DNA of 64,000 nucleotides from Dehalobacterium formicoaceticum (lineage in GTDB: Bacteria > Bacillota > Dehalobacteriia > Dehalobacteriales > Dehalobacteriaceae): positions 2,300,501 to 2,364,500 of the forward strand of contig NZ_CP022121.1 in assembly GCF_002224645.1 (NCBI RefSeq), read 5' to 3'. Under the pieces are notes generated by a model. It was not told the origin of the DNA and searched no databases. It was given only the letters and a program-made list of their open reading frames with translations. Below, piece after piece: positions 1 through 64,000 of the stretch. Numbering within the stretch: position 1 is the stretch's first letter; every line of letters begins with the position of its first letter. The translations under genes and the position numbers were made by a program.

Positions 1-263
1 TCTGGCAAATCCGCGATGACCAAATCTTCAAGGTACTTTTTATGTGTAAATTCAGCCAGACGAATGCGATTATGCCGCGAGGCTTCCCGACGAGCATCAC
101 ATTCCTTCTCCAGTAACTGCGCCAGAAATGCTTCATAACTGGCATCCTGCTGCGTTGACTCCCGAACTTGCTCATCCAAATGCTTACGAATCATAGGGAG
201 TCTCAGTTCTTTGCTATATTCCAATATCGCTTCCTTAAACGCCTTGCGCGGCGCGTTACTCAT
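1..263 (-). CDS. istB: IstB-like ATP-binding helper protein, partial
   Basis: This is the N-terminal part (about 87 residues) of the IS21 helper ATPase, identical in frame and position to the complete istB at 19201-19980. IstB is a AAA+ protein that assembles on target DNA and stimulates the IstA transposase. The Walker A part lies beyond the window edge. The start overlaps the istA stop (ATGA-type overlap), implying translational coupling. It is partial only because the window begins here. Confidence 0.93.
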   Translation of the reverse strand, partial: MSNAPRKAFKEAILEYSKELRLPMIRKHLDEQVRESTQQDASYEAFLAQLLEKECDARREASRHNRIRLAEFTHKKYLEDLVIADLP

Positions 264-1849
264 GCAACGTCCTCCTTTGCTTTTGGTGTATGGGTATCAA
301 ACATGTCATCGTACATGCGAAGCTGCTGTGCTGACCGCTCTACAATCTCTTTTCCCGTTTTCGAGAGATTTGGTTGAACAACAGGCATCGCGTCACGATT
401 CCTAGCACAAAGCACTTTAATTTTATCCGTAGTCACTTGAGCCGGATGAATTTTCTCCAGCTCCCGAATAGCTTGCTCGACTTCCGCAAATGGGACATCG
501 TCTCGAATATATTGCAATAGCTGTATAAATTCCTTGTCTTGTTTGGTATAATATGTTTCGTATATTTCTTTTATCCTTTTAGGAGCCTGCTGCCATGCCG
601 CACTACCGGCAAATGCACCAGGTTTTTTCCTTAGCGTATCCAAATAATGATTCAGATCAAGCCGCCACTCGTGGTTGCCGGTTAATCGCACATGCTCCGC
701 TACCAAGGATTCCTGATGGAAGCATCGCACCCGGGTCGCATATGCTTTAATCATGATCGATTCACCTACCAAATGATCCGGTACTGAGTAACGATTCTGA
801 TCAACGATGATGGTGGAATATTTGTTCACCCGTCCATAAATCACGCGAGCTGCATCAAATGGTGGAAGGGTGGGCAGCAATGCGGGGCGCTCTTCTTCCA
901 ATCGTTCCTCCGCCGTCTGGCCGTTGTACTCATCATGGGACTTACGATTACGCTTAGTGCACACATCCTGCAAATATTGATTTGCCTCCTCCAGGGATTC
1001 AAATTCGTCCCGAAAAGCGAAGGCTTTTCGGCGAACGACCTCGACGCTTCGCTCCACATGACCTTTTTCGTTGCCCTTGCGAATATTGCAAAACCGATAC
1101 TGAAAACCATAGTAGAGCGACAATTGAAGCAATCCTTGCGTCGGCTCCTTCTCCGTTCCAATAAACCTTTTCACCGCGACTTTCATGTTATCGTACACCA
1201 TGGTACGATACACTTGGCCGATATGCTGGAAAAACAGGGCGTGTGCTTCCTGAAAACACTCTGTTGTTTGTTTGGTGAACAGATAAGCAAAGCGATAGTT
1301 CCCGTAAGCCGTTGTGAATACGGCCATCTGAAAAACTTGAAATTTTCCATTAATTTTTAGTTTAACCTCACCCCAATCAAATTCGCAAATGTCTCCAAGT
1401 TCATACAGAGCCTTAATAAACGCTTCCTTTGGTTTCCGTTCCAAGCTTCTAATGGTTCGAAGAACGGTACTGTAACTTAGTTGAGTACCCTCGGCTTCCA
1501 GTGCTTCAAAGATATCAATGGCTTTTTTTTGCTGCTTGTGCCGCCCCTGATTTCGCTTAGTTTCATTCTCGTCAAGATAGAACTGGATCCTGTTCACAAC
1601 CTCGTCAGTCATTTTTCTTTTGGGTCGAATGCCCACAGTATACTTGGGGGCAGAAGTGAGGGTGTCGACTAGTGCCTGGATATCTGCCGACCCGCTCGAC
1701 AATAATTGCTGTCTCCCTTCCTCATATTGTCCAATGTACTTTCCTACGGTGTCCCGATTGATCCCTGTTATTTTCGCAATTTCCCGGCGCGATTTCCCTT
1801 CATGAATATGCATCATTAAAATTTGTTGCTTGATGTTCATTGTGATCAT
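260..1849 (-). CDS. istA: IS21-family transposase IstA
   Basis: A 529-residue DDE transposase with an N-terminal helix-turn-helix (MNIKQQILMMHIHEGKSRREIAK, resolvase-like) and an integrase-core catalytic domain. The first acid is visible in 'CEFDWGEVK' near residue 157, the second in 'VYDNMKVAV', and the glutamate in the 'KGHVERSVEV' region. The protein is identical to the IstA of the two other copies here. It is followed, with overlap, by istB. Its length is normal for the family and no disruption is seen, so this copy is probably active if istB is intact outside the window. Confidence 0.96.
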   Translation of the reverse strand: MITMNIKQQILMMHIHEGKSRREIAKITGINRDTVGKYIGQYEEGRQQLLSSGSADIQALVDTLTSAPKYTVGIRPKRKMTDEVVNRIQFYLDENETKRNQGRHKQQKKAIDIFEALEAEGTQLSYSTVLRTIRSLERKPKEAFIKALYELGDICEFDWGEVKLKINGKFQVFQMAVFTTAYGNYRFAYLFTKQTTECFQEAHALFFQHIGQVYRTMVYDNMKVAVKRFIGTEKEPTQGLLQLSLYYGFQYRFCNIRKGNEKGHVERSVEVVRRKAFAFRDEFESLEEANQYLQDVCTKRNRKSHDEYNGQTAEERLEEERPALLPTLPPFDAARVIYGRVNKYSTIIVDQNRYSVPDHLVGESIMIKAYATRVRCFHQESLVAEHVRLTGNHEWRLDLNHYLDTLRKKPGAFAGSAAWQQAPKRIKEIYETYYTKQDKEFIQLLQYIRDDVPFAEVEQAIRELEKIHPAQVTTDKIKVLCARNRDAMPVVQPNLSKTGKEIVERSAQQLRMYDDMFDTHTPKAKEDVA

Positions 1850-1939
1850 CTCTCCCAGCCCCTACCTGTTGAATTTCCTCTCAAGTAGGTTAATCTATTG
1901 TGGCCGGTTTTTCAATGACTACGGTGGCCTACTATTAGA

Positions 1940-3892
1940 TTACCATAGACAGACTTTTTTTTTATCAATCACTTGCAGTCTTATTTCAAGTAAAAATGAA
2001 CTCGCGATCGACACCAAAAGCATATGCCGATGCCAGGCAGTCCAAGACCTGAATTCATAATGATCCATGCCTAATTCGTCTTTGGCTTCATTGAAACACT
2101 GCTCAATAGGCCAGCGCATCAACGATGCTTTGCACAGTTCAGAGGTTGGAATGTCCACCGGCGCATTACTGATAGAATACCTAATCACCCCTTCTTCGGA
2201 ACGGCGAATAAATAACCAGCATGATTTTCTAGGGACTTCGCACGTCTCTTTCGCAAAGGCTCTATAAATTTGAAGACATTTGATATCCGAATGAATCGGT
2301 CCTTTTGATCCTTCCCCAAGATACATTTTTACCCAGGGTATCGTTTCATCCCCAGCGATCTTTGAAACATGTTCTGTGGGAGTTGTTGCTGCCATTATTG
2401 TAGGGCGTGGACCCCGTCCTTTATATTCAGGCACTTTAAAGGTTGGTTGGGTGCGCCAAACCTGTGTGTTGTTATGAATATCCGCAAAATACCAATATTT
2501 ATCTGAGATAGCGTCAAGAAACTCTTTACTGTTTCCGTAAAGACAATCCATGCCTATCCATTTTGCTTTAAATAGCTCAGATTCTTCGATTTTACGAATC
2601 AAATCCAGCGCAATCTGTGGCTTTGTTCGGAAGGTTAGTTCATCAGGTACAGCGCAGTCTTGCCTACGCTGTGTATAATCTTCGCCAAACCACTTTTCCG
2701 GCATGAAAAGCTGGGTCGAAATTAGACCATAACCTTTATGGCCTGAATAGCCTACAAAAACACCTACCTGACTGTTTTCAACTTTGCCAACACTGCCACA
2801 ATATTGACGGGCCACGCCCACAGAATGTTTACCCTTTTTAACAAAGCCACTTTCATCGACAGTAAGCATTCCTTCATCATCAGAAATGCGTTCGGAAAGA
2901 CCTTCTTGATAAATTTTGATGGCTTTTTCTTCATCCCATTGAGCATTCTTCATGAAATTCTGCAAATTACGTGGGCCTCTGGGATTATCAATGAATTCCA
3001 AAGCTATAGGTCCAACTGACTTCCTTTCTAAATTGCTTAACAATCCTCTCGTATACGCATATAAGTTAGCAATTGGCTCTGCTCGTTTAAAACAGTCTGC
3101 AAAACGATTTATATAATTATTGAACATCTCTGGCAGCTTATCTATAATATCAGGCACTTTAGCTTCTTCCAGGATCCCTTCATGCCAAGTGTTTTTTTGT
3201 AGTTGCATCGAAACCATCTCCAGATATTTATTACTTTTTTTGAGGACCCGGAGTGGTTTATGCCTACCTGTACAGCCCATTAGTTGTTTGTAATTTTTCT
3301 TAAGCGGATATAAATAGACTCCTTTCTTGTTTCCGTGATATTGATACGTGATTCCGACTTTGCCAAACCCGCTGGTTTCCCCAACATAGTGCCAGTTCGC
3401 AGCCCTGTAGCAAGTTCCTTTATATTTATCTTGATCAACAAAGGTTTCTAATAAATAGGGCTCAACCCCATAAAGGAGTGGCCAATCATGTTTGAGATGC
3501 TTGATAGATAAGGCTATTAGATGGGAAGCAAGATTTTTAACGTGCACCCATGGTAAAATTAATAGGCGATTATTGTTTAAAACATGCGGTAAATACTTTT
3601 TGCGCTCTTCATCATTCCAGTCAATAAAGGTATCCCGTACGCCTACTCTATAAGAAGCTTGGTTATAACTGATAGCCGCAATGGGACGTTCATTAAACCA
3701 CACAAGATATTTAACGCGTGCGCCAATTGTTTTATTATAGCCCAGATAATGGTACAATTTTACAAGCTGATTCCAGAGAGCCTCCAGTCCTGTGCGATTG
3801 ACAAGCTCAATTCTTAGCGCAGATTTTATCTTAAATATTTCTTCTACCAAGGGGGTATCGTCAATAGAAGGAATAACATTTCTTGGTTCCAT
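1940..3892 (-). pseudogene. DruA-like (DUF4338) domain fused to IS701-type DDE transposase, 3' end cut by IS21
   Basis: Residues ~1-230 resemble DUF4338, the domain of the Druantia protein DruA. The signs are 'LILPWVHVKNLASHL', then 'LLETFVDQDKYKGTCYRAAN' and 'GETSGFGK'. Residues ~300 onward are an IS701/IS4-superfamily transposase: 'TVDESGFVKKGKHSVGVARQ' (first Asp), 'WIGMDCLYG' (second Asp) and 'RWPIEQCFNEAKDELG' (Glu). All three DDE acids are present. The frame is open upstream to 3961, but ATG at 3892 has AAAGGA about 9 bp ahead and fits best. The C-terminus after 'IDKKK' runs into IS21 copy 1 and stops within it, so the tail is lost. Domain assignments come from remembered family sequences, not a search. 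Confidence 0.8.
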
Positions 3893-4006
3893 AATAACGA
3901 ATCCTTTCAGTTTTAGAGACAGAGGTATCCCTGTTGCCAACCTCCGAATCCTCATTACCAATTTAACATATCGAATTCGTTTTGTCCACTGTTTTTTAAA
4001 TTACGC

Positions 4007-4030
4007 TGTAGTGTTAATTATGTCACTACA
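4007..4030. terminator. Hairpin at 3' end of a decayed transposase
   Basis: The arms TGTAGTG (4007-4013) and CACTACA (4024-4030) form a 7-bp stem. It overlaps the stop codon of the minus-strand relic at 4026-4266. It may be a terminator or part of the end of that old insertion sequence. Confidence 0.4.
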
Positions 4031-4266
4031 ATCTTTTACCAATGACTTCATGCAATCGTTTTAGTGAATCTTTAACATCTGATTCGTAATAAATATCACG
4101 ATGAGCAGTTTCGGGTATACCGGATACACGAATCAAATAAATCTACTGCCCGGCATCGGTTAGTACGACTGTATTTCTTTAATGCGTAGATAAGACAGTG
4201 CGAATATTAGACCAACGACGATTGTCATTTTTATTGCGTAGTTGATATTCAATACTTAATAACAGT
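4026..4266 (-). pseudogene. C-terminal relic of an IS4-superfamily (IS1634-like) transposase
   Basis: Read on the minus strand, one frame gives about 80 residues ('LLSIEYQLRNKNDNRRWSN', 'NTVVLTDAGQ', 'IYLIRVSGIPETAHRDIY', 'SLKRLHEVIGKRL') interrupted by two stop codons, one of them directly after DAGQ. The pattern resembles the tail of IS1634-type transposases ('LSTHQR..V.LTD....RVS..PE..H..IY'), as I recall that family. It abuts the truncated hydrogenase gene directly, so this element probably caused the loss of the hydrogenase 5' end. The family call is tentative; the presence of a decayed reading frame is clear. Confidence 0.5.
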
Positions 4267-4968
4267 CTTTCAGCCAGTGAAGGGCAGCATGCCATGGAAC
4301 AGTTATTTAGTGTACTGGGAAGTGACTATATCCTTGCGGTTGAAGGTGCTGTGGCGACGAAGAATAACGGCCTGTATAACATCATCGGCCGCCTGAATGG
4401 AAAAGCGGTAACTGGGTTTGAGGCGGTTCAGATCCTTGGTGCTAAGGCATCATATGTTATTGCCATCGGCGCCTGTGCCACCCATGGAGGGGTTTCGGCA
4501 GCAAGGCCAAATCCGGCTGAGTGTGTCAGTGTTCAGAGTGTATTAAATCGAAAGGTGATCAAGCTGACGGGATGTCCCTGTCATCCGGACTGGTTTATGG
4601 GGACATTAGCTCATATCTTGCTCTATGGAGAACCTGAGCTGGATAGCAGGGACAGACCTCTTTTGTTTTACAGCACCTTGATTCATGACAGGTGTCCCCG
4701 CAGGTCATATTTTGATCAGAGCATCTTTGCCGAAAAGCTAGGGGATAAAACCTGTATGTTTAAATTGGGCTGCCGCGGACCGGTAACACGCACAGACTGT
4801 CCGATCAGGCAGTGGAATGAGTATGTGAACTGGCCGGTTGAGGATGACACTCCTTGCATTGGTTGTGCGCAATTTGGCTTCCCTGATGCCATGGAGCCTT
4901 TTATTAGCTATAATACCACAAGAAATTCCACAAGAGAGGTTAATGATGACCAAGAAAATCGTGATTAA
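4267..4968 (+). pseudogene. [NiFe] hydrogenase small subunit, 5' truncated
   Basis: The small subunit carries three iron-sulfur clusters that pass electrons from the NiFe site. Family-like sequence starts at about 4267 ('SASEGQHAMEQLF', just upstream of the first ATG at 4294) and runs through 'ILAVEGAVATKNNGLYN', 'GACATHGG', 'GCPCHPDW' and 'CIGCAQFGFPDAMEPF'. About 100 N-terminal residues are missing, including the Tat signal and the CxxC that ligates the proximal cluster next to the active site. A product from ATG 4294 could still be made but should not form a working enzyme. The end overlaps the large-subunit start by 23 bp. The upstream neighbour is a transposase relic, which marks the deletion boundary. 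Confidence 0.85.
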
Positions 4969-6397
4969 TCCCGTTACCCGGATCAGCGGATTTATGGAAA
5001 TTCAAGCGGATATAGAAAATAACCAGGTTGTGGATGCGAAAACAGCAGGCCTGATGTTTCGTGGATTTGAAAAGATGCTAACCGGCAGGAATCCCTTTGA
5101 TGCAGTATATTTCACCCAGCGCATTTGCGGCATTTGTTCAACTGCCCATTCTATGGCTTCTACCCTTGCCTTGGAGGATGCCCTTGGTGTTGTCCCTTCT
5201 GAGCAGGGGAGATATTTAAGAGATATTATCCATGGCTGCGAATTTCTGCAAAACCATATCCGCCATTTTTATCAATATACCATCCCGGATTTTGTCAAAC
5301 TGCCCGAAGATTATCCTCTGTTCAAGGCGGATCATCATGATTTCAGACTGCCCAAAGAGAAGAATGACAGATTGGTCAAGGATTATTTTGCTTCTCTGGA
5401 TTTAAGCCGAAGTGCCCATGAAATGCTTGCCGTACTTGGCGGCAAAGCTCCCCATAATCATGGCGTGTTTATCGGCGGGATTACCACACAGGCAACCACT
5501 GATAAAATTATTCAGATAAAATCTATTCTCCATGCCATATATCAATTTATTAATGATCGAATGCTCCCTGACGTCAATATCATTGCCGAGTATTATCATG
5601 ATTATTTTTCGATGGGCAGGGGCTATGGGAACCTTTTAAGCTTTGGCTGTTTCGACGGCTATCAGGCTTTGGGAACTTTGTATGTGAATCCCCTTGTTTA
5701 CACCGAGGGTAAAACATACGTATTCAATCCGGATGACATTACTGAAGAAATTGACTATGCCTGGTATCAGGAGACAAAAAAGAACACAAAGAACACAAAG
5801 GGTACAAAGGGCACACAAAATGGGGATAAACCATTTGATGCTGACCCGAAAGCCGATATGAACAAAGCCCAGGCATATTCATGGGTCAAGGCTCCACGCT
5901 ACAACAATCTGCCCTTCGAGACCGGACCCTTGGCGAGACTTTGGCTTTCCGGAGAATACAGAAACGGCATATCAACCATGGACAGGACGATCGCCAGAGT
6001 TTTGGAAGCGAAAAAAATTGCTTCAATTATGAATACCCTGATTGAGAACCTGATACCCGGAGTATCAGTGCAAAAGGAGTATACTATTCCGGAAATAGCA
6101 GTGGGAAAAGGTTTGATTGACACGACGCGAGGAGCTTTAGGGCATTGGCTTAGAGTGAACAATCAGGTTATTTCATTTTACCAGATCATCACGCCATCTG
6201 CCTGGAACCTTTCAACCCGAAGCAACAGTGATGTGAAAGGAACTGCGGAAGAGGCACTGATCGGTACCCCGATCAGGGATATTAATCATCCCATAGAAAT
6301 AGGCAGAACAATCCGGTCTTTTGACCCTTGTATTTCTTGTGCGACACATATTTATACCGGAGGCAAACATATCAGCACAATTCAAGTAGTACAGTGA
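4946..6397 (+). CDS. [NiFe] hydrogenase large subunit
   Basis: This subunit binds the nickel-iron centre that splits or makes H2. The N-terminal ligand motif is 'RICGICSTAH' and the C-terminal one 'DPCISCATH'. After that histidine a 15-residue tail remains that a maturation endopeptidase would normally remove. Start ATG 4946 is preceded by AGAGAGG; an ATG at 4943 is too close to that site. The gene overlaps the truncated small subunit by 23 bp, so both were once one operon. Around residues 275-290 there is a low-complexity insert (KKNTKNTKGTKGT) encoded by an imperfect ACAAAG-rich repeat, which is unusual in this family. No maturation protease or cytochrome b gene follows. Confidence 0.92.
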   Translation: MTKKIVINPVTRISGFMEIQADIENNQVVDAKTAGLMFRGFEKMLTGRNPFDAVYFTQRICGICSTAHSMASTLALEDALGVVPSEQGRYLRDIIHGCEFLQNHIRHFYQYTIPDFVKLPEDYPLFKADHHDFRLPKEKNDRLVKDYFASLDLSRSAHEMLAVLGGKAPHNHGVFIGGITTQATTDKIIQIKSILHAIYQFINDRMLPDVNIIAEYYHDYFSMGRGYGNLLSFGCFDGYQALGTLYVNPLVYTEGKTYVFNPDDITEEIDYAWYQETKKNTKNTKGTKGTQNGDKPFDADPKADMNKAQAYSWVKAPRYNNLPFETGPLARLWLSGEYRNGISTMDRTIARVLEAKKIASIMNTLIENLIPGVSVQKEYTIPEIAVGKGLIDTTRGALGHWLRVNNQVISFYQIITPSAWNLSTRSNSDVKGTAEEALIGTPIRDINHPIEIGRTIRSFDPCISCATHIYTGGKHISTIQVVQ

Positions 6398-6485
6398 GTA
6401 CCATGATTTATCCGATAACTAACTGCCACTAATACCCCCACTTCTAAAAGCGGTGGGATAAGTGGCATTAAGTTCCTGGATAACT

Positions 6486-6529
6486 TTTTTGGCATCAGAT
6501 GGAGCGTTAACTCCACCTGATGCCAAAAA
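6486..6529 (+). terminator. Terminator after hydrogenase genes
   Basis: A long inverted repeat, TTTTTGGCATCAG-a-TGGAG / CTCCA-c-CTGATGCCAAAAA, lies around the loop CGTTAA. Its A/T-rich ends make it a likely bidirectional rho-independent terminator, 89 bp after the large-subunit stop. Confidence 0.75.
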
Positions 6530-6548
6530 CTCTGTTTATAACCTTAAA

Positions 6549-6590
6549 AACAGCTTGCTATGTTAGTTTTTAATTAACAAGCAAGCTGTT
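6549..6590. terminator. Second hairpin before fic
   Basis: AACAGCTTGC (6549-6558) pairs with GCAAGCTGTT (6581-6590) across an AT-rich loop, followed by T-rich sequence. With the hairpin at 6486 it isolates the hydrogenase region from fic. The 100 bp before these hairpins hold an imperfect 'CCCCACTTCTAAAAG...' stem-loop but no gene. Confidence 0.5.
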
Positions 6591-6694
6591 TGTTTATTTG
6601 ATTGTATTATTCCGATAATTGTTAATGTGTCATTCCTAAATCATTGATATTATTCCAATAATAGGGTATAATATGAATGACTGGAGGGATATTT

Positions 6695-7591
6695 ATGTAC
6701 ATGAATGTAAAGCAAGCCTCAGAAAAATGGGGCATCTCGGATAGAAGAATACGAGTCCTGTGTTCTGAAGGTAAAATCCCCGGCGTATTTCAAGAAGGAC
6801 GAGGATGGAAAATTCCTATTGATGCAGTAAAACCTGCTGACGGCAGATATAAATCCACAGAAAGCCTGCTTGATAAACTAGACCGTAAGAAGAAAGAGCT
6901 GGATAACAGACGTCCCTTGACAGAAGGTGAGGTCGAAAGACTTAGGGAGCAATTTGTTGTAGAATACACATACAATTCTAACGCAATCGAGGGTAATACG
7001 CTTACACTGCGTGAAACGGATATGGTTCTTAGGGGTCTTACTATCGGCCAAAAACCTCTGAAAGATCATTTGGAAGCTATAGGTCATAAGGAGGCATTTG
7101 AGTTTGTCAGTGAGCTTACGAAAAATAATGTTCCAATGAGCGAGAGCGTTCTTAAGCAGATTCATTATTTGGTGCTTGCGGATAAGAGGGATGACCGGGG
7201 TGTATACCGCCGTGTGCCCGTTCGTATCATGGGAGCAAAGCACGAGCCTGTACAGCCATATCTCATTGGGCCCAAAATGGAAGAGTTAATGGCTGATTTT
7301 GCTAAGAGCACCGGGCATATTGTAACAAAATTAGCTCGTTTTCACATCGAATTTGAGGGCATTCATCCATTCATTGACGGCAACGGAAGAACCGGTCGTC
7401 TGCTGGTTAACTTTGAGTTGATGAAGGCAGGTTTTCCGCCTATTGATATTAAATTTACCGACCGCATCGCTTATTACAATGCATTTGATGAATATCATGT
7501 AAAACACAATCTTTCTGCCATGGAAAAACTATTTGCAGGATATATAAATGAGCGGTTGGATATGTTTTTGAAAATATTACATGAACAATAA
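6695..7591 (+). CDS. Fic-domain protein with N-terminal helix-turn-helix
   Basis: Fic proteins transfer AMP or a related group from a nucleotide to a target hydroxyl. The catalytic motif 'HPFIDGNGRTGR' is complete (His about residue 224). An inhibitory helix motif 'NSNAIEGN' (about residue 94) lies N-terminal to the core, so the protein is a self-inhibited, class II-like Fic. Residues 1-45 ('VKQASEKWGISDRRIRVLC') look like a MerR/excisionase-type DNA-binding domain, which suggests autoregulation or recruitment to DNA. ATG 6695 follows GGAGG by 7 bp; the open frame from 6677 includes that ribosome binding site and is not the start. A fragment of a near-identical 3' end recurs at 32884-32925. 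Confidence 0.92.
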   Translation: MYMNVKQASEKWGISDRRIRVLCSEGKIPGVFQEGRGWKIPIDAVKPADGRYKSTESLLDKLDRKKKELDNRRPLTEGEVERLREQFVVEYTYNSNAIEGNTLTLRETDMVLRGLTIGQKPLKDHLEAIGHKEAFEFVSELTKNNVPMSESVLKQIHYLVLADKRDDRGVYRRVPVRIMGAKHEPVQPYLIGPKMEELMADFAKSTGHIVTKLARFHIEFEGIHPFIDGNGRTGRLLVNFELMKAGFPPIDIKFTDRIAYYNAFDEYHVKHNLSAMEKLFAGYINERLDMFLKILHEQ

Positions 7592-7710
7592 CAAAATAAT
7601 ATTAGAAAAATGTCAACAAAAGCAGATGAAAGAAAGTAGATAGGAATGTAGATAATAAAGTATAATGATACTCAAAGATGTGTTGCAATGCTGCTGTTGG
7701 AGGTTTTGAT

Positions 7711-8166
7711 GTGAAAAATTATCTGTCTAAGGTTGAATTGCTTAAAAAATTAGAGGATTTCATTGAAAAAGTAAAAGGGAATAAATTAATTTTAGCAGTC
7801 TTCCTATTTGGGTCATATGCTGCAGGCCGGCAGACCTTATTAAGTGACGTTGATATAGCTGTGCTCTTTTGTAAAACGATTAAACCTAAACAGATCTTTA
7901 CTGAAAGACTACGATTAATGGGGGAGTTATCTATAGTTTTGGGTCGCGATGATATTGATCTGGTGGTACTCAATGAAGCGCCACCTTCCCTCGGTTACCG
8001 TGTAATCAAGGATGGTCAGCTGCTATACATCCGCGATGGTGCAAGATCACAACTTATTGATTACCAGGTTATGACTATGGATCGGTATTTTGATTATCTT
8101 CCGACACAAAAGATCTTTTCCGATGGATTAGCTCGGCGGATGAAGGAGGGAAGGTTTGGTGGTTGA
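7711..8166 (+). CDS. mntA: MntA-type nucleotidyltransferase antitoxin
   Basis: This is a minimal nucleotidyltransferase of about 151 residues with the signature 'FGSYAAGRQTLLSDVDIAV' (GS...G, SDxD) and a downstream acid in 'DDIDLVVL'. In the HEPN-MNT toxin-antitoxin class MntA adds AMP to HepT and silences its RNase. The GTG at 7711 follows GGAGG by 7 bp and is preferred over the in-frame ATG at 7678. The 3' end overlaps the next gene by 11 bp, as expected for the pair. Function is inferred from the family. Confidence 0.88.
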   Translation: MKNYLSKVELLKKLEDFIEKVKGNKLILAVFLFGSYAAGRQTLLSDVDIAVLFCKTIKPKQIFTERLRLMGELSIVLGRDDIDLVVLNEAPPSLGYRVIKDGQLLYIRDGARSQLIDYQVMTMDRYFDYLPTQKIFSDGLARRMKEGRFGG

Positions 8167-8569
8167 TAAAGAAAAGGTTGAGCAGCGGATCATGAAGCTG
8201 GAGCAAGCAGTGCGTAAGTTAAAGGTTATTGCTGAGTATTCATGGAATGATTATCAAAATGATGATTCTTTGCAGGATAGGGCTGAGCGTAACTTACAAG
8301 TTGCAGCGCAAGCGTGTATTGATATCGCCAATCATGTAATTGCTGACCATGGTTTTAGGACTCCTGTCGGCTATGGGGATAGTTTCCTTGTATTGGAAGA
8401 AGAAGGGGTTATTTCTCCTGACATGGCTGAAAAAATGAGAATGATTGCCGGGTTTCGAAATATTCTTGTCCATGACTATCTGGACATAGATGATCGCATC
8501 GTATTTAAAAGCTTGAGCAATATTAATGATTTTATTGAATTTGCCAAACAGATTTATCGTTTGCTTTAG
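8156..8569 (+). CDS. hepT: HepT-like HEPN ribonuclease toxin
   Basis: A 137-residue HEPN protein with the catalytic signature 'FRNILVHDY' (R-x4-6-H plus Tyr) at about residues 102-110. HEPN toxins cut RNA; the Tyr is the adenylylation target of the MntA partner. The start is TTG 8156 or GTG 8159, both behind GGAGGG (8145-8150). It overlaps the mntA stop, giving translational coupling. A 30-bp piece of this gene ('DRAERNLQVA') recurs at about 26120, fused to a RAYT relic. Confidence 0.9.
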   Translation: MVVDKEKVEQRIMKLEQAVRKLKVIAEYSWNDYQNDDSLQDRAERNLQVAAQACIDIANHVIADHGFRTPVGYGDSFLVLEEEGVISPDMAEKMRMIAGFRNILVHDYLDIDDRIVFKSLSNINDFIEFAKQIYRLL

Positions 8570-8570
8570 A

Positions 8571-8700
8571 GCAGCTGGTGAAGGACGAACTGCCCTATCA
8601 CCCCAAAGTGCGTTTCTCCCGAGCCGTTTACCCTGACTGCTCCGCTCTATATCTGGACTATATTGGGGATTTGATGAAAAGAGCAAGCCGAATCCTTTAG
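8571..8700 (+). pseudogene. Unrecognised C-terminal gene fragment
   Basis: Directly after hepT an open frame without a start encodes 'EQLVKDELPYHPKVRFSR' followed by 'PDCSALYLDYIGDLMKRAS' and a stop. The last ~20 residues are repeated with few changes near 26180-26253, also beside hepT-like sequence. This points to a shared relic of a gene that once lay downstream of a hepT-type toxin. I do not recognise the parent protein. Confidence 0.5.
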
Positions 8701-8718
8701 CCAGGGTTGGCTTGCTCT
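8680..8718 (+). terminator. Terminator-like hairpin after mntA/hepT
   Basis: AGAGCAAGCC (8680-8689) and GGCTTGCTCT (8709-8718) form a perfect 10-bp stem. A variant occurs at 26234-26273 in the same relative position to the related gene fragment. Confidence 0.6.
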
Positions 8719-8814
8719 ACAATTTGGAGTTTGTCGGCTTCATCTTGGACTCATTCTGCCGTTTACTGTTTACCGTTACCGAAAATGCCATCAATAATTT
8801 TCTCGTTATTCCTA

Positions 8815-8870
8815 TTGACAAAAATAACAAGGCGATTTATAATGTAGCATGTCGTACAGTATGACGTACA
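8815..8870 (+). promoter_or_regulatory. Promoter and possible MarR operator
   Basis: TTGACA (8815-8820) and TATAAT (8838-8843) are separated by 17 bp, a consensus vegetative promoter. Immediately downstream an imperfect inverted repeat around GTCGTAC...GACGTAC (8851-8869) is well placed for autorepression by the MarR protein encoded at 8906. Confidence 0.75.
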
Positions 8871-8905
8871 ACTTTATGTCGAAGAAATAGGAGGCAAGGA
8901 TAGGG

Positions 8906-9337
8906 ATGAACAGAAATCCAATCGGGTTAGAACTCCACGCCCTCGAAAATCTCATTATGCGTAAAATTGCAAATTCGGAGGACAAAAAGCAAATTGACCC
9001 TGTTACGAGCACAAATGGCTGGATTATTGGGTTTCTTGCCAATAACGCCGATAAAGATATTTATCAGAAGGACTTAGAGGAACAGTTTACCATTACCCGC
9101 TCTACTGTTTCAAAAGTCCTGATTTTAATGGAGAAAAAGGGATTAATTGAGCGGCAAAGCGTCCCCCATGATTCCAGGCTAAAAAAGCTGACTCTTACGG
9201 ATAAGGCTTGGAAATTAAGCAAATTAATGAAAGAAAAGGGAGATAAACTTGAGGAAGCTTTAACAAGGGGATTCACCGAAGAAGAGTCAGAAGCCCTTTA
9301 TAGCTATATCCAACGTATGAAGGACAACATAAAGTAA
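8906..9337 (+). CDS. MarR-family transcriptional regulator
   Basis: A 143-residue winged-helix protein with the DNA-binding segment 'QKDLEEQFTITRSTVSKVLILMEKKGLI' and a wing 'RQSVPHDSRLKKLTLTDKA', both typical of MarR. It heads the ABC exporter genes (155 bp to the first). In comparable clusters such regulators repress the exporter until a drug or stress ligand binds; the ligand is not deducible here. ATG 8906 has AGGAGG about 12 bp upstream. A palindrome lies between it and the exporter. Confidence 0.9.
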   Translation: MNRNPIGLELHALENLIMRKIANSEDKKQIDPVTSTNGWIIGFLANNADKDIYQKDLEEQFTITRSTVSKVLILMEKKGLIERQSVPHDSRLKKLTLTDKAWKLSKLMKEKGDKLEEALTRGFTEEESEALYSYIQRMKDNIK

Positions 9338-9386
9338 ACTAACCCCAGTTTTATTTTTTTAGGCATATTGTTTGACGTCCAACATT

Positions 9387-9401
9387 GTCGCATTATGCGA
9401 C
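9387..9401. promoter_or_regulatory. Palindrome upstream of ABC exporter
   Basis: GTCGCATTATGCGAC is a perfect inverted repeat (GTCGCA/TGCGAC, 3-bp centre) in the marR-exporter intergenic region, about 90 bp before the first exporter gene. It could be a regulator binding site. Confidence 0.5.
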
Positions 9402-9492
9402 TGTTTCAAAAGGCAACAATCTGCACGATTAAAAAGCGGTCAATGCTTTATGATAAACGGCTTATATCATCAGACTGAAAGGGGAATCGAAA

Positions 9493-11244
9493 ATGATTAA
9501 AAAACTGGCTGCCAGTATTGGGCAGTATAAAAAGGACTCCATACTTACCCCTGTGTACGTAACATTCGAGGTCATTATGGAAATTATCATACCCATTCTA
9601 ATGGCTTATCTGATTGATTACGGGATCGAGAAGAACAACCTCTCTTACGTTTTAATGATAGGACTGGCGCTGCTTATTTCGGCGGCAATACAGTTGACTT
9701 TCGGTACGATGGCCGGGCGCAGCGCGGCGGTTGCGTCTTCCGGCTTTGCCAGAAATCTGCGGCGCGACATGTACTTCAATGTGCAGAACTTTTCGTTCTC
9801 CAACATTGATAAATTTTCCACTGCGGGTATTATCACCCGCCTGACAACCGATGTGACCAACGTGCAAAATGCCTATCAGATGATTATCCGCATGGCGATA
9901 CGAAGCCCTTTTATGCTAATCTTCTGTCTGATTGTCTCCTTCCGTATTAACGCGCAGCTTGCTTTGATCTTTTTGGCGACAATTCCCGTTCTTGGGATTG
10001 GATTATGGCTGATTACGTCCCATGTGCACCCTGTTTTCCGGAAGGTTTTCAAGACTTACGACAGGCTCAACAATGTTGTGCAGGAAAATCTCAGCGCCAT
10101 TCGCGTTGTCAAATCCTTCAACCGGGAAAGTTTTGAAGAAAATAAGTTTGGGAAAATATCAACAGAAATCTTCCAAGACTTTTCAAAGGCTGAAAAGAGA
10201 ATTGCATACAATATGCCCCTGATGCAATTTTGTCTGTACGTCTGCATATTGCTGGTGTCGTGGCTGGGAGCGCAACAGATTGTTGCCAGCAATAACAATC
10301 CCGCCATCGGACTTTCAACCGGCGAGCTTATGAGCCTGATCACCTATGCCATGCTGATATTAATGAGCCTGATGATGTTGTCGATGGTTTTTATCATGAT
10401 AATCATTTCTCGTGCCTCTGCGGAGCGAATCTCGGAAATTCTCAGCGAGGAAAGCGATATAAAAAACCCGAAAAACCCCTTATTTTCGGTGAAAGACGGT
10501 TCTATATCGTTTGAAAATGTAACCTTTTCCTATGCGCGTAAAACGGAAAAGCCGGTGCTTGACAACATCAGTATCTCCATAGCGTCCGGCGAAACCGTTG
10601 GTATCATAGGCGGGATCGGTTCTGCGAAATCCAGCTTTGTCCAGCTTATACCACGGCTGTATGACGCCCAGAGCGGCATGGTGATGGTAGGTGGCGCAGA
10701 TGTGAGCGATTATGATATTGAATCGCTCCGCAATCAGGTGGCGATGGTGTTGCAGAGAAACGTTCTGTTTTCAGGTACGATTGAAGAGAATTTGCGCTGG
10801 GGCGATGAAAACGCCAGCGATGAAGAGTTGGTGCACGCCTGCAAGCTGGCGCAGGCGGACAGCTTTATTCAGGAATTCCCCGACAAATACGACACGTATA
10901 TCGAGCAAGGCGGCAGCAACGTTTCAGGCGGCCAGAAGCAACGGCTTTGTATCGCGCGGGCATTGCTCAAAAAGCCGAAAATCCTCATTCTCGATGATTC
11001 CACCAGCGCCGTGGATACAAAAACAGACGCGCTCATTCGGGGGGCTTTCCGGGAGGAGCTCCCGGATATGACCAAGATCATCATTGCACAGCGCATCGCC
11101 TCCGTAATGGATGCCGATAAGATCATCGTATTGGACGATGGCAAAATCAATGCCATAGGAACCCATGATGAGCTGCTGGAAAACTGTCCGATTTATCAAG
11201 AAGTCTATGAATCTCAGAATAAAGGGGGCCACCTCCATGAATAA
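9493..11244 (+). CDS. ABC exporter half-transporter with degenerate ATP site
   Basis: A type IV ABC exporter half (583 residues): an N-terminal membrane domain of about six helices, then a nucleotide-binding domain. Walker A reads 'GGIGSAKSS' (Ala in place of the third Gly), the signature is 'NVSGGQKQR', and Walker B is 'ILILDDSTSAVD' with Asp where the catalytic Glu normally sits. This matches the non-catalytic half of heterodimeric multidrug exporters. The partner at 11237 has the canonical Glu. The ATG is preceded by AAAGGGG. The stop overlaps the next start. Substrate unknown; drug or toxic-compound efflux is inferred from the MarR neighbour. Confidence 0.9.
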   Translation: MIKKLAASIGQYKKDSILTPVYVTFEVIMEIIIPILMAYLIDYGIEKNNLSYVLMIGLALLISAAIQLTFGTMAGRSAAVASSGFARNLRRDMYFNVQNFSFSNIDKFSTAGIITRLTTDVTNVQNAYQMIIRMAIRSPFMLIFCLIVSFRINAQLALIFLATIPVLGIGLWLITSHVHPVFRKVFKTYDRLNNVVQENLSAIRVVKSFNRESFEENKFGKISTEIFQDFSKAEKRIAYNMPLMQFCLYVCILLVSWLGAQQIVASNNNPAIGLSTGELMSLITYAMLILMSLMMLSMVFIMIIISRASAERISEILSEESDIKNPKNPLFSVKDGSISFENVTFSYARKTEKPVLDNISISIASGETVGIIGGIGSAKSSFVQLIPRLYDAQSGMVMVGGADVSDYDIESLRNQVAMVLQRNVLFSGTIEENLRWGDENASDEELVHACKLAQADSFIQEFPDKYDTYIEQGGSNVSGGQKQRLCIARALLKKPKILILDDSTSAVDTKTDALIRGAFREELPDMTKIIIAQRIASVMDADKIIVLDDGKINAIGTHDELLENCPIYQEVYESQNKGGHLHE

Positions 11245-13234
11245 AATGCCATCGACAGATAATTACAATCAGGGTAAGACGATGCCGAAGGGTGCCCCTC
11301 TAATGGAAAAAATGTCTGCAAACGGCGCTCCCGGCACAGGCCCAAAGCCATCTTTACAAAGGTTTAAGCCCGGCACAATTAAACGTCTGCTTTCCTATAT
11401 GGGCGATTATAAAATACAGCTTGTTATTGTTGTAGTCTGCATCCTTCTTAGTGCGGTTGCCAGTGCCGCCTCGTCGCTTTTTATCCAGACGCTGATCGAT
11501 GATTACATTACCCCGCTGCTGGGTCAGACCAACCCTTCGTTTGCAGGCTTATTGCAAGCGGTTCTGATGATGGGCGCTGTTTTCCTGGTCGGCGTACTTG
11601 CCACCTTGTTCTACAACCGGATCATGGTAACGGTTTCGCAGGGAACGCTCAAAAAGATACGCGACAAGATGTTCAATCATATGCAAACCCTGCCGATCAG
11701 GTATTTTGATACCCATGCACATGGCGATATTATGAGCCATTATACCAACGATACCGATACGCTCCGCCAGATGATTTCCCAAAGCCTGCCCCAGTTGTTT
11801 TCTTCGGTGGTCACTCTACTTGCGGTGTTTGTTTCAATGTTGTATCTCAGCGTGGGGCTGACGCTTTTGGTTATCGTCTTTGTCATCATCATGTTGAAGG
11901 TTATTGCATCACTCGTGGGGAAAAGCGGTTCCTTCTTTATGAAACAGCAAAACTCGCTGGGAGATGTCAACGGATATATCGAAGAAATGATTGAAGGACA
12001 GAAGGTAGTCAAGGTTTTCTGCCACGAAGAAAAAGCCAAAGAAGCCTTTGATACGAAGAACGACGAGCTTTGCTATTACTCCACCGAAGCCAATAAATAC
12101 GGCAATGTCATGATGCCGATTGTCAGCAGCATGGGCTATTTTCTGTATGTGCTGCTTGCCGTAGTCGGCGCTGTATTGGGGATTGCCGGTATAAACAATC
12201 TCAGTCTTACGGGAATCAATGTCATGACCCTTGGAACGATTGCCTCCTTCCTCACCCTGTCACGCAGTTTTGTTATGCCCATCGGGATGGTTTCCCAGCA
12301 GTTTAACATGGTGGTTATGGCGCTGGCGGGCGCTTCCCGTATCTTTGAATTGATGGATGAAGTCAGCGAAGCGGATAACGGCTATGTGACTTTGGTAAAT
12401 GCCAAAATGGAAAACGGCGAAGTCAGAGAGTGCGAAGAAAGAACCAATACATGGGCATGGAAGCACCCGCACAGCGACGGGACGTTAACCTATGCGCCGC
12501 TCCAAGGGGACATCCGCTTTTTCGACGTGGATTTCGGCTACGAGGAAAATAAGCCCGTCCTGCACAACATTACGCTATACGCCAAGCCCGGTCAAAAGGT
12601 TGCTTTTGTCGGCGCGACCGGCGCAGGAAAGACGACGATCACCAATCTGATCAACCGTTTCTATGATATTGCCGATGGGAAAATCCGATATGACGGAATC
12701 AACATCAACAAAATAAAAAAGGCCGACCTTCGCCGTTCGCTTGGTATGGTTTTGCAGGACGTGAACCTGTTTACGGGGACGGTCATGGATAATATCCGCT
12801 ATGGTAAGCTGGATGCGACGGATGAAGAGTGCATTAAAGCCGCAAAGCTCGCTAACGCCGACGATTTTATCCGTATGCTTCCGCAGGGGTATCAAACCGT
12901 ACTGGAAGGCGACGGCAGCGGCCTTTCTCAAGGACAGCGGCAGCTCCTTTCCATAGCCCGCACTGCTGTGGCCGATCCGCCCGTCATGATTCTGGACGAA
13001 GCCACTTCTTCGATTGATACCCGAACCGAAGCGATTGTCCAACGGGGCATGGATGCCCTGATGAAAGGCAGGACGGTCTTTGTGATAGCCCACCGCCTGT
13101 CAACCGTTCAGGATGCTAACGTCATTATGGTGCTGGAGAATGGCCGTATCATTGAACGGGGCACCCACGAACAACTTATTAACGAGAGGGGGGAATATTA
13201 TCAACTCTATACAGGAGCATTTGAACTTGAATAA
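11237..13234 (+). CDS. ABC exporter half-transporter, catalytic partner
   Basis: The second half (665 residues) has a ~50-residue polar N-terminal extension, a six-helix membrane domain and a complete nucleotide-binding domain: Walker A 'GATGAGKTT' near residue 460, signature 'LSQGQRQ', Walker B 'VMILDEATSSID' with the catalytic Glu. It should form a heterodimer with the preceding protein. ATG 11237 overlaps the previous stop by 8 bp and has GGGGG 8 bp upstream; the longer frame from 11165 has no comparable site. A ~35-residue insert with 'ENGEVRECEERTNTWAWKHP' before the nucleotide-binding domain is seen in some clostridial members, as I recall. Confidence 0.92.
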   Translation: MNKMPSTDNYNQGKTMPKGAPLMEKMSANGAPGTGPKPSLQRFKPGTIKRLLSYMGDYKIQLVIVVVCILLSAVASAASSLFIQTLIDDYITPLLGQTNPSFAGLLQAVLMMGAVFLVGVLATLFYNRIMVTVSQGTLKKIRDKMFNHMQTLPIRYFDTHAHGDIMSHYTNDTDTLRQMISQSLPQLFSSVVTLLAVFVSMLYLSVGLTLLVIVFVIIMLKVIASLVGKSGSFFMKQQNSLGDVNGYIEEMIEGQKVVKVFCHEEKAKEAFDTKNDELCYYSTEANKYGNVMMPIVSSMGYFLYVLLAVVGAVLGIAGINNLSLTGINVMTLGTIASFLTLSRSFVMPIGMVSQQFNMVVMALAGASRIFELMDEVSEADNGYVTLVNAKMENGEVRECEERTNTWAWKHPHSDGTLTYAPLQGDIRFFDVDFGYEENKPVLHNITLYAKPGQKVAFVGATGAGKTTITNLINRFYDIADGKIRYDGININKIKKADLRRSLGMVLQDVNLFTGTVMDNIRYGKLDATDEECIKAAKLANADDFIRMLPQGYQTVLEGDGSGLSQGQRQLLSIARTAVADPPVMILDEATSSIDTRTEAIVQRGMDALMKGRTVFVIAHRLSTVQDANVIMVLENGRIIERGTHEQLINERGEYYQLYTGAFELE

Positions 13235-13348
13235 TACGGCGAATATAACTGACTGGAACTTGCTATTCAGAAGTTAAAAATAATAACCATTGGCAAGTAT
13301 TGTTACGCAGTCTTTTAATGGGACTATTTTAGGGATATAAAGAGCAAG

Positions 13349-13379
13349 GGCACTGTACGAAAACAAATAGTACAGTGCC
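13349..13379 (+). terminator. Terminator of the ABC exporter operon
   Basis: GGCACTGTAC (13349-13358) pairs perfectly with GTACAGTGCC (13370-13379), followed by a short T-rich run. It lies 115 bp after the exporter stop. Confidence 0.7.
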
Positions 13380-13469
13380 TTTGCTGCATAATTTAGTAAG
13401 ATTTTATTTAGTAGAGTACTTTCTGCAAATTCTGTGCAATGCCATACTACAAATGCCATACTACGAATC

Positions 13470-13778
13470 CTACTCATCTTGATACGATTCAATTCTAAAT
13501 ATAACTGGACGAACGCCATCATTGCAGCATACTATATGAACCGAATCTATGCCAAAAACTTTGCCACCACTTGATAACGAAGTTGCGTGCAGTGCAATTG
13601 CTTGCCAAGCCATAGAACAAAAACCCTCTGGCTTCTCATTGCCAAATGGCCCGCCCGTTAGGAATACATCTCCTTCTTTCATCATGTGACATGGGCCATA
13701 GTCGGGAAAAGGAATATATTCTTTTGCTAAATCGGGGTAAAACTCTCTTTTTAATACAGTTATTTTACATTTTGTCAT
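13470..13778 (-). CDS. TIGR04076-like small conserved protein
   Basis: A 102-residue protein beginning 'MTKCKITVLKREFYPDLA' and containing 'GPCHMMKEGDVF' and 'SMAWQAIALHATSLSSGG', which matches my memory of the TIGR04076 family of unknown function. The conserved Cys, Trp and Asp residues suggest a small ligand- or metal-binding fold, but no activity is established. GGAGGG lies 6 bp ahead of ATG 13778. It is convergent with the ABC operon and followed on its 5' side by an IS3 relic. Confidence 0.7.
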   Translation of the reverse strand: MTKCKITVLKREFYPDLAKEYIPFPDYGPCHMMKEGDVFLTGGPFGNEKPEGFCSMAWQAIALHATSLSSGGKVFGIDSVHIVCCNDGVRPVIFRIESYQDE

Positions 13779-13794
13779 GGTTACGCCCTCCTTT

Positions 13795-14169
13795 TTATTT
13801 TATGAATATCGGTGATGAGGAGTTTTTAATTTCAGTGACTCTATGCTTGATTTCTGTGCTGTCCTTAAATATAGTGTCCACCTGCTGTTGATTTCGTTTT
13901 GATAAATTAGGTTTCGGGAATATACAATATATCCCGATCTCAGCCATATACCTTTTTACCAGCTTTCTTCCTATTGTAATATTATCCTCCCCTCGTAGCT
14001 TTCTAACAAGCCGCCTGACGCCTAAATAAGGCATTTTTGTGTGCCAATAATCAAGCCTTGCTTTTATATATTCTTCTCTTTCATAGTCTTCATTTGAAGG
14101 CTTTATGGGTTTGTAATATACACTTGTTCGATTTACTTTCAGTAGCTCGTATTGACGCTTCACTGGCAA
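13795..14169 (-). pseudogene. IS3-family OrfB, N-terminal fragment
   Basis: The fragment starts 'MPVKRQYELLKVNRTSVYYKP' and includes 'HTKMPYLGVRRLVRKLRG', the usual N-terminal helix-turn-helix and HTH_21 part of IS3/IS150 OrfB. It diverges after 'PNLSKRNQQQ', before the integrase core, so no DDE residues remain. It lies downstream of OrfA as in intact elements. The 3' part has been deleted or replaced up to the TIGR04076-like gene. Confidence 0.8.
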
Positions 14170-14192
14170 TTCATCATCTTTTGAAACCAGAT

Positions 14193-14513
14193 TTATTCTC
14201 CCAGTTGGATCCGAGCACGCACTTGAGCAGATTTTTTTTTGAGCCAGTCATTCTCTACGGTGAGCTGACCAATTTTGACCATTAAATTCTGCTCTCTCTC
14301 ATTTGCCTCCTTTACCATTTGTTGGGCTTCACGTTCGGTTTTGCTTTGCGCGAATACACGGCTTGCATTTTCTAAAAACTCTTTTTTCCAGTTTTGAAGC
14401 TGTGTTCGATTAATACTCTCCCTGCTGGCTATCTCGCCAATTGATATTTCTTCTTTTAATATTTCAAGCACGATTTTAGTTTTATATTCAGGTGTAAATT
14501 GACGTCGTTCCAT
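14193..14513 (-). CDS. IS3-family transposase OrfA
   Basis: A 106-residue OrfA with 'FTPEYKTKIVLEILKEEISIGEIASRE' (helix-turn-helix) and a C-terminal leucine-zipper-like helix 'LMVKIGQLTVENDWLKKK'. In IS3 elements OrfA is joined to OrfB by programmed -1 frameshifting to make transposase. Because OrfB here lacks the catalytic core, this copy cannot transpose alone. OrfA itself looks intact and could still act as a repressor. Confidence 0.85.
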   Translation of the reverse strand: MERRQFTPEYKTKIVLEILKEEISIGEIASRESINRTQLQNWKKEFLENASRVFAQSKTEREAQQMVKEANEREQNLMVKIGQLTVENDWLKKKSAQVRARIQLGE

Positions 14514-14583
14514 ATATGCTTTTCTCCTCAGTTTTTATATCGGTTCATTTTACTATTGTCATTTCATTTTTTCAAATCGTGTC

Positions 14584-14811
14584 TTGTTCTATGGGTACAT
14601 TATAGTTGAAATTCAAAATGGCAAATACGGTTTTAGAGTGTTAGGTGAGATTGTGAATGTTTTGGCGGATGAAGCAGTCCTTGACGAAAAAGGGAATGTA
14701 GACCCAGTGAAACTAAATGCCTTTGTCTTTGATCAGTTCCAGAGCGGTTACTACGCAATTGGCGATAAGGTTGGGCAGGCAAGGAACAGTGGTGCAGGGC
14801 TGATGAAATAA
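14584..14811 (+). pseudogene. Flavin reductase family protein, C-terminal fragment
   Basis: The 75-residue frame contains 'GEIVNVLADEAVLDEKGNVD' and 'NAFVFDQFQSGYYAIGDKVG', which is the usual tail of DIM6/NTAB flavin reductase-like FMN-binding proteins. The FMN-binding core that should precede it is missing, and the IS3 relic lies directly upstream, so the gene was probably truncated by that element. No ribosome binding site fits its first ATG. Confidence 0.65.
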
Positions 14812-14932
14812 CCACATATATATTTGTGAAGATGTGTAGAAGTAGGGCTGTCGCACTAAATGAAAAATCGGTGCACGGCTCTTTCTTTCGCTAAAGCGTA
14901 AATTCTTAAGTAAAATATTAGGTTCAGAGTAG

Positions 14933-14978
14933 GGATAAGGGGACAGGTAGGGACAATGCACCTCTCCCCCTGTCACTT
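14933..14978. repeat. REP-like GGGACA/TGTCCC palindrome
   Basis: The segment contains AGGGATAAGGGGACAGG and CTCCCCCTGTCAC, a member of the dispersed palindromic family described for 42111-43135. It sits just beyond the 3' end of the Rpn gene. The ~170 bp between it and the flavin reductase fragment hold no gene. Confidence 0.55.
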
Positions 14979-14989
14979 CCTTCCTTGTG

Positions 14990-16012
14990 TTACTGGAGAT
15001 ACCTTTTTACTTCATCAAGGCCTTTATATTCCGAAACACCTTCAATTATGACCTCCAGTGTCGGTACATCTAATTTCGTTATGCCTTGTTTTAAATCTTC
15101 CGGTACGGAACCGAATTTTCTAGTAAGTAACTTTATCGCCGTTCTCACAAGGGCTTTGGCTTCCCCTTTTTCCATGCCTTTTTCCATGCCTTGTTGCATG
15201 CCTTGTTCCATACCTTTTTCCATGCCTTCTTCCCTAAACTGTTCAGCTAGAGTCATTATCCTTTCACTCCCTTCCGGATAGATGGTTTCGATTTGCTTAA
15301 CCAATTCGTTAAAAGCATCTTTGGTTAAATCACTCCTGGCACTGAGCAGATATCTGATCAGGGTCTCAAAATATTCCATCCCTGTCTGTTTATCTTCAAG
15401 CTCCAGCAAATGAATGGATCCCCTCAAAACAAACTTTAGGATTTCGTCGATATTCTTCCGTGGCATATCCCGCATCATAGTCATTGCAATTTTGTTTTCT
15501 ACTGCACCTTTTATTTGCTCATCGGTATACCTTGATAGGTCATAAAGTAAATACTTATAATTCGGAATGAGTGCCTGCACATCCACCGGCAGATCCTCAT
15601 ACCCTAAAATTATTTCTCCCAAGGTGGGTTTTATGTTCCAGCCATCCTTGCCATGGTATATTACTAGTGGAATGATTACCGGTAGTTGGGTAATATTTTC
15701 GGCCTTTGTGTTCCAAATTTCCACCATATATTTCAAGAGCTGAAAGGCTACATCACGGCTAGGATAGCTTTTATGTTCAAAGAGAAAATAAAGATAACCT
15801 TCCCGATTATTTATGTCGGCTTTAAAAAGAAGATCCGAAAAACTCTCCTGCAGCTCTTTATTGATGTAACTATCTTTCTGCGCCTCCAATGTATCTATAT
15901 CTATTATATCCACGATGCTTTGAGGTAAATAATTATCTAAGAAATCCCCAGCCACGGCCACATCTCCAAAGGTCTTTTTGAAGAATTTATCGTGTGGATT
16001 CTGAACCTTCAT
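14990..16012 (-). CDS. Rpn-family recombination-promoting nuclease (PD-(D/E)XK)
   Basis: A 340-residue member of the Rpn/YhgA-like family, DNA nucleases linked to RecA-independent recombination. Family features: 'NPHDKFFKKTFGD' at the N-terminus, 'FSDLLFKADINN' and 'YLYFLFEHKSYPSRDV' (acid-E-x-K of the nuclease core), then 'PVIIPLVIYHG'. Near residue 265 is a low-complexity run of GMEKG/GMEQG units encoded by tandem repeats, a variable element common in this family. ATG 16012 is preceded by GGTGGTGGTAGG; the open frame to 16045 is less likely. It lies in a relic-rich region. Confidence 0.85.
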   Translation of the reverse strand: MKVQNPHDKFFKKTFGDVAVAGDFLDNYLPQSIVDIIDIDTLEAQKDSYINKELQESFSDLLFKADINNREGYLYFLFEHKSYPSRDVAFQLLKYMVEIWNTKAENITQLPVIIPLVIYHGKDGWNIKPTLGEIILGYEDLPVDVQALIPNYKYLLYDLSRYTDEQIKGAVENKIAMTMMRDMPRKNIDEILKFVLRGSIHLLELEDKQTGMEYFETLIRYLLSARSDLTKDAFNELVKQIETIYPEGSERIMTLAEQFREEGMEKGMEQGMQQGMEKGMEKGEAKALVRTAIKLLTRKFGSVPEDLKQGITKLDVPTLEVIIEGVSEYKGLDEVKRYLQ

Positions 16013-16194
16013 CCTACCACCACCTATATTTAATAAATAATACAAAAGAACTTTCCCTTTGTGTTGAAATTTAATTTGTTTTATTTTTGCAATTAAATTA
16101 TACCATTTATCTGCTTTCCTTTCAATTTATAACAAAATATTAATACCTATACTTGATGTTATGTAGAGCCAGTCAAAACACAACACAAAAGAAC

Positions 16195-16250
16195 CCACCC
16201 CTTCTCCGCGGTTTCATAGGGACATTTTCTAAACCGTGGAGAAGGGGTGG
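16195..16250. repeat. Long 20-bp-arm hairpin
   Basis: CCACCCCTTCTCCGCGGTTT (16195-16214) pairs with its near-perfect complement at 16231-16250 (one G-T type mismatch). It could be a strong terminator for the minus-strand recombinase relic or a remnant of a mobile-element end. Confidence 0.6.
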
Positions 16251-16256
16251 TATGGT

Positions 16257-16288
16257 TCGGCAGACAGTGGGTATTCACTGTCTGCCGA
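16257..16288 (-). terminator. 13-bp hairpin after recombinase fragment
   Basis: TCGGCAGACAGTG (16257-16269) and CACTGTCTGCCGA (16276-16288) form a perfect 13-bp stem with a 6-nt loop, just past the stop of the gene ending at 16296. Confidence 0.65.
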
Positions 16289-16295
16289 TTGCCGT

Positions 16296-16853
16296 TTATG
16301 CTACCTCTATTGATGTTTGAGGCTGTTCCTGTTCTTCTGCTTGCGCTTCAATCATATTATCCAGCAGCCCTATATCTCGGTAGTAAATATTGATTTCCTG
16401 CATGGCGGTGCGTGACCATTTTTCGGTGCGTTCTTCGACTTCCACTCGCTCAATGAAGAGGTGGAGTAGCTCGGCGGTAAATTCATTGATTTCAGTGTAC
16501 TGCTTCGCCTTGTCAATGAAAGCACTGGCGTTGATGACAGAAGCTTTTAACCTTTCCAGCTCGCTTTCCTTTTTCGGGATTGTGGTCTGGATTTCTTTTT
16601 GTTCTGAAAGATAGTCATCGCTGAGCTTGCGGAATACCTCGTTTGGGATTTTTCCAAGGACATTGTCCTCGTAAAGCCGCTTGAACAAGACCGTCAGCTC
16701 GGTATCCCTACGTTTAAGATTTTCTAAATCTCGCTCGGTTTGTGCAATCTCTCTGCGAATTTCAGCACTGTTTTTCTGTGTTATATGCTTGGCAAAAAGG
16801 AATTCATGCTGCCTTGCGTAGTGGGTCACCCTGCGCAGATCGCCCCCTGTCAC
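16296..16853 (-). pseudogene. Large serine recombinase, C-terminal fragment
   Basis: About 185 residues resemble the C-terminal coiled-coil and DUF4368 part of transposon-type large serine recombinases: 'EIRREIAQTERDLENLKRRD', 'TELTVLFKRLYEDNVLGKI', 'LLHLFIERVEVEERTEKW'. The catalytic N-terminal resolvase domain and the zinc-ribbon region are absent. Upstream sequence switches abruptly at about 16850 to an unrelated plus-strand fragment. It is the remnant of an integrative element. Confidence 0.8.
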
Positions 16854-17020
16854 CCTTCTACCGTATGGATGCTTGGGATAGCGACCGCCAGACCAACAAA
16901 CTAACAGAAGAACAGTTTAAGGCATGGACTGATATAGCTTCTAAAGCAAGGCTCAAGTACAAGCAGAGTAAAATCAGCAGCGAGGAGCTTCTTAGGCGGA
17001 TTTCGGAAAAGCCAGAATAG
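16851..17020 (+). pseudogene. Unrecognised 3' gene fragment
   Basis: After the break at ~16850 a plus-strand frame encodes 'FYRMDAWDSDRQTNKLTEEQ', 'FKAWTDIASKARLKYKQSK' and 'ISSEELLRRISEKPE', then a stop. It reads like the charged helical tail of a longer protein; I do not recognise the parent. The following ~200 bp (17021-17226) hold no gene I can support. Confidence 0.4.
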
Positions 17021-17226
17021 GAATGTCGTTATAATGCTTCGTATCTCCAAAATATTAGACTGATTACCATCAGTGCGAGAGATTATCGACTGGGGTTGCC
17101 GTTTAGCGTTTACCCCTTTACCATCACTACTGAAATTGCATGAAAAAATGTGCGGTAAAAATCTGCTGAAGCCGTGCTCAATTCAGATTATATTAGGCAA
17201 GTACAAAAAAGTACAAAAAATATCTC

Positions 17227-17280
17227 TTGACATCGACTACAAGCTCGTAGTAGAATAAAACCACTACATTAATGTAGTGG
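17227..17280 (+). promoter_or_regulatory. Promoter with two BlaI-type operators
   Basis: TTGACA (17227-17232) and TAGAAT (17251-17256) are 18 bp apart. An inverted repeat GACTACAAGCTCGTAGT fills the spacer (about 17235-17251), and a perfect 20-bp palindrome CCACTACATTAATGTAGTGG lies at 17261-17280. Both contain the ACTACA/TGTAGT half-sites of BlaI/MecI operators. Binding there would block RNA polymerase at the blaI-blaR1 promoter. Confidence 0.85.
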
Positions 17281-17321
17281 AATTGGCGCAGACGTGCGGC
17301 AAGGAACGGAGGGTGTACACC

Positions 17322-17717
17322 ATGACTAATTTTCAAAAACTATCGGAAACGGAAATGGAAGTGATGCAAATTATCTGGGCTTCTGACCATCCCATTACAT
17401 CCGGCGAACTGCTTGATATTTTTGCACAGCAAAAGGGCAAGGAGTGGAAAGGACAAACAATGGCAACCTTTCTGGCAAGGCTGGTTGAAAAGGGTGTCCT
17501 GACTTCCATCAAACAAGGTCGGGCGAATATTTACAGGCCTCGCATGTCGCTGGAAGAATATCGGAGCCAAGAAGCAAAGAGCCTACTTGAAACGCTGTAT
17601 GAGGGTTCGGTTAAAAATTTCCTGGCAACGCTCTATGACGGCAAAGAGCTGGCAAAAGATGAAATGACCGAGTTAAGACGCTGGTTCGCTGAAAAGGCAG
17701 GTGAGAAGAATGGGTAA
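17322..17717 (+). CDS. blaI: BlaI/MecI-family repressor
   Basis: A 131-residue winged-helix repressor: 'LSETEMEVMQIIWASDHPIT' and 'WKGQTMATFLARLVEKGVLTSIKQGRANIY'. The usual BlaI cleavage region and dimerisation helices follow ('KNFLATLYDGKEL'). ATG 17322 has GGAGGG 8 bp upstream. Two palindromic operators sit in its promoter. It overlaps the membrane peptidase partner by 8 bp. In known systems the partner senses a signal and triggers loss of BlaI. Here no beta-lactamase is adjacent; the third gene is a stalk-domain protein. Confidence 0.9.
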   Translation: MTNFQKLSETEMEVMQIIWASDHPITSGELLDIFAQQKGKEWKGQTMATFLARLVEKGVLTSIKQGRANIYRPRMSLEEYRSQEAKSLLETLYEGSVKNFLATLYDGKELAKDEMTELRRWFAEKAGEKNG

Positions 17718-18912
17718 TCTGTTGTCAATTCTCCTTGCCATGTCTATTGCGGGAAGTATAGTTGTCGGGTTGATGCTTCTGCTTCGGCGCGTTACGGTGA
17801 AAATTTTTCCTGCCAAGTGGCAATACGGAATTGGAAAGATAGCGATAGCTTTTTTTCTAATACCTGTTTACCTCTTTGCCGGGAAGCTCCCTTTGTCTCA
17901 GTCTATTATGGAGAGTTATCCTGCCGAACCGTCGGCTATCCAGAATGCACTACCATCACACGCTTTAATGGATGCAATGGGCACATTGATGAAGCATTTC
18001 ACGTTTGAAGTAATGGAAGCATTTGTGTTTATTTGGATTTTTGGTGCAGTGCTGTTTGCTGGATGGTATTTCTATTGCTACCGCAGATTCAGTAGACAGC
18101 TTTGGGCTGACAGCCTTCCCGTACCAGAGGACACCGCAGCCATTCTGCTTTCCTCATGCAAAACGGCTTTAGGCATTCCCGACGAAGTAAAACTCATGCT
18201 GAACCCAAAAATCACAAGCCCTATGCTTGTGGGGCTGCGCCGCCCCACGATACTGTTACCAGCCTACAGAATATCAGAAATTGACTTGAATCTGGTGTTG
18301 ATCCATGAGCTAATGCACGTGAAACGCAAGGATTTATGGGTAAAAATGTTTGCCCTAATTGCAGGAACGCTGCACTGGTTTAACCCTTTTGTCCATGTTC
18401 TCCGCAAGGATATAAGCACATGGGGAGAGTTATCCTGTGACGAGGCCTTAGCAGCAGAAATGTCTCACGAGGAAAGAAAACTTTACGGCGAAGCCATCTT
18501 GAACACGCTGGATAACTATTCCGGCATGAACACGGCTTTTTGTTCTTCCCTATGCGAAAGCAAGAAGCACATTGAAAGGAGATTAACCATGTTATTAAAT
18601 GTTAAGAAAACGAAGAAGCATATTACGATTTTTGCTGTTGCAGCAGTCGTAGCAATCACAAGTATCGGAACAACTGTCTCTGCATTAGCTGCGGAGAATA
18701 CCCTCCAATTGGAAGGTGGAAGTAACATAACGGTGGTAAGTGAGAATGGAAGCGCAATATCCTATAATCAAGAAGGTGATGTGGTACAGGCGAACCCAAA
18801 AGATAGCTATGTTCCGCATGAACTTAGCTACGAAGAAATTATGGAACGAATCAAACTCCATGAAGAAAAAGGCATTCCTGTGCCGCAGGCTTACCTTGAT
18901 GCGGTGAAATAG
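17710..18912 (+). CDS. blaR1: BlaR1/M56-family membrane metallopeptidase lacking a penicillin-binding domain
   Basis: An integral membrane protease of about 400 residues with several N-terminal helices, the zinc motif 'HELMHVKRKD' (His about residue 199) and a further helix 'HITIFAVAAVVAITSIGTTV' at about residue 300. It ends with a short ~70-residue extracytoplasmic tail instead of a penicillin-binding sensor domain. The signal may therefore not be a beta-lactam. The start is ATG 17710; an in-frame GTG at 17701 is an alternative. It overlaps blaI by 8 bp. Sensing mode is unknown; coupling to BlaI is inferred from family and operon. Confidence 0.9.
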   Translation: MGNLLSILLAMSIAGSIVVGLMLLLRRVTVKIFPAKWQYGIGKIAIAFFLIPVYLFAGKLPLSQSIMESYPAEPSAIQNALPSHALMDAMGTLMKHFTFEVMEAFVFIWIFGAVLFAGWYFYCYRRFSRQLWADSLPVPEDTAAILLSSCKTALGIPDEVKLMLNPKITSPMLVGLRRPTILLPAYRISEIDLNLVLIHELMHVKRKDLWVKMFALIAGTLHWFNPFVHVLRKDISTWGELSCDEALAAEMSHEERKLYGEAILNTLDNYSGMNTAFCSSLCESKKHIERRLTMLLNVKKTKKHITIFAVAAVVAITSIGTTVSALAAENTLQLEGGSNITVVSENGSAISYNQEGDVVQANPKDSYVPHELSYEEIMERIKLHEEKGIPVPQAYLDAVK

Positions 18913-19200
18913 TTTGGAGGTAATAGTATGTTTAGAACAAAATTGAAATATATGACTCTCAGTTTACTTTGTCTTTTATTTATCGGAAATACCGCGTGTA
19001 TTTGTCAACTTAAAATTAGGCCATATAGTCATTTAATTTTCGGCCACTAAGAAAAAAAAATTTAGTCGTTTCATAAGCATATTTAGTTTTCAAAGAGCAT
19101 TGTTTCACGATGAATGCTAACGCGCTATCGCTTGTTACATCCTGTATAAATGTTTATCAAAAACATGATAAACCTTTATACAGGGTTATTGTTTTTTTCT

Positions 19201-19980
19201 TCATGCCAGTTGCTGTTGTTGTAACCACTCCTTCGTTTCTTTCATGCGGTACGAGTTTCCATTCATGTTGACGATGTATGACTGATGCGTCAACCGGTCA
19301 ATCATGGCCGCCGTCATCACGGGATCCTGAAAAATTTCACCCCATCGTTCGAAGGATAAGTTGGTTGTGATGATTGTCGATTTGCGACCAGCCCTCAGCG
19401 ACAAATGGGTAAACAATAATTCAGATCCTTCCTTATCAAAAGATATATAACCCATTTCATCGGCAATAACCAAATCATATTTTTCAAAGCGGTTCTGGAA
19501 GGCTCGAAGAGTTTGCTCTGCTCGGCATTCTTTAATCCGGTTAATGAGGAGGGGAACAGTTGTAAACCATACTTTATATCCCTCCAGGCAGGCCTTTAAG
19601 CCTAGCCCAATACTCACATGCGTCTTGCCTGTTCCCGGGTTCCCCGCCAGAATAATGTTGCGCCCCTCCTGAATAAACTCTAATGTTTTCAGCTGCTTTA
19701 ACTTCTTTTGGGCATCATCTGGCAAATCCGCGATGACCAAATCTTCAAGGTACTTTTTATGTGTAAATTCAGCCAGACGAATGCGATTATGCCGCGAGGC
19801 TTCCCGACGAGCATCACATTCCTTCTCCAGTAACTGCGCCAGAAATGCTTCATAACTGGCATCCTGCTGCGTTGACTCCCGAACTTGCTCATCCAAATGC
19901 TTACGAATCATAGGGAGTCTCAGTTCTTTGCTATATTCCAATATCGCTTCCTTAAACGCCTTGCGCGGCGCGTTACTCAT
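19201..19980 (-). CDS. istB: IstB-like ATP-binding helper protein
   Basis: The complete helper ATPase is 259 residues. Walker A is 'LAGNPGTGKTH' near residue 117, Walker B is 'YDLVIADEMGYI', and the arginine-containing 'TTNLSFERW' sensor region follows. It forms AAA+ assemblies on target DNA and directs IstA insertion. Its start overlaps the istA stop by 4 bp. Identical to the protein from copy 3. Confidence 0.96.
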   Translation of the reverse strand: MSNAPRKAFKEAILEYSKELRLPMIRKHLDEQVRESTQQDASYEAFLAQLLEKECDARREASRHNRIRLAEFTHKKYLEDLVIADLPDDAQKKLKQLKTLEFIQEGRNIILAGNPGTGKTHVSIGLGLKACLEGYKVWFTTVPLLINRIKECRAEQTLRAFQNRFEKYDLVIADEMGYISFDKEGSELLFTHLSLRAGRKSTIITTNLSFERWGEIFQDPVMTAAMIDRLTHQSYIVNMNGNSYRMKETKEWLQQQQLA

Positions 19981-21566
19981 GCAACGTCCTCCTTTGCTTT
20001 TGGTGTATGGGTATCAAACATGTCATCGTACATGCGAAGCTGCTGTGCTGACCGCTCTACAATCTCTTTTCCCGTTTTCGAGAGATTTGGTTGAACAACA
20101 GGCATCGCGTCACGATTCCTAGCACAAAGCACTTTAATTTTATCCGTAGTCACTTGAGCCGGATGAATTTTCTCCAGCTCCCGAATAGCTTGCTCGACTT
20201 CCGCAAATGGGACATCGTCTCGAATATATTGCAATAGCTGTATAAATTCCTTGTCTTGTTTGGTATAATATGTTTCGTATATTTCTTTTATCCTTTTAGG
20301 AGCCTGCTGCCATGCCGCACTACCGGCAAATGCACCAGGTTTTTTCCTTAGCGTATCCAAATAATGATTCAGATCAAGCCGCCACTCGTGGTTGCCGGTT
20401 AATCGCACATGCTCCGCTACCAAGGATTCCTGATGGAAGCATCGCACCCGGGTCGCATATGCTTTAATCATGATCGATTCACCTACCAAATGATCCGGTA
20501 CTGAGTAACGATTCTGATCAACGATGATGGTGGAATATTTGTTCACCCGTCCATAAATCACGCGAGCTGCATCAAATGGTGGAAGGGTGGGCAGCAATGC
20601 GGGGCGCTCTTCTTCCAATCGTTCCTCCGCCGTCTGGCCGTTGTACTCATCATGGGACTTACGATTACGCTTAGTGCACACATCCTGCAAATATTGATTT
20701 GCCTCCTCCAGGGATTCAAATTCGTCCCGAAAAGCGAAGGCTTTTCGGCGAACGACCTCGACGCTTCGCTCCACATGACCTTTTTCGTTGCCCTTGCGAA
20801 TATTGCAAAACCGATACTGAAAACCATAGTAGAGCGACAATTGAAGCAATCCTTGCGTCGGCTCCTTCTCCGTTCCAATAAACCTTTTCACCGCGACTTT
20901 CATGTTATCGTACACCATGGTACGATACACTTGGCCGATATGCTGGAAAAACAGGGCGTGTGCTTCCTGAAAACACTCTGTTGTTTGTTTGGTGAACAGA
21001 TAAGCAAAGCGATAGTTCCCGTAAGCCGTTGTGAATACGGCCATCTGAAAAACTTGAAATTTTCCATTAATTTTTAGTTTAACCTCACCCCAATCAAATT
21101 CGCAAATGTCTCCAAGTTCATACAGAGCCTTAATAAACGCTTCCTTTGGTTTCCGTTCCAAGCTTCTAATGGTTCGAAGAACGGTACTGTAACTTAGTTG
21201 AGTACCCTCGGCTTCCAGTGCTTCAAAGATATCAATGGCTTTTTTTTGCTGCTTGTGCCGCCCCTGATTTCGCTTAGTTTCATTCTCGTCAAGATAGAAC
21301 TGGATCCTGTTCACAACCTCGTCAGTCATTTTTCTTTTGGGTCGAATGCCCACAGTATACTTGGGGGCAGAAGTGAGGGTGTCGACTAGTGCCTGGATAT
21401 CTGCCGACCCGCTCGACAATAATTGCTGTCTCCCTTCCTCATATTGTCCAATGTACTTTCCTACGGTGTCCCGATTGATCCCTGTTATTTTCGCAATTTC
21501 CCGGCGCGATTTCCCTTCATGAATATGCATCATTAAAATTTGTTGCTTGATGTTCATTGTGATCAT
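19977..21566 (-). CDS. istA: IS21-family transposase IstA
   Basis: A 529-residue transposase identical to those at 260-1849 and 27893-29482. The N-terminal helix-turn-helix (residues ~1-45) is followed by the integrase core with 'EFDWGEVK', 'MVYDNMKVA' and 'GHVERSVEVV', and a Mu-type C-terminal domain ('YSVPDHLVGESIMI'). No ribosome binding site stronger than GGGAGAG is seen ahead of the ATG pair. Intact. Confidence 0.96.
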   Translation of the reverse strand: MITMNIKQQILMMHIHEGKSRREIAKITGINRDTVGKYIGQYEEGRQQLLSSGSADIQALVDTLTSAPKYTVGIRPKRKMTDEVVNRIQFYLDENETKRNQGRHKQQKKAIDIFEALEAEGTQLSYSTVLRTIRSLERKPKEAFIKALYELGDICEFDWGEVKLKINGKFQVFQMAVFTTAYGNYRFAYLFTKQTTECFQEAHALFFQHIGQVYRTMVYDNMKVAVKRFIGTEKEPTQGLLQLSLYYGFQYRFCNIRKGNEKGHVERSVEVVRRKAFAFRDEFESLEEANQYLQDVCTKRNRKSHDEYNGQTAEERLEEERPALLPTLPPFDAARVIYGRVNKYSTIIVDQNRYSVPDHLVGESIMIKAYATRVRCFHQESLVAEHVRLTGNHEWRLDLNHYLDTLRKKPGAFAGSAAWQQAPKRIKEIYETYYTKQDKEFIQLLQYIRDDVPFAEVEQAIRELEKIHPAQVTTDKIKVLCARNRDAMPVVQPNLSKTGKEIVERSAQQLRMYDDMFDTHTPKAKEDVA

Positions 21567-22193
21567 CTCTCCCAGCCCCTACCTGTTGAATTTCCTCTCA
21601 AGTAGGTTAATCTATTGTGGCCGGTTTTTCAATGACTACGGTGGCCTACTATTAGATTACCATAGACAACCGCGTATGCCGCAGAAACAGAAGATTTCTT
21701 TTGGTCGGAGGCAGTACCTGTACCGGCATATACTGAGAACAGAGATGGAACCTCTGGGAATATGGGGGTGGTGATTGATGGTGAGAAAGTTAACTTGAAG
21801 CTTCCCACCTATGAAGAAGCAATTAAAAATCGTGTCTTAGTCCTTGTAAACGGGAAATACCTGCATACTGTATTTGGGACCGGAGCGGAGCCATTTGTTG
21901 AAAATGGACGAACAATGATTCCATTAAGGGCAATCGCGGATGCATTCGGTTTTGAAGTAGACTGGGAACAAAGTGAAGAAAAAATTATCCTGACAAAAGA
22001 CGATAAAACAATCATTTTACACATGGGAGAGCCGGAGATACTGGTTGATGGGGAAACGGTGTATTTTGAAGACGCAGTACCCATGATTAAAAACAGCAGG
22101 ACTTTTCTGCCTGTAGGAAAGATTGCTGAAATACTTGGGGTTCAGGTTGAATGGGATGGAGAAACACGAACAGCGACATTTATTGCTGAATAG

Positions 22194-22647
22194 TATCAAT
22201 TCAAAAAGTGACTGCTTGCCGCAAACCTACATCACCAGGCTGTAACTATTCGGTACGTCCAATAATATTCCGGCAGGTTGGCGGCAACTGCCGCCAACCT
22301 GCTTGCTTATAAAATATCTGTTGGATTGGATTTGAGTTTTCCCCTTGCATACTACGAGGGTTTACTTCTTGAAAAGACATGAAAACCGCTGGTTAGGCGG
22401 TTATATCTCGAGTGATGCTCAGCAGGGAATTATTCCATTTGAGGATATTTCTTTTGTGTATGAGCAGAATGGCAAATTTATGCTTCAACAGTATGGGCAG
22501 CCTTTGAAAGAGTTGGATGCAGAACAGTAGCCAAGTTTCAAGGTTGTATTGGTAATTTGGATGTACGTTAAGGTGTAAATCATACCTTGAGCATATTTAT
22601 ATTTGGTGAAGATTTTATCCACAAGATTTTATGGAGGAAAGAAAGAT
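22194..22647. other. Intergenic region with hairpin and small unrecognised frame
   Basis: A near-perfect palindrome (22273-22302; arms GCAGGTTGGCGGCA / TGCCGCCAACCTGC, 2-bp loop) follows the split stalk gene and probably terminates its operon. Behind it a 61-residue frame at 22345-22530 ('FLKRHENRWLGGYISSDAQQ', 'FEDISFVYEQNGKFMLQQYG') has codon use like a real gene but no ribosome binding site. It may be a gene tail or a small protein of unknown role. Nothing else is seen. Confidence 0.5.
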
Positions 22648-23160
22648 ATGAAAATACGAATTAATTCTATAATATGTAAAAATAATAAGAAATCCTTGCT
22701 ATTATCCCTATGTCTTTTAATATTGGTACTTACTATTTCTGCTTGTGCGCCTGCATCCAATCCAGAATTACTAACAGGTTATATGGTAATAGACGATAAT
22801 ATATTGCATCTTGATAGGGTTGAGATCATTAAGGCTGAAGATGAGGATCGAATAGAAGAGCTTGAATTAAATCAACAAGTTGATATGCCGAACGGATACT
22901 ATATTTATAATGCTGACATAGAAAAACAGACCTATGAACTCACAAAGGAAACAGTATATTATTTTGTTGACATTAATCTTCTTTTTGTAAAAGAGAACGA
23001 TGGAGACAGGGTTTATACGACAACAGAAAAAGAAGAATTTCTTCTACATCTAAATGAATCATATTCTGATTCACCACCAGCGCAAAAGGTTCCGTTTTTT
23101 ATTGAAGTAAAAGATGGTAAGGTAATAAGTATTACAGAAAAAATTGAATTTACAATTTAG
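22648..23160 (+). CDS. Small lipoprotein of unknown function
   Basis: A 170-residue protein with a lipoprotein signal peptide: a basic start, a hydrophobic stretch 'SLLLSLCLLILVLTI' and lipobox 'TISAC' (Cys about residue 33). The mature part is acidic ('KAEDEDRIEELELNQQVDMP', 'NGYYIYNADIEKQTYELTKE') and resembles no family I can name. ATG 22648 follows GGAGGAAAG. The stop is at the edge of the first 171-bp repeat that flanks IS66, so that repeat is its natural 3' flank. Confidence 0.75.
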   Translation: MKIRINSIICKNNKKSLLLSLCLLILVLTISACAPASNPELLTGYMVIDDNILHLDRVEIIKAEDEDRIEELELNQQVDMPNGYYIYNADIEKQTYELTKETVYYFVDINLLFVKENDGDRVYTTTEKEEFLLHLNESYSDSPPAQKVPFFIEVKDGKVISITEKIEFTI

Positions 23161-23162
23161 CT

Positions 23163-23333
23163 AAATGAGGGCATATGGTCTTGTAAAGTAGGTCCTTATG
23201 ATATAAATAGCCAGCAAGGATGGGAATTGACATCTGTTCCCATCCTTGCTGGTTCCGTATTCGGTTTGCTTCTCTTAAATTGTCCCTACGATACCGCGGA
23301 TTTGTCCCTCGAATTTACTTCTGGTAGAATAAC
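23163..23333 (+). repeat. 171-bp direct repeat, left of IS66
   Basis: The repeat begins AAATGAGGGCATATGG and ends TCTGGTAGAATAAC, and is identical over its full length to 25851-26021. It contains a hairpin (CCAGCAAGGATGGGAA / TTCCCATCCTTGCTGG type arms) and a REP/RAYT upstream motif 'TTGTCCCTCGAATTTA'. Both copies abut the IS66 ends exactly. Confidence 0.95.
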
Positions 23334-23417
23334 GTAAGCGTCAAATACTACCCACATATTCTTTTGAATCTAGCTATGAGATAATGTCTCCATGATAACT
23401 ATAAGGAGGCCTGCTCA

Positions 23418-23735
23418 TTGACCAAAGTTGAAAAGTGCCAAATGTGGAAATCCAGGGTGAATGAATTTAAATCGAGTGGCCAAACGGCTACAGCATGGTG
23501 CACAGCACATGAATTGAAGATCAATCAGCTGCGCTACTGGATGCGTAAGTTTAAGTCAGAAAGCAAGTCAGCAGAGAAGAAAATGCAGTGGCTTTCCGTG
23601 GAGATCGGCGGGTTAGAAGTAAGCGAACCTCAAGAAGCTTTGCCCGTTCGTGTAGGCAAAGCAACTATTGAAGTGCGTCCGGGATTCAATCCCAAACTTC
23701 TCTCTGATGTCGTTAAGACGCTATCAGTTATTTGA
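23418..23735 (+). CDS. tnpA: IS66 accessory protein TnpA
   Basis: A 105-residue protein with the IS66 TnpA-like helix-turn-helix region ('KSRVNEFKSSGQTATAWCTA', 'HELKINQLRYWMRKFK'). TTG 23418 follows AAGGAGG. It runs opposite to tnpB/tnpC and its 3' end overlaps that of tnpC by 12 bp. In most IS66 elements tnpA, tnpB and tnpC are co-directional, so this convergent layout is unusual. TnpA is needed for transposition in studied members, although its precise job is unclear. Confidence 0.85.
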   Translation: MTKVEKCQMWKSRVNEFKSSGQTATAWCTAHELKINQLRYWMRKFKSESKSAEKKMQWLSVEIGGLEVSEPQEALPVRVGKATIEVRPGFNPKLLSDVVKTLSVI

Positions 23736-25316
23736 AGAAACTTTGCAGGATTCCGGAAGCGTGTCCGACCATGGGAGCAAAGCATCCAGTTGAGCCATAT
23801 TTCCCAAGTCAATGTTGGGCAACTTCTCAAATAGATACGTCAAATAATGAAAAGGGCTCAGATGGTTGGCCTTTGCCGTCTCAATCATGCTGTAGATGAT
23901 TGCACTGGCCGTAGCACCCTTCGGAGTGTTACTGAAGAGGAAGTTTTTTCTTCCGATTACGAAAGGCTTGATGGCTCGTTCTGCTCGGTTATTACTGATT
24001 TCCAGCCGACCATCAAGCAAGAACGCGCACAGTTTATCCCACTGCTTCAGGCTGTAATCAATGGCTTTTCCTAAAGCACTTTTCGGAAGAACCTGTCTTT
24101 TCTTCGTTCTTAACCAGGCTTCGAAGACATCAAGAATCGGTTTGCTTTGTTCCAAACGCTTGTCGTATCGCTCGTCAGCATCCAGATCCTTGAACCCTTG
24201 CTCTAGGTGAAAAAGCTGGTTACAATAATCCAGCCCTTCTTTCGCAACAGAAGATGTCTGGTCGGAGCCTTTTGGCAAGGCTTTGAGTGCATCAGAAAAA
24301 TACCTTCTGGCATGAGCGAAGCAACCGACCGGTTTGACACCTGGAATGCCGTTATACCCTATATAGCCATCAGTATGCAAATATCCATTAAAACCGTCAA
24401 GCATGTTTTGCGGATGCTTACTGGCTCTGGTCGTACGATAGTCATAAAGATAGATCGGCACATCCGTATGACCTGTAGCATACAGCCACATATATGATTT
24501 GTTAGCGGCTGTTCTTCCTTCTTCACGCAGCACTTGCAATATCGTTTCATCCGCATGTAAAATCTCATGCTCAATTAGCTTGGTATGCATGCGGTTGTAC
24601 AGATGAACAAGCCAATCATTCGCACCGTGAATCATCCAGTTGGCCAGTGTCTGGCGAGATAAATCGATACCAAAGTGTTTGAATTGCTGCTCCTGGCGGT
24701 AAAGCGGAACAGCAAGAGTATATTTTCGATCCATCACAAACGCCATTAAAGAGGGCGAGACAAAGCTACCCGGAAGCACAGGGGCAGGCATGGGTGCAGT
24801 GATCACCGGCGTGGAGATGTCATTTTTCTCACAGTTACGGCAAGCATATACGTGTCGTACGTGTTTGACTACCTTAACCTGAGCTGGAATAACCTTGATC
24901 TCCTTTCGGATTTCTTTACTCATTTGATGTAAATGCTCACCACACTGTGGGCAAGTTTGTTCTTCATCCGATAAGTGGTATTCTACAGTCTCTACGGGAA
25001 GATCCTCAAGCATTTTGTCGTTCTTGCCCTTGGTCTTGCGTCTTTTATATGTAATTTCCTCAACCGTTGGTTCAGATGCCTTAGGATCGGCTTCTTGTTC
25101 CGCTTCATCGAAGAAACTTAATTGATCTGGATTGGTTTTCTCGCTGGATGCACCGAATCGCCGCTTCTGGCTTAAAAGGAACTGTTCTTCGTACCATTTC
25201 AGCTTAGCGGACAACTCTTCGATTTGGTGCTCTTGAACAGAAATTTTGTCCTTAAGACTTTGTATATGTTCATCCGTTTGAGGATGGTTTGCGTCTGATT
25301 CAGTTATGTTTTCCAT
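23724..25316 (-). CDS. tnpC: IS66-family transposase TnpC
   Basis: A 530-residue DDE transposase: an N-terminal coiled coil ('SLKDKISVQEHQIEELSAKL'), 'RRFGASSEK', a zinc finger 'TCPQCGEHLH...YACRNCEKN', and the catalytic core starting 'EILHADETILQV'. The second acid is in 'HTDGYIGYNG', and the C-terminal part carries 'EISNNRAERAIKPFVIGRKN'. Full length for the family, with no disruption. Confidence 0.96.
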   Translation of the reverse strand: MENITESDANHPQTDEHIQSLKDKISVQEHQIEELSAKLKWYEEQFLLSQKRRFGASSEKTNPDQLSFFDEAEQEADPKASEPTVEEITYKRRKTKGKNDKMLEDLPVETVEYHLSDEEQTCPQCGEHLHQMSKEIRKEIKVIPAQVKVVKHVRHVYACRNCEKNDISTPVITAPMPAPVLPGSFVSPSLMAFVMDRKYTLAVPLYRQEQQFKHFGIDLSRQTLANWMIHGANDWLVHLYNRMHTKLIEHEILHADETILQVLREEGRTAANKSYMWLYATGHTDVPIYLYDYRTTRASKHPQNMLDGFNGYLHTDGYIGYNGIPGVKPVGCFAHARRYFSDALKALPKGSDQTSSVAKEGLDYCNQLFHLEQGFKDLDADERYDKRLEQSKPILDVFEAWLRTKKRQVLPKSALGKAIDYSLKQWDKLCAFLLDGRLEISNNRAERAIKPFVIGRKNFLFSNTPKGATASAIIYSMIETAKANHLSPFHYLTYLFEKLPNIDLGNMAQLDALLPWSDTLPESCKVSSNN

Positions 25317-25388
25317 GGCTTTATTATATCATTTTTCGCTAATGAAAGATAGCCAAAAACCGCATAGAATCAAGGTTTTTCGCAGTTT

Positions 25389-25751
25389 TTATATGATGAT
25401 TCTCTCGCTTATTTCCGGATTGGCACTTGCCTGATGAAGGGGTAAACCATCGAGCAGCCATCGAAATTCTCGCTGGCTGACAGCAAGTGACTGGCTATTG
25501 CCATCTGGCCACTGAAAGTGTCCTTTCTCGAGGCGCTTGTAATGGAGCCAGAATCCATCGCCACCCCATTCTAGGACTTTGACTTTGTCCTTTTTGCGAT
25601 TACAAAAGACAAAAAGATGCCTAGAGAATGGATCCAAGCGGAAATGCTCTTGCACGATTACAGCCAAGCCATCGATAGACTTGCGAAGATCCGTTGCGCC
25701 GGCTGCAAGATAAACCGTGTCTACTCGGCCTAACATCATAGCCACACTCAC
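25389..25751 (-). CDS. tnpB: IS66 accessory protein TnpB
   Basis: A 120-residue protein with the classic TnpB features 'VYLAAGATDLRKSIDGLAVIV', 'HLFVFCNRKKDKVKVLEWGG' and 'DGFWLHYKRLEKGHFQWP'. It lies 72 bp ahead of tnpC and is co-directional with it. Intact. Confidence 0.95.
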   Translation of the reverse strand: MSVAMMLGRVDTVYLAAGATDLRKSIDGLAVIVQEHFRLDPFSRHLFVFCNRKKDKVKVLEWGGDGFWLHYKRLEKGHFQWPDGNSQSLAVSQREFRWLLDGLPLHQASANPEISERIII

Positions 25752-25850
25752 TTCCTTGTGATTGTCATGGAGGAGGTTTTGTCCATCTTTTCGAATTCAT
25801 TATCTCATAGTAAGAAAAGGACGAATATGTGGGTTTGATTTGACGCTTAC

Positions 25851-26021
25851 AAATGAGGGCATATGGTCTTGTAAAGTAGGTCCTTATGATATAAATAGCC
25901 AGCAAGGATGGGAATTGACATCTGTTCCCATCCTTGCTGGTTCCGTATTCGGTTTGCTTCTCTTAAATTGTCCCTACGATACCGCGGATTTGTCCCTCGA
26001 ATTTACTTCTGGTAGAATAAC
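25851..26021 (+). repeat. 171-bp direct repeat, right of IS66
   Basis: Identical to 23163-23333. It continues into a decayed RAYT start (ATTGAGGTAAAAAATG...), which shows that this copy carries the natural right-hand context while the left copy carries the natural left-hand context. Confidence 0.95.
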
Positions 26022-26036
26022 ATTGAGGTAAAAAAT

Positions 26037-26253
26037 GTCAAAGTGTGCCAGAAAGCCAAGTGCAAGTGGAATATATTTATTATGATTCAAGGTACAAACA
26101 GACAAGCAATTTTTGAGAAGGATAGGGCTGAACGTAACTTACAAGTTGCAGTGCCAGCGACCCTCTTCGCCGGCCTTGTTTTTGCCCTGACTGCTCCGCC
26201 CTATATCTGGACTATATTGGGGATGTGATGAAAAGAGCAAGCCAAATCATTTA
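26037..26253 (+). pseudogene. RAYT relic joined to hepT and downstream-gene fragments
   Basis: The sequence begins like a REP-associated transposase ('KCARKPSASGIY', then after a frameshift 'IMIQGTNRQAIFE', compare 'YHMMMRRINRQSIFE' of the intact RAYT at 42343). It switches at 'E/D' to 'DRAERNLQVA' of hepT (8280-8310). About 40 bp later it matches the relic found after hepT ('PDCSALYLDYIGDVMKRASQ'). It is a mosaic of three pieces with no working gene. Confidence 0.75.
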
Positions 26254-26273
26254 ATCAGGATTCGGTTTGCTCT
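26234..26273. terminator. Hairpin following the mosaic relic and merR
   Basis: AGAGCAAGCC (26234-26243) and GGTTTGCTCT (26264-26273) form a 10-bp stem with one G-T pair, related to the hairpin at 8680-8718. It may terminate the minus-strand merR gene. Confidence 0.55.
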
Positions 26274-26296
26274 GCAAATTAAGATTTGAACGCTAC

Positions 26297-27181
26297 TCAT
26301 TCGTTCCAGTTGCTGATTTTTGAAATTTCGGGATATTGAGCTAAAAGCTTTTCATTTGCCGTTTCTAAGCTTTCGCAATATTCCGCATATGAACTGCTCA
26401 ATTGCTTTAATGCAGGAATAAAAACATCATAATATCCACTTGCGTTATTAAACTCTTTCAGCAACTCCGTGATTTTGAAAGCAGGGGACTTTTTATATTC
26501 CTCCGACTGCTTATACGCCAGATATTGTTCCAGCACTTCCTTGTTTGCAGAGAGAAAATTATCCGGGTTTTCTATCGACTTCCTTGTGCTTTCAACTATG
26601 TCTTTTATTTGCTCTGTACCAATGTGTTTTGTACCCTCGATTAAATATTCCTGCAATTCTTCAGTCAAATTGAGTGCTGGAACATTATCCAAAAATGTGA
26701 CTATCGTTTCATAGGCAGTTTGCTGATTTCTTGTTCTGATTGGTTCATTCAAAAACCGAGCAAAATGCAGGCAAACAAATCTACCGTAATACCCAGGAAA
26801 AGCATCCAAAAGCTTTTCAGTAATGGTCTTGCTGTTTTCAAGTGTCCGCAAGTTTTCGACAATTTCACCAAAAGTTTTACCGCTACTTAATTGATCGAGA
26901 ATTGCCCTTTTTGCCGCTTCTCTTTGAAGCTGCAACTCTTTTCGAACAGAAACTACCTGCAAAACAGTATTTGACTTGTCGGAAAGGACAGTTTTTATTT
27001 CATCTGTACCGATATCGAGCCGTCGTAGTACAAAAATCTTGCTTAGAGCCTCGACATCATTTTCGCTGTAATCTCTATATCCGTTATCAAAGACAGACGG
27101 CGAAACCAGTCCTTGCGACGTGTAGTATTCTATCGCTTTTTTGGTTAAGCCTGTAGTTTTGCTGACTTGATTGATTAACAT
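26297..27181 (-). CDS. MerR-family transcriptional regulator with large ligand domain
   Basis: The N-terminal MerR DNA-binding domain is clear: 'MLINQVSKTTGLTKKAIEYY' and 'GYRDYSENDVEALSKIFVLRRLDIGTDEI'. About 220 residues follow, mainly helical, without a known ligand motif or metal-binding cysteines. ATG 27181 follows GAGGTGAT; the open frame to 27199 includes that site. No adjacent co-directional target gene exists, so its regulon cannot be inferred. Confidence 0.85.
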   Translation of the reverse strand: MLINQVSKTTGLTKKAIEYYTSQGLVSPSVFDNGYRDYSENDVEALSKIFVLRRLDIGTDEIKTVLSDKSNTVLQVVSVRKELQLQREAAKRAILDQLSSGKTFGEIVENLRTLENSKTITEKLLDAFPGYYGRFVCLHFARFLNEPIRTRNQQTAYETIVTFLDNVPALNLTEELQEYLIEGTKHIGTEQIKDIVESTRKSIENPDNFLSANKEVLEQYLAYKQSEEYKKSPAFKITELLKEFNNASGYYDVFIPALKQLSSSYAEYCESLETANEKLLAQYPEISKISNWNE

Positions 27182-27380
27182 ATTTATCACCTCAATCACA
27201 TTTTAAGCCAACACCCAAGGTGATAGTCAAGCACTATTTTGAGAAAATATCTATAAGCACTGGTTCGAAACGGATCGATAAATTCGTATTTGTCGTTATC
27301 ATACCATATACATCAGATTTCTTTCCATCATCCTTTTGCAAGGATACTCTGGTCAATATTGGGTCTATAACAAACTTAGA

Positions 27381-27410
27381 GCCACTACATTATGCAGAAT
27401 GTGTAGTGGC
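27381..27410. promoter_or_regulatory. Palindrome resembling BlaI half-sites
   Basis: GCCACTACA (27381-27389) and TGTAGTGGC (27402-27410) form an inverted repeat whose half-sites match the BlaI operator at 17261-17280 but with a longer centre. It could be an operator-like site or a terminator of the minus-strand split gene, whose stop is at 27470. The rest of 27182-27469 shows no gene. Confidence 0.4.
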
Positions 27411-27892
27411 CCTCTCTATTTAAATGATAGAAATATGTTTTTGTGAGAGCATGCGATAGCTATGACAGCTTATATTATTGTGACGGTCCTATCTGCGTAG
27501 GGCTTTTCATGAAATATTATCTGCCATTCCACAGTATCAACTGGGTTAAAGTGCAGTGCCGAACACGCAGCACGGAGTTTCCCTTGCTCCTTGCCGCCAA
27601 AGGCAATAGCGGTAGCTCTATCTGCACCGCCGATCACACCAAATGCAAAGCAGTCGGCACTGCTATGTGGTTCCATTGGATTAGTCAGTTTTTTACGAGG
27701 TCTATCGCCATTGTTGCAATCACGAATGGAGAAAGAACCATCGGTGAGATCTGGAGAAAGAGTGTAACTCATTGTAATACAGTGCGTTGGTGTCTATGGT
27801 AATCTAATAGTAGGCCACCGTAGTCATTGAAAAACCGGCCACAATAGATTAACCTACTTGAGAGGAAATTCAACAGGTAGGGGCTGGGAGAG

Positions 27893-29482
27893 ATGATCAC
27901 AATGAACATCAAGCAACAAATTTTAATGATGCATATTCATGAAGGGAAATCGCGCCGGGAAATTGCGAAAATAACAGGGATCAATCGGGACACCGTAGGA
28001 AAGTACATTGGACAATATGAGGAAGGGAGACAGCAATTATTGTCGAGCGGGTCGGCAGATATCCAGGCACTAGTCGACACCCTCACTTCTGCCCCCAAGT
28101 ATACTGTGGGCATTCGACCCAAAAGAAAAATGACTGACGAGGTTGTGAACAGGATCCAGTTCTATCTTGACGAGAATGAAACTAAGCGAAATCAGGGGCG
28201 GCACAAGCAGCAAAAAAAAGCCATTGATATCTTTGAAGCACTGGAAGCCGAGGGTACTCAACTAAGTTACAGTACCGTTCTTCGAACCATTAGAAGCTTG
28301 GAACGGAAACCAAAGGAAGCGTTTATTAAGGCTCTGTATGAACTTGGAGACATTTGCGAATTTGATTGGGGTGAGGTTAAACTAAAAATTAATGGAAAAT
28401 TTCAAGTTTTTCAGATGGCCGTATTCACAACGGCTTACGGGAACTATCGCTTTGCTTATCTGTTCACCAAACAAACAACAGAGTGTTTTCAGGAAGCACA
28501 CGCCCTGTTTTTCCAGCATATCGGCCAAGTGTATCGTACCATGGTGTACGATAACATGAAAGTCGCGGTGAAAAGGTTTATTGGAACGGAGAAGGAGCCG
28601 ACGCAAGGATTGCTTCAATTGTCGCTCTACTATGGTTTTCAGTATCGGTTTTGCAATATTCGCAAGGGCAACGAAAAAGGTCATGTGGAGCGAAGCGTCG
28701 AGGTCGTTCGCCGAAAAGCCTTCGCTTTTCGGGACGAATTTGAATCCCTGGAGGAGGCAAATCAATATTTGCAGGATGTGTGCACTAAGCGTAATCGTAA
28801 GTCCCATGATGAGTACAACGGCCAGACGGCGGAGGAACGATTGGAAGAAGAGCGCCCCGCATTGCTGCCCACCCTTCCACCATTTGATGCAGCTCGCGTG
28901 ATTTATGGACGGGTGAACAAATATTCCACCATCATCGTTGATCAGAATCGTTACTCAGTACCGGATCATTTGGTAGGTGAATCGATCATGATTAAAGCAT
29001 ATGCGACCCGGGTGCGATGCTTCCATCAGGAATCCTTGGTAGCGGAGCATGTGCGATTAACCGGCAACCACGAGTGGCGGCTTGATCTGAATCATTATTT
29101 GGATACGCTAAGGAAAAAACCTGGTGCATTTGCCGGTAGTGCGGCATGGCAGCAGGCTCCTAAAAGGATAAAAGAAATATACGAAACATATTATACCAAA
29201 CAAGACAAGGAATTTATACAGCTATTGCAATATATTCGAGACGATGTCCCATTTGCGGAAGTCGAGCAAGCTATTCGGGAGCTGGAGAAAATTCATCCGG
29301 CTCAAGTGACTACGGATAAAATTAAAGTGCTTTGTGCTAGGAATCGTGACGCGATGCCTGTTGTTCAACCAAATCTCTCGAAAACGGGAAAAGAGATTGT
29401 AGAGCGGTCAGCACAGCAGCTTCGCATGTACGATGACATGTTTGATACCCATACACCAAAAGCAAAGGAGGACGTTGCATGA
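27893..29482 (+). CDS. istA: IS21-family transposase IstA
   Basis: Identical 529-residue IstA to copies 1 and 2, with the full helix-turn-helix, DDE core and C-terminal domain. It overlaps istB by 4 bp. The identity among three copies indicates recent spread in this genome. Confidence 0.96.
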   Translation: MITMNIKQQILMMHIHEGKSRREIAKITGINRDTVGKYIGQYEEGRQQLLSSGSADIQALVDTLTSAPKYTVGIRPKRKMTDEVVNRIQFYLDENETKRNQGRHKQQKKAIDIFEALEAEGTQLSYSTVLRTIRSLERKPKEAFIKALYELGDICEFDWGEVKLKINGKFQVFQMAVFTTAYGNYRFAYLFTKQTTECFQEAHALFFQHIGQVYRTMVYDNMKVAVKRFIGTEKEPTQGLLQLSLYYGFQYRFCNIRKGNEKGHVERSVEVVRRKAFAFRDEFESLEEANQYLQDVCTKRNRKSHDEYNGQTAEERLEEERPALLPTLPPFDAARVIYGRVNKYSTIIVDQNRYSVPDHLVGESIMIKAYATRVRCFHQESLVAEHVRLTGNHEWRLDLNHYLDTLRKKPGAFAGSAAWQQAPKRIKEIYETYYTKQDKEFIQLLQYIRDDVPFAEVEQAIRELEKIHPAQVTTDKIKVLCARNRDAMPVVQPNLSKTGKEIVERSAQQLRMYDDMFDTHTPKAKEDVA

Positions 29483-30258
29483 GTAACGCGCCGCGCAAGG
29501 CGTTTAAGGAAGCGATATTGGAATATAGCAAAGAACTGAGACTCCCTATGATTCGTAAGCATTTGGATGAGCAAGTTCGGGAGTCAACGCAGCAGGATGC
29601 CAGTTATGAAGCATTTCTGGCGCAGTTACTGGAGAAGGAATGTGATGCTCGTCGGGAAGCCTCGCGGCATAATCGCATTCGTCTGGCTGAATTTACACAT
29701 AAAAAGTACCTTGAAGATTTGGTCATCGCGGATTTGCCAGATGATGCCCAAAAGAAGTTAAAGCAGCTGAAAACATTAGAGTTTATTCAGGAGGGGCGCA
29801 ACATTATTCTGGCGGGGAACCCGGGAACAGGCAAGACGCATGTGAGTATTGGGCTAGGCTTAAAGGCCTGCCTGGAGGGATATAAAGTATGGTTTACAAC
29901 TGTTCCCCTCCTCATTAACCGGATTAAAGAATGCCGAGCAGAGCAAACTCTTCGAGCCTTCCAGAACCGCTTTGAAAAATATGATTTGGTTATTGCCGAT
30001 GAAATGGGTTATATATCTTTTGATAAGGAAGGATCTGAATTATTGTTTACCCATTTGTCGCTGAGGGCTGGTCGCAAATCGACAATCATCACAACCAACT
30101 TATCCTTCGAACGATGGGGTGAAATTTTTCAGGATCCCGTGATGACGGCGGCCATGATTGACCGGTTGACGCATCAGTCATACATCGTCAACATGAATGG
30201 AAACTCGTACCGCATGAAAGAAACGAAGGAGTGGTTACAACAACAGCAACTGGCATGA
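29479..30258 (+). CDS. istB: IstB-like ATP-binding helper protein
   Basis: A 259-residue AAA+ helper identical to that of copy 2, with Walker A 'GNPGTGKTH' and Walker B 'LVIADEMGY'. Translationally coupled to istA. A hairpin with TATAAAGGTTTATCATG / TTTATACAGG-type arms follows at about 30278-30320 and may terminate the operon inside the element. Confidence 0.96.
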   Translation: MSNAPRKAFKEAILEYSKELRLPMIRKHLDEQVRESTQQDASYEAFLAQLLEKECDARREASRHNRIRLAEFTHKKYLEDLVIADLPDDAQKKLKQLKTLEFIQEGRNIILAGNPGTGKTHVSIGLGLKACLEGYKVWFTTVPLLINRIKECRAEQTLRAFQNRFEKYDLVIADEMGYISFDKEGSELLFTHLSLRAGRKSTIITTNLSFERWGEIFQDPVMTAAMIDRLTHQSYIVNMNGNSYRMKETKEWLQQQQLA

Positions 30259-30929
30259 AGAAAAAAACAATAACCCTGTATAAAGGTTTATCATGTTTTT
30301 GATAAACATTTATACAGGGTGTAACAAGCGATAGCGCGTTAGCATTCATCGTGAAACAATGCTCTTTGAAAACTAAATATGCTTATGAAACGACTAAATT
30401 TTTTTTCTTAGTGGCCGAAAATTAAATGACTATATGGCCTAATTTTAAGTTGACAAATACAGCGTTGGAAAATCATAGCTATTATTAATAAATCGATTTG
30501 TAGGGATTTCCTGCTGCTCATATTCCTGCACTGTCAGCGTATATGAACAATTGGTTATGGGGTGGCTGAAATCAATACATTCACCCGGAGTTGATACACT
30601 AAAGTGCGAACCAGAGATTTCTATAGGGTCGTGCTTGATTGTTACGCTAAGGGTGGAAATTTGCGGTCTGCGTGTTGTTGACCAAGGAAAAGCAGAACGC
30701 CAAATAACCCAACCGCTAGCGGGATCAAGCTTGTACTGTTTTAGCACACCTTCGGACTCTATGCCATTGAGTTCGGAAAAACACGGATTCCAAGACAGGC
30801 CGCATCCGTGTGAGCAGGAAATTGTTTTGTCATTAAGTATAATTTCCGGAATAATATTGATCGCCATAGGATTTTCAGCTTCAATCTGCATTTGCTGCTT
30901 TTTAGTAAAATCAGAGCCATCATTTTCTA

Positions 30930-32450
30930 TTGAAAGATTCCATTTGCAAGCGGATTGTAATGTATGTCACCCTTTTTTGCTTATTATTTGCCTTGTTTAA
31001 CACCTCTGCCTTAGCTGCATCAAACGGAGATTTTCAATCATTTGGAGCAACTTCCTTAAGTAAATCAGACGGCTCCTATTGGGTATGGGGTGCCGGCCAG
31101 TCAGTTCCCATTCAAATTCATGACTTGTCAGATGTGGAAAAATCATTTGATTGCCAGTTTGATCGCCAGCTTGTCATGAAAAAGGACGGTACGGTTTGGT
31201 TTTGGGAGAGGAAAGATCCTTCCGGAGAAATACAAGTCCACAATGTCCAATCATTAAATAATCTAATTGACGTTCAATATAAAATGGGTGATCTATTAGC
31301 CTTGGATCAAGAAAGGAAAGTATATCTTCTCTCAACACAAGGTCAGTTAACCTCCGACCGACTAAATCAAATTACCCATCTTTCCGGCATTGACGATGTT
31401 GTGGATCTCGGTGCTTATTGGGATTATCATCAACAATCCCACGCTGAGATATGGGCATTTTTGAAAAAGGATGGCACAGTTTGGATCAATAAAGGGGATT
31501 TTCCAACAGAAGCCTTTGAACCTATTCCTGCTCCCAATAATGTTATTGAAATCGAAGAAAACATCGCCCTGAAGCAGGATGGTACGGTTTGGTACTGGCC
31601 AAGCCAAACCAAAAATGATTTAAGTGCTTCAATCACGGCAGCACCGATTACTGAATTAACTAGTATAAAAAAAATAAAATCATATAATAAATCATATGTT
31701 GCTATTGATCAAAACGCTGACCTGTGGTTTTGGGGTGTAACATTAACCGGAGCTTCCGACGGGACGATCAGGCATAACCAGACTGTTCCTGTTAAATTGA
31801 ACAGTATTAAGGATGTTAAGGATGCTTTTTTTGTTGAACGTTCCCTGATTGTGCTAACGAAGGGTGGGGATGTGTGGGAAGCTTCTATTGATCGAGAATC
31901 CATGCCGGAAAATCCAGTCTTCAATCATCTTACATCTGACGTACAAGAAATTAAGCTAGGTGCCCGCCATATCATGATGCAGAAAAACGATGCCTCTTTA
32001 TGGGGATGGGGTGTCAACAAAAGCGGACAATTAGGCAGCGGCGATTTTGAATTTATGCACCTTACGCCTCAGCGGGTGCAAAGACCGGTTGCGGTTTATT
32101 TAAACGATGAACCCATTGTGATGAATAGTAGTGGAGTGATCATTAGAAACGATCAGGCATTTATTCCCCTTCGGTCCGTTTTCGAGAAAATGGGTGCCGC
32201 AATAAATTGGGATACATATACTAAAACTGTAACTATTAGTCAAAGAGAACCCGAAAAAGAACCTGTAACCATTAGCATTAATTATTCTTCCGGAACAGTT
32301 GATCTGAATAATAAACCTGTTACCCTTTCCAACCAGCCTTTTATTCTTGTCAGCACTGCTTACTTGCCCCTGCGGTTTATCAGTGAATCTTTGGGCGGGA
32401 AAGTAGATTGGATACAAGATGAGGGGAAAATATTTATCTTAATGCAATAG
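30930..32450 (+). CDS. Secreted RCC1-like propeller protein with copper-amine-oxidase stalk domain (paralogue 1)
   Basis: About 506 residues: a hydrophobic signal segment 'TLFCLLFALFNTSALAA', then repeats with a 'KKDGTVWFW / WYWP / LWFWG / LWGWGVNKSGQLGSGD' pattern typical of RCC1-like beta-propellers. A C-terminal stalk domain follows ('IRNDQAFIPLRSVFEKMGA', 'AYLPLRFISESLGGKVDW'). The paralogue at 34123 starts with ATGAAAAAGCGG; here that start is lost, since similarity begins at AAGCGGATTGTA (30949). Only TTG 30930 or ATG 30960 remain, without a ribosome binding site, so expression is doubtful. Its likely place is the cell surface. Confidence 0.8.
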   Translation: MKDSICKRIVMYVTLFCLLFALFNTSALAASNGDFQSFGATSLSKSDGSYWVWGAGQSVPIQIHDLSDVEKSFDCQFDRQLVMKKDGTVWFWERKDPSGEIQVHNVQSLNNLIDVQYKMGDLLALDQERKVYLLSTQGQLTSDRLNQITHLSGIDDVVDLGAYWDYHQQSHAEIWAFLKKDGTVWINKGDFPTEAFEPIPAPNNVIEIEENIALKQDGTVWYWPSQTKNDLSASITAAPITELTSIKKIKSYNKSYVAIDQNADLWFWGVTLTGASDGTIRHNQTVPVKLNSIKDVKDAFFVERSLIVLTKGGDVWEASIDRESMPENPVFNHLTSDVQEIKLGARHIMMQKNDASLWGWGVNKSGQLGSGDFEFMHLTPQRVQRPVAVYLNDEPIVMNSSGVIIRNDQAFIPLRSVFEKMGAAINWDTYTKTVTISQREPEKEPVTISINYSSGTVDLNNKPVTLSNQPFILVSTAYLPLRFISESLGGKVDWIQDEGKIFILMQ

Positions 32451-32883
32451 GTATATTTCTAAGGAGACCAGCTAATACCATAACTTATCCCGGAAAGAGG
32501 TTCCGGCGGTTAATACATTTCAAAAATAATAACACGATTGAACATTACAAGTTCGATCGTGTTTTTTAATATCGATATAAAAATAAAAATTGCTATAAAC
32601 TACAGTTACCTCTTTAACACAAGATGTATAGATATCCAACCTTTCGTTATTTACAAAAAACATTATGGTGCACGCTAAGGGGGCAGTCAGTGGGACAAGG
32701 GTGGGACAAGGGTGGGACAAGGGGACAGGTACTTTGTCCCACGAATTTATTTCTGGTAGAATAACAATGAGATAAAATATGCCAAGGTGTGCCAGAAAAC
32801 CAAGTGAAAGTGAAATATATATATATAGGGACGATGTACCTGTCCCTCTGTCCCTCCCTCTGTCCCTCTCCCTCTGTCCCTCT
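32451..32883. repeat. REP-like repeat cluster with RAYT 5' relic
   Basis: The cluster contains repeated GGGACAAGG units (about 32690-32730), a 'TTTCTGGTAGAATAAC' motif and a decayed RAYT start ('MPRCARKPSESEIY', 32778-32820). Several GTCCCTCTGTCC units follow (32840-32883). No working gene is present. It links the RCC1-like gene's 3' flank to a fic fragment. Confidence 0.75.
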
Positions 32884-32925
32884 GAGCGGTTGGATATGTT
32901 TTTGAAAATATTACTAGAACAATAA
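32884..32925 (+). pseudogene. Fragment of a fic gene 3' end
   Basis: The last 14 codons including the stop ('ERLDMFLKILLEQ') are almost identical to the end of the Fic gene at 7550-7591 (one His-to-Leu change). The fragment is joined directly to REP-like repeats, with no other fic sequence around. Confidence 0.8.
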
Positions 32926-33047
32926 ATAACCATTAACGTAGAGATCATCTATCAAAATGATATATTTCTATATTGCTTTTGGAAAATGTGTTTAATATGT
33001 ATATAAAATGTGATACGATACATATAATAATACAGGAGGTGAGCAAT

Positions 33048-33338
33048 ATGGCTAAATCGGAAACTCTGCATATTCGGATTGAACCAGCTGTTAAAGCCGG
33101 TGTTGAGGCCACGCTTAAAACATTGGGACTTTCAACCACTGAAGCGATTAATATATTTCTTCACCAGGTTATTCTCACTGGAGGGTTGCCTTTTGAGGTC
33201 AAAAACCCTCAATATAATGCTGAAACCATTGCCGCCATGCAGGAAGCCCGTGATATTGCCGCTGGAAAAGTCCCGGCAAAAAGCTTTAGTACAATAGCAG
33301 AGCTGATGGATGACTTGAACAGCGATGATGAAGATTAA
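33048..33338 (+). CDS. RelB/DinJ-family antitoxin
   Basis: A 96-residue protein with an N-terminal ribbon-helix-helix ('KSETLHIRIEPAVKAGVEAT' to 'LGLSTTEAINIFLHQVI'), typical of RelB/DinJ. The C-terminal half (residues ~60-96, acidic end 'LNSDDED') would wrap the toxin. CAGGAGGTGAG precedes ATG 33048. It overlaps the toxin gene by 14 bp, the usual coupled arrangement. The protein probably represses its own promoter in the AT-rich region at 32960-33035. Confidence 0.9.
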   Translation: MAKSETLHIRIEPAVKAGVEATLKTLGLSTTEAINIFLHQVILTGGLPFEVKNPQYNAETIAAMQEARDIAAGKVPAKSFSTIAELMDDLNSDDED

Positions 33339-33603
33339 CAGAACTTCCCGTTTCAAGAAAGAATACAGACAGATGATGAAGCGGGGCTATGATTCCAAAC
33401 CGTTTGAGTATGTGGTCGGAGAGATAGCAAATGGCCGGGCATTGGCAGAAAAATATAATGACCACGCCTTGAAAGGCACCTTTGAAGGGTTCAGGGAGTG
33501 CCATATACAACCGGATTGGCTGCTGATATACTTTGCTGAAAAAGACATTTTGACGCTGACTTTCACACGGACTGGTACTCATGCTGATTTGTTTAAGAAA
33601 TAA
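33325..33603 (+). CDS. YafQ-family mRNA interferase toxin
   Basis: A 92-residue RelE-superfamily toxin: 'RTSRFKKEYRQMMKRGYDSK', 'YNDHALKGTFEGFRECHIQP', 'DWLLIYFAEKDILTLTFTRT' and 'GTHADLF'. The spaced histidines and the C-terminal His match the catalytic residues of YafQ, a ribosome-dependent mRNA endonuclease. Start ATG 33325 or 33328 within the antitoxin 3' end. Intact pair. Confidence 0.9.
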   Translation: MMKINRTSRFKKEYRQMMKRGYDSKPFEYVVGEIANGRALAEKYNDHALKGTFEGFRECHIQPDWLLIYFAEKDILTLTFTRTGTHADLFKK

Positions 33604-33622
33604 GATTAAATCCTCACGGGTG

Positions 33623-33660
33623 TAGCCAAAGAGAAACAGTTCCCTTTGGCTATTTTTTGT
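33623..33660 (+). terminator. Terminator of relB/yafQ
   Basis: TAGCCAAAG (33623-33631) pairs with CTTTGGCTA (33644-33652), followed by TTTTTT. Confidence 0.8.
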
Positions 33661-33702
33661 TTATGACAGTCTTATTGCTGCTAAGGATGCACCTGCACCT
33701 AA

Positions 33703-34029
33703 TTATAATGTTGCTTCAACATTCAATCCTGACAAACGGATTGATATGGTGTCACCTGCTATTAAATTCAATATAATTTGAAAATTATATTTTGATATTG
33801 ATAATACTGGATTAACAGTTGCGGCTGATACTATTGCACCATCAACTAATAATTCTGATCGCATCATGAATACTGACATAATTTTTATATCATAATTAAT
33901 ACAGTATCTTCCGGTTTGAGGCACTGTAAATACTGTATTTGCTGCATTTGCAACAAAACCATCTAAGTTTTGCGCATTTGGTAATGCAATTGGAGTTTCG
34001 CTAACTGCTACTGCAATAGCAGAACCCAA
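33703..34029 (-). pseudogene. BclA-type exosporium protein, C-terminal domain fragment
   Basis: About 108 residues: 'SETPIALPNAQNLDGF', 'NAANTVFTVPQTGRYCINYD', 'ELLVDGAIVSAATVNPVLSI' and 'LIAGDTISIRLSGLN'. This is the TNF/C1q-like trimeric domain found at the end of spore-surface collagen-like proteins. The collagen-like Gly-X-Y stretch and N-terminus are missing, and no ribosome binding site fits. It lies between the TA module and RCC1 paralogue 2 and supports a spore-forming host lineage. Confidence 0.75.
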
Positions 34030-34122
34030 AAGGAACTTAACGGAGGGAACTAAAAAATGGATTCCATCGTCTAAGAAATAGAATGGAAAGATTAGACCAT
34101 TAAAAAGGGATAAAAAATAAGA

Positions 34123-35647
34123 ATGGATGTGATATTTGTGTTATTAATGAAAAAGCGGATTGTAAGATATGGCACTCTTTTTTGCTTATTATTTGCCTTG
34201 TTTAATACCTCTGCCTTAGCTGCACCAAACGGGGAATTTCTATCCTTTGATGCAACTTCCTTAAGTAAATCAGACGGTTCTTATTGGGTATGGGGTGAAG
34301 GCCTGTCAGTTCCCATTCAAATTTATGGCTTGTCAGATGTGGAAAAATCATTTGAAAGTCATCTTGTCATGAAAAAGGACCAAACGGTTTGGTTTTGGGA
34401 GAGGATAGCTCCTTCCGGAGAAATAAAAGTCTACCATGTCCCGGCATTAAATAATCTAATTGATGTTCAATACAAAATGGGTGATCTCTTGGCCTTGGAT
34501 CAGGAAGGGATGGTTTATCTTCTCTCAGCACAAGGTCAGTTATCCTCCGACCGACTAAATCAAATTGCTCCACTTTCCGGTATTGATAATGTGATAGATA
34601 TCGGTGCTTATTGGGATTATGGTCATCAATATAGCGTTGAGAAGTGGGCTTTTTTGAAAAAGGATGGCACGGTTTGGGTAAACAGAGGGAATTTTCCATC
34701 GGAAGCCTTTGCACCTATTCCTGTTCTCAATGATGTTATTGAAATCGAAGAAAACATCGCCCTGAAACAGGACGGTACTGTTTGGTACTGGCCAAACCAA
34801 ACCTATAATGCCTTAAGTGATTCGGTCACGGCAGCTCCAATTACGGAATTAACTAATATTAAAAAAATAAAATCTTATGGGAAATCACAAGTCGCGATTG
34901 ATCAAAACGCTTCCCTGTGGTTCTGGGGTGTAACATATACCGGAGCTTCCGACGGTACGATCAGGCATAACCAGATTGTTCCCGTTAAATTGAACAGCAT
35001 TAAGGATGTTGAGGATGCTTTTGTTGTTGAGCGTTCCCTGGTTGTGCAAACAAATGATGGGAATGTGTGGGAAGCTTCTATTGATCGGGAAGCCATGCCG
35101 GTAAATCCGGTCTTCGATCATATTACGTCCGGGGTACAAGAAATAAAGCTGGGTGCCCGCCATCCGCCATATCATGATGAAGAAAAACGATGGCTCTTTA
35201 TGGGGATGGGGTGTCAACAAAAACGGACAATTAGGCAGCGGTGATTTTGAATTTATCCACTTAACGCCTCAGCGGGTGCAAAGACCGGTTGCAGTTTATT
35301 TAAACGATGAGCCCGTTGTGATGAATAGCGGTGTTATCATCCGAAACGGTCAGGCATTTATTCCCCTCCGGTCAGTTTTCGAGAAAATGGGTGCCGTACT
35401 AAATTGGGATGCAGCTAATAAAACCGTAACTATCAGTCAAAAAGAACCTGAAAAAGAACCTGTCATCATTAATATTAATTATTCTTCCGGAAAGGTTGAT
35501 CTGAATAATAAACCTGTTTCCCTTTCCAACCAGCCTTTTATTCTTGTCAGCACTGCTTACTTGCCCCTGCGGTTTATCAGTGAATCTCTGGGCGGAAAAG
35601 TAGATTGGATACAAGATGAGGGGGAAATATTAATCAAAATGCAATAG
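34123..35647 (+). pseudogene. Secreted RCC1-like/stalk-domain protein (paralogue 2), frameshifted
   Basis: Closely similar to the gene at 30930 over its whole length: signal 'GTLFCLLFALFNTSALAA', propeller repeats ('KKDGTVWVNRGNF', 'LWFWGV') and a C-terminal stalk domain. At 35157-35170 a perfect tandem duplication of the 7 bp CCGCCAT shifts the frame. The upstream frame ends at 35244 and the stalk part continues in another frame to 35647. Deleting one unit restores one protein of about 505 residues. The start is ATG 34123 or 34147 ('MKKRIVRYGT'). Confidence 0.9.
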
Positions 35648-35689
35648 GTATATTTCTAAGGAGACCAGCCAATAAAAGGGGGGACTAAA

Positions 35690-37090
35690 ATGGGAAATCA
35701 CAAAAAAATAGCTATCAGTCTTTTGTTATTTTTCAGCTTAGGCATCATGGGGGGGTGCAGCAATAATGTTGCCAATCAGCCGGAGGGGTCTGACCTGCTT
35801 CAGCCTCAAGATGTAGCGGGGATCGGCCTTTATGGTGAGATCCGGCAAAAGCTGCCTGATTTTGTTATCACCCCGGAGATTAAAGAATGGGATCAGCCCC
35901 TGCCTTTTTATGAAGACGGCAAATTAGGCTTTAAAGATAAGCAGGGTAAGATCGTCTTAGAGCCAATCTATGCCAGCCACCACGGCTATCGCAATGGCGT
36001 TAATAATATTGCCTATGACGATGAGGCAGGCAATCGCACCTGGCAGGTCTATGATATTTACGGCAAGCCTTATCCCTATGATACGGTTTATGGTTTCCAT
36101 TATGGCATTTCTTTTGTGCAAAAGGATGGTAAATCCGGCCTCATCAATACCGCGGGTCAAGAGATTGTACCGGTTGAATATGATAAGCTTTTGTTGGCTT
36201 ATATCCAAGATGCCGCTTCTGAAACAGAGCAGCCCTCGGCCTATGCCCAAAAGGATAGCCGGAGCCCCTGGGTACTGCTCGATCTGCAAGATGGCTATCA
36301 AAGCTATTACGAGCCTTATGATGAAAACAAAAAAGCCGGCTATGCCGGCACCTTGGATTTAACGGAGCATAGCGTTGCCATTATCAATAATATGATCATG
36401 GTGGACGGCATTTCCCTTACCACAGGCAAAAAATTCCCTCTTTGTGCTTTGGATGGCTTAAGCTGCCAAATCTATCAAGATGGCAAGGCGGTGGGCAGTG
36501 CGCCCATCAAACTGGATCAAGGTTTCTATGAAGGTGAAGTGATGGCCTTATTCCCGGATTATTTTGGTGAAAGCTATGTAGACGAGAATAATGAATTCGT
36601 TGCTATCCCTCAACTCTTGCTGTCACAAAGCCAGCCATCCATCGCCAAGGGCCAAGGTTCTGATTATCAGCAAGCGGTGGAAGATTATTTAACGGAAAAA
36701 CAGATCGAAAATACCCCGGTTAAAATTGCTTCCTGCTATATCGCTGATTTTAGCGGCCAAAACAAAAAAAGTGCCCTGCTGGAGGTGGTCGATACCATGC
36801 GCTTCCAAGAACCCTTACCGCCAGAAATAGAAAGCTGGGATGCTGATGATTTTACAGCCAAAAAAGTCGCTTTTGTCAGCACCATTTTATTTATTCCCGA
36901 TCTGACCAAGCCAAATGAATACCAGGTAGTGCTGGAAAATATTCAGCAAAGTGATAGATTTATTCGCGAAACCATCCGTAATAGCTTGTATGCAGCCTTT
37001 GACTTAGACCGTGACGGCAGTCTTGAGATGATCGTGGATAACCTCTATTATGAATACCGGGATTATCAGCTGATTGATTTGAGCAAATAA
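35690..37090 (+). CDS. WG-repeat lipoprotein
   Basis: A 466-residue lipoprotein with signal 'KKIAISLLLFFSLGIMGGC' (lipobox Gly-Gly-Cys, Cys about residue 23). Residues ~60-190 contain WG-type repeats ('DGKLGFKDKQGKIVLEPIYA', 'DGKSGLINTAGQEIVPVEYD'). The C-terminal half has an acidic 'FDLDRDGSLEMIVDNL' that looks like a calcium-binding loop. AGGGGGG precedes the ATG. It follows RCC1 paralogue 2 by 42 bp and may be co-transcribed. The function of WG-repeat proteins is not established; it would act on the outer face of the membrane. Confidence 0.85.
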   Translation: MGNHKKIAISLLLFFSLGIMGGCSNNVANQPEGSDLLQPQDVAGIGLYGEIRQKLPDFVITPEIKEWDQPLPFYEDGKLGFKDKQGKIVLEPIYASHHGYRNGVNNIAYDDEAGNRTWQVYDIYGKPYPYDTVYGFHYGISFVQKDGKSGLINTAGQEIVPVEYDKLLLAYIQDAASETEQPSAYAQKDSRSPWVLLDLQDGYQSYYEPYDENKKAGYAGTLDLTEHSVAIINNMIMVDGISLTTGKKFPLCALDGLSCQIYQDGKAVGSAPIKLDQGFYEGEVMALFPDYFGESYVDENNEFVAIPQLLLSQSQPSIAKGQGSDYQQAVEDYLTEKQIENTPVKIASCYIADFSGQNKKSALLEVVDTMRFQEPLPPEIESWDADDFTAKKVAFVSTILFIPDLTKPNEYQVVLENIQQSDRFIRETIRNSLYAAFDLDRDGSLEMIVDNLYYEYRDYQLIDLSK

Positions 37091-37124
37091 CAAGGGAAAT
37101 AAGGCATGATAAACTGCTTTTAAC

Positions 37125-37375
37125 TACTTCTGGGGGGGGACAAAGGGACAGACACTTTGTCCCTCAAGTTTATTTCTGGTTTAGTCTATCCCTCAAATCC
37201 CTTAGCACATCTAATTCGAGCTCTTTTTCGACTAATAGTTTTTTCAATGAGTTATTCTCGTTGCTGATGCTTTTAAGCCTCTGCTCTATTTCTAAAATGG
37301 GACAAGGGTGGGACAAGGGGACAGGTACTTTGTCCCTCCTGTCCCCCCTCCTGTCCCCGGCTGTTTCCATTGTTA
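37125..37375. repeat. REP-like repeats inserted in an IS3 OrfA relic
   Basis: Two groups of GGGACAAGG / TTTGTCCCTC palindromes (37133-37165, 37298-37360) flank a minus-strand leucine-zipper stretch ('NENNSLKKLLVEKELELDVL', 37172-37260) that resembles an IS3 OrfA tail. No intact gene is present in 37091-37538 and no promoter is obvious. Confidence 0.6.
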
Positions 37376-37538
37376 CAGAGAGGGAAACGGTATTAATCAA
37401 AAGATATGAAAGAGACTTTAAGATCAAAATCAATAGGAGGTAGTATCTAGGGGGAAAATACTAGATCCAGGTAGGGGCAGATAGAGGTGCCGTAGTAGCC
37501 TATACAATTAATTGTTAGAAAGAGATGACCAAAGAGAA

Positions 37539-38990
37539 ATGGCGAATTTTAAAGATTATCAATTAAATAGTGATTTATTAAAAGCAATTAGGCTGTTAAA
37601 TTTCAAAATTCCCACAAAAGTCCAGGAACAGGTGATACCAGTTGTTCTGGCAGAAAAGGATATCATCGTAAAGTCTCAAACCGGCAGCGGAAAGACAGCA
37701 GCATTTGCTATCCCTATTTGCCAATTGGTTGATTGGGAGGAAAATAAACCTCAAGCATTAGTAATGACGCCGACCAGAGAACTTGCTATTCAGGTAAAAG
37801 AAGACATCTTTAATATAGGTAGATTTAAGAGATTAAAAGTAGCGGCAATTTTCGGGAAGTCCCCATTCTATTATCAAGAAAAGGAAATCAAGCAAAAAAC
37901 ACATGTGGTGGTTGGCACACCAGGCCGTATTATTGATCATATCGAAAGAGGGACATTTGATACATCAAAGATAAAATATCTTGTCATCGATGAAGCAGAT
38001 AAAATGCTAAATATGGGGTTTATTGAACAAATAGAGACGATCATAACTAGTTTGCCAAAAGAGCGGGTGACGATGTTATTTTCTGCGACAATGCCTATGG
38101 ATATAAAGAATTTATGTAATAAATATATGAAAGATCCGGGATACGTTGAAATAGAAGAAGAAAATTCAATTGCTGATAGAATAAGGCAAGAAAGATATAA
38201 CGTAGCGGAAATAGATAAAACCCAACTTTTGAGAGATATTACCATCGTCGAAAATCCGGATAGTTGTATGATATTCTGTAATACAAAGCAGAAGGTAGAA
38301 GATGTTTATCATGAGTTATTGAATCTTAAGTATTCTTGTCAGAGAATTCATGGTGGTATGGAGCAGCGGGACAGATTAAGAGTAATGAATAACTTTAAGC
38401 AAGGTAAATTTAGATATCTATTAGCAACAGATGTTGCAGCCCGAGGAATAGACATTGATAACATCACCCTGGTAATTAATTTTGATATTCCTCAAGACAG
38501 AGAAAGCTATGTTCATCGAATCGGAAGAACCGGTCGGCTGAACAAGATGGGGAAAGCTATTACTTTTGTTACCCAAAATGAAAAGTTGTTTCTGGATGAT
38601 ATCCATAAATATATTGGAAAAGAAATTATTTTGATGGGAAGACCGGAAAAAGAAACAGTTCAGGATGTTAAACAAGAATTTGTAGAGAAAATAAATACCA
38701 CACCTGAAATGAAGGAGATCAAAGGTGCAGAACTGAGTAAGGAAATTATGAAATTACATATAAATGCAGGGAAGAAGACAAAGATGAGAGCAGTAGATGT
38801 GGTAGGGACCCTTTGCAATATTAAAGGTATGACAGCGGCAGATATCGGGATTATCAATATTCAGGATATATCTACCTTTGTAGAAATATTAAATAATAAA
38901 GGTGAGTTGGTATTCCAGGCGTTACAAAAAACACCTATCAAAGGCAGATTACGTAAGGTTAGTAAAGTGGTAAAGCAGTCAGCATATTGA
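37539..38990 (+). CDS. dbpA: DEAD-box RNA helicase, DbpA/YxiN type
   Basis: A 483-residue helicase with all core motifs: Q-motif region 'NFKIPTKVQEQVIPVVL', motif I 'SQTGSGKT', 'PTRELAIQ', 'VIDEADKM', 'FSATMP', 'ATDVAARGIDI' and 'HRIGRTGR'. The C-terminal ~75 residues ('HINAGKKTKMRAVDVVGTLC', 'IGIINIQDISTFVEI') are a DbpA RNA-binding domain, which directs these helicases to the 23S rRNA peptidyl-transferase hairpin during ribosome assembly. ATG 37539 is my choice; an in-frame TTG at 37512 is possible and neither has a strong ribosome binding site. Confidence 0.92.
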   Translation: MANFKDYQLNSDLLKAIRLLNFKIPTKVQEQVIPVVLAEKDIIVKSQTGSGKTAAFAIPICQLVDWEENKPQALVMTPTRELAIQVKEDIFNIGRFKRLKVAAIFGKSPFYYQEKEIKQKTHVVVGTPGRIIDHIERGTFDTSKIKYLVIDEADKMLNMGFIEQIETIITSLPKERVTMLFSATMPMDIKNLCNKYMKDPGYVEIEEENSIADRIRQERYNVAEIDKTQLLRDITIVENPDSCMIFCNTKQKVEDVYHELLNLKYSCQRIHGGMEQRDRLRVMNNFKQGKFRYLLATDVAARGIDIDNITLVINFDIPQDRESYVHRIGRTGRLNKMGKAITFVTQNEKLFLDDIHKYIGKEIILMGRPEKETVQDVKQEFVEKINTTPEMKEIKGAELSKEIMKLHINAGKKTKMRAVDVVGTLCNIKGMTAADIGIINIQDISTFVEILNNKGELVFQALQKTPIKGRLRKVSKVVKQSAY

Positions 38991-39042
38991 TAGGTGAATG
39001 ATGACAAGGGTGTAGTTTTAGTACTTTAAAAGGGGTGGTACA

Positions 39043-41004
39043 TTGTTTGATAAGCTAAACAGGAAAGATATTAAAGAATCCTGGCTAGACTTTCAAAATA
39101 ATAAACCTGTGGGAACTGATCGTGTCCGTAAGGTGATTCTTGATTCATGGAAGCGGAGCCGACAGTATGGCGTGAATGCCTTACATCAGAATAAACAGTT
39201 GTGCTCACCTGAAGAACTAAAAAAGAGACAAGCAAAGAGCATAATCTTGTTGAATGCTGCTCAGGGTTACTTGGAAGATCTCTTTTCCAAATTTTTAAGC
39301 AGCCAGGGTGTCGTGGTTTTGTCTGACACAGAAGGGACTATTATCTTTGCTCTGGGCGACGAAAAAACCATGCGGGAAACTACGGCACCTGAATTTGCTC
39401 ATGACTGCAGTGAAGAAACCATGGGAACCAACGGGGTAGGGACCTGCTTGGCATTAAGAAAACCCTTCCTGATATGGGCTGAGGAACATTATTATCAGGG
39501 CAATCATATATGGTATTGCTCCTCAGCTCCCATTTTTGATCCGGCCGGTAAAATGCTCGGATGTTTAAACGTTACCGGTAAATCGCAAAGCGTGCATGCT
39601 CATACCTTAGGCATGGTTTTGGGGATAGCCAATGCCATTGAAAGACAAATTAAAATTAACCAAATTATGGACGAGAATCAAAAAGTTATTCGGAAACAAG
39701 AAGTAATCCTGAACTTGATTACAGATGGGGTATTAATAGTTGATCCAGCCGGTAAAGTGACCGAGATAAATCAATATGCTCTGCAAATGTTTGGCATGGC
39801 GAAAAACGAGATTATAAATCAATCAGTAGCAAAGCTTATTCCTTCTGGTTTGGATATTGAGGATATTTTTACTAAGCAGCGAATGCTTAAGAATATAGAA
39901 ATTGACTTTGCTTTACCGGGCAAAGATTTGTCCTGTTCCGTTTCTACGGCTATTATTAGGAATGAAAAAGCCCTACCGGAAAGTTTAATCTTAACCTTTA
40001 CTCCCAGCAAGAATATTCATGCCTTGGTCAATCAGGTAACAGGTTCCGTGGCCAGATACACTTTCGAACAAATGACAGGCCGCTCATCCGTTTTTCAGGA
40101 GGTAATACGTCAGGGTAAGCTGGCGGCGCTGGCCAGTTCCAACGTACTAATTACCGGAGAAAGTGGGACGGGGAAGGAACTCATGGCCCATGCCATTCAT
40201 AATGCCAGTAACCGATTCCATAAGCCTTTCATAAGTGTAAATTGCGGTGCTTTGCCACGGGAATTAATAGTCAGTGAACTATTTGGTTATGAAGAAGGAT
40301 CTTTTACCGGTGCCAAGAAGGGTGGTAATCCAGGGAAGTTTGAACTTGCAGACGGGGGCACCATTTTCCTGGATGAAATTGGTGAATTGCCGTTGGATGG
40401 CCAGGTTACATTACTCCGGATCATACAAGAAAAGGTAGTTAACCGCCTTGGCAGCAGCAAACCTAAACCGATTGATGTTAGGGTTATTGCCGCCACTAAT
40501 AGGAATTTGGCGGAGGAAGTTCTAAACAAAAATTTTCGCCAAGATCTTTTTTACCGTTTAAATGTTCTTACGATCAATATGCCTAGTCTGAGAGACCGTA
40601 AGGAAGATCTGGAAATCTTGATAAATAGTACGATGGATAGAATAAAGAACCAGACAAACAAATCTTATCTGACCATTGATCGCCAAGCCATGAATGTACT
40701 AAAAAAATATGACTGGCCGGGAAATATACGCGAACTGGAAAACGTTTTAGAAAGGGCGGTTAACATATGTGAGGATTTAGTAATCAAGTGCAGCGATTTG
40801 CCAAATCACTTAACCGCAGAGAGTGTTAAAGCCGCGCCAGACATCACTTATATTGAGCAAACCGAAAAAACTTTAATCATGGAAACGTTGCGGGAGACCC
40901 ACGGAAACATTAAGCAAACCGCTGAGAAACTAGGTATTGCTCGCAATACTGTTTACCGCAAAATGAAGAGATATAATATTGCTAACAATTCCGGGGAACT
41001 TTAA
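39043..41004 (+). CDS. Sigma-54-dependent enhancer-binding activator (AcoR-like)
   Basis: A 653-residue activator. The N-terminal region (residues ~70-200) is a GAF-type sensor as in AcoR, followed by a PAS domain ('LNLITDGVLIVDPAGKVTEI'). The AAA+ core has Walker A 'GESGTGKE' (about residue 373), sigma-54 contact loop 'EEGSFTGAKKGG' (GAFTGA variant) and 'FLDEIGELPLDGQ'. A Fis-type helix-turn-helix ends the protein ('GNIKQTAEKLGIARNTVYRK'). The start is TTG 39043 after GGGGTGG. The next gene, an SDR, has a consensus sigma-54 promoter, so it is the likely target. The ligand is unknown. Confidence 0.93.
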   Translation: MFDKLNRKDIKESWLDFQNNKPVGTDRVRKVILDSWKRSRQYGVNALHQNKQLCSPEELKKRQAKSIILLNAAQGYLEDLFSKFLSSQGVVVLSDTEGTIIFALGDEKTMRETTAPEFAHDCSEETMGTNGVGTCLALRKPFLIWAEEHYYQGNHIWYCSSAPIFDPAGKMLGCLNVTGKSQSVHAHTLGMVLGIANAIERQIKINQIMDENQKVIRKQEVILNLITDGVLIVDPAGKVTEINQYALQMFGMAKNEIINQSVAKLIPSGLDIEDIFTKQRMLKNIEIDFALPGKDLSCSVSTAIIRNEKALPESLILTFTPSKNIHALVNQVTGSVARYTFEQMTGRSSVFQEVIRQGKLAALASSNVLITGESGTGKELMAHAIHNASNRFHKPFISVNCGALPRELIVSELFGYEEGSFTGAKKGGNPGKFELADGGTIFLDEIGELPLDGQVTLLRIIQEKVVNRLGSSKPKPIDVRVIAATNRNLAEEVLNKNFRQDLFYRLNVLTINMPSLRDRKEDLEILINSTMDRIKNQTNKSYLTIDRQAMNVLKKYDWPGNIRELENVLERAVNICEDLVIKCSDLPNHLTAESVKAAPDITYIEQTEKTLIMETLRETHGNIKQTAEKLGIARNTVYRKMKRYNIANNSGEL

Positions 41005-41016
41005 TCCGGATAGCGG

Positions 41017-41075
41017 GTGCTCCAGAATGGAACATGTAACATTAAGCATGGTCCGTTTTGGAGCACTTTTATTTT
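41017..41075 (+). terminator. Terminator of the activator gene
   Basis: GTGCTCCA (41017-41024) pairs with TGGAGCAC (41059-41066), followed by TTTTATTTTT. Confidence 0.8.
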
Positions 41076-41150
41076 TCCTTCTCTTGTCATAAAACTACGC
41101 AACCTGGTTAGAATTGTACTTGTTAGCACTTTCTTTATTAACACCCAACT

Positions 41151-41166
41151 TGGCATAGATTTTGCT
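41151..41166 (+). promoter_or_regulatory. Sigma-54 (-24/-12) promoter
   Basis: TGGCATAGATTTTGCT has the GG and GC doublets 12 bp apart and matches TGGCAC-N5-TTGCW with one change. It lies 76 bp upstream of the SDR start and 147 bp after the activator stop, leaving room for activator sites between. Confidence 0.88.
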
Positions 41167-41242
41167 ATTAATATGGCTATAACATAACCATAACTGATAT
41201 CTTTTCGGTATTATCAAAATGTATTATGGGAGGAAAAGTCTA

Positions 41243-41998
41243 ATGTCTAATGAATTTCAGGGAAAAGTTGCTATTGTATCTGGGGGTGGATCGGGAATCG
41301 GTGCCGAAACGGCAAAAATTCTTGCTGCCGGGGGGGCATCAGTCGTTCTGTCCGATATAAGTCTACCAGCTGCGGAAGAGGTTGCAGCTGAGATCGTGAA
41401 CGCCGGGGGCAAGGCGGCAGCATTTAAAGCGGATGTAGCAAATCCTGAAGATGCTGAAGCTACCGTTGAGTTCGCTAAAAAGACATATGGTGGTCTACAT
41501 CTGGCATTCAATAATGCCGGGATCGTAGGTCCGGAGAAATACGTCGGTGACCTCACGCCTAAAGGTTGGCAGACTGTTATTAACATCAATTTAAATGGCG
41601 TGTTTTATGCTATGCACTACCAGATCCCAGCGATTCTGGCGTCGGGAGGAGGTGCAATCGTAAACACCTCTTCCATCGCTGGTTTTATTGGGATTGCTGA
41701 TCTGAGCGCCTATTGTGCCTCCAAACATGGAGTCGCTGGCCTTACCAAATCAGCTTCGATCGAATATGGTAAACAAGGTATCCGCATCAACTCGTTACAC
41801 CCAGGTTATGTCATGACACCGCTCATCGCGCAGTGGACGGATACCGAATTAAAGGACGCACTGATCGGGCTGCATCCAATCGGTCGACTGGCTGAACCAA
41901 AGGAGATTGCTGAAGTTGCTTGTTTCCTACTTTCGGATAAGGCATCATTTATGAGCGGGTCCCAAGTCGTTGTTGATGGTGGATTCCTTAGCGTATAA
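41243..41998 (+). CDS. Short-chain dehydrogenase/reductase
   Basis: A 251-residue classical SDR: the dinucleotide motif is 'SGGGSGIG', structural 'NNAG' appears in 'LHLAFNNAGIVG', and the catalytic Ser ('VNTSSIAG'), Tyr and Lys ('YCASKHG') are present. The C-terminus 'DKASFMSGSQVVVDGGF' is typical of the family. It oxidises or reduces a hydroxyl/carbonyl with NAD(P); Asp at the end of beta-2 ('VVLSDIS') suggests NAD. ATG 41243 follows GGGAGG. Expression should depend on sigma-54 and the adjacent activator. The substrate is not deducible. Confidence 0.92.
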   Translation: MSNEFQGKVAIVSGGGSGIGAETAKILAAGGASVVLSDISLPAAEEVAAEIVNAGGKAAAFKADVANPEDAEATVEFAKKTYGGLHLAFNNAGIVGPEKYVGDLTPKGWQTVININLNGVFYAMHYQIPAILASGGGAIVNTSSIAGFIGIADLSAYCASKHGVAGLTKSASIEYGKQGIRINSLHPGYVMTPLIAQWTDTELKDALIGLHPIGRLAEPKEIAEVACFLLSDKASFMSGSQVVVDGGFLSV

Positions 41999-42110
41999 AA
42001 GGAACGTCTTTTCAGGAATACCCACCCTAACCGGTCAGAGACTGAAAAAGACCAAGGGGGCGTTCGAAACCACTGAAAAAACCTTAGTTTGAAAGCTCCT
42101 CCTACTGACA

Positions 42111-42300
42111 GAGTGTCGGGGGACGGCAGACTGTGTGAAAACTAATTTTGGAAATTTAATTCTCCACATTGATCCTATATTTACTATTATTGCGATGGAT
42201 AACATCAAAAATTCGGTTAAATTTTGATGTCTCTTCCCCACAATTTAGGTTTTTTATTTCGAATTGCTGACTTTTCACACAGTCTGACGGGGTCGTCGAC
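42111..42300. repeat. Left REP of the RAYT unit, interrupted by a MITE
   Basis: GAGTGTCGGGGGACGG (42111-42126) continues after the MITE as ACGGGGTCGTCGAC (42287-42300). Its complement is found intact at 43106-43135 on the other side of the RAYT gene (GAGTGTCGGGGGGACGGGGT when read in reverse). The two therefore form an inverted pair bracketing the transposase. Confidence 0.85.
42127..42286. mobile_element. 160-bp MITE-like insertion
   Basis: A perfect 15-bp terminal inverted repeat CAGACTGTGTGAAAA (42127-42141) / TTTTCACACAGTCTG (42272-42286) encloses an AT-rich, non-coding interior. It is flanked by a 4-bp direct repeat ACGG. The uninterrupted REP on the right of the RAYT gene shows the empty site, confirming an insertion. 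No transposase with these ends is in the window. Confidence 0.85.
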
Positions 42301-42338
42301 AACACCTCCAATTGATGGTAGCATCAATTGGAGGTGTT
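42301..42338 (+). promoter_or_regulatory. 17-bp hairpin hiding the RAYT ribosome binding site
   Basis: AACACCTCCAATTGATG (42301-42317) and its exact complement (42322-42338) enclose a GTAG loop. The 3' arm contains GGAGGTG, the Shine-Dalgarno sequence for TTG 42343. Transcripts entering from outside would fold and mask it, as in the known 5' hairpin of IS200 tnpA. Confidence 0.8.
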
Positions 42339-42342
42339 TCTT

Positions 42343-43104
42343 TTGCCAAGAAAAGCCAGGAAGAAAAGTGAAAGTGGAATATACCACATGATGATGAGGA
42401 GAATAAATCGGCAGAGCATTTTTGAAGATGAAGAAGACTGTGTGAAATTTATTCAAACTATACAGCAATACAAAGAAAAAAGTGGATATCAAATCTATGC
42501 ATATTGCTTAATGGGAAATCATGTTCATCTATTATTAAAAATTGGCAAAGAGCCACTAGAACAAATAATGCGGAGAATATGCGGCAGTTATGTTTATTGG
42601 TACAACTCCAAATATCAAAGAATCGGAAACTTATTTCAAGACAGATTTAAAAGCGAGCCAGTAGAAAGTGAAACTTACTTTTTAATTCTTTTAAGATATA
42701 TTCATCAAAATCCAGTTAAAGCCGGATTGGTAAGAGATGTCGAGCAATACAAATGGAGCAGTTTTATTGAATATATAAATAAAACAGAAGTAGTTGATGT
42801 GGATTTTGCTTTAGAAATATTTAACGGTGATAGAGAAACGGCAAAAAACAGCTTTACTCAATACATTAGAGGAGCTAATGACGATATTTGTTTGGATATT
42901 GAAGAAAAGCATCGAATAACGGATGAAGAAGCAAGAGACATAATCAAAAAAGTTTGTCATGTAGAGAATGCATCGGATATCCAAAAGGCCGATATAGCTA
43001 TAAGGAATGCATATTTAAAAGAACTAAAAGACCGATATAGCTTATCAATTAGACAAATTGAAAGACTTACAGGTATCAATAGGGGTATTGTTTTAAAAAC
43101 ATGA
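42343..43104 (+). CDS. REP-associated tyrosine transposase (RAYT, Y1/TnpA_REP)
   Basis: A 253-residue HUH-superfamily protein: 'PRKARKKSESGIYHMMMRRI', the metal-binding 'GNHVHLLLKIG' (HUH) and 'RDRFKSEPV'-type region ('FQDRFKSEPVESETYFLILL'). 'RYIHQNPVKAGLV' carries the region of the catalytic Tyr. A C-terminal helix-turn-helix-like end follows ('SLSIRQIERLTGINRGIV'). TTG 42343 is placed 6 bp after GGAGGTG. RAYTs are single-copy genes that nick and move palindromic REP sequences. Its inverted REP flanks are present, as are decayed relatives elsewhere in the window. Confidence 0.92.
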   Translation: MPRKARKKSESGIYHMMMRRINRQSIFEDEEDCVKFIQTIQQYKEKSGYQIYAYCLMGNHVHLLLKIGKEPLEQIMRRICGSYVYWYNSKYQRIGNLFQDRFKSEPVESETYFLILLRYIHQNPVKAGLVRDVEQYKWSSFIEYINKTEVVDVDFALEIFNGDRETAKNSFTQYIRGANDDICLDIEEKHRITDEEARDIIKKVCHVENASDIQKADIAIRNAYLKELKDRYSLSIRQIERLTGINRGIVLKT

Positions 43105-43105
43105 T

Positions 43106-43135
43106 GCTGTCAATAACCCCGTCCCCCCGACACTC
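43106..43135. repeat. Right REP of the RAYT unit
   Basis: GCTGTCAATAACCCCG followed by TCCCCCCGACACTC. It is the inverted counterpart of the left REP and starts 2 bp after the RAYT stop. Another relative lies at 47238-47277 (GGTTATTGACA ... GTCGACAACCCCGTCCC). Confidence 0.8.
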
Positions 43136-43195
43136 CTGAAGTCGAATCTGTGTCAGGCAGACGAGATTGAAGTTGAAAATGGTGAAATTAGTGGC

Positions 43196-43666
43196 ATGAC
43201 CTCTACCGTTGAACACACTTTGATTACGGTTGAATGTGATTACCTTACAGTTGAGCAATATGCAGCTATGAACAATGTAGAACCTGTTACCATAAGACAA
43301 TGGATAAAACGTGGTAAATTAGGACATGCAAAAAAGAATGGACGCGATTGGTTAATCCCTGACATTGAAGATAAGCCTCGGCGTGGTTTTACCAGTGTTC
43401 GGTATATAATAGAAAATGATGCACATATTGAAAGTGATGAATTCCCATTGCTACCAGTATCCGACTCAATAACAATTGTGCAGGATCAAAATATGAAAAG
43501 CAAATTTATTTGCTACCTTAATAATTATAAAACTAAGTTTCACAGCATACTTGAATTGACAAGAACTGAAGTTGAACGATTGGAACATACCATTATTGAG
43601 TCGGGAAAAGCGAGAGTTGCAGCAAATATACAATATGTCCCTTATATTAGAGATATGGAAGGCTGA
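43196..43666 (+). CDS. Helix-turn-helix (excisionase-like) protein, possibly 5' truncated
   Basis: The central part 'LTVEQYAAMNNVEPVTIRQW' with 'IKRGKLGHAKKNGRDWLIPD' is a MerR/excisionase-type DNA-binding fold. The rest ends with a helical 'SILELTRTEVERLEHTIIES'. ATG 43196 lacks a ribosome binding site, and the frame continues upstream ('CQADEIEVENGEISG') to the REP at 43135, so the RAYT unit may have cut off the N-terminus. It lies 197 bp ahead of the large helicase gene and could regulate it, but no operator is evident. The gap 43667-43863 is AT-rich and shows no gene. Confidence 0.6.
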   Translation: MTSTVEHTLITVECDYLTVEQYAAMNNVEPVTIRQWIKRGKLGHAKKNGRDWLIPDIEDKPRRGFTSVRYIIENDAHIESDEFPLLPVSDSITIVQDQNMKSKFICYLNNYKTKFHSILELTRTEVERLEHTIIESGKARVAANIQYVPYIRDMEG

Positions 43667-43863
43667 GTAATTTGTGTGGATTTTAACCGAAATAATACAG
43701 AAGCAAAGAGCTTAAATTGTTCAAGGGGTTAAGGCTAAAAAAACAAAATATAAGCATTATTTACACTTTATACTATAATTTTACATAAATATATTGAATG
43801 TACTGTCATTCTGTGCTAATTTATTAGAGAGTTAAGGCACAGATTTGATAGAGGTGGGAAAAG

Positions 43864-46800
43864 TTGACGAAGCAAAAAATTAACAAAGACATTGAGGATA
43901 TTGAGAAAAACATAAACCTAGATAGTATCGATCAGGAAATCGCGAAGTCTGCTGTCCAAAGTCTTGTTAGCCTTATTATTGACATGGGAAGTGCAGTGGA
44001 AAATGAAAATAAGATAGATTTTAGCAGGGCATTGGAGCTCCTGAAGAAAGTTCATACTAATATTGATTCTAATGATTGGCTTTATGATTTTGTCAAAGCC
44101 TTTCTTTTTTATGTCTCAGGAAAATATAATGACTATTTGCAAACGATTAGAGTATTTGTAGCTAAGTATATAAAAGATAAGAAAAAATTCTCGTATGAAG
44201 CTGCTGAAGATTATTTTTTTGCTGTGTTTAATAATTTAAAGTTAAATGATAAAGTATTTCAAGCTTCTTATTCCGATAAATTCCTTCCAAAATTTCATAC
44301 AATACTTAAAAAGCATTGTCCAGATTCGGCATTAGAACGGTATATAAGATTTTGTTTGGCGAAAACACAGAATTCGACCATACTCATAAAACATCTCCAG
44401 GGTGTGTTGGAAAATGATGAAAAATGGGCAGTTGCTTATGCTCACCTTGGGGATATTTACTATGATAAGTCAGAATGGCAAAAGGCTGTTGAGAATTATG
44501 AAAAAGCTATTAAAACAAGTGAGTATAGCAAAACCGACGCCATATATTTCTACCTTGGATGGGCTTATTCAAAACTCAAGGATTATAAGAACGAAGAAAC
44601 AGCTTACAGAAAATGTATTGAAATTACCCCCGCGTACCCGTTTGCTAATAACAACTTGGGTTATTGTCTTGTTAGACAACTAAGGTATGAAGAAGCACTT
44701 GCCGTTTTCGATCAGTGTATTGAACTTGAAACTGATAAGCACTTTCCATATAGGAATAAGTTTGACACGCTAAAGAAACTAGGGAGGATTGAAGAAGCAG
44801 TAGTGCTAGTTGAAACATGGCCCAAATATTTCAACACAAAGTTTTACAGGGAAGAATTCCAAAAAATCAAGGGGGGATCATCGCAAATGACCGATATCTT
44901 CAGGAAATTGAACGAAGTAACTGAATCGGATTACGCCGGGGAAATGAGAGTTGCCAACGCTTCGAGCGGGATTGAATTGTACCCCCATCAACAGGATGCT
45001 ATTCGGGCCATGAATAAAGTTATCTTAAATGCCAATGATTATGCTGGTCTTTTGGTTTTACCTACTGGCGGTGGAAAAACCCTTACTGCAACATACTGGT
45101 TAATGCAAAGTCTCCTGGACAAAGGCAGAAAGATCGTCTGGCTTGCGCATCGGCACGAGTTGCTAAATCAGGCTCAGCGTGGTTTTGAAAAGGTCTGCTA
45201 TAAGGATATTGCCCAAAACAAACCATCCTATAACTGGCGAATTATTTCCGGTCAACACGATAAGCCGATTCACATTAAGCCTACTGACGATATCATCATT
45301 GCTAGCAAAACCAGTCTAAAGCGGGGATTAGATTATTTCCTGCAAAAGTGGCTTAAAGAAAATGGAGACAAAGTATTTTTGATTATTGATGAAGCCCACC
45401 ATGCCACTGCAAGCGAATACCGTGATTTAATTAACTGCATCAGGACTAATTCAAAGCACTTCAAAATGCTTGGTTTAACGGCTACGCCGTTTAGAACTGC
45501 CAGCAATGAGCAGGGTTTGCTGAAAAAAGTTTTTCCAAATGATATTGTATATAAAATTGATTTGCGTGAACTGATCAACCGGGGTATCCTTTCTGAACCA
45601 ATTTTCAAATCCGTTTCAACAAATGTTAACATGGTTAAACTGTTTGAAGAAAACAATTCAAAAGAGGCATTAGATCGAATTGCGCGCGACAGCTTTTTTG
45701 ATATCGAAAGTATTGGTAAAGAAACGGCTGCAGCAATTGCTAATAACAGCAAGAGAAACAGCGCAATAGTTAATGAGTATGTGAAAAATAAAGATAAGTA
45801 TAGGCAAACGCTTGTCTTTGCCTTGAATGTGGACATGGCGATTGTCATAAACGGATTATTTAATGCGGCAGGTATCCGCTCGGATTTCGTTGTATCCGAC
45901 ATCAGGGATCAAGTGACTCAGGTTACAATTTCTTCCGAAGAAAATGGAGAAAAAATTCAAAAATTCCGTGATGGCGAGTTGGACGTTCTTGTAAACGTCA
46001 ACATTCTGACTGAAGGTACTGATTTGCCAAAGGTTCAGTCCGTTTTTCTGACGCGTCCGACTAAATCGAATATACTTATGACACAGATGATTGGGCGTGC
46101 GTTACGCGGTGAAAAGGCTGGAGGGACAAAAGACGCTTATATCGTCAGCTTTATTGATGAGTGGCAGGAAAAAATAGCCTGGGTCAACCCGGAACAATTG
46201 TTCATCGACGAAAACGTCGACTTTACAAAAAAAGATTACGAGACGCGAAAAATGGCAATGCGCCTTGTTTCCATTGCCAAACTGGAGGAATTTGCTAAAA
46301 TCGCAAACGACACCATTGATTCAAGGTTGTCTGAATTGGCCTTTATTGACCGGATTCCGATTGGAATTTATAAGTTTTCTTATCTTGTTGAAGGTTCTGA
46401 GGAAGAAGAACTTGATAAATCCTGTAATGTGCTTGTGTATGATTGCATGAAAACAGCCTATGAGGATTTTCTGGCATGGCTTCAGTCAGCTGATTTATCT
46501 GACGTTGATGCAGCGGTCGAGCATGTGGACACCACACTGTTCGGAACGATGGATCTTCTGCTTGGTTACAGAAAACAGGATGTCTTCGATGTCATTCAGT
46601 ATTATAAGCAGACGCAGGAAACTCCACAGATGATTTATTTGTCAGAGCGCTCAGACTATGACGTAACCAATATTGCTCGGTATATTGTGGATAATGAGCT
46701 TACTCAGTCGGCCAAAAAAGAATACATCGATTCACAATGGAATAGGAGTGATACGCATTGGGCCGTGTTTTTCGGCATTGATAAGCAGAAAGCGTTCCGT

Positions 46801-47154
46801 AAGTTGATTAACGATGCCATCGACCGCATTGAAAATCCTGAAGATTATGCTAAGCCATCGGTCAAACCCATCACTGAGAAGGAAAAAATCCTCATTCAGG
46901 AATTACCGCTCCAAGAGATAAGACGCAGATTCCCAGAACTTGAAGAAAAAATCAGATACGCAGTCTTTGAAAAATATTCGGATCCAAGTGGCTTTTATTA
47001 TAGCGGTCTGAGCGGATATAAAAGCAAGAATAAGCTTGATTTTCAAATTGACCATATTAAACCAATGTCCAGTGGAGGTCTGACGGTAATGGATAATCTG
47101 CAACTTCTAACTCGAACTGAGAACCTTCGAAAAAGCGACAAACACTCCCGTTAA
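43864..47154 (+). CDS. TPR - superfamily 2 helicase - HNH endonuclease protein
   Basis: This is a 1096-residue multidomain protein. Residues ~1-180 are helical. Residues ~190-305 contain tetratricopeptide repeats ('AYAHLGDIYYDKSEWQKAVE', 'IYFYLGWAYSKLKDYKNEET', 'ANNNLGYCLVRQLRYEEALA'). Residues ~375-760 are an SF2 helicase: 'LPTGGGKT' (~399), 'IIDEAHH' (~507), 'LTATPFR', 'TEGTDLPKV' and 'MIGRALRG'. A ~250-residue unassigned region follows. The last ~45 residues are an HNH nuclease ('FQIDHIKPMSSGG', 'DNLQLLTRTENLRKSDK'). The start is TTG 43864 after GAGGTGGG. No methyltransferase is nearby, so it is not an ordinary restriction enzyme. A role in defence against phages or plasmids is inference. 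Confidence 0.88.
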   Translation: MTKQKINKDIEDIEKNINLDSIDQEIAKSAVQSLVSLIIDMGSAVENENKIDFSRALELLKKVHTNIDSNDWLYDFVKAFLFYVSGKYNDYLQTIRVFVAKYIKDKKKFSYEAAEDYFFAVFNNLKLNDKVFQASYSDKFLPKFHTILKKHCPDSALERYIRFCLAKTQNSTILIKHLQGVLENDEKWAVAYAHLGDIYYDKSEWQKAVENYEKAIKTSEYSKTDAIYFYLGWAYSKLKDYKNEETAYRKCIEITPAYPFANNNLGYCLVRQLRYEEALAVFDQCIELETDKHFPYRNKFDTLKKLGRIEEAVVLVETWPKYFNTKFYREEFQKIKGGSSQMTDIFRKLNEVTESDYAGEMRVANASSGIELYPHQQDAIRAMNKVILNANDYAGLLVLPTGGGKTLTATYWLMQSLLDKGRKIVWLAHRHELLNQAQRGFEKVCYKDIAQNKPSYNWRIISGQHDKPIHIKPTDDIIIASKTSLKRGLDYFLQKWLKENGDKVFLIIDEAHHATASEYRDLINCIRTNSKHFKMLGLTATPFRTASNEQGLLKKVFPNDIVYKIDLRELINRGILSEPIFKSVSTNVNMVKLFEENNSKEALDRIARDSFFDIESIGKETAAAIANNSKRNSAIVNEYVKNKDKYRQTLVFALNVDMAIVINGLFNAAGIRSDFVVSDIRDQVTQVTISSEENGEKIQKFRDGELDVLVNVNILTEGTDLPKVQSVFLTRPTKSNILMTQMIGRALRGEKAGGTKDAYIVSFIDEWQEKIAWVNPEQLFIDENVDFTKKDYETRKMAMRLVSIAKLEEFAKIANDTIDSRLSELAFIDRIPIGIYKFSYLVEGSEEEELDKSCNVLVYDCMKTAYEDFLAWLQSADLSDVDAAVEHVDTTLFGTMDLLLGYRKQDVFDVIQYYKQTQETPQMIYLSERSDYDVTNIARYIVDNELTQSAKKEYIDSQWNRSDTHWAVFFGIDKQKAFRKLINDAIDRIENPEDYAKPSVKPITEKEKILIQELPLQEIRRRFPELEEKIRYAVFEKYSDPSGFYYSGLSGYKSKNKLDFQIDHIKPMSSGGLTVMDNLQLLTRTENLRKSDKHSR

Positions 47155-47224
47155 GCATTGAGCTTTAATCGATAAAAATATGGTGGGGTGTGTATTCTCC
47201 ATTGATCTGTTTTTAGAGGTAACA

Positions 47225-47330
47225 GGGGGAGGGGGTTATTGACATTTATTAGGTGTCGACAACCCCGTCCCTCTGTCATTCCGATCGGGAAACAGGTGCT
47301 ATTACCCTAACCTATAAGAGGGACAAGGGG
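47225..47330. repeat. REP relatives downstream of the helicase gene
   Basis: GGGGGTTATTGACA, GGTGTCGACAACCCCGTCCC and CTCTGTCATTCCG at about 47231-47282 match the RAYT-flanking REPs at 42111 and 43106. No gene lies in 47155-47516; the second half belongs to the DUF1801 direct repeat. Confidence 0.65.
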
Positions 47331-47983
47331 ACAGGCACCTTGTCCCTCAAGTTTATTTCTGGTAGAATATCACTTAAGTTAAAAAATGCCAAGGTATGCC
47401 AGAAAGACAAGTAAAAGTGTTGCCCAATGAACTGTGGGAAGTATTCGCCTTAAAGCAATAACTTGCATTATGCAATCCGTGTGTGCCGCAACTTGGCGGC
47501 GGAAGGGAGACCAGCTATGAAAGATTTTCAAATATTTTTAGATAGTATCGGTGAATCGGACAAAAGGGAACGGATGGAAAGCATCCTAAATAACATTAAG
47601 GACATGTTTCCTCAATTGAATGAAGAAATTAAGTGGAATCAGCCGATGTTTAGTGACCATGGAACTTTTATCATCGGTTTTAGTGTTGCTAAAGGGCACA
47701 TTGCGGTAGCGCCTGAAGCGGTGGTCATTAGTTTGTTTGAAAAGGAGATCGAGGAAGCAGGTTATACCCATACACAGGAGCTGTTTAGAATCACATGGAC
47801 GGATAATGTAGATTTTGAATTGTTATATAAAATGGTTGCCTACAACATTGAGGATAAAAAAGATATGACAAATTTTTGGAGGTAATAAAAATAGGTGATA
47901 GAAAGGGAAAGAAAGGGAAAGGGGACAGGCACCTTGTCCCTCGAATTTATTTCTGATAGGGACGATGTACCTGTCCCCCCGTC
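47331..47983 (+). repeat. About 0.65-kb direct repeat, left copy (contains DUF1801 gene A)
   Basis: It begins GGGACAAGGGGACAGG and ends GTACCTGTCCC, with a decayed RAYT start ('MPRYARKTSKS') near 47387. It is highly similar to 49908-50566. Both copies are bounded by the GGGACA palindromes and lie on either side of the ABC transporter genes. Confidence 0.88.
47517..47885 (+). CDS. DUF1801-family protein A
   Basis: A 122-residue protein ('FQIFLDSIGESDKRERMESI', 'FPQLNEEIKWNQPMFSDHGT', 'HIAVAPEAVVISLFEKEIEE') of the YdhG/DUF1801 fold, sometimes called iron-chaperone-like. ATG 47517 has GGAAGGGAGA ahead. It differs from gene B at 50098 by three residues. The family function is poorly known. Confidence 0.8.
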   Translation: MKDFQIFLDSIGESDKRERMESILNNIKDMFPQLNEEIKWNQPMFSDHGTFIIGFSVAKGHIAVAPEAVVISLFEKEIEEAGYTHTQELFRITWTDNVDFELLYKMVAYNIEDKKDMTNFWR

Positions 47984-48039
47984 CCACCCCATTAAAATGT
48001 TCATTTATACTGCATTACTTATCAATAATTGTAGCTACT

Positions 48040-48849
48040 TTACTTAGCACCAGTTGCCATTTTAGTGAATCTTTTTGCACCAATATAGCCCATAATAAGT
48101 ATGCTTACTATCAGACCAGTAATGCTAAGCCATATAGGCATATATCCAATTTGTGGTGTAAGTATCGCTCGTAAAGCTTCATTTGCATACACAAGAGGGT
48201 TTATAAGTACGATTTTTTGAATAACTGGAGTGGCGGCAAGGCTGCTCCAAGAGAAGAAAATCGCACCCAAAAACACAACAGGCATTAAGAACCCTGGGAA
48301 CATTGCTGCAATTTGCATTGGCTTTATAATTGTACCAACTAAAAGACCCAGTGTTGCAGAGGCAATAGAAATCAGTATAAGCACTGGAATCAGAATAAGA
48401 ATTCCTTCTGGTGTAACCGAAATATCAAGAGAGCTTCCCATGAAAACAAGAGAAATTGGCAACACAATCAGCCCTCCGATAAATGATTCTATAATACCAA
48501 CTAACATTTTAGCCAATGCAATGATATTTATCGATACAGGTGCAAGTAGCCGGTCTTCAATCTCACGGAGATTATTGAAATCCATTGTAAACGGAACTGC
48601 TGTTCCATGGATACCTGTTATTAACATGCTCATGCCTATCATTCCTGAAAACATCTGGGTTGGAAAGGTAGTAGGTAATAAACCGATTCTTGGTAGAATA
48701 TAACCATATGTTAAAATCAGGATAAACGGTAGCATAGCAACACGGAATACAAACTCCCATTTATCTCTCAATTGTATAACAAGGTCTCGTTTGACCATCG
48801 CCTTGAAGGCAGTCAATGTAGTATCCTTTATTTGATTATTTGATTTCAT
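48040..48849 (-). CDS. ABC-2 type transporter permease
   Basis: A 269-residue membrane protein with about six hydrophobic helices: 'FRVAMLPFILILTYGYILP', 'GMIGMSMLITGIHGTAVPFT', 'ILILIPVLILISIASATLGL', 'PGFLMPVVFLGAIFFSWSSL', 'LSITGLIVSILIMGYIGAKR'. The 'REIEDRLLAPVS' loop is typical of the DrrB/ABC-2 family. It follows the ATPase gene with a 14-bp overlap and forms an exporter with it. Drug, lipid or antibiotic export is possible; the substrate is unknown. Confidence 0.9.
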   Translation of the reverse strand: MKSNNQIKDTTLTAFKAMVKRDLVIQLRDKWEFVFRVAMLPFILILTYGYILPRIGLLPTTFPTQMFSGMIGMSMLITGIHGTAVPFTMDFNNLREIEDRLLAPVSINIIALAKMLVGIIESFIGGLIVLPISLVFMGSSLDISVTPEGILILIPVLILISIASATLGLLVGTIIKPMQIAAMFPGFLMPVVFLGAIFFSWSSLAATPVIQKIVLINPLVYANEALRAILTPQIGYMPIWLSITGLIVSILIMGYIGAKRFTKMATGAK

Positions 48850-49801
48850 TGCTCATAATCCCCTTTCCTGTCAAGTGAATGAATACATCATCTAACGTGC
48901 TGGTACTCAAGCTGATGTTCTGTAAAGTTGTATCAAGACCTTTTACCCAACTTACTAAACGGTTAAAATCCGGTTGCGCATCCTTCATATAAAGCTGGAG
49001 TAAGCCGCTTTGAATAGTAGCCTTCTCAACACCAGGCAATTCCTTTGCCGACTCTACATAACTATCATTAAGTACAGACAGTTTCATGGATACAATGTTG
49101 TTGGATGGAATCATGTTCTTCAACTCTGAAGAAGTACCTAGAGCTATCAGTTCTCCATTATTGATGATTGCGATACGGTCACATAGTTGCTCAGGTTCCT
49201 CCATGTAATGTGTTGTAAGAAATATTGTTGTACCTGCTTTGTTGAGCTCTACCATTTGTTCCCACAAAATAGAGCGGTAACTAGGGTCAAGACCTGTGGT
49301 TGGTTCATCTAGATACAGTATGTCAGGAGTATGAATCATTGCTCTAGCGATTTTTACCCTTTGTGCCATACCACCTGAATAGCTTTTTACATAATCATGT
49401 TGACGATCTGCTAGGCCAAATTTTTCAAGGTATTCATCTGCCTTTTTGTTTGCCATGTTTGTTTCCATGCCAAAATATTTTGCATGATACATTAGATTTT
49501 CCCTTGCAGTCAAACCTCTATCTAAATTGTTATGCTGCGCGACAACTCCAATCTTTCTTCGTGCGTTAGCCGGATTTTTGATCAATGATTCTCCATCTAG
49601 CAAAATATCTCCAGCGGTTGCTGGTTTTTGTGTTGTCAACATGCTAATAGTTGTGCTTTTACCCGCACCATTTGGACCTAAAAAACCAAACACCTCACCA
49701 CGTCTAACATTAAAACTTATATTTTTTACAGCTTCAATCTTGCGTCCATTTTTCATAGTAAAAATCTTTTTTAACTCTTTTACTTCTAAAATATTATTCA
49801 T
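48836..49801 (-). CDS. ABC transporter ATPase (DrrA-like)
   Basis: About 321 residues with Walker A 'GPNGAGKST', signature 'YSGGMAQR', Walker B 'ILYLDEPTTGLDP' and 'TTHYMEEPEQLCDR'. The extended C-terminal domain (residues ~230-321, ending 'TLDDVFIHLTGKG') is characteristic of DrrA-type daunorubicin-resistance ATPases. ATG 49801 follows AAGGTGG by 9 bp; an in-frame GTG at 49813 is the alternative. First gene of a two-gene minus-strand operon lying between the DUF1801 direct repeats. Confidence 0.92.
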   Translation of the reverse strand: MNNILEVKELKKIFTMKNGRKIEAVKNISFNVRRGEVFGFLGPNGAGKSTTISMLTTQKPATAGDILLDGESLIKNPANARRKIGVVAQHNNLDRGLTARENLMYHAKYFGMETNMANKKADEYLEKFGLADRQHDYVKSYSGGMAQRVKIARAMIHTPDILYLDEPTTGLDPSYRSILWEQMVELNKAGTTIFLTTHYMEEPEQLCDRIAIINNGELIALGTSSELKNMIPSNNIVSMKLSVLNDSYVESAKELPGVEKATIQSGLLQLYMKDAQPDFNRLVSWVKGLDTTLQNISLSTSTLDDVFIHLTGKGIMSNEIK

Positions 49802-49907
49802 AATACTAGCCACCTTATTTACTTATATTTTTTATATTTTACCCGAAATTTTATAATTTATCTTGGTTGTCGCAATATTCAATTAGATTCAAATACATGT
49901 GGACGAG

Positions 49908-50566
49908 GGGACAGGCACCTTGTCCCCCATGTTTATTTCTGGTAGAATATCACTTAAGTTAAAAAATGCCAAGGTATGCCAGAAAGACAAGTAAAAGTGT
50001 TGCCCAATGAACTGTGGGATGTATTCGTCTTAAAGCAATAACTTGCATTATAGCAATCCGTGTAGGCCGCGACTTGGCGGCGGAAGGGAGACTAGCTATG
50101 AAAGATTTTCAAATATTTTTAGATAGTATCGGTGAATCGGACAAAAGGGAACGGATGGAAAGCATCCTAAATAACATTAAAGACAAGTTTCCTCAATTGA
50201 ATGAAGAAATTAAGTGGAATCAGCCGATGTTTAGTGACCATGGAACTTTTATCATCGGTTTTAGTGTTGCTAAAGGGCATATTGCGGTGGCGCCTGAAGC
50301 GGTGGTCATTAGTCTGTTTGAAAAGGAGATCGAGGAAGCAGGTTATACCCATACACAGGAGCTGTTCAGAATCAAGTGGGCGGATAATGTAGATTTTGAA
50401 TTGTTATATAAAATGGTTGCCTACAACATTGAGGATAAAAAAGATATGACAAATTTTTGGAGGTAATAAAAAAAGGTGGTAGAAAGGGAAAGAAAGGGAA
50501 AGGGGACAGGCACCTTGTTCCTCGAGTTTATTTCTGATAGGGACGATGTACCTGTCCCCCTGTCCC
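49908..50566 (+). repeat. About 0.65-kb direct repeat, right copy (contains DUF1801 gene B)
   Basis: It repeats 47331-47983, including the REP-like ends, the RAYT 5' relic near 49966, the DUF1801 gene and the downstream AAAGGGAAAGAAAGGGAAAG tract. Differences are scattered substitutions and a few single-base indels. Confidence 0.88.
50098..50466 (+). CDS. DUF1801-family protein B
   Basis: Differs from copy A only at three residues (Lys for Met in 'NIKDKFPQ', and 'FRIKWADN' for 'FRITWTDN'). The ribosome binding site and upstream context are the same. The near-identity in a direct repeat indicates a recent duplication. Confidence 0.8.
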   Translation: MKDFQIFLDSIGESDKRERMESILNNIKDKFPQLNEEIKWNQPMFSDHGTFIIGFSVAKGHIAVAPEAVVISLFEKEIEEAGYTHTQELFRIKWADNVDFELLYKMVAYNIEDKKDMTNFWR

Positions 50567-50685
50567 CCCGGCAGAGTAAGATATAAAAACAAATATATTA
50601 AAATTATACAGGAAAAACTCTATGGCAAACAGTCGATTTTAGGTATACTAGATAAGTAAATATTTATTTAAAGGAGATACAAAAA

Positions 50686-51030
50686 ATGGCAAAAAACAGA
50701 ATAATTTGTACAACAAATGATGTTGATTATCTATCAATTAGAAAGGCGATGACTTCTGGTGCAAGAACTATAGAAGAAATAGCAGAGTTAGCAGGAGTAT
50801 GTACTGAGTGTGAAGGATGTAAAAGTGAATTAGAAGCAATACTTTCTTCTGTTTGCGGCTGCAAGAAGGTTTCTTTGGAAGCGGTAGTAAATGCAGTTAA
50901 AAATGGTGCAGATACAGTAGAAAAGGTTGGAGAAGTAACAGGCGCTGGAACAGGTGTAGATGAAGAAACAGGTGAAGAATGTGGAAAATGTAAGGGCCTT
51001 ATCCAAAACATTATTGATTTAGGGAGATAA
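50686..51030 (+). CDS. BFD-like [2Fe-2S] protein with duplicated domain
   Basis: A 114-residue protein built of two similar ~50-residue halves. The first holds 'SIRKAMTSGARTIEEIAELA' and 'GVCTECEGCKSELEAIL'. The second holds 'AVVNAVKNGADTVEKVGEVT' and 'EECGKCKGLIQNII'. The helix-cysteine pattern resembles bacterioferritin-associated ferredoxin-like [2Fe-2S] domains. Iron-sulfur binding is likely; the partner is unknown. ATG 50686 follows AAAGGAGATAC. It ends 17 bp before arr, so both may be co-transcribed. Confidence 0.75.
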   Translation: MAKNRIICTTNDVDYLSIRKAMTSGARTIEEIAELAGVCTECEGCKSELEAILSSVCGCKKVSLEAVVNAVKNGADTVEKVGEVTGAGTGVDEETGEECGKCKGLIQNIIDLGR

Positions 51031-51047
51031 GGGGACGGGAGGCTTCA

Positions 51048-51527
51048 ATGGTGGGCGAAAAAGAAATACTTAATAATCTCGAAAAGCTAACCACTGAAAC
51101 TGGATTAGAGAAATTATTGAATAAACCCATAGACACCGGCCCTTTCTACCATGGCACAAAAGCCGATTTAAAGGTTGGGGATTTGCTGGAACCTGGCTTT
51201 AGTTCTAATTATGGTAAGCGAAAGAAGGCTAACTTCATCTATTTCACCGCAACCATGGATGCGGCGATTTGGGGAGCAGAACTTGCGGTTGGTGATCATC
51301 CAGGTCGGATCTATCAAGTGGAGCCCATCGATACTTTTGAGAATGATCCTAATTTAACTGATAAGAAATTCCCAGGCAATCCGACAAGGTCTTATCGTAC
51401 CAAGCAACCGCTGCGAATAGTGGGCGAAGTCTTGGAATGGGAGGGACATTCTCCAGAGGTGCTCCAGAACATGTTAGATAACCTTGAGAAGCTAAAATCG
51501 CAAGGGATCGAGGCAATTAACGAATGA
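51048..51527 (+). CDS. arr: Rifampin ADP-ribosyltransferase (Arr)
   Basis: Arr transfers ADP-ribose from NAD to a hydroxyl of rifamycin antibiotics and inactivates them. The Arr fingerprint is clear: 'PFYHGTKADLKVGDLLEPGF', 'YFTATMDAAIWGAELAVG', 'GRIYQVEPIDTFENDPNLTD', 'FPGNPTRSYRTKQPLRIVGE' and 'EWEGHSPEVL'. At 159 residues it has an extra ~25-residue N-terminal helix compared with the ~140-residue usual length. ATG 51048 is preceded by GGGAGGC. A natural (non-plasmid) arr in an environmental Firmicute is plausible. Confidence 0.92.
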   Translation: MVGEKEILNNLEKLTTETGLEKLLNKPIDTGPFYHGTKADLKVGDLLEPGFSSNYGKRKKANFIYFTATMDAAIWGAELAVGDHPGRIYQVEPIDTFENDPNLTDKKFPGNPTRSYRTKQPLRIVGEVLEWEGHSPEVLQNMLDNLEKLKSQGIEAINE

Positions 51528-51851
51528 TCACATGTTAGTCGATTATTTTGGGCACAGATTGTCGGATGGCTAAATGCATCCTATGATAATATTGATGATC
51601 CAGACCCTAAAATTTAAAAAAAATCAAAGTATTAAAGCGCGAGGGCACTCTTAAATAGAGTGCCCTTTTCGTAAATGATTTTGTGATTGAAATTATGAGT
51701 GATTTGCGATAAAGTAAGCATATGAAGAGCCCTTTCTGCGGGTTCTTTTAAAGTCCACATCTCAACGGTTGAACTAATTTGTTGGAAGAACCGTGCATAA
51801 TTCAGGTAGATCGGATATTATAAATCAGGATATTAGTTTAGGGGGAATTGG
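51528..51851. other. Intergenic region with terminator
   Basis: AGGGCACTC (51642-51650) / GAGTGCCCTTTT (51658-51669) is a rho-independent terminator after arr. A second weak stem (AGAGCCC ... GGGTTCTTTT, about 51727-51750) follows. No gene is seen. Confidence 0.7.
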
Positions 51852-52286
51852 ATGTTTGATATAGACACTTGTTTATACTATATAACAGGAAACTCTGCCA
51901 GGAAAATAAACGAGGCAGTTAATGAGAGGGTATTTAAAAATGGAGTTACCTCGGTTCAATGGATAGCTTTATACAATATAGGTAAATATGAAAAAATTAG
52001 TCAAACGGACCTTTGTCATGCAATGAATAAAAAACCATCTACAGTTGCCAGGCTAATTGATAGAATGGAAAAAGAAGGATATGTATTAAGGCAAAGAAGT
52101 TCTGAGGACAGAAGGGTGATATATTTAAGTTTAACCGACAAGGGAACAAGGGCAAGGGTAGATTTATTACCGAAAGCAGATAAGCTGAGCAAGATTGTCA
52201 GTCAAGGAATTTCAGAGGAACATTTGGCAATCTTTAAGAATGTATTGAAAACAATGTCTGAAAATGTGAGCAAAGAAGAAGAGTGA
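51852..52286 (+). CDS. MarR-family regulator, possibly OhrR-like
   Basis: A 144-residue MarR protein: 'NERVFKNGVTSVQWIALYNI', DNA-binding 'SQTDLCHAMNKKPSTVARLIDRMEKEGYV', wing 'RQRSSEDRRVIYLSLTDKG'. A single Cys lies at residue 7 ('DIDTCLYYITG'), close to the position of the reactive N-terminal Cys of OhrR-type peroxide sensors. Because it precedes an OsmC gene, peroxide sensing is plausible but unproven. ATG 51852 follows AGGGGGAATT. A terminator separates it from osmC, which has its own promoter. Confidence 0.85.
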   Translation: MFDIDTCLYYITGNSARKINEAVNERVFKNGVTSVQWIALYNIGKYEKISQTDLCHAMNKKPSTVARLIDRMEKEGYVLRQRSSEDRRVIYLSLTDKGTRARVDLLPKADKLSKIVSQGISEEHLAIFKNVLKTMSENVSKEEE

Positions 52287-52317
52287 AAAAGGCTTTAATA
52301 TTAACTAAGTTTTAGGG

Positions 52318-52348
52318 TTGCATCACCTATGAGTGATGCAGCTTTTTT
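52318..52348 (+). terminator. Terminator of the marR gene
   Basis: TTGCATCAC / GTGATGCAG stem with CTATGA loop followed by CTTTTTTCT. Confidence 0.8.
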
Positions 52349-52430
52349 CTTTTTTTAATAAAGATCTGTATTTAAAAGAATACATAATTAAATAATTATT
52401 AAAATGATTAGCAAAAAACCACTAAATCCG

Positions 52431-52498
52431 TTGACTTTATCATGTCGGCTGATATAATAGTTGTAATAGCAATTATTTTATGCAAACACTGCTATTAC
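52431..52498 (+). promoter_or_regulatory. osmC promoter with inverted-repeat operator candidate
   Basis: TTGACT (52431-52436) and TATAAT (52453-52458) are 16 bp apart. Downstream, GTAATAGC (52463-52470) and GCTATTAC (52491-52498) form a perfect inverted repeat over the expected transcription start region, a good candidate site for the upstream MarR protein. Confidence 0.75.
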
Positions 52499-52524
52499 TC
52501 AAAATGTGTAAAGGAGTCGATACC

Positions 52525-52968
52525 ATGGAATTAATGACATTGAAAGCTGTTGTGAGAAAAAAAGAAGGTCTGGCAGTTGAAGCTGAAGCAAGAGGATTTA
52601 AGGTTATATTTGATGAGCCGGAAGATCTGGGCGGAACAGATACCGGCATGAACCCGGTTGAAGCTATGTTATGCAGCCTTGGCGGGTGCCAGGCAATTGC
52701 TGCTTTATCATTTGCAGACGATGTGGGGATAGACGTACAAGACTTTTGGGTAGAGCTGGAAGGCGATCTTGACCTTGAAGGTTTCAAAGGATTATCTGAA
52801 GCAAGACCTGGATGCTCAGATATTAGATTCCATATGCATATTAAAAGTGACTCTCCCGCAGATAAAATCGAAGAATTTATCGAGCTTGTTGAATCCAGGT
52901 GCCCAGTGGGGGATTCGTTAGCAAACGGAGTAAAACTGGAAAGAACTAAAATAACCATAGAAAAATAA
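52525..52968 (+). CDS. OsmC/Ohr-family thiol peroxidase-like protein
   Basis: A 147-residue OsmC-fold protein with the two family cysteines: Cys55 in 'SLGGCQAIAA' (peroxidatic position) and Cys126 in 'ESRCPVGDSL'. Members reduce organic hydroperoxides; studied Ohr/OsmC enzymes take electrons from lipoylated proteins and dihydrolipoyl dehydrogenase. The next two genes encode exactly such partners. ATG 52525 follows AAAGGAG. An extra Cys50 precedes the motif. Peroxidase activity and the lipoyl link are inferred from family and context. Confidence 0.88.
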   Translation: MELMTLKAVVRKKEGLAVEAEARGFKVIFDEPEDLGGTDTGMNPVEAMLCSLGGCQAIAALSFADDVGIDVQDFWVELEGDLDLEGFKGLSEARPGCSDIRFHMHIKSDSPADKIEEFIELVESRCPVGDSLANGVKLERTKITIEK

Positions 52969-53048
52969 TTAGAAGTTTTTAGGGGACAACTAGATGGTAA
53001 GGGGAGCTAGTGTCCTCTTAATATACAGGGGAATTTTGGAGGGAAATC

Positions 53049-54716
53049 ATGATCATTGAAATAAAGAGTCCCAAAAAAGGGACTATAGGTAAAATAAATG
53101 TAAGTGTGGGTGATAAAGTTACAGCGGGTCAAGAGCTATTATCATTAGAAACTAAGAAGGGTAATGCAGTTGTTAAATCCCAACATGACGGAGCTGTAGA
53201 ATCTATCGAGGTAGAGGAAGGGGCAGAAGTAAAGGCTTTAGATATTTTATTGAAAATTGCCGGATCACAAGAGACGGCTGTTCAGAAAACTGAGGAAAAA
53301 GTTAAATCTGAAGAAAAAATCGAATGTGATTTAACTATTATCGGCGGAGGTCCCGGCGGGTATGTGGCCGCTATTAAAGGGGCAAAACTGGGGGCTAAAG
53401 TCGTATTGATTGAGGAAGGAGCTTTAGGGGGGACCTGCTTAAATTATGGATGTATCCCGACCAAAGCCCTTGTGCGATCGGCGGAAGTATTTGATAGCTT
53501 TAAAGAAGCTGCTGAGTATGGATTAAGTGCCAAAGACTTCCGTGTGGATATGGAAAAGGTTATCGACCGAAAAAATGCTATTGTCAGTAAATTGGTGGGA
53601 GGGGTAGAAGACCTCTTAGAAAAAAATAATATCAGAGTAATTTCCGGCAGGGGAAAACTGATAAATAAAGACACTGTTCAAGCAGAAACAGAAGATAAGA
53701 TTATCGAAGTAAATAGCAAGGATATCATCATCGCCACAGGCTCTGAACCCTCATGTCCCCCTATTCCCGGAGCAAATTCTAAAAGCGTCGTGACCAGTAA
53801 AGAAATATTGGATCTGAAGGAGCTTCCCGAAAAGTTTGCCATAGTAGGCGGCGGAGTAATAGGAATGGAAATTGCTTTTATATTTGCTTCTTTCGGGGTG
53901 GAGGTATTTGTCATCGAATTCTTGGATGATGTGCTTCAGACCTTAGATGAGGACGTAATTGAAGAAATAAAAACGGCGGCAGAACAAAAGGGCATCAAGA
54001 TTTATACAGGTTCAGAGGTTGAAGAAGTAATAGACACATTAAATGAAAAGTCCATGGTAAGGTTTACAAAAGATGGAAGACCAGAATATTTATCCGTCGA
54101 CAAGATACTCATGTGCACCGGGAGAAGACCTTATCTTGAAGGATTAGGCATAGAAGCAGTTGGCATAGAACTAAATGAAAACAAAAGAGGCATTAAAGTA
54201 AATGAGAAAATGCAAACCAATATCGACAATATCTATGCTATCGGCGATGTTACCGATATCATGCAGCTTGCTCATGTAGCTTCTCATCAGGGAATTGTGG
54301 CTGTCGAAAATATCATGGGACATAATGCAGAAATGGATTATTCGGCGGTACCCAGTGCCATATTTACCCACCCGGAAATTGCCACAGTAGGATTAACTGA
54401 AAAGGAGGCTCAATCAAAGGGATTAAACATAGAAGTAGGCAAATTTCCTTATGCCGCCAATGGTAAAGCACTTACCGTGGGAGATGATCGGGGATTTATT
54501 AAAATTATCAAAGATCAAGATACAGAAAAAATCGTAGGAGCACATATCATCGGCATAAATGCAGCTGATTTAATATCCTCTTTAACAATAGCCGTTAAAA
54601 ATGGGTTGACGACAAAACAAATCACAGAGACAATTTTTGCTCATCCCACAACTGCAGAGGTGATCCATGAAGGTGTTCTCTCTGTAGAAGGAGGAGCATT
54701 GCATTTTGCCGAATAA
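53049..54716 (+). CDS. lpdA: Dihydrolipoyl dehydrogenase with N-terminal lipoyl domain
   Basis: A 555-residue fusion. Residues 1-75 are a biotinyl/lipoyl domain ('KGTIGKINVSVGDKVTAGQE' to 'LETKKGNAVVKS'; Lys37 is the expected lipoylated residue). After an acidic linker ('EEKVKSEEKIE') comes a complete E3 flavoprotein: FAD motif 'IIGGGPGGYVAAIKGAKLG', redox disulfide 'GGTCLNYGCIPTKAL' (Cys130/Cys135), NAD motif 'IVGGGVIGMEIAFIFASFG' and the active-site end 'HAHPTTAE'-like 'FAHPTTAEVIHEG'. It can therefore reduce its own lipoyl arm with NADH. No 2-oxoacid dehydrogenase genes are near. It lies 80 bp after osmC and overlaps the lipoate ligase by 11 bp. Confidence 0.93.
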   Translation: MIIEIKSPKKGTIGKINVSVGDKVTAGQELLSLETKKGNAVVKSQHDGAVESIEVEEGAEVKALDILLKIAGSQETAVQKTEEKVKSEEKIECDLTIIGGGPGGYVAAIKGAKLGAKVVLIEEGALGGTCLNYGCIPTKALVRSAEVFDSFKEAAEYGLSAKDFRVDMEKVIDRKNAIVSKLVGGVEDLLEKNNIRVISGRGKLINKDTVQAETEDKIIEVNSKDIIIATGSEPSCPPIPGANSKSVVTSKEILDLKELPEKFAIVGGGVIGMEIAFIFASFGVEVFVIEFLDDVLQTLDEDVIEEIKTAAEQKGIKIYTGSEVEEVIDTLNEKSMVRFTKDGRPEYLSVDKILMCTGRRPYLEGLGIEAVGIELNENKRGIKVNEKMQTNIDNIYAIGDVTDIMQLAHVASHQGIVAVENIMGHNAEMDYSAVPSAIFTHPEIATVGLTEKEAQSKGLNIEVGKFPYAANGKALTVGDDRGFIKIIKDQDTEKIVGAHIIGINAADLISSLTIAVKNGLTTKQITETIFAHPTTAEVIHEGVLSVEGGALHFAE

Positions 54717-55704
54717 TTGTGCGTTAAAACTGGTTAGATCCTTGAGTTTCAATCCTTGGTATAACTTAGCTGTCGAAGAGGAGCTTTTTAGGAATATAAA
54801 ATCGGATCAAGTAATACTCTACCTATGGCAAAATGAAAATACCGTAGTAATCGGCAGAAATCAAAACCCCTGGCGAGAGTGCCGATGTAAAATATTAGAA
54901 GAGCATGGCGGAAAGTTAGCCAGAAGACTTTCCGGTGGTGGAGCAGTTTATCACGACTTGGGTAATTTAAATTTTACCTTTGTCGCCAAAGAAGGCGCCT
55001 TTAATATCAAGAAACAACTGGAAGTAATTATTGAGGCAGTTAAACTTAAGGGCATTGATGCTGAGTTTTCCGGAAGAAATGATATTGTCGCCCAGGGAAA
55101 GAAATTTTCAGGGAATGCATTTTACTATGATGATGATAACTGCTATCACCACGGTACCCTTCTGGTCGCATCAGATATGAAAAAAATACAGCAATATCTC
55201 CAGGTGAGTAAGGAAAAAATAAAATCAAAGGGAGTTAATTCGGTTGAATCCCGAGTGGTAAATCTTAACACGATCAATCCCGGCTTAGATATTAATAATT
55301 TAAGTGCAGCCTTAGAGCAAAGCTTTCAACAAGTATATCATGGTACGATCAGCGAAACCAAGGTGATAGATGAGGATATGGGCAGCGTTAAAAAGCTTTA
55401 TGAAAAATACTCTTCATGGAATTGGCGCTATGGAGAATCGCCAAAATTTGAAATGACACTTTATCACAGATTCAAGTGGGGAGATTTAGATATTAATTTT
55501 AATTTAAAAGATGGGCATATCAGCAAGGTAACTGTATTCTCCGATGCCATCGATTGTAAACTAATCAAAGATATCGAAGAAGTATTGCTGGGAATAGAGT
55601 TTTCTAAAAAAGCCATCTTAATGAATCTGGAAAATTTAAAAAATCGATATGATAAAAATTTAATTGATGAAATAAAGAACTGGATCGACGAAAAAGAAAT
55701 ATAG
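54706..55704 (+). CDS. lplA: Lipoate-protein ligase A
   Basis: A 332-residue ligase that activates lipoate with ATP and attaches it to a lysine. Motifs: 'QNENTVVIGRNQNPWRE', 'ARRLSGGGAVYHDLGNLNF', 'SGRNDIVAQGKKFSGNAF' (catalytic Lys region) and 'HHGTLLV'. The C-terminal ~90 residues form the accessory domain of full-length LplA. TTG 54706 lies inside the lpdA 3' end behind GAAGGAGGAG. Its coupling to a lipoyl-domain dehydrogenase suggests a dedicated job: lipoylating LpdA. Confidence 0.93.
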   Translation: MPNNCALKLVRSLSFNPWYNLAVEEELFRNIKSDQVILYLWQNENTVVIGRNQNPWRECRCKILEEHGGKLARRLSGGGAVYHDLGNLNFTFVAKEGAFNIKKQLEVIIEAVKLKGIDAEFSGRNDIVAQGKKFSGNAFYYDDDNCYHHGTLLVASDMKKIQQYLQVSKEKIKSKGVNSVESRVVNLNTINPGLDINNLSAALEQSFQQVYHGTISETKVIDEDMGSVKKLYEKYSSWNWRYGESPKFEMTLYHRFKWGDLDINFNLKDGHISKVTVFSDAIDCKLIKDIEEVLLGIEFSKKAILMNLENLKNRYDKNLIDEIKNWIDEKEI

Positions 55705-55877
55705 GAACTTATATAATCTCGATACAAGCAATAATTATGGCCATTGAATTCCCGAATTGTCGACTAATTAAAAACTTGCTATAATGACCGGAGTATATAA
55801 ATATATTCTGGTCATTATTTCCTAATAAGATAGGTATCGTTGCTCAAAAGAATGCTAAATTGAAAGAAGGTGAAGCT

Positions 55878-57260
55878 ATGGCCGAAACGCACCTGACACA
55901 AAGCCGTCAGACTGTCAACCTCGGATTGATCATCGTTACTAAGCAGCTTTTTCCTGAGGAATCACTAAAAATCGCCTATTCCATACAGGAAGCACTATTC
56001 TGCCGGTTTACAGAAACGGCAATTTCAGTTAGAGAAGTCCGCCAGATTGATTTGAAACTGAAAGAATGGATTCTGACCGACCCCGATATTGAGTTTTTAA
56101 GCCGGGAGGGGGGATATTATCATTACCGGGTCGCAGGTAACGTTATTAAGATGCTTTATCCCTGCGAAACCAGCGTCGAAACGATTGGTCCTTTCGACCT
56201 GATTCCTTACGCAGACGGATTCATTATATCCTTTAGGGAAGATGGCCAAATCAATACTTTGTTGGTTCCGCCGGACAAACTCTCCGCCACATATGATAAG
56301 ACACAAAAGTGGCTGAAGAACATTAAGTTGGAGCTTTTGCGTGATGTTAACAGCTATATCGCAAGCGGGGCAACCCTCAAGTTGATCGGGATGGCAGAAG
56401 CTTTGCAAGAGAAGGAGATCTCGAATATTGCAGATGTGATACTTCAACGGAAAAAAATCCTGCGGGTGCTTCTCATTTCTGGGGCATCTTCTTCCGGCAA
56501 GACCTCTTTTTCTCAAAGATTGTCGACTCAGTTGAGCGTAAACGGATTTAATCCGATCACACTTTCTTTGGATGATTATTTTGTGGACAGGGAAAAATCC
56601 CCGCGCGATGCGTGTGGAAGGTATGATTTCGACTGCGTAGAAGCATTAGATATTAAATTTATGCAGCAGCAGCTGTCAGATCTGATTGATGGGAAGACGG
56701 TAGAGACGCCGATTTTCGATTTTAAAACCGGCCTCCGTTCCTCAAAAACAAGAAAATTGCATGTCGGTCCTGATGATATCCTGGTAGTGGAGGGTATCCA
56801 TGCTTTGAACCCCATTTTGTTTCCTAATATTAACAGAATCATCTTATTTAAAGTGTACATTACGGCTCTTTACGAATTGAATATCGACTTGATAAACAGA
56901 GTCCCAAGCACGGAAGTTAGAATGATCAGAAGAATTGTCAGAGGGGATCAATTCCGTGATACCCATCCGGAGGAAACGCTGAAGCAGTGGGATAACGTGA
57001 GACTTGGGGAATACAAAAATATATTTAAGTTCCAGGAAGAAGCTGATGTCATGTTCAATTCCAGTCTTCTCTACGAAGTGAATGCCCTTAGGCCATATGC
57101 AGAAGAATCTCTGAATAAAATTGAGGATGACAGCCCATTTGCGGAGACAAAGGAACGTTTGCTGAGAATTATATCTTTCTTTGAGCCAATGGATACTGCA
57201 AAAGTCCCTTTCAATTCCATATTGCGTGAATTTATTGGAGGAAGTATCTATTTTGATTAG
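55878..57260 (+). CDS. Nucleoside (uridine) kinase-like protein
   Basis: About 460 residues. The C-terminal half is a P-loop kinase of the uridine kinase/phosphoribulokinase type: 'ISGASSSGKTSFSQRL' (~200), 'SLDDYFVDREKSPRDACGRY', 'DFDCVEALD', 'FDFKTGLRSS' and 'LVVEGIHALNP'. The N-terminal ~190 residues resemble the threonyl-tRNA-synthetase-like part commonly fused to this kinase in clostridia, though the His/Cys editing-type motif is not obvious. ATG 55878 follows GAAGGTG. The physiological substrate is uncertain. It separates lplA from the SBP-like gene. Confidence 0.85.
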   Translation: MAETHLTQSRQTVNLGLIIVTKQLFPEESLKIAYSIQEALFCRFTETAISVREVRQIDLKLKEWILTDPDIEFLSREGGYYHYRVAGNVIKMLYPCETSVETIGPFDLIPYADGFIISFREDGQINTLLVPPDKLSATYDKTQKWLKNIKLELLRDVNSYIASGATLKLIGMAEALQEKEISNIADVILQRKKILRVLLISGASSSGKTSFSQRLSTQLSVNGFNPITLSLDDYFVDREKSPRDACGRYDFDCVEALDIKFMQQQLSDLIDGKTVETPIFDFKTGLRSSKTRKLHVGPDDILVVEGIHALNPILFPNINRIILFKVYITALYELNIDLINRVPSTEVRMIRRIVRGDQFRDTHPEETLKQWDNVRLGEYKNIFKFQEEADVMFNSSLLYEVNALRPYAEESLNKIEDDSPFAETKERLLRIISFFEPMDTAKVPFNSILREFIGGSIYFD

Positions 57261-57356
57261 ATTGATGGAATTTCAATGGAATTTCAATGGTAAAGGAAGA
57301 ATATATGCAGATATCAGGAAGATATCGAATAGATAGAATGATTCAGGAGGTGGGCC

Positions 57357-58094
57357 ATGATTATTGAAGAAAAAACCTCAAAGATGAGATCCCTTTCAGA
57401 CTTCGAAAATGCAACTTTTGCAATTGTAGAAGGAATGGTTTATGATGAGTGGGTTTTAAAACTGCTGCCTGAGGCACATTTCCACTATTTCAGAACGATA
57501 AATGATTGTCTTGCGGCATTGAAGAATGGTGACGTGGAAGTCTTTCCTTATGAGGATGTCATGCTAAGATATATTTCAGCAAATTTACATGAATCGTTTA
57601 CAATTATAAACATTGATAACGTTAACGTTAAAGTTGATGATTACGGATTTGCTGTGAACTTTAACAGACCGGATTTAAAGAAAGCAATAGACGATACCAT
57701 TGCTGAAATTAAAGCTAATGGTATTTATGAAAAAATGATAAAAAGATGGTTTCCGAAAGTCGGGGCGACAGGAATTATGCCCAAAATTGAATTGACCGGG
57801 AAAAATGGAACATTAAAATTAGGAACAAGCGCGGTGGAGAGACCTTTTACATTTATTGTGGGAGATAAAGTAACTACAGGTTTTGATATTGAGTTAGCCA
57901 AGCGCATATGCAGCAGATTGGACATGGATCTGGAAATTACCGATATTCTTTTTTCAGAGTTGATAGCTTCACTTGTTTCTGGTGAAGTGGATATGATTGG
58001 GGCTGCTGTTATCATTACGGAAGAGAGGGCTAAGAAGGTTCTCTTTTCGGAGCCTTATTTTCAAGGCAAAATGGCATTTTTAGTTAAATTATGA
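57357..58094 (+). CDS. Solute-binding-protein-like (family 3) domains without signal peptide
   Basis: A 245-residue protein. Residues ~15-125 resemble the C-terminal lobe of a family 3 solute-binding protein ('FAIVEGMVYDEWVLKLLPEA', 'IEKMIKRWFP'-like 'GIYEKMIKRWFP'). Residues ~145-245 begin a second one ('GTLKLGTSAVERPFTFIVGD', 'GFDIELAKRICSRLDMDLEI', 'SEPYFQGKMAFLVKL') but stop halfway. No signal peptide or membrane helix is visible. GGAGGTGGGCC precedes ATG 57357, so it looks expressed. It may be a fragment of a tandem-SBP sensor protein or a cytoplasmic amino-acid-binding protein. Its 3' end overlaps the convergent macrodomain gene by 6 bp. Confidence 0.65.
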   Translation: MIIEEKTSKMRSLSDFENATFAIVEGMVYDEWVLKLLPEAHFHYFRTINDCLAALKNGDVEVFPYEDVMLRYISANLHESFTIINIDNVNVKVDDYGFAVNFNRPDLKKAIDDTIAEIKANGIYEKMIKRWFPKVGATGIMPKIELTGKNGTLKLGTSAVERPFTFIVGDKVTTGFDIELAKRICSRLDMDLEITDILFSELIASLVSGEVDMIGAAVIITEERAKKVLFSEPYFQGKMAFLVKL

Positions 58095-58880
58095 GCTGAG
58101 AATATCTCGATAGATCATAAAATCCCGGTCAGTGAAGACATTAAAGACCACCTGAATTGGGGTTTGCCCTAGGGTTCGTTGAACACCTTGAAAATCGGTC
58201 ACAGCGGCCACAGCAATTAAAGCGGCAAGCTCTTGCGGGAAATTGAAGACTCCCGTAGAGATGCACGGAAAGGCAATATTAGTCAGTCCATGGTCTTGCG
58301 CCAGCTTCAAACTGGAAATATAGGAGGAGCGCAATGCTTCCTGGGCTTGGGTACCCGGAGCTTGACCGGGTGGGATTGCCGGGCCTACCGTGTGAATGAC
58401 ATATTTTGCGGGCAGTTGGTAACCAGGCGATATTTTAGCAAGGCCCACTCCTTCATCATGACCCTGCTTGACCATCAGATCATTCATATAGAGGCGCATT
58501 TTGACACCGGCCCGGGTATGGATGATGTTATCGATGCAAGAATGATTGGGTACAAAGCAGCCTAAGAGCTGACTGTTGGCAGCATTAACGATGGTGTCTA
58601 ACTGAAGCTGGGTAATATCTCCTTGCCACAAGTATTGATTGGCCCGGATGGGGGTTAGGTCTGCTAAAGTAATCCTATCCCGGCTTTGATTTTCTTCTGC
58701 CAGAAAGCTGTCTTCAATTGCTAAAAATTCTTCCGAAATCTCCTGGGGCGGGCGGATATTGATTAAAGCCCGCAGATATTCTTTTGCCTGGTCCTGGGGT
58801 CTGGTAAGATCAATTGTTTCGTTCCCCCGTTCCTTTTCCAGGTAATTAATCATATAGTTGATCCGGTCTTGTTGATCCAT
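58089..58880 (-). CDS. Zinc-dependent macrodomain ADP-ribosyl hydrolase
   Basis: A 263-residue protein: a helical N-terminal ~75 residues, then a macrodomain ('WQGDITQLQLDTIVNAANSQ', 'GVGLAKISPGYQLPAKYVIH', 'HTVGPAIPPG', 'IAFPCISTGVFNFP'). The insert 'LLGCFVPNHSCIDNIIH' holds Cys108, His113 and Cys115, the zinc ligands of the SirTM-associated macrodomain class that removes ADP-ribose from modified lipoyl carrier protein. ATG 58880 follows GGAGG and directly adjoins the SirTM stop. Both genes form one minus-strand operon. Function is from family knowledge. Confidence 0.9.
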   Translation of the reverse strand: MDQQDRINYMINYLEKERGNETIDLTRPQDQAKEYLRALINIRPPQEISEEFLAIEDSFLAEENQSRDRITLADLTPIRANQYLWQGDITQLQLDTIVNAANSQLLGCFVPNHSCIDNIIHTRAGVKMRLYMNDLMVKQGHDEGVGLAKISPGYQLPAKYVIHTVGPAIPPGQAPGTQAQEALRSSYISSLKLAQDHGLTNIAFPCISTGVFNFPQELAALIAVAAVTDFQGVQRTLGQTPIQVVFNVFTDRDFMIYRDILSS

Positions 58881-59793
58881 TTAATGACCTCCTTGTTGAC
58901 TCAATCTGTATAAATCTTTGATCGGTAAAGCAAGATCTCCGTAAATAGGCATGGCTCGATCTAAGAGATAATCTGGGATCGGCTGTTTTTCCACAGATAA
59001 GTTGACATAATAAGCTTTAGGGTTCTCACGGGCCATGCGTAAGAATGGATATTTAATAATAACCGGGGTATTGTAGCCCACACCCATTTCCAAATAGAGG
59101 ATCCGCTTGTCTTTATTTTTTTCCAAAAAGTTGGTATAACGTTCTTTGGCTTGATACCAACCTTGATCTTGAACAAAGCGGCTATCCACCCGGCCATTTT
59201 TAGTCATGGGCCCGCCGCATTTGGGACAGACCGGGACTAATTCTTTGGGGATTTTCAAGTTTTCATCAGTCTGCTGATACATAGCCATGAGCAGATCTGA
59301 AGCATCATAGGTTTCTTGGTGGCAAGGAGTGGCACATTGGATGAGGCCAAAGGATCCTTGGGTATAAAATAGTTTTGTTTTATCAAATCCGTTGGTAATG
59401 AATTGATGGTCAACATTGGTTGTAATAATAGGTTGTAATAATAAAATGGTTGAAATCCTGAAACAATTGTTTCAGCATCTGGTAAGTCTCATTAGAGTCT
59501 TCCCGGTAGCGGAAAACATAGCAGAGGCATGCCCAAAATGCCCAAAATTCCTCTTTGCTTGGATATGGGTAGAAAATTCCGGCATAGGCATCATCGAAGC
59601 CGTATTTTTTCTGGAATTGTGAGAAATATTCATTGAAGAGGGGCCCGCCAAAATCATAACCTGCCGCGGTTGAAAAACCAAAACCAGATCCGGCACCAAT
59701 CACGATAGCATCTGCTTCATGCATTAATTTATAAAGGGCTTGAACCCGTTCGGGATAAGTGAGCTCCGGAAGAGTGTCATAAATTCGTTCCAT
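58881..59793 (-). pseudogene. SirTM-type sirtuin, frameshifted by a 13-bp duplication
   Basis: The N-terminal frame (59793 to 59410) carries 'ADAIVIGAGSGFGFSTAAGY' and 'FNHFIIT'. The C-terminal frame carries 'NVDHQF', 'LFYTQGSFGLIQC', 'TPCHQETYD' and 'VCPKCGGPM'. A perfect tandem duplication of GGTTGTAATAATA (59418-59430, 59431-59443) causes the shift; deleting one unit gives one 299-residue protein. Gln in 'TQG' replaces the catalytic His of ordinary sirtuins, as in SirTM enzymes, which ADP-ribosylate lipoylated carrier protein. Two CxxC-like pairs should bind zinc. AGGAGGATC precedes ATG 59793. Confidence 0.92.
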
Positions 59794-60123
59794 AGTAATA
59801 GATCCTCCTGAATAGATATCATTCGCTTATTAAATGAGCGTATGTATATTATACTCACATCGCTAAAGAGATTGAAGTTATAAGCAAAATTATTAGCAGC
59901 TAATAATTTTAATAGTTACTTGTTTATAAATAGCAATACCTGTATAATTATAATAATGCTATGATAAGAAACAGGAGCCGGAAGATCCAACAGATAAAAC
60001 AAATATATTGGGAGCCTTGATAGGATATGGATATAGGATATATGCTTATTAGCTTTTTTGCTCTTCCCGGAAATATTCTTGCTATACTTTACTGGGCTTT
60101 CAACATTGTAAGGAGTTAGAATT
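59794..60123. promoter_or_regulatory. Divergent promoter region between SirTM and HxlR genes
   Basis: On the minus strand TATAAT-like sequence (about 59848-59853) precedes the SirTM start, with an imperfect palindrome CGCTTATTAAATGAGCG at 59828-59844. The remainder is AT-rich and holds no gene. The HxlR protein may act at this shared region. Confidence 0.55.
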
Positions 60124-60498
60124 ATGTATGAACCAAAATTAGAAAAAGATATCCGCTGTCCCTTAGAATATGGCCTGCAAATATTCGGCGGAAAGTGGAA
60201 GTCACGTATTATCTGTGTGCTTGCTGAGAAAGAAGTACTACGTTACAGCGCTTTAAGAAAAGAGATGACCAATATAACTGATGCCGTTTTGGCGTCAACA
60301 TTAAAAGAATTGATGAATGATGACATTGTGAATCGGAAGCAATTTGATGAGATTCCGCCTAAGGTTGAATACAGCTTGACTGAAAAAGGAAAATCAGTAT
60401 TACCGATCTTGCAGAATATATGCCGATGGTCAGGTGCTTATCATAAAGATGATAATGAAAAGACACTTTTGCAATGCCAGAAGTGTGATTATATATAA
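60124..60498 (+). CDS. HxlR-family transcriptional regulator
   Basis: A 124-residue winged-helix regulator: 'RCPLEYGLQIFGGKWKSRII', 'LRYSALRKEMTNITDAVLAS' and 'YSLTEKGKSVLPIL'. Cys12 in the conserved 'CP' position is the redox- or electrophile-sensing site in several HxlR members (YodB/HypR type). Two further cysteines end the protein ('LLQCQKCDYI'). AAGGAG lies 10 bp ahead of ATG 60124. It is divergent from SirTM-macrodomain, a typical layout for a direct regulator. Confidence 0.88.
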   Translation: MYEPKLEKDIRCPLEYGLQIFGGKWKSRIICVLAEKEVLRYSALRKEMTNITDAVLASTLKELMNDDIVNRKQFDEIPPKVEYSLTEKGKSVLPILQNICRWSGAYHKDDNEKTLLQCQKCDYI

Positions 60499-60509
60499 AA
60501 AAGGGAGGG

Positions 60510-61436
60510 ATGGTGTTGATAATGGGACAAACCATAATTCCTGATGAAATTAGGCCTTTCTTTTGGGATGTAGATATTAATAACCTCGACTTAAATGACC
60601 ATCAGAAATATATTATCGAAAGGTTGCTTAATGAAGGGGATCATCGAGCTGTAAAGTGGTTATTTCAAACATTCTCATTAAAACAAATTAAAAATGTCGT
60701 GCTGCAAAGCAGGGGGCTTTCGTTGCAAACTACCCTTTGTTGGCAGAATTTTTTTCAACTAAAGGAAGAAGAAAATGGGATGTTTTGGAACGTACTCGAT
60801 GAAGCCAGAATGGAAATACTGCGCAAAATTATTGAAATCGAGCCTGTTCCCAGATCTTTCTTGTCTGGTGGAACGGGTTTAGCATTAATGCTTGGACACA
60901 GGGAATCTATTGACTTTGACTGGATTACTCCTGAAGTGTTTCAAATTCAAGAACTCATAGATAAGTTAGCCATGATCGGTAAGGTTGAAATTGCCGATAC
61001 GGCTGAAGGGAACTTCCGTGGCTTTATTGATAATGTGAGGGTGACCTGGCTGCACTGTCCTAATCCCATGATGGATAATCTGATAGAAGAAAAACAAATA
61101 CCGGGACTAAAAATTGCATCATTAAAGGATATCGGACTATTGAAATGGATTGCCTTAAGCCAACGTGGGGCGCGAAATGATTTTGTTGATTTATATTGGA
61201 TTTGTCAGCAAAATGTCAGCTTGGAGCTTTTATATCAGCTGATGCCACAGAAATTCCCGGGTATAAATATTAATTATTATCATTTAATTAAAAGCCTCTC
61301 TTATTTCAAAGATGCAGAAAGGGAATTAATGCCTGTTATGAGGGGAGATCCAAACTGGGAAATTATCAAAGAATATTTTAAAAATATGCAAAGGGAATTG
61401 TTGGAGAAAGGAAGGCAAAGATCAATTGGCTCTTAG
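60510..61436 (+). CDS. AbiEii/AbiGii-type nucleotidyltransferase with N-terminal DUF6922-like domain
   Basis: A ~305-residue fusion. Residues ~1-90 ('PFFWDVDINNLDLNDHQKYI', 'GDHRAVKWLFQTFSLKQIKN', 'LSLQTTLCWQNFF') look like the DUF6922 domain found beside AbiEii toxins. The rest is an AbiEii-type nucleotidyltransferase with 'LSGGTGLALMLGHRESIDFDW' (GG...GHR.S.DFD) and 'ASLKDIGLLKWIALSQRGARNDFVDLYW'. AbiEii toxins modify tRNA or other targets to abort phage infection; here both parts are in one chain. The start may be ATG 60510, GTG 60513 or TTG 60516 after GGGAGG. It follows hxlR by 11 bp. Confidence 0.82.
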   Translation: MVLIMGQTIIPDEIRPFFWDVDINNLDLNDHQKYIIERLLNEGDHRAVKWLFQTFSLKQIKNVVLQSRGLSLQTTLCWQNFFQLKEEENGMFWNVLDEARMEILRKIIEIEPVPRSFLSGGTGLALMLGHRESIDFDWITPEVFQIQELIDKLAMIGKVEIADTAEGNFRGFIDNVRVTWLHCPNPMMDNLIEEKQIPGLKIASLKDIGLLKWIALSQRGARNDFVDLYWICQQNVSLELLYQLMPQKFPGININYYHLIKSLSYFKDAERELMPVMRGDPNWEIIKEYFKNMQRELLEKGRQRSIGS

Positions 61437-61688
61437 GAGCACATCATCACCCTTCGGGGGGACAAGGGGGGGGACAAGGGGACAGGTACCTTGTCCCTTT
61501 AATTTCTGGTAGAATAACATGGAGATGAAAAAATGCCAAGGTGTGCAGAATACTAAGTGAAAGTGAAATATACCATATTATGCTTCGGGGTATGAACAGA
61601 TAATCACCAGGATATTAAAAAGTGTAATTAACCGAATATTTTTATCATGATCTATTTGATATATATGACAGAATAAAAGATATTGATT
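61437..61688. repeat. REP-like palindrome and decayed RAYT 5' end
   Basis: GGGACAAGG repeats with CCTTGTCCC (61458-61499) are followed by 'TTTCTGGTAGAATAAC' and a broken RAYT start ('MPRCA', 'VKVKYTILCFG', about 61533-61600). No intact gene. Confidence 0.75.
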
Positions 61689-61720
61689 CTCTGCTGTAAT
61701 TAAACAGCAGAGTTTTTTTG
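61689..61720 (+). terminator. Rho-independent terminator
   Basis: CTCTGCTGT / ACAGCAGAG stem with AATTAA loop followed by TTTTTTT. The following ~150 bp before the propeller gene are AT-rich, with no gene. Confidence 0.8.
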
Positions 61721-61873
61721 GGGGAAAATTCTTAATTCCGTATCTGGATTCACGAATTCTGTCGTAAACTGTAACAACGGAACAAATTTAAACATAGTAT
61801 ATTGTAGGGAAACAGATAAAATATGGTAAAGGCTTGTACTATGAAGTAATAATTTTTGAAAGGAGGAAAAACG

Positions 61874-62767
61874 ATGAGGGATATTAAAAAAAATCTATAT
61901 GTAACAAATACCGGTAATGATACTACTGAAATTTATAATATTAATAGCCGTTCAAATCCAGTTCGCATCAGTGAATTTGGTGCGGGAGATTTATCTGCTC
62001 CTTGTGGAATGGCTAGAAAAGGCAACATTCTTTATATTGGAAATTCTCGCGATAGTACTGTAGAAATCTATAATATAGGCCGCCTTACTATGCCAAAGCG
62101 TATAGGCCAGTTTGGGCAAGGTGACTTAGCGAACCCTAATGGATTAGCAATAAAGGAAAATGCTCTATATGTAACGAACCTTGTTGATTCTACAGTAGAG
62201 GTTTACGATATATCCGATCCGCGGCATCCAAAACGTGTCAGGGAGTTTGGGGCTGGAGAGTTACACCGTCCTGATGGGTTGGCGGTTAACGGGAATATTC
62301 TTTATGTATCAAATTCTGAAGATGCGAGTATTGAGATTTACAATGTCTGCAATCCTTATAATCCAAAGCGTATCGGTCAGTTTGGTAATGATACGGAAAT
62401 AAGCAATCATATTGGCATGGCAATTATTGGAGAAATACTTTATGTTGCAAATTTTCAACTTATTCATGCAAACACTATATCTATTTATTGCATATCAAAC
62501 CCTAAGCACCCTGAGTTTATAAGTAGATTCGGTTCAGGCTTTTTAAACGGCCCTGTTGAATTGGCGATTACCTGTAATACCCTTTATGTGTCTAATTTTA
62601 ATAATAACACGATAGAAGTTTTTGATATATGTGAACGTACTGCTCCTGTACATGTAGGGGAATTCAATGCAGGAAATTTAAATCGTCCATTTGGATTGCT
62701 TATAGTAAGGGAAGAAGTATGCATGAAATGCGGGTGCAAATGCATTAGGTTATTCAGCGAGGATTAA
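61874..62767 (+). CDS. Beta-propeller (LVIVD/NHL-like repeat) protein
   Basis: A 297-residue protein of about six ~44-residue repeats. Each contains 'LYVTN/YVSN', 'STVEIYNI', 'NPKRIGQFG' and 'G.L..P.GLA' elements ('DSTVEVYDISDPRHPKRVRE' is one). These form blades of a propeller. There is no signal peptide, so it is probably cytoplasmic or spore-associated. The C-terminal end 'EVCMKCGCKCIRLF' has four cysteines that could bind metal. AGGAGG precedes ATG 61874. The role is unknown. Confidence 0.8.
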   Translation: MRDIKKNLYVTNTGNDTTEIYNINSRSNPVRISEFGAGDLSAPCGMARKGNILYIGNSRDSTVEIYNIGRLTMPKRIGQFGQGDLANPNGLAIKENALYVTNLVDSTVEVYDISDPRHPKRVREFGAGELHRPDGLAVNGNILYVSNSEDASIEIYNVCNPYNPKRIGQFGNDTEISNHIGMAIIGEILYVANFQLIHANTISIYCISNPKHPEFISRFGSGFLNGPVELAITCNTLYVSNFNNNTIEVFDICERTAPVHVGEFNAGNLNRPFGLLIVREEVCMKCGCKCIRLFSED

Positions 62768-62797
62768 AAAGAATATCATTTAAATTATTGAAAAATT

Positions 62798-62840
62798 GCC
62801 GGTTTAAGTTTATTGTTAATATTAAACTGGCGATTTTTTT
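62798..62840 (+). terminator. Terminator of the propeller gene
   Basis: GCCGGTTTAA (62798-62807) pairs with TTAAACTGGC (62822-62831) and is followed by GATTTTTTT. A REP-like GGGGACAATAGGACAGG / CCTTGTCCCCC palindrome follows at 62844-62875, and a stem GGCACTC ... GAGTGCC-like at 62921-62960 probably terminates the convergent tetR gene. Confidence 0.75.
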
Positions 62841-62971
62841 GGTAGGGGACAATAGGACAGGCACCTTGTCCCCCAAAGCTTCTTTTTCTGAAACATAAAT
62901 TATGCACAACAGCAAGCAAGGCAAGGCACTCTACGGTTTAATTTCGTATAGTGCCTGTTATTTTTTTAACC

Positions 62972-63535
62972 CTATTGACCTGAGATTCTATTGATACCGC
63001 TAACCTCTAAATAATACTGGGCTGTCTCTTCGGGTGTATATTTCATTTTATTATCAATCCACCATTTTACTGTTTCGGCAAAACTACCTGCGAGGTGGTT
63101 TAGCACGAAATCCGCAGGGGCATTGACTTTTATCTCATTTAAATATTTGGAAAACATCTCTGTAAGGTACCCCTTAAAATATGCCATAAAGAGTTCGCCG
63201 CTTTCGCAGGATAATACGCCCACAATGTTTTTTTCGCTGTCTTTTAAATGATGGAGGATATGTGTGAGCTTTGTTTCAAGCTCGTTGTTTCCATCCGAAA
63301 AGTCATGGGTTTTCTCTGACATGAGTTCATCTGAAAATACATGGCAGAAAATATCGGTACACATTGCCTTGAGCAGCTCGTCTTTTGTTTCAAAATGAGC
63401 ATAAAAAGTGCTTCGACCAATATTCGCTACATCAATGATTTCCTGTACCGTTATATTGCTGTACCGCTTTGTCTCAAGTAGTGCACTGAGTGCCTTGAAA
63501 ATTGCATCTCTTGTTTTCTGTTGTCTTCTATCCAT
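62972..63535 (-). CDS. TetR-family transcriptional regulator
   Basis: A 187-residue TetR protein: the helix-turn-helix is 'TKRYSNITVQEIIDVANIGR' followed by 'STFYAHFETKDELLKAMC'. The C-terminal ligand domain is of the TetR_C type found in DhaS-like proteins ('AETVKWWIDNKMKYTPEETA'). It diverges from a metal-transporting P-type ATPase gene and likely represses it. Two tandem 16-bp units (63536-63551, 63552-63567; TATAATACCTCTCGTA) lie directly upstream and duplicate its GAGAGG ribosome binding site. Confidence 0.9.
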   Translation of the reverse strand: MDRRQQKTRDAIFKALSALLETKRYSNITVQEIIDVANIGRSTFYAHFETKDELLKAMCTDIFCHVFSDELMSEKTHDFSDGNNELETKLTHILHHLKDSEKNIVGVLSCESGELFMAYFKGYLTEMFSKYLNEIKVNAPADFVLNHLAGSFAETVKWWIDNKMKYTPEETAQYYLEVSGINRISGQ

Positions 63536-63567
63536 TATAATACCTCTCGTATATAATACCTCTCGTA
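63536..63567. repeat. Two tandem 16-bp repeats at the tetR start
   Basis: The unit TATAATACCTCTCGTA occurs twice in perfect tandem. On the minus strand each contains GAGAGG, so tetR has two possible Shine-Dalgarno sequences, the nearer at normal spacing. Confidence 0.85.
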
Positions 63568-63650
63568 CAAATATGAAATAATGTTCAGTAACTTACAAAA
63601 TGACCATTTTGATTATTGTAGATGGCATCACATAGCCATATAATCATAAT

Positions 63651-63701
63651 GAACACAATGTTCGATAACAAATAAATTGTACCATTGTTTTACAAACAAT
63701 G
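63651..63701. promoter_or_regulatory. Two palindromes, candidate TetR operators
   Basis: GAACACAATGTTC (63651-63663) and CATTGTTTTACAAACAATG (63683-63701) are perfect inverted repeats in the tetR-ATPase intergenic region. The second ends 5 bp before the ATPase ribosome binding site, so a bound repressor there would block the gene. Confidence 0.65.
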
Positions 63702-63721
63702 CAAGGGAGGGTTTTTATGAA

Positions 63722-64000
63722 ATGAAAAGATTAAACGATTTTTTTGCTGGATTACCTATGACTATAGCAGGTGGTGTGTTTCTGGTCGCAAGCCTAATTC
63801 TGATGTTAATGAAAATTGAAGTTCCCGTTGACCCGGCGTGGGTGTCGGTTATCATCTGTGGGATTCCCCTTCTGTATCTGGCAATATGGAGAGTCATCTG
63901 CAACAAAGGCATAAACAAGATATCTTCAGCGCTCTTAATATCCATTGCCATGATTGCAGCCATCGCCATTGGAGACATTTTTGCAGCGGGTGAAGTCGCA
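63722..64000 (+). CDS. Heavy-metal translocating P-type ATPase, N-terminal part
   Basis: The visible 93 residues ('FFAGLPMTIAGGVFLVASLI', 'EVPVDPAWVSVIICGIPLLY', 'ISSALLISIAMIAAIAIGDI', 'FAAGEVA') match the first membrane segments of a P1B-type metal ATPase that starts without a soluble metal-binding domain. The gene runs off the right edge, so the CPC-type motif, DKTGT and metal specificity cannot be seen. GGGAGGG lies 10 bp ahead of ATG 63722. A two-codon frame ATG-AAA-TGA at 63717-63725 overlaps that start. Confidence 0.85.
   Translation, partial: MKRLNDFFAGLPMTIAGGVFLVASLILMLMKIEVPVDPAWVSVIICGIPLLYLAIWRVICNKGINKISSALLISIAMIAAIAIGDIFAAGEVA

Follow-up and report, generated by a model that had tools for sequence, protein, structure and literature searches.

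A TPR–helicase–HNH protein of Dehalobacterium formicoaceticum is one variant of a modular helicase–nuclease family with a candidate role in DNA defence

The enzyme SauUSI carries an SF2 motor and a nuclease in a single polypeptide, without a methylase, and ZRANB3 is a eukaryotic annealing helicase with a SNF2-type motor and other regulatory domains. In TOTE conflict systems, TPR, OB and TBP components occur with an effector (PMC12458937). In D. radiodurans, the product of DRA0131, a fusion of an endonuclease with a RAD25-like helicase, has been listed among the unusual proteins of possible relevance to repair (PMC10614293) and among the helicases of the XPB/YejH type (PMC2587704). Here we describe a gene located in a stretch of 64,000 nucleotides of the D. 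formicoaceticum genome (the window), which an earlier note had singled out as a candidate single-gene defence system. Its product has an intact SF2 core, a C-terminal HNH nuclease and, between the two, a middle region common to the members of a helicase–middle–HNH family to which DRA0131 probably belongs.

The gene has TTG as start codon, is a single uninterrupted frame of 1096 codons and is present as a single copy in its own genome. The proposed order of TPR repeats, SF2 helicase, unassigned region and C-terminal HNH was upheld by Pfam, by an HNH profile and by superposition of the predicted model, and the D-H...N...N..K pattern expected of the HNH is present (Table 1). Pfam TPR families matched residues ∼188–322 well over cut-off, and the motor was matched by ResIII (residues 370–544, 6e-26), Helicase_C (636–748, 1e-12) and, also within ∼370–750, DEAD. 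The part that precedes the canonical repeats is fast-changing, as the window protein and its relative L011 share 29% identity over their first 180 residues. The middle region matched no Pfam family; when the predicted model was searched with Foldseek and VIA-align, only the HNH part had a good match and the middle region gave no clear known fold, a weak result that is not proof of a new fold. The Pfam HNH match (residues 1058–1092, 0.0015) is slightly below cut-off, with 19.1 bits against 21.4. We nevertheless consider this HNH domain as real because (i) the HNH of close relatives exceeds the Pfam cut-off, (ii) the family HNH profile matched ZRANB3, Gme HNH and EcoKMcrA in the PDB (4e-6 to 4e-4) and (iii) the predicted model aligns structurally with HNH folds, with a best Z of 7.0 to 4h9d over 70 residues (3.0 Å). 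The G+C content is 39% for the reading frame, 41% for the window and 46–51% for three other stretches of the genome; the low value of the gene is compatible with acquisition but no proof of it.

Table 1. Features of the TPR–helicase–HNH gene and its product, in window coordinates.
Feature	Position	Strand	Basis
Intact reading frame, 1096 aa, TPR – SF2 helicase – middle region – HNH	43864..47154	+	direct reading and Pfam
Shine-Dalgarno-like AGAGGTGGG upstream of the TTG start	43850..43858	+	read directly
Residues 1–188, TPR-like solenoid, weak ARM/CDC27-type repeat matches	43864..44427	+	
Residues 189–322, canonical TPR repeats	44428..44829	+	Pfam
Residues 370–763, SF2 (ResIII/RadD-like) helicase core	44971..46152	+	
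Walker A PTGGGKT, residues 400–406	45061..45081	+	
Walker B/motif II DEAHH, residues 509–513	45388..45402	+	
Residues 764–1030, family-specific middle region, mixed alpha/beta, mostly helical	46153..46953	+	
Residues 1031–1096, HNH nuclease	46954..47151	+	
HNH residues D1063-H1064	47050..47055		
HNH residues N1078, N1087, K1090			

Full-protein scans of viral and genome contigs were empty because the chosen peptide patterns fell in variable parts; the family was collected with the conserved middle–HNH alignment (A2) as query. This yielded 74 loci from Bacillota, Bacteroidota, Cyanobacteria, Chloroflexota, other bacteria and archaea, the archaeal carriers including Methanoperedens and Methanosphaera. 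The middle region between motor and nuclease is shared, the family being alignable over ∼340 residues with identity down to ∼22%. The Walker A lysine (K405 in the window protein) and the DEAH(H) motif are identical in 51 of 51 members, over which TAT and the Q/R/R of motif VI are also invariant. The HNH residues are conserved nearly as well (D in 49, H in 47, N in 51, N/H in 47 and K in 45 of the 51). These data indicate that both activities are under constraint. At the E-values used, and with its own genome counted, the family is present in one of 43 genomes of the window's class and in 5 of 398 genomes of its phylum, a distribution at odds with the alternative that the earlier note had set against its proposal, a housekeeping repair helicase conserved at a fixed chromosomal position. 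The note had also linked no named system to this domain order, and none was found in PADLOC, NCBIfam, Pfam and the open-access papers searched; in PADLOC 2.0.0 (library of 2023), the window protein had motor-only matches and none over its full length. The family is broad, patchy and apparently unnamed, and the window protein is a rare variant of it.

The helicase–HNH core carries alternative additions from locus to locus. One of these is an N-terminal module, ∼100 residues long and marked by a KLRTFLxxFGYKRRS-like motif. TPRs are found at the N-terminus in the window protein, L010 and L011 (TPR-N forms), and at the C-terminus in L028, L067 and L029, the last being the same protein as L007 (TPR-C forms). 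A helicase relative in L080 (8798–12532, + strand) has C-terminal pentapeptide repeats, which elsewhere can form a fold that mimics DNA, and still other C-terminal parts exist. A more distant relative, sharing motor and middle region (L008, 1093–3966, − strand), adjoins a GmrSD gene and has a metalloprotease-like HExxH stretch in place of the HNH, this stretch being read by eye without support from Pfam. In the short-form clade, a gene encoding ∼177 amino acids lies directly after the core gene or overlaps it in ∼19 of 21 loci. The proteins of this partner family (L038–L059, L068, L069 and L082, Methanosphaera members included) have no Pfam assignment and share homology in their C-terminal half with the fused N-terminal module (hhalign 98%, P ∼1e-14). 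The model of the partner has a pLDDT of 88.7; its C-terminal half follows the order helix-strand-helix-helix-strand-strand, and its structural matches are weak, many of them to winged-helix proteins (RepE, PadR, RTP, MarR; best Z 5.4). On this model, the fused module and the C-terminal half of the partner are predicted to be a winged helix, which has neither a Pfam family nor a convincing sequence relative in the PDB. A search of the window's own genome for this module was empty, an answer that carries little weight. The accessory part changes faster than the core when the window protein is compared to L011, with 39% identity in the TPR part against 66% in the helicase and 67% in the HNH. Because the core bears the predicted winged helix, fused or in trans, or TPRs at either end, the TPR–helicase–HNH protein is only one variant within a modular family. 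The suggestion of a single-gene system is plausible for the TPR-N variant, as its loci were seen without a common partner gene. The protein does not stand alone, however, as other clades of its broad family combine the core with a fused or separate winged-helix-like module.

The history of these modules was read from an unrooted tree built on the core, from motor to HNH. The three TPR-N forms group together as a clade (100/100) within a larger starred set (11 members, 98/91), the rest of which are all fused winged-helix forms. The TPR-C forms are in a separate starred group (96/98), which also contains L025, and the forms with a partner gene are on one side of a single branch (100/99). The simplest reading is that TPRs were acquired twice in the history of the family, at opposite ends of the protein. 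Since the tree is unrooted, the direction of module change is only inferred.

An IS200-like Y1 transposase gene (42328–43104) followed by an HTH_17 gene (43196–43666) is found immediately upstream of the TPR–helicase–HNH gene, in agreement with the mobile elements and the HTH regulator gene reported in the earlier note; the IstA-like transposase reading frames lie at least 14 kb away. The HTH_17 gene was rejected as a conserved partner, L010 having a WYL regulator, which overlaps the core gene, and no HTH_17 gene; the L011 contig has almost no sequence upstream of the core gene. The Y1 transposase two genes upstream, and a motor common to many phage helicases, could suggest that the gene serves a mobile element, as a replication or homing helicase–nuclease, and not defence. 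We regard this as very improbable: viral contigs searched with the conserved middle–HNH region contained zero relatives, phage and plasmid records match the motor alone save for two Deinococcus plasmid genes, which have motor, middle region and HNH in common with the window protein, and the most recurrent neighbours across the family (clusters annotated in part) include no conserved transposase or integrase partner. A phage replication helicase was also rejected.

Other features of the window were noted. Three reading frames of equal length (529 aa; 260–1849, 19977–21566 and 27893–29482), one of which encodes a Mu-type/IstA-like transposase and two of which adjoin a 259-aa reading frame, probably belong to three copies of the same IS21-like element. 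Downstream of the TPR–helicase–HNH gene (∼47150–47470), a palindromic GGGACAAGGGGACAGGCACCTTGTCCC-like sequence may be a REP element on which the Y1 transposase acts. Further downstream, two near-identical DUF1801 genes (47463–47885 and 50014–50466), possibly the result of a duplication, bracket a pair of ABC-2 transporter genes and are followed by an Arr-family rifampin ADP-ribosyltransferase gene (51048–51527, + strand; Pfam Arr-ms, 4e-49). The segment 60124–61436 (+ strand) comprises a 124-aa reading frame and an AbiEii-type nucleotidyltransferase with DUF6922 (60510–61436), a candidate AbiE-like toxin–antitoxin pair. This AbiEii-type gene, 13 kb downstream, is the nearest defence-like gene found, and the window is no obvious defence island. 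The absence of a methyltransferase and of a specificity subunit proposed in the earlier note was borne out, HsdM and HsdS included, for the larger reading frames scanned within ∼15 kb.

At other loci of the family, Cas7, Cas6 and Mrr are neighbours of the core (L027), GmrSD is found near it (L016 and L008), a gene encoding a YhcG nuclease overlaps it (L062) and HTH and ImmA/IrrE genes lie beside it (L067). We compared 133 neighbouring proteins from ∼55 loci to 133 control proteins from 20 arbitrary stretches of Bacillota genomes. At 1e-15, 91 PADLOC families were matched among the neighbours versus 9 among the controls; at 1e-40, ∼11 system names were matched versus 2, with p ∼0.01 when every name is taken as a different protein and ∼0.09 when only seven of them stand for different proteins. 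We take this excess as suggestive because families and not proteins were counted, one protein can match many models, and the control set is small and limited to Bacillota. Some PADLOC matches can be generic, ShosA, for example, being DprA-like.

Taken together, the patchy distribution, the restriction, CRISPR and regulator neighbours and the suggestive excess of PADLOC matches make defence the best reading, and patchiness and module exchange argue against a housekeeping role. We hold it moderately probable that the window protein acts as effector in a modular DNA-defence system made of a single polypeptide, similar to a methylase-free restriction machine. From the domain layout, the conservation of both active sites, the exchange of modules on the tree and the patchy distribution, all observed computationally, we infer a mechanism in which the SF2 motor would load onto duplex DNA and then move along it, the middle region would link the motor to the nuclease and the C-terminal HNH would cut DNA. 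The accessory module may control the timing or the site of enzyme action. In many relatives this module would be the predicted winged-helix DNA-binding domain, as an N-terminal fusion or as the product of the next gene; in the window variant the TPR solenoid takes its place and would more likely sense or dock onto an invader or host protein than a DNA sequence. Against a role in defence stand the lack of a defence island in the window, the weakness of the winged-helix structural matches and the discussion of a Deinococcus relative as a repair protein. More tentatively, and rather doubtfully, the family could represent an undescribed and widespread restriction-like class devoid of methylase, in which one helicase–HNH core is retargeted by module swap and TPR forms are triggered by an invader protein and not by a DNA sequence. 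If right, a broad and apparently unnamed family would join the helicase–nuclease defence systems and provide a natural case in which an unchanged cutting core is combined with different sensing parts. Such swapping would imply that one effector can be set off by recognising DNA when it carries the winged helix and by recognising a protein when it carries TPRs.

The main rival to the defence reading is a helicase–nuclease of DNA repair or recombination, comparable to RadD in its motor or to ZRANB3, whose TPRs would dock onto a replication or repair partner; we judge it unlikely. RadD (YejH) has a motor of the same SF2 branch and ranks first among the NCBIfam matches of the window motor (8e-29), ZRANB3 shares the combination of a motor with a C-terminal HNH and is the top PDB match of the family HNH profile (4e-6), and the DRA0131 fusion was published in a repair context (PMC10614293, PMC2587704). 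However, RadD has neither HNH nor TPR nor any match to the middle region, and a generic RadD was rejected as the window protein scores 100.4 bits on the RadD equivalog NF053632, over the motor only, against a cut-off of 720. The sequence match to ZRANB3 is confined to the HNH, many defence families are found among the neighbours, and neither accessory swapping nor absence from 42 of the 43 class members is expected of a housekeeping repair gene.

SauUSI-type IV enzymes (mREase_IV; 7clg, which we take to be SauUSI) resemble the window protein in that SF2 motor and nuclease are on one polypeptide and a methylase is absent. A modification-dependent, type IV-like restriction enzyme, whose middle region would read modified DNA and whose motor would bring nucleases together as in SauUSI with other domains, is nonetheless quite improbable. 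The PADLOC mREase_IV model matches the motor (1e-20), the best PDB matches include 7clg, the ∼15-kb scan revealed no methyltransferase, and HNH is the nuclease of EcoKMcrA. However, the mREase_IV match covers nothing beyond the motor, no recognised fold was assigned to the middle region, and where SauUSI has a PLD-type nuclease and an SRA-like reader, the family has HNH and TPR or the predicted winged helix: on the window protein, Pfam detected neither SRA, EVE or another modified-base reader nor a PLD nuclease.

Other matched motors belong to multi-gene systems. PbeA of the phosphorothioation-linked Pbe system (PADLOC, 2e-30) and HsdR of the EcoAI type (NCBIfam, 2e-24) match the SF2 motor only, the window protein scoring 85.8 bits on the type I HsdR model NF046051 against a cut-off of 550. 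TOTE systems also tie TPR to effectors in a conflict system, but no OB/CSD, TBP or AEP domain and no operon of TPR-CSD protein, TBP and effector was found in the window protein or its scanned neighbours. No description of the breadth of the family, the exchange of modules, the coupled partner gene or the TPR forms was found in the searched papers, whereas an endonuclease–helicase fusion of this kind has been reported in Deinococcus. WP_027479745.1 (L004), which from the description is probably DRA0131, has the same helicase–middle–HNH core, with 34% identity to the window protein (alignment A1); in contrast to the latter, this protein, discussed in terms of repair, is devoid of TPR, has an HNH with a CxxC pair and carries a C-terminal extension of its own.

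What the first reader, a model, noticed from the sequence alone, without database searches (positions are those of the whole stretch)
51852..60498. Lipoyl-redox and SirTM/macrodomain neighbourhood: a possible ADP-ribosylation-controlled, lipoyl-dependent peroxidase system
Seen: marR, osmC (both family cysteines), a dihydrolipoyl dehydrogenase fused to its own lipoyl domain (Lys37), and lplA. About 2.4 kb on lie a zinc-macrodomain and a SirTM-type sirtuin with a divergent hxlR carrying the redox-sensing Cys. Known: SirTM enzymes ADP-ribosylate a lipoylated GcvH-like carrier and the linked macrodomain reverses this; Ohr/OsmC peroxidases can use lipoyl groups reduced by dihydrolipoyl dehydrogenase. 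Inferred: here the carrier is the lipoyl domain built into the dehydrogenase, feeding OsmC, with ADP-ribosylation as an off-switch. No 2-oxoacid dehydrogenase or glycine-cleavage gene is present to explain the lipoyl parts otherwise.
Basis: partly seen in the sequence, partly recalled or inferred. Interest (0 to 1): 0.88.

Follow-up and report, generated by a model that had tools for sequence, protein, structure and literature searches.

The report
Self-contained lipoyl peroxidase operon
An anaerobic bacterium carries a small operon whose enzyme appears to bring its own lipoic-acid arm to recharge a peroxide-destroying partner; similar operons recur in other bacteria with one of two alternative partners, but the nearby ADP-ribosylation genes are a separate, partly broken system.

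Summary
The genes are real, but the finding joins two unrelated neighbours. The window is Dehalobacterium formicoaceticum DMC (exactly 3,766,545 bp).

First half, upheld and strengthened. marR, osmC, lipoyl-lpd and lplA form a recurring cassette. Of 12 lipoyl-Lpd loci of one clade, 11 have a thiol-peroxidase-type neighbour: OsmC in 5, AhpD-like in 6. Seven carry the same MarR, 7 carry LplA. Lipoyl Lys37, both OsmC cysteines and the AhpD CxxC are invariant. The MarR sensing cysteine is invariant, except in Acetoanaerobium noterae, where it is an in-frame UGA in a selenocysteine-decoding genome. Unfused relatives lack such neighbours (0 of 9). Ohr/OsmC and AhpD are both known lipoyl-dependent proteins, so the swap points to one function: NADH → Lpd → its own lipoyl arm → OsmC or AhpD.

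Second half, not supported. The SirTM gene is broken by an exact 13-bp tandem duplication before its catalytic Asn. SirTM/Zn-macrodomain pairs lie near no lipoyl gene in 19 other genomes; 9 of those have no detectable GcvH. Overlap with lipoyl-Lpd genomes is at chance. The macrodomain is of the minimal-operon type. The genome has its own gcv cluster with separate lpd and lplA.

Function is inferred; nothing was assayed.

The parts
51852..52286 (+). marR: MarR-family regulator with an N-terminal cysteine (Cys7) at the OhrR sensing position
   Evidence: PF01047; Cys7 invariant in 5 aligned cassette MarRs and also Cys in Paenibacillus sp. 37, UGA in A. noterae
52314..52345 (+). terminator-like hairpin between marR and osmC (13 pairs, then T-rich run)
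52431..52458 (+). promoter-like site TTGACT-16-TATAAT in front of osmC (11 of 12 consensus bases)
52456..52476 (-). weak candidate MarR operator ATAATTGCTATTACAACTATT, overlapping the -10 box
   Evidence: 4 mismatches to the motif ATTGCTATACTAATNATT found upstream of the peroxidase gene in C. bovifaecis, L029, L031, L032, L037; 4 of 400 control stretches as good
52480..52968 (+). osmC: OsmC-family protein (likely start 52525), two redox cysteines
   Evidence: PF02566 E 7.3e-23; C55 and C126 (from ATG 52525) invariant in 7 relatives; Ohr/OsmC fold, Z 17.4 to 1lql, 12.7 to 6ebg
53049..54716 (+). lipoyl-lpd: dihydrolipoyl dehydrogenase with N-terminal lipoyl domain (residues 4-70) and a flexible linker (about 74-84)
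   Evidence: TIGR01350 548.8 bits, cut-off 408.8; PF00364; low-confidence linker in the model
53157..53159 (+). codon of Lys37, predicted lipoyl attachment site
   Evidence: E34 and K37 invariant in 10 of 10 aligned fusions
54706..55704 (+). lplA: lipoate-protein ligase, overlapping lipoyl-lpd by 11 bp; second copy in the genome
   Evidence: TIGR00545 373.7 bits, cut-off 280; other copy in the gcv cluster
58089..58880 (-). Zn-macrodomain gene; separate system
   Evidence: NF003163 over cut-off; nearest solved relative 8rsi, MorMacro
58881..59793 (-). SirTM (class M sirtuin) gene, frame broken; separate system
   Evidence: two pieces match 5a3a; aligned with intact SirTMs
59418..59443 (-). exact 13-bp tandem duplication TATTATTACAACC x2 that breaks SirTM just before the catalytic Asn
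60124..60498 (+). hxlR, divergent from SirTM; separate system
   Evidence: PF01638; Cys-Pro conserved in 7 HxlRs at SirTM loci

Best explanation
osmC, lipoyl-lpd and lplA, under the adjacent MarR, form a self-contained lipoyl-dependent thiol-peroxidase cassette. LplA lipoylates Lys37 of the Lpd fusion. The FAD/NAD part of Lpd passes electrons from NADH to its own lipoyl arm, and the dihydrolipoyl arm reduces the disulfide that OsmC forms after destroying a peroxide. In sister cassettes an AhpD-like CxxC protein takes the place of OsmC. MarR represses the peroxidase promoter until its N-terminal cysteine is oxidised. Shown: the genes, invariant residues, recurrence, OsmC/AhpD exchange, shared upstream motif. 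Inferred: lipoylation, electron path, peroxide as substrate, MarR control. The SirTM/Zn-macrodomain pair is a chance neighbour whose writer gene is broken.
For: Recurrence: 12 lipoyl-Lpd loci of one clade have OsmC (window, C. bovifaecis, G407, G324, Paenibacillus sp. 37) or AhpD-like (L029, L030, L031, L032, L037, A. noterae) as neighbour, with one exception, L036. Leaving out C. bovifaecis, which was found through OsmC, the count in the first survey is 8 of 9 fused against 0 of 9 unfused Lpds (counts; 2.1e-4 by hand; with C. bovifaecis 1.1e-4). The fused clade is separate from the gcv-type Lpds. A. noterae and Paenibacillus were found by Lpd similarity alone and both fit. A tblastn of the A. 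noterae MarR over 72,556 plasmid records hits only those two cassettes. The operator-like motif precedes osmC1 and osmC2 in C. bovifaecis and ahpD in L029, L031, L032 and L037. The genome's gcv cluster has its own lpd and lplA, and no E2 was found, so this pair is not needed for glycine cleavage. Ohr is reduced by LpdA alone in X. fastidiosa and C. glutamicum, OsmC by lipoyl systems and AhpD by lipoylated proteins (PMC8945050; PMC4486171; PMC3469484). C. violaceum Ohr with dihydrolipoamide is a solved structure, and the OsmC model shares its fold (6ebg, Z 12.7).
Against: No activity was tested. The OsmC belongs to a branch nearer to OsmC-related (seleno)proteins (NF041052, below cut-off) than to classical Ohr or OsmC, and its substrate is unknown. 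The window's operator-like site is weak. L036 has neither partner, and 5 of 12 loci lack MarR and 5 lack LplA. The Paenibacillus cassette lies next to thioredoxin and rhodanese-type genes, which may point to sulfur species instead of peroxides. Some loci are close kin (L031 and L032), so the counts are not fully independent. The survey scored only 3 candidates per genome.
Confidence: 0.75

Rival explanations
1. ADP-ribosylation switch: SirTM ADP-ribosylates the lipoylated Lpd fusion to stop electron flow, and the Zn-macrodomain reverses it.
For: Both systems lie within 9 kb. SirTM of the extended operon modifies a lipoylated carrier (PMC4518038). The Zn-macrodomain gene is intact.
Against: SirTM is broken. 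No co-occurrence in 398 genomes beyond chance. No lipoyl gene at 19 other SirTM loci; 9 of those genomes have no detectable GcvH. Minimal-operon Zn-macrodomain MorMacro, the nearest solved relative, could not demodify GcvH-L (PMC11490716).
Confidence: 0.03
2. The cassette reduces sulfur or other disulfide species (persulfides, low-molecular-weight disulfides), not peroxides; OsmC/AhpD is a thiol reductase fed by the lipoyl arm.
For: The OsmC is of the YhfA/OsmC-related branch, not classical Ohr. The Paenibacillus cassette sits beside thioredoxin and rhodanese-type genes. The hosts include strict anaerobes.
Against: Biochemically known Ohr, OsmC and AhpD act on peroxides or peroxidase partners; the MarR has the OhrR-type cysteine position.
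Confidence: 0.18
3. The lipoyl-Lpd is simply the E3 of a 2-oxoacid dehydrogenase or of glycine cleavage, and OsmC is a bystander.
For: More distant lipoyl-Lpds (about 35-36% identical) do sit in E1-E2-Lpd operons in C. difficile and Vescimonas.
Against: No E2 found in this genome; gcv cluster has its own lpd and lplA; this clade sits with OsmC or AhpD in 11 of 12 loci.
Confidence: 0.04

Closest known systems
Lipoyl-dependent Ohr/OsmC peroxidase with LpdA (Xylella fastidiosa, Corynebacterium glutamicum; Cussiol 2010 as cited in PMC8945050 and PMC3469484; PMC4486171)
   Same: OsmC-family two-cysteine protein; a single lipoylated Lpd (LpdA) alone can supply electrons from NAD(P)H in vitro
   Different: Here the donor, the peroxidase-type partner, a dedicated ligase and a regulator are packed in one cassette, and the partner can be OsmC or AhpD; no such cassette was named in the papers found
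Mycobacterial AhpD-lipoamide (SucB/Lpd) peroxide system (Bryk 2002, cited in PMC8945050)
   Same: AhpD CxxC protein reduced by a lipoylated protein and Lpd
   Different: The lipoyl carrier is fused to Lpd, not on an E2; no AhpC seen in the cassettes
OhrR (MarR-family, one-cysteine peroxide sensor)
   Same: MarR domain with N-terminal cysteine, adjacent to an OsmC/Ohr-family gene
   Different: Scores far below the NCBIfam OhrR model; accompanies lipoyl-Lpd cassettes; one member has UGA at that cysteine
Extended SirTM operon (GcvH-L, LplA2, Zn-macrodomain, SirTM; PMC4518038)
   Same: Zn-macrodomain next to a SirTM gene
   Different: No GcvH-L or LplA in the unit; SirTM broken; best matches the minimal-operon type

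Membership tests
Ohr/OsmC lipoyl-dependent peroxidase | OsmC domain and fold | tested here: met
   PF02566 E 7.3e-23; model mean pLDDT 88, Z 17.4 to 1lql, 13.6 to E. coli OsmC 1nye
Ohr/OsmC lipoyl-dependent peroxidase | Two conserved redox cysteines | tested here: met
   C55 and C126 (from ATG 52525) invariant in 7 sequences
Ohr/OsmC lipoyl-dependent peroxidase | Belongs to the classical Ohr or OsmC subfamily | tested here: inconclusive
   Best NCBIfam model is OsmC-related (seleno)protein at 74.8 bits, cut-off 95
Ohr/OsmC lipoyl-dependent peroxidase | Peroxide reduction driven by a lipoylated protein | not testable with these tools
   needs biochemistry
Lipoyl-domain dihydrolipoyl dehydrogenase | Lpd equivalog with GGTCLNxGC(I/V)PTK and N-terminal lipoyl domain with invariant Lys | tested here: met
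   TIGR01350 over cut-off, PF00364, K37 invariant in 10 of 10
Lipoyl-domain dihydrolipoyl dehydrogenase | Part of an E1-E2 2-oxoacid dehydrogenase operon (usual context) | tested here: not met
   No E1/E2 at the locus; only three PF00364 places in the genome, two of which I read as biotin carriers and one as this Lpd
OhrR-type one-cysteine MarR sensor | MarR domain with N-terminal sensing cysteine | tested here: met
   PF01047; Cys7 invariant
OhrR-type one-cysteine MarR sensor | Reaches the curated OhrR model | tested here: not met
   NF052638 36.7 bits, cut-off 200
SirTM (class M sirtuin) | QG in place of HG, GVGx[NT]TP motif | tested here: met
   TQGSFG and GVGYNTP in the C-terminal piece; definition from PMC4518038
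SirTM (class M sirtuin) | Intact reading frame through the catalytic TTN | tested here: not met
   13-bp tandem duplication shifts the frame
Zn-macrodomain | Cx4HxC zinc loop and N-terminal extension | tested here: met
   C-FVPN-H-S-C; aligned over residues 2-261 to 8rsi; definition from PMC11490716
Extended SirTM operon | GcvH-L and LplA2 in the same operon | tested here: not met
   GcvH places are at 3.60 and 2.00 Mb; the lplA is on the other strand beyond two unrelated genes

The most novel reading that the evidence does not exclude
A mobile, self-contained lipoyl peroxidase cassette, with donor, ligase, interchangeable OsmC/AhpD partner and its own regulator, whose MarR sensor uses a single redox residue that in Acetoanaerobium noterae is selenocysteine: a selenoprotein transcription regulator of the MarR family.
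Probability: 0.45. Interest if true: 0.72.

Novelty: new variant of a known kind. Interest (0 to 1): 0.55.

Why it matters
Ohr, OsmC and AhpD are known to draw electrons from lipoylated proteins, but usually borrow them from central-metabolism complexes. This cassette would be a dedicated version that works without any 2-oxoacid dehydrogenase, which would explain why an E2-less anaerobe keeps a lipoyl-Lpd and a second lipoate ligase. The OsmC/AhpD exchange next to one donor gives a direct test of what the lipoyl arm recognises. A UGA at the sensing cysteine of the A. noterae MarR would, if it is selenocysteine, be a selenium-based redox-sensing repressor, a class not in the prokaryotic selenoprotein review read here (PMC9312934). 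It also warns against reading SirTM/macrodomain neighbours as lipoyl switches: minimal SirTM pairs occur in genomes with no detectable GcvH, so their target is probably something else.

Tried and rejected
SirTM control of the lipoyl-Lpd: rejected on context. A nearby GcvH-like carrier as SirTM partner: none near the SirTM in this genome or in 19 others. Phase variation by the 13-bp repeat as an on/off switch of SirTM: not excluded, but the extra 6-bp repeat in the NAD loop and changed conserved positions favour decay; no second strain could be read. Sequencing error: an exact 13-bp duplication is not a typical PacBio error, but reads were not available. Literature searches for a described cassette found none; subscription papers are not in the library. 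The single genome-contig scan with OsmC gave only three loci. The window's operator-like site was first noticed by eye, so the pattern was partly fitted to it; only the test with the motif from other genomes should be weighed. No operator-like motif was found at ahpD/osmC in L030, L083, A. noterae or Paenibacillus.
Full report
WHERE. The window is 2300501-2364500 of a single-contig genome of 3,766,545 bp. That is exactly the length published for Dehalobacterium formicoaceticum DMC, a strict anaerobe that grows on dichloromethane (PMC5597755).

OBSERVATION. All named genes were checked by Pfam and NCBIfam. marR, osmC, lipoyl-lpd and lplA are on the + strand; lplA overlaps lpd by 11 bp. A strong terminator-like hairpin lies between marR and osmC, followed by a promoter-like site, so osmC-lpd-lplA is probably one transcript and marR another. 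The SirTM/Zn-macrodomain pair is on the - strand beyond a uridine-kinase-like gene and a solute-binding-protein gene, with hxlR divergent.

SIRTM IS BROKEN. The gene reads in two pieces. The N-terminal piece (59413-59793) and the C-terminal piece (58884-59411) each match the S. pyogenes SirTM 5a3a. Between them an exact 13-bp tandem duplication (59418-59443) shifts the frame right before the catalytic asparagine. A 6-bp tandem repeat also lengthens the NAD-binding loop relative to six intact SirTMs. The only other Sir2-family match in the genome is at 2.87 Mb.

THE SIRTM/ZN-MACRODOMAIN PAIR IS A SEPARATE SYSTEM. In the same 398 genomes of the phylum, the lipoyl-Lpd fusion occurs in 8 and the Zn-macrodomain in 20; they share only the window's genome. 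Of 19 other Zn-macrodomain loci, 15 have SirTM next door, none has Lpd, LplA, OsmC or GcvH nearby, and 6 have an HxlR gene within about 6 kb. Nine of the 19 genomes have no GcvH match at all and four only marginal ones. The closest solved Zn-macrodomain is 8rsi, MorMacro from a minimal operon. Its authors report that MorMacro and the fusion-type Zn-macrodomains do not demodify GcvH-L and that the targets of such pairs are unknown (PMC11490716).

THE LIPOYL CASSETTE RECURS. Twelve lipoyl-Lpd loci of this clade were read. OsmC is the neighbour in the window, C. bovifaecis (two copies, L038), L083 (G407), L033 (G324, divergent) and Paenibacillus sp. 37 plasmid pART37 (L088). An AhpD-core CMD protein is the neighbour in L029, L030, L031, L032, L037 and A. 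noterae (L087). L036 has neither. MarR of one family is present in 7 and LplA in 7. Nine unfused Lpds, including two of the same clade, have neither OsmC nor AhpD beside them. A. noterae and Paenibacillus came from a search by Lpd alone after the pattern was seen, so they are an independent check. More distant lipoyl-Lpds (about 35-36% identity) sit in ordinary E1-E2-Lpd operons. In the tree, built before A. noterae and Paenibacillus were found, the fused clade is separate from gcv-type Lpds (100/99); OsmC occurs in two well-supported groups, but the deep branching is unresolved. The three other genomes of the family lack the fusion at that threshold and the closest relative is C. bovifaecis (77% over the Lpd part), which suggests horizontal transfer (inference).

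RESIDUES. E34 and K37 of the lipoyl domain are invariant; C. bovifaecis, L030 and L033 even carry two lipoyl domains in tandem. C55 and C126 of OsmC are invariant. The AhpD-like proteins keep C-E-Y-C-I-V-x-H. The MarR cysteine is invariant in five aligned cassette MarRs and present in Paenibacillus.

REGULATION. The motif ATTGCTATACTAATNATT precedes both osmC genes of C. bovifaecis and ahpD in L029, L031, L032 and L037, in several cases as a dyad; chance expectation is low. The window has a weaker match overlapping the -10 box (4 of 400 control stretches as good). L030, L083, A. noterae and Paenibacillus show no such match.

GENOME CONTEXT. A separate cluster gcvT-gcvH-gcvPA-gcvPB-lpd-lplA at 3.59 Mb supplies Lpd and LplA for glycine cleavage. 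PF00364 finds only three places in the genome: two I read as biotin carriers from their frames, and this Lpd. So the window's lpd and lplA have no other evident client than each other and OsmC (inference).

MECHANISM. Ohr of X. fastidiosa works with LpdA alone, OsmC is reduced by lipoyl systems and AhpD by lipoylated proteins (PMC8945050). In C. glutamicum, LpdA supports Ohr with cumene hydroperoxide (PMC4486171). Since the two known lipoyl-dependent partner types replace each other beside the same lipoyl-Lpd, the simplest reading is NADH to FAD to Cys pair to lipoyl-Lys37 to OsmC or AhpD to peroxide. The OsmC model has the Ohr/OsmC fold and matches Ohr solved with dihydrolipoamide (6ebg). Peroxide as the true substrate is inferred; the OsmC is not clearly of the classical subfamilies.

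A SIDE FINDING. In A. noterae the MarR frame has a TGA exactly at the sensing cysteine (MNFNLDR-U-VGHIT against MFDIDT-C-LYYIT). There is a ribosome-binding site, and a stem-loop starts 13 nt downstream (z -2.59). The genome has selA and tRNA-Sec. A single-base nonsense change at that codon cannot be excluded from one genome, and the hairpin loop does not fit the usual bacterial SECIS rule perfectly (memory). No MarR is mentioned in the prokaryotic selenoprotein review read here (PMC9312934).

VERDICT. Cassette: real, recurrent, likely a self-contained lipoyl thiol-peroxidase system; a new variant of a known kind. ADP-ribosylation control: not supported.

Noticed in passing
L087:4014-4448 (Acetoanaerobium noterae NZ_CP154629.1), TGA at 4035-4037: Cassette MarR with an in-frame TGA exactly at the invariant sensing cysteine, stem-loop downstream, in a genome with selA and tRNA-Sec: candidate selenocysteine MarR sensor.
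   Followed up: partly
L060, L062, L063, L064, L069, L075: Minimal SirTM/Zn-macrodomain operons repeatedly sit near HxlR, radical SAM/SPASM, nitroreductase and PNPOx-like (often ferredoxin-fused) flavoprotein genes, which may point to their real targets.
   Followed up: partly
L085:6382-10267 (genome 1.99-2.00 Mb); also L017, L018: Cluster of Lpd, iron-sulfur and DGC-domain proteins, one a DGC domain fused to a GcvH-type lipoyl carrier; kept in two other genomes of the family.
   Followed up: partly
51048-51527: Intact rifampin ADP-ribosyltransferase (Arr) gene just upstream of marR, after a BFD-like [2Fe-2S] gene at 50686-51030.
   Followed up: no
47321-47771 and 49901-50352: About 450-bp direct repeat (97% identical) flanking an ABC transporter pair, with four copies of a 41-nt GGGGACAGGCACCTTGTCCC hairpin repeat.
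   Followed up: no
L038:10545-12470, L030:9127-11103, L033:9112-11043: Lipoyl-Lpds with two tandem N-terminal lipoyl domains.
   Followed up: no
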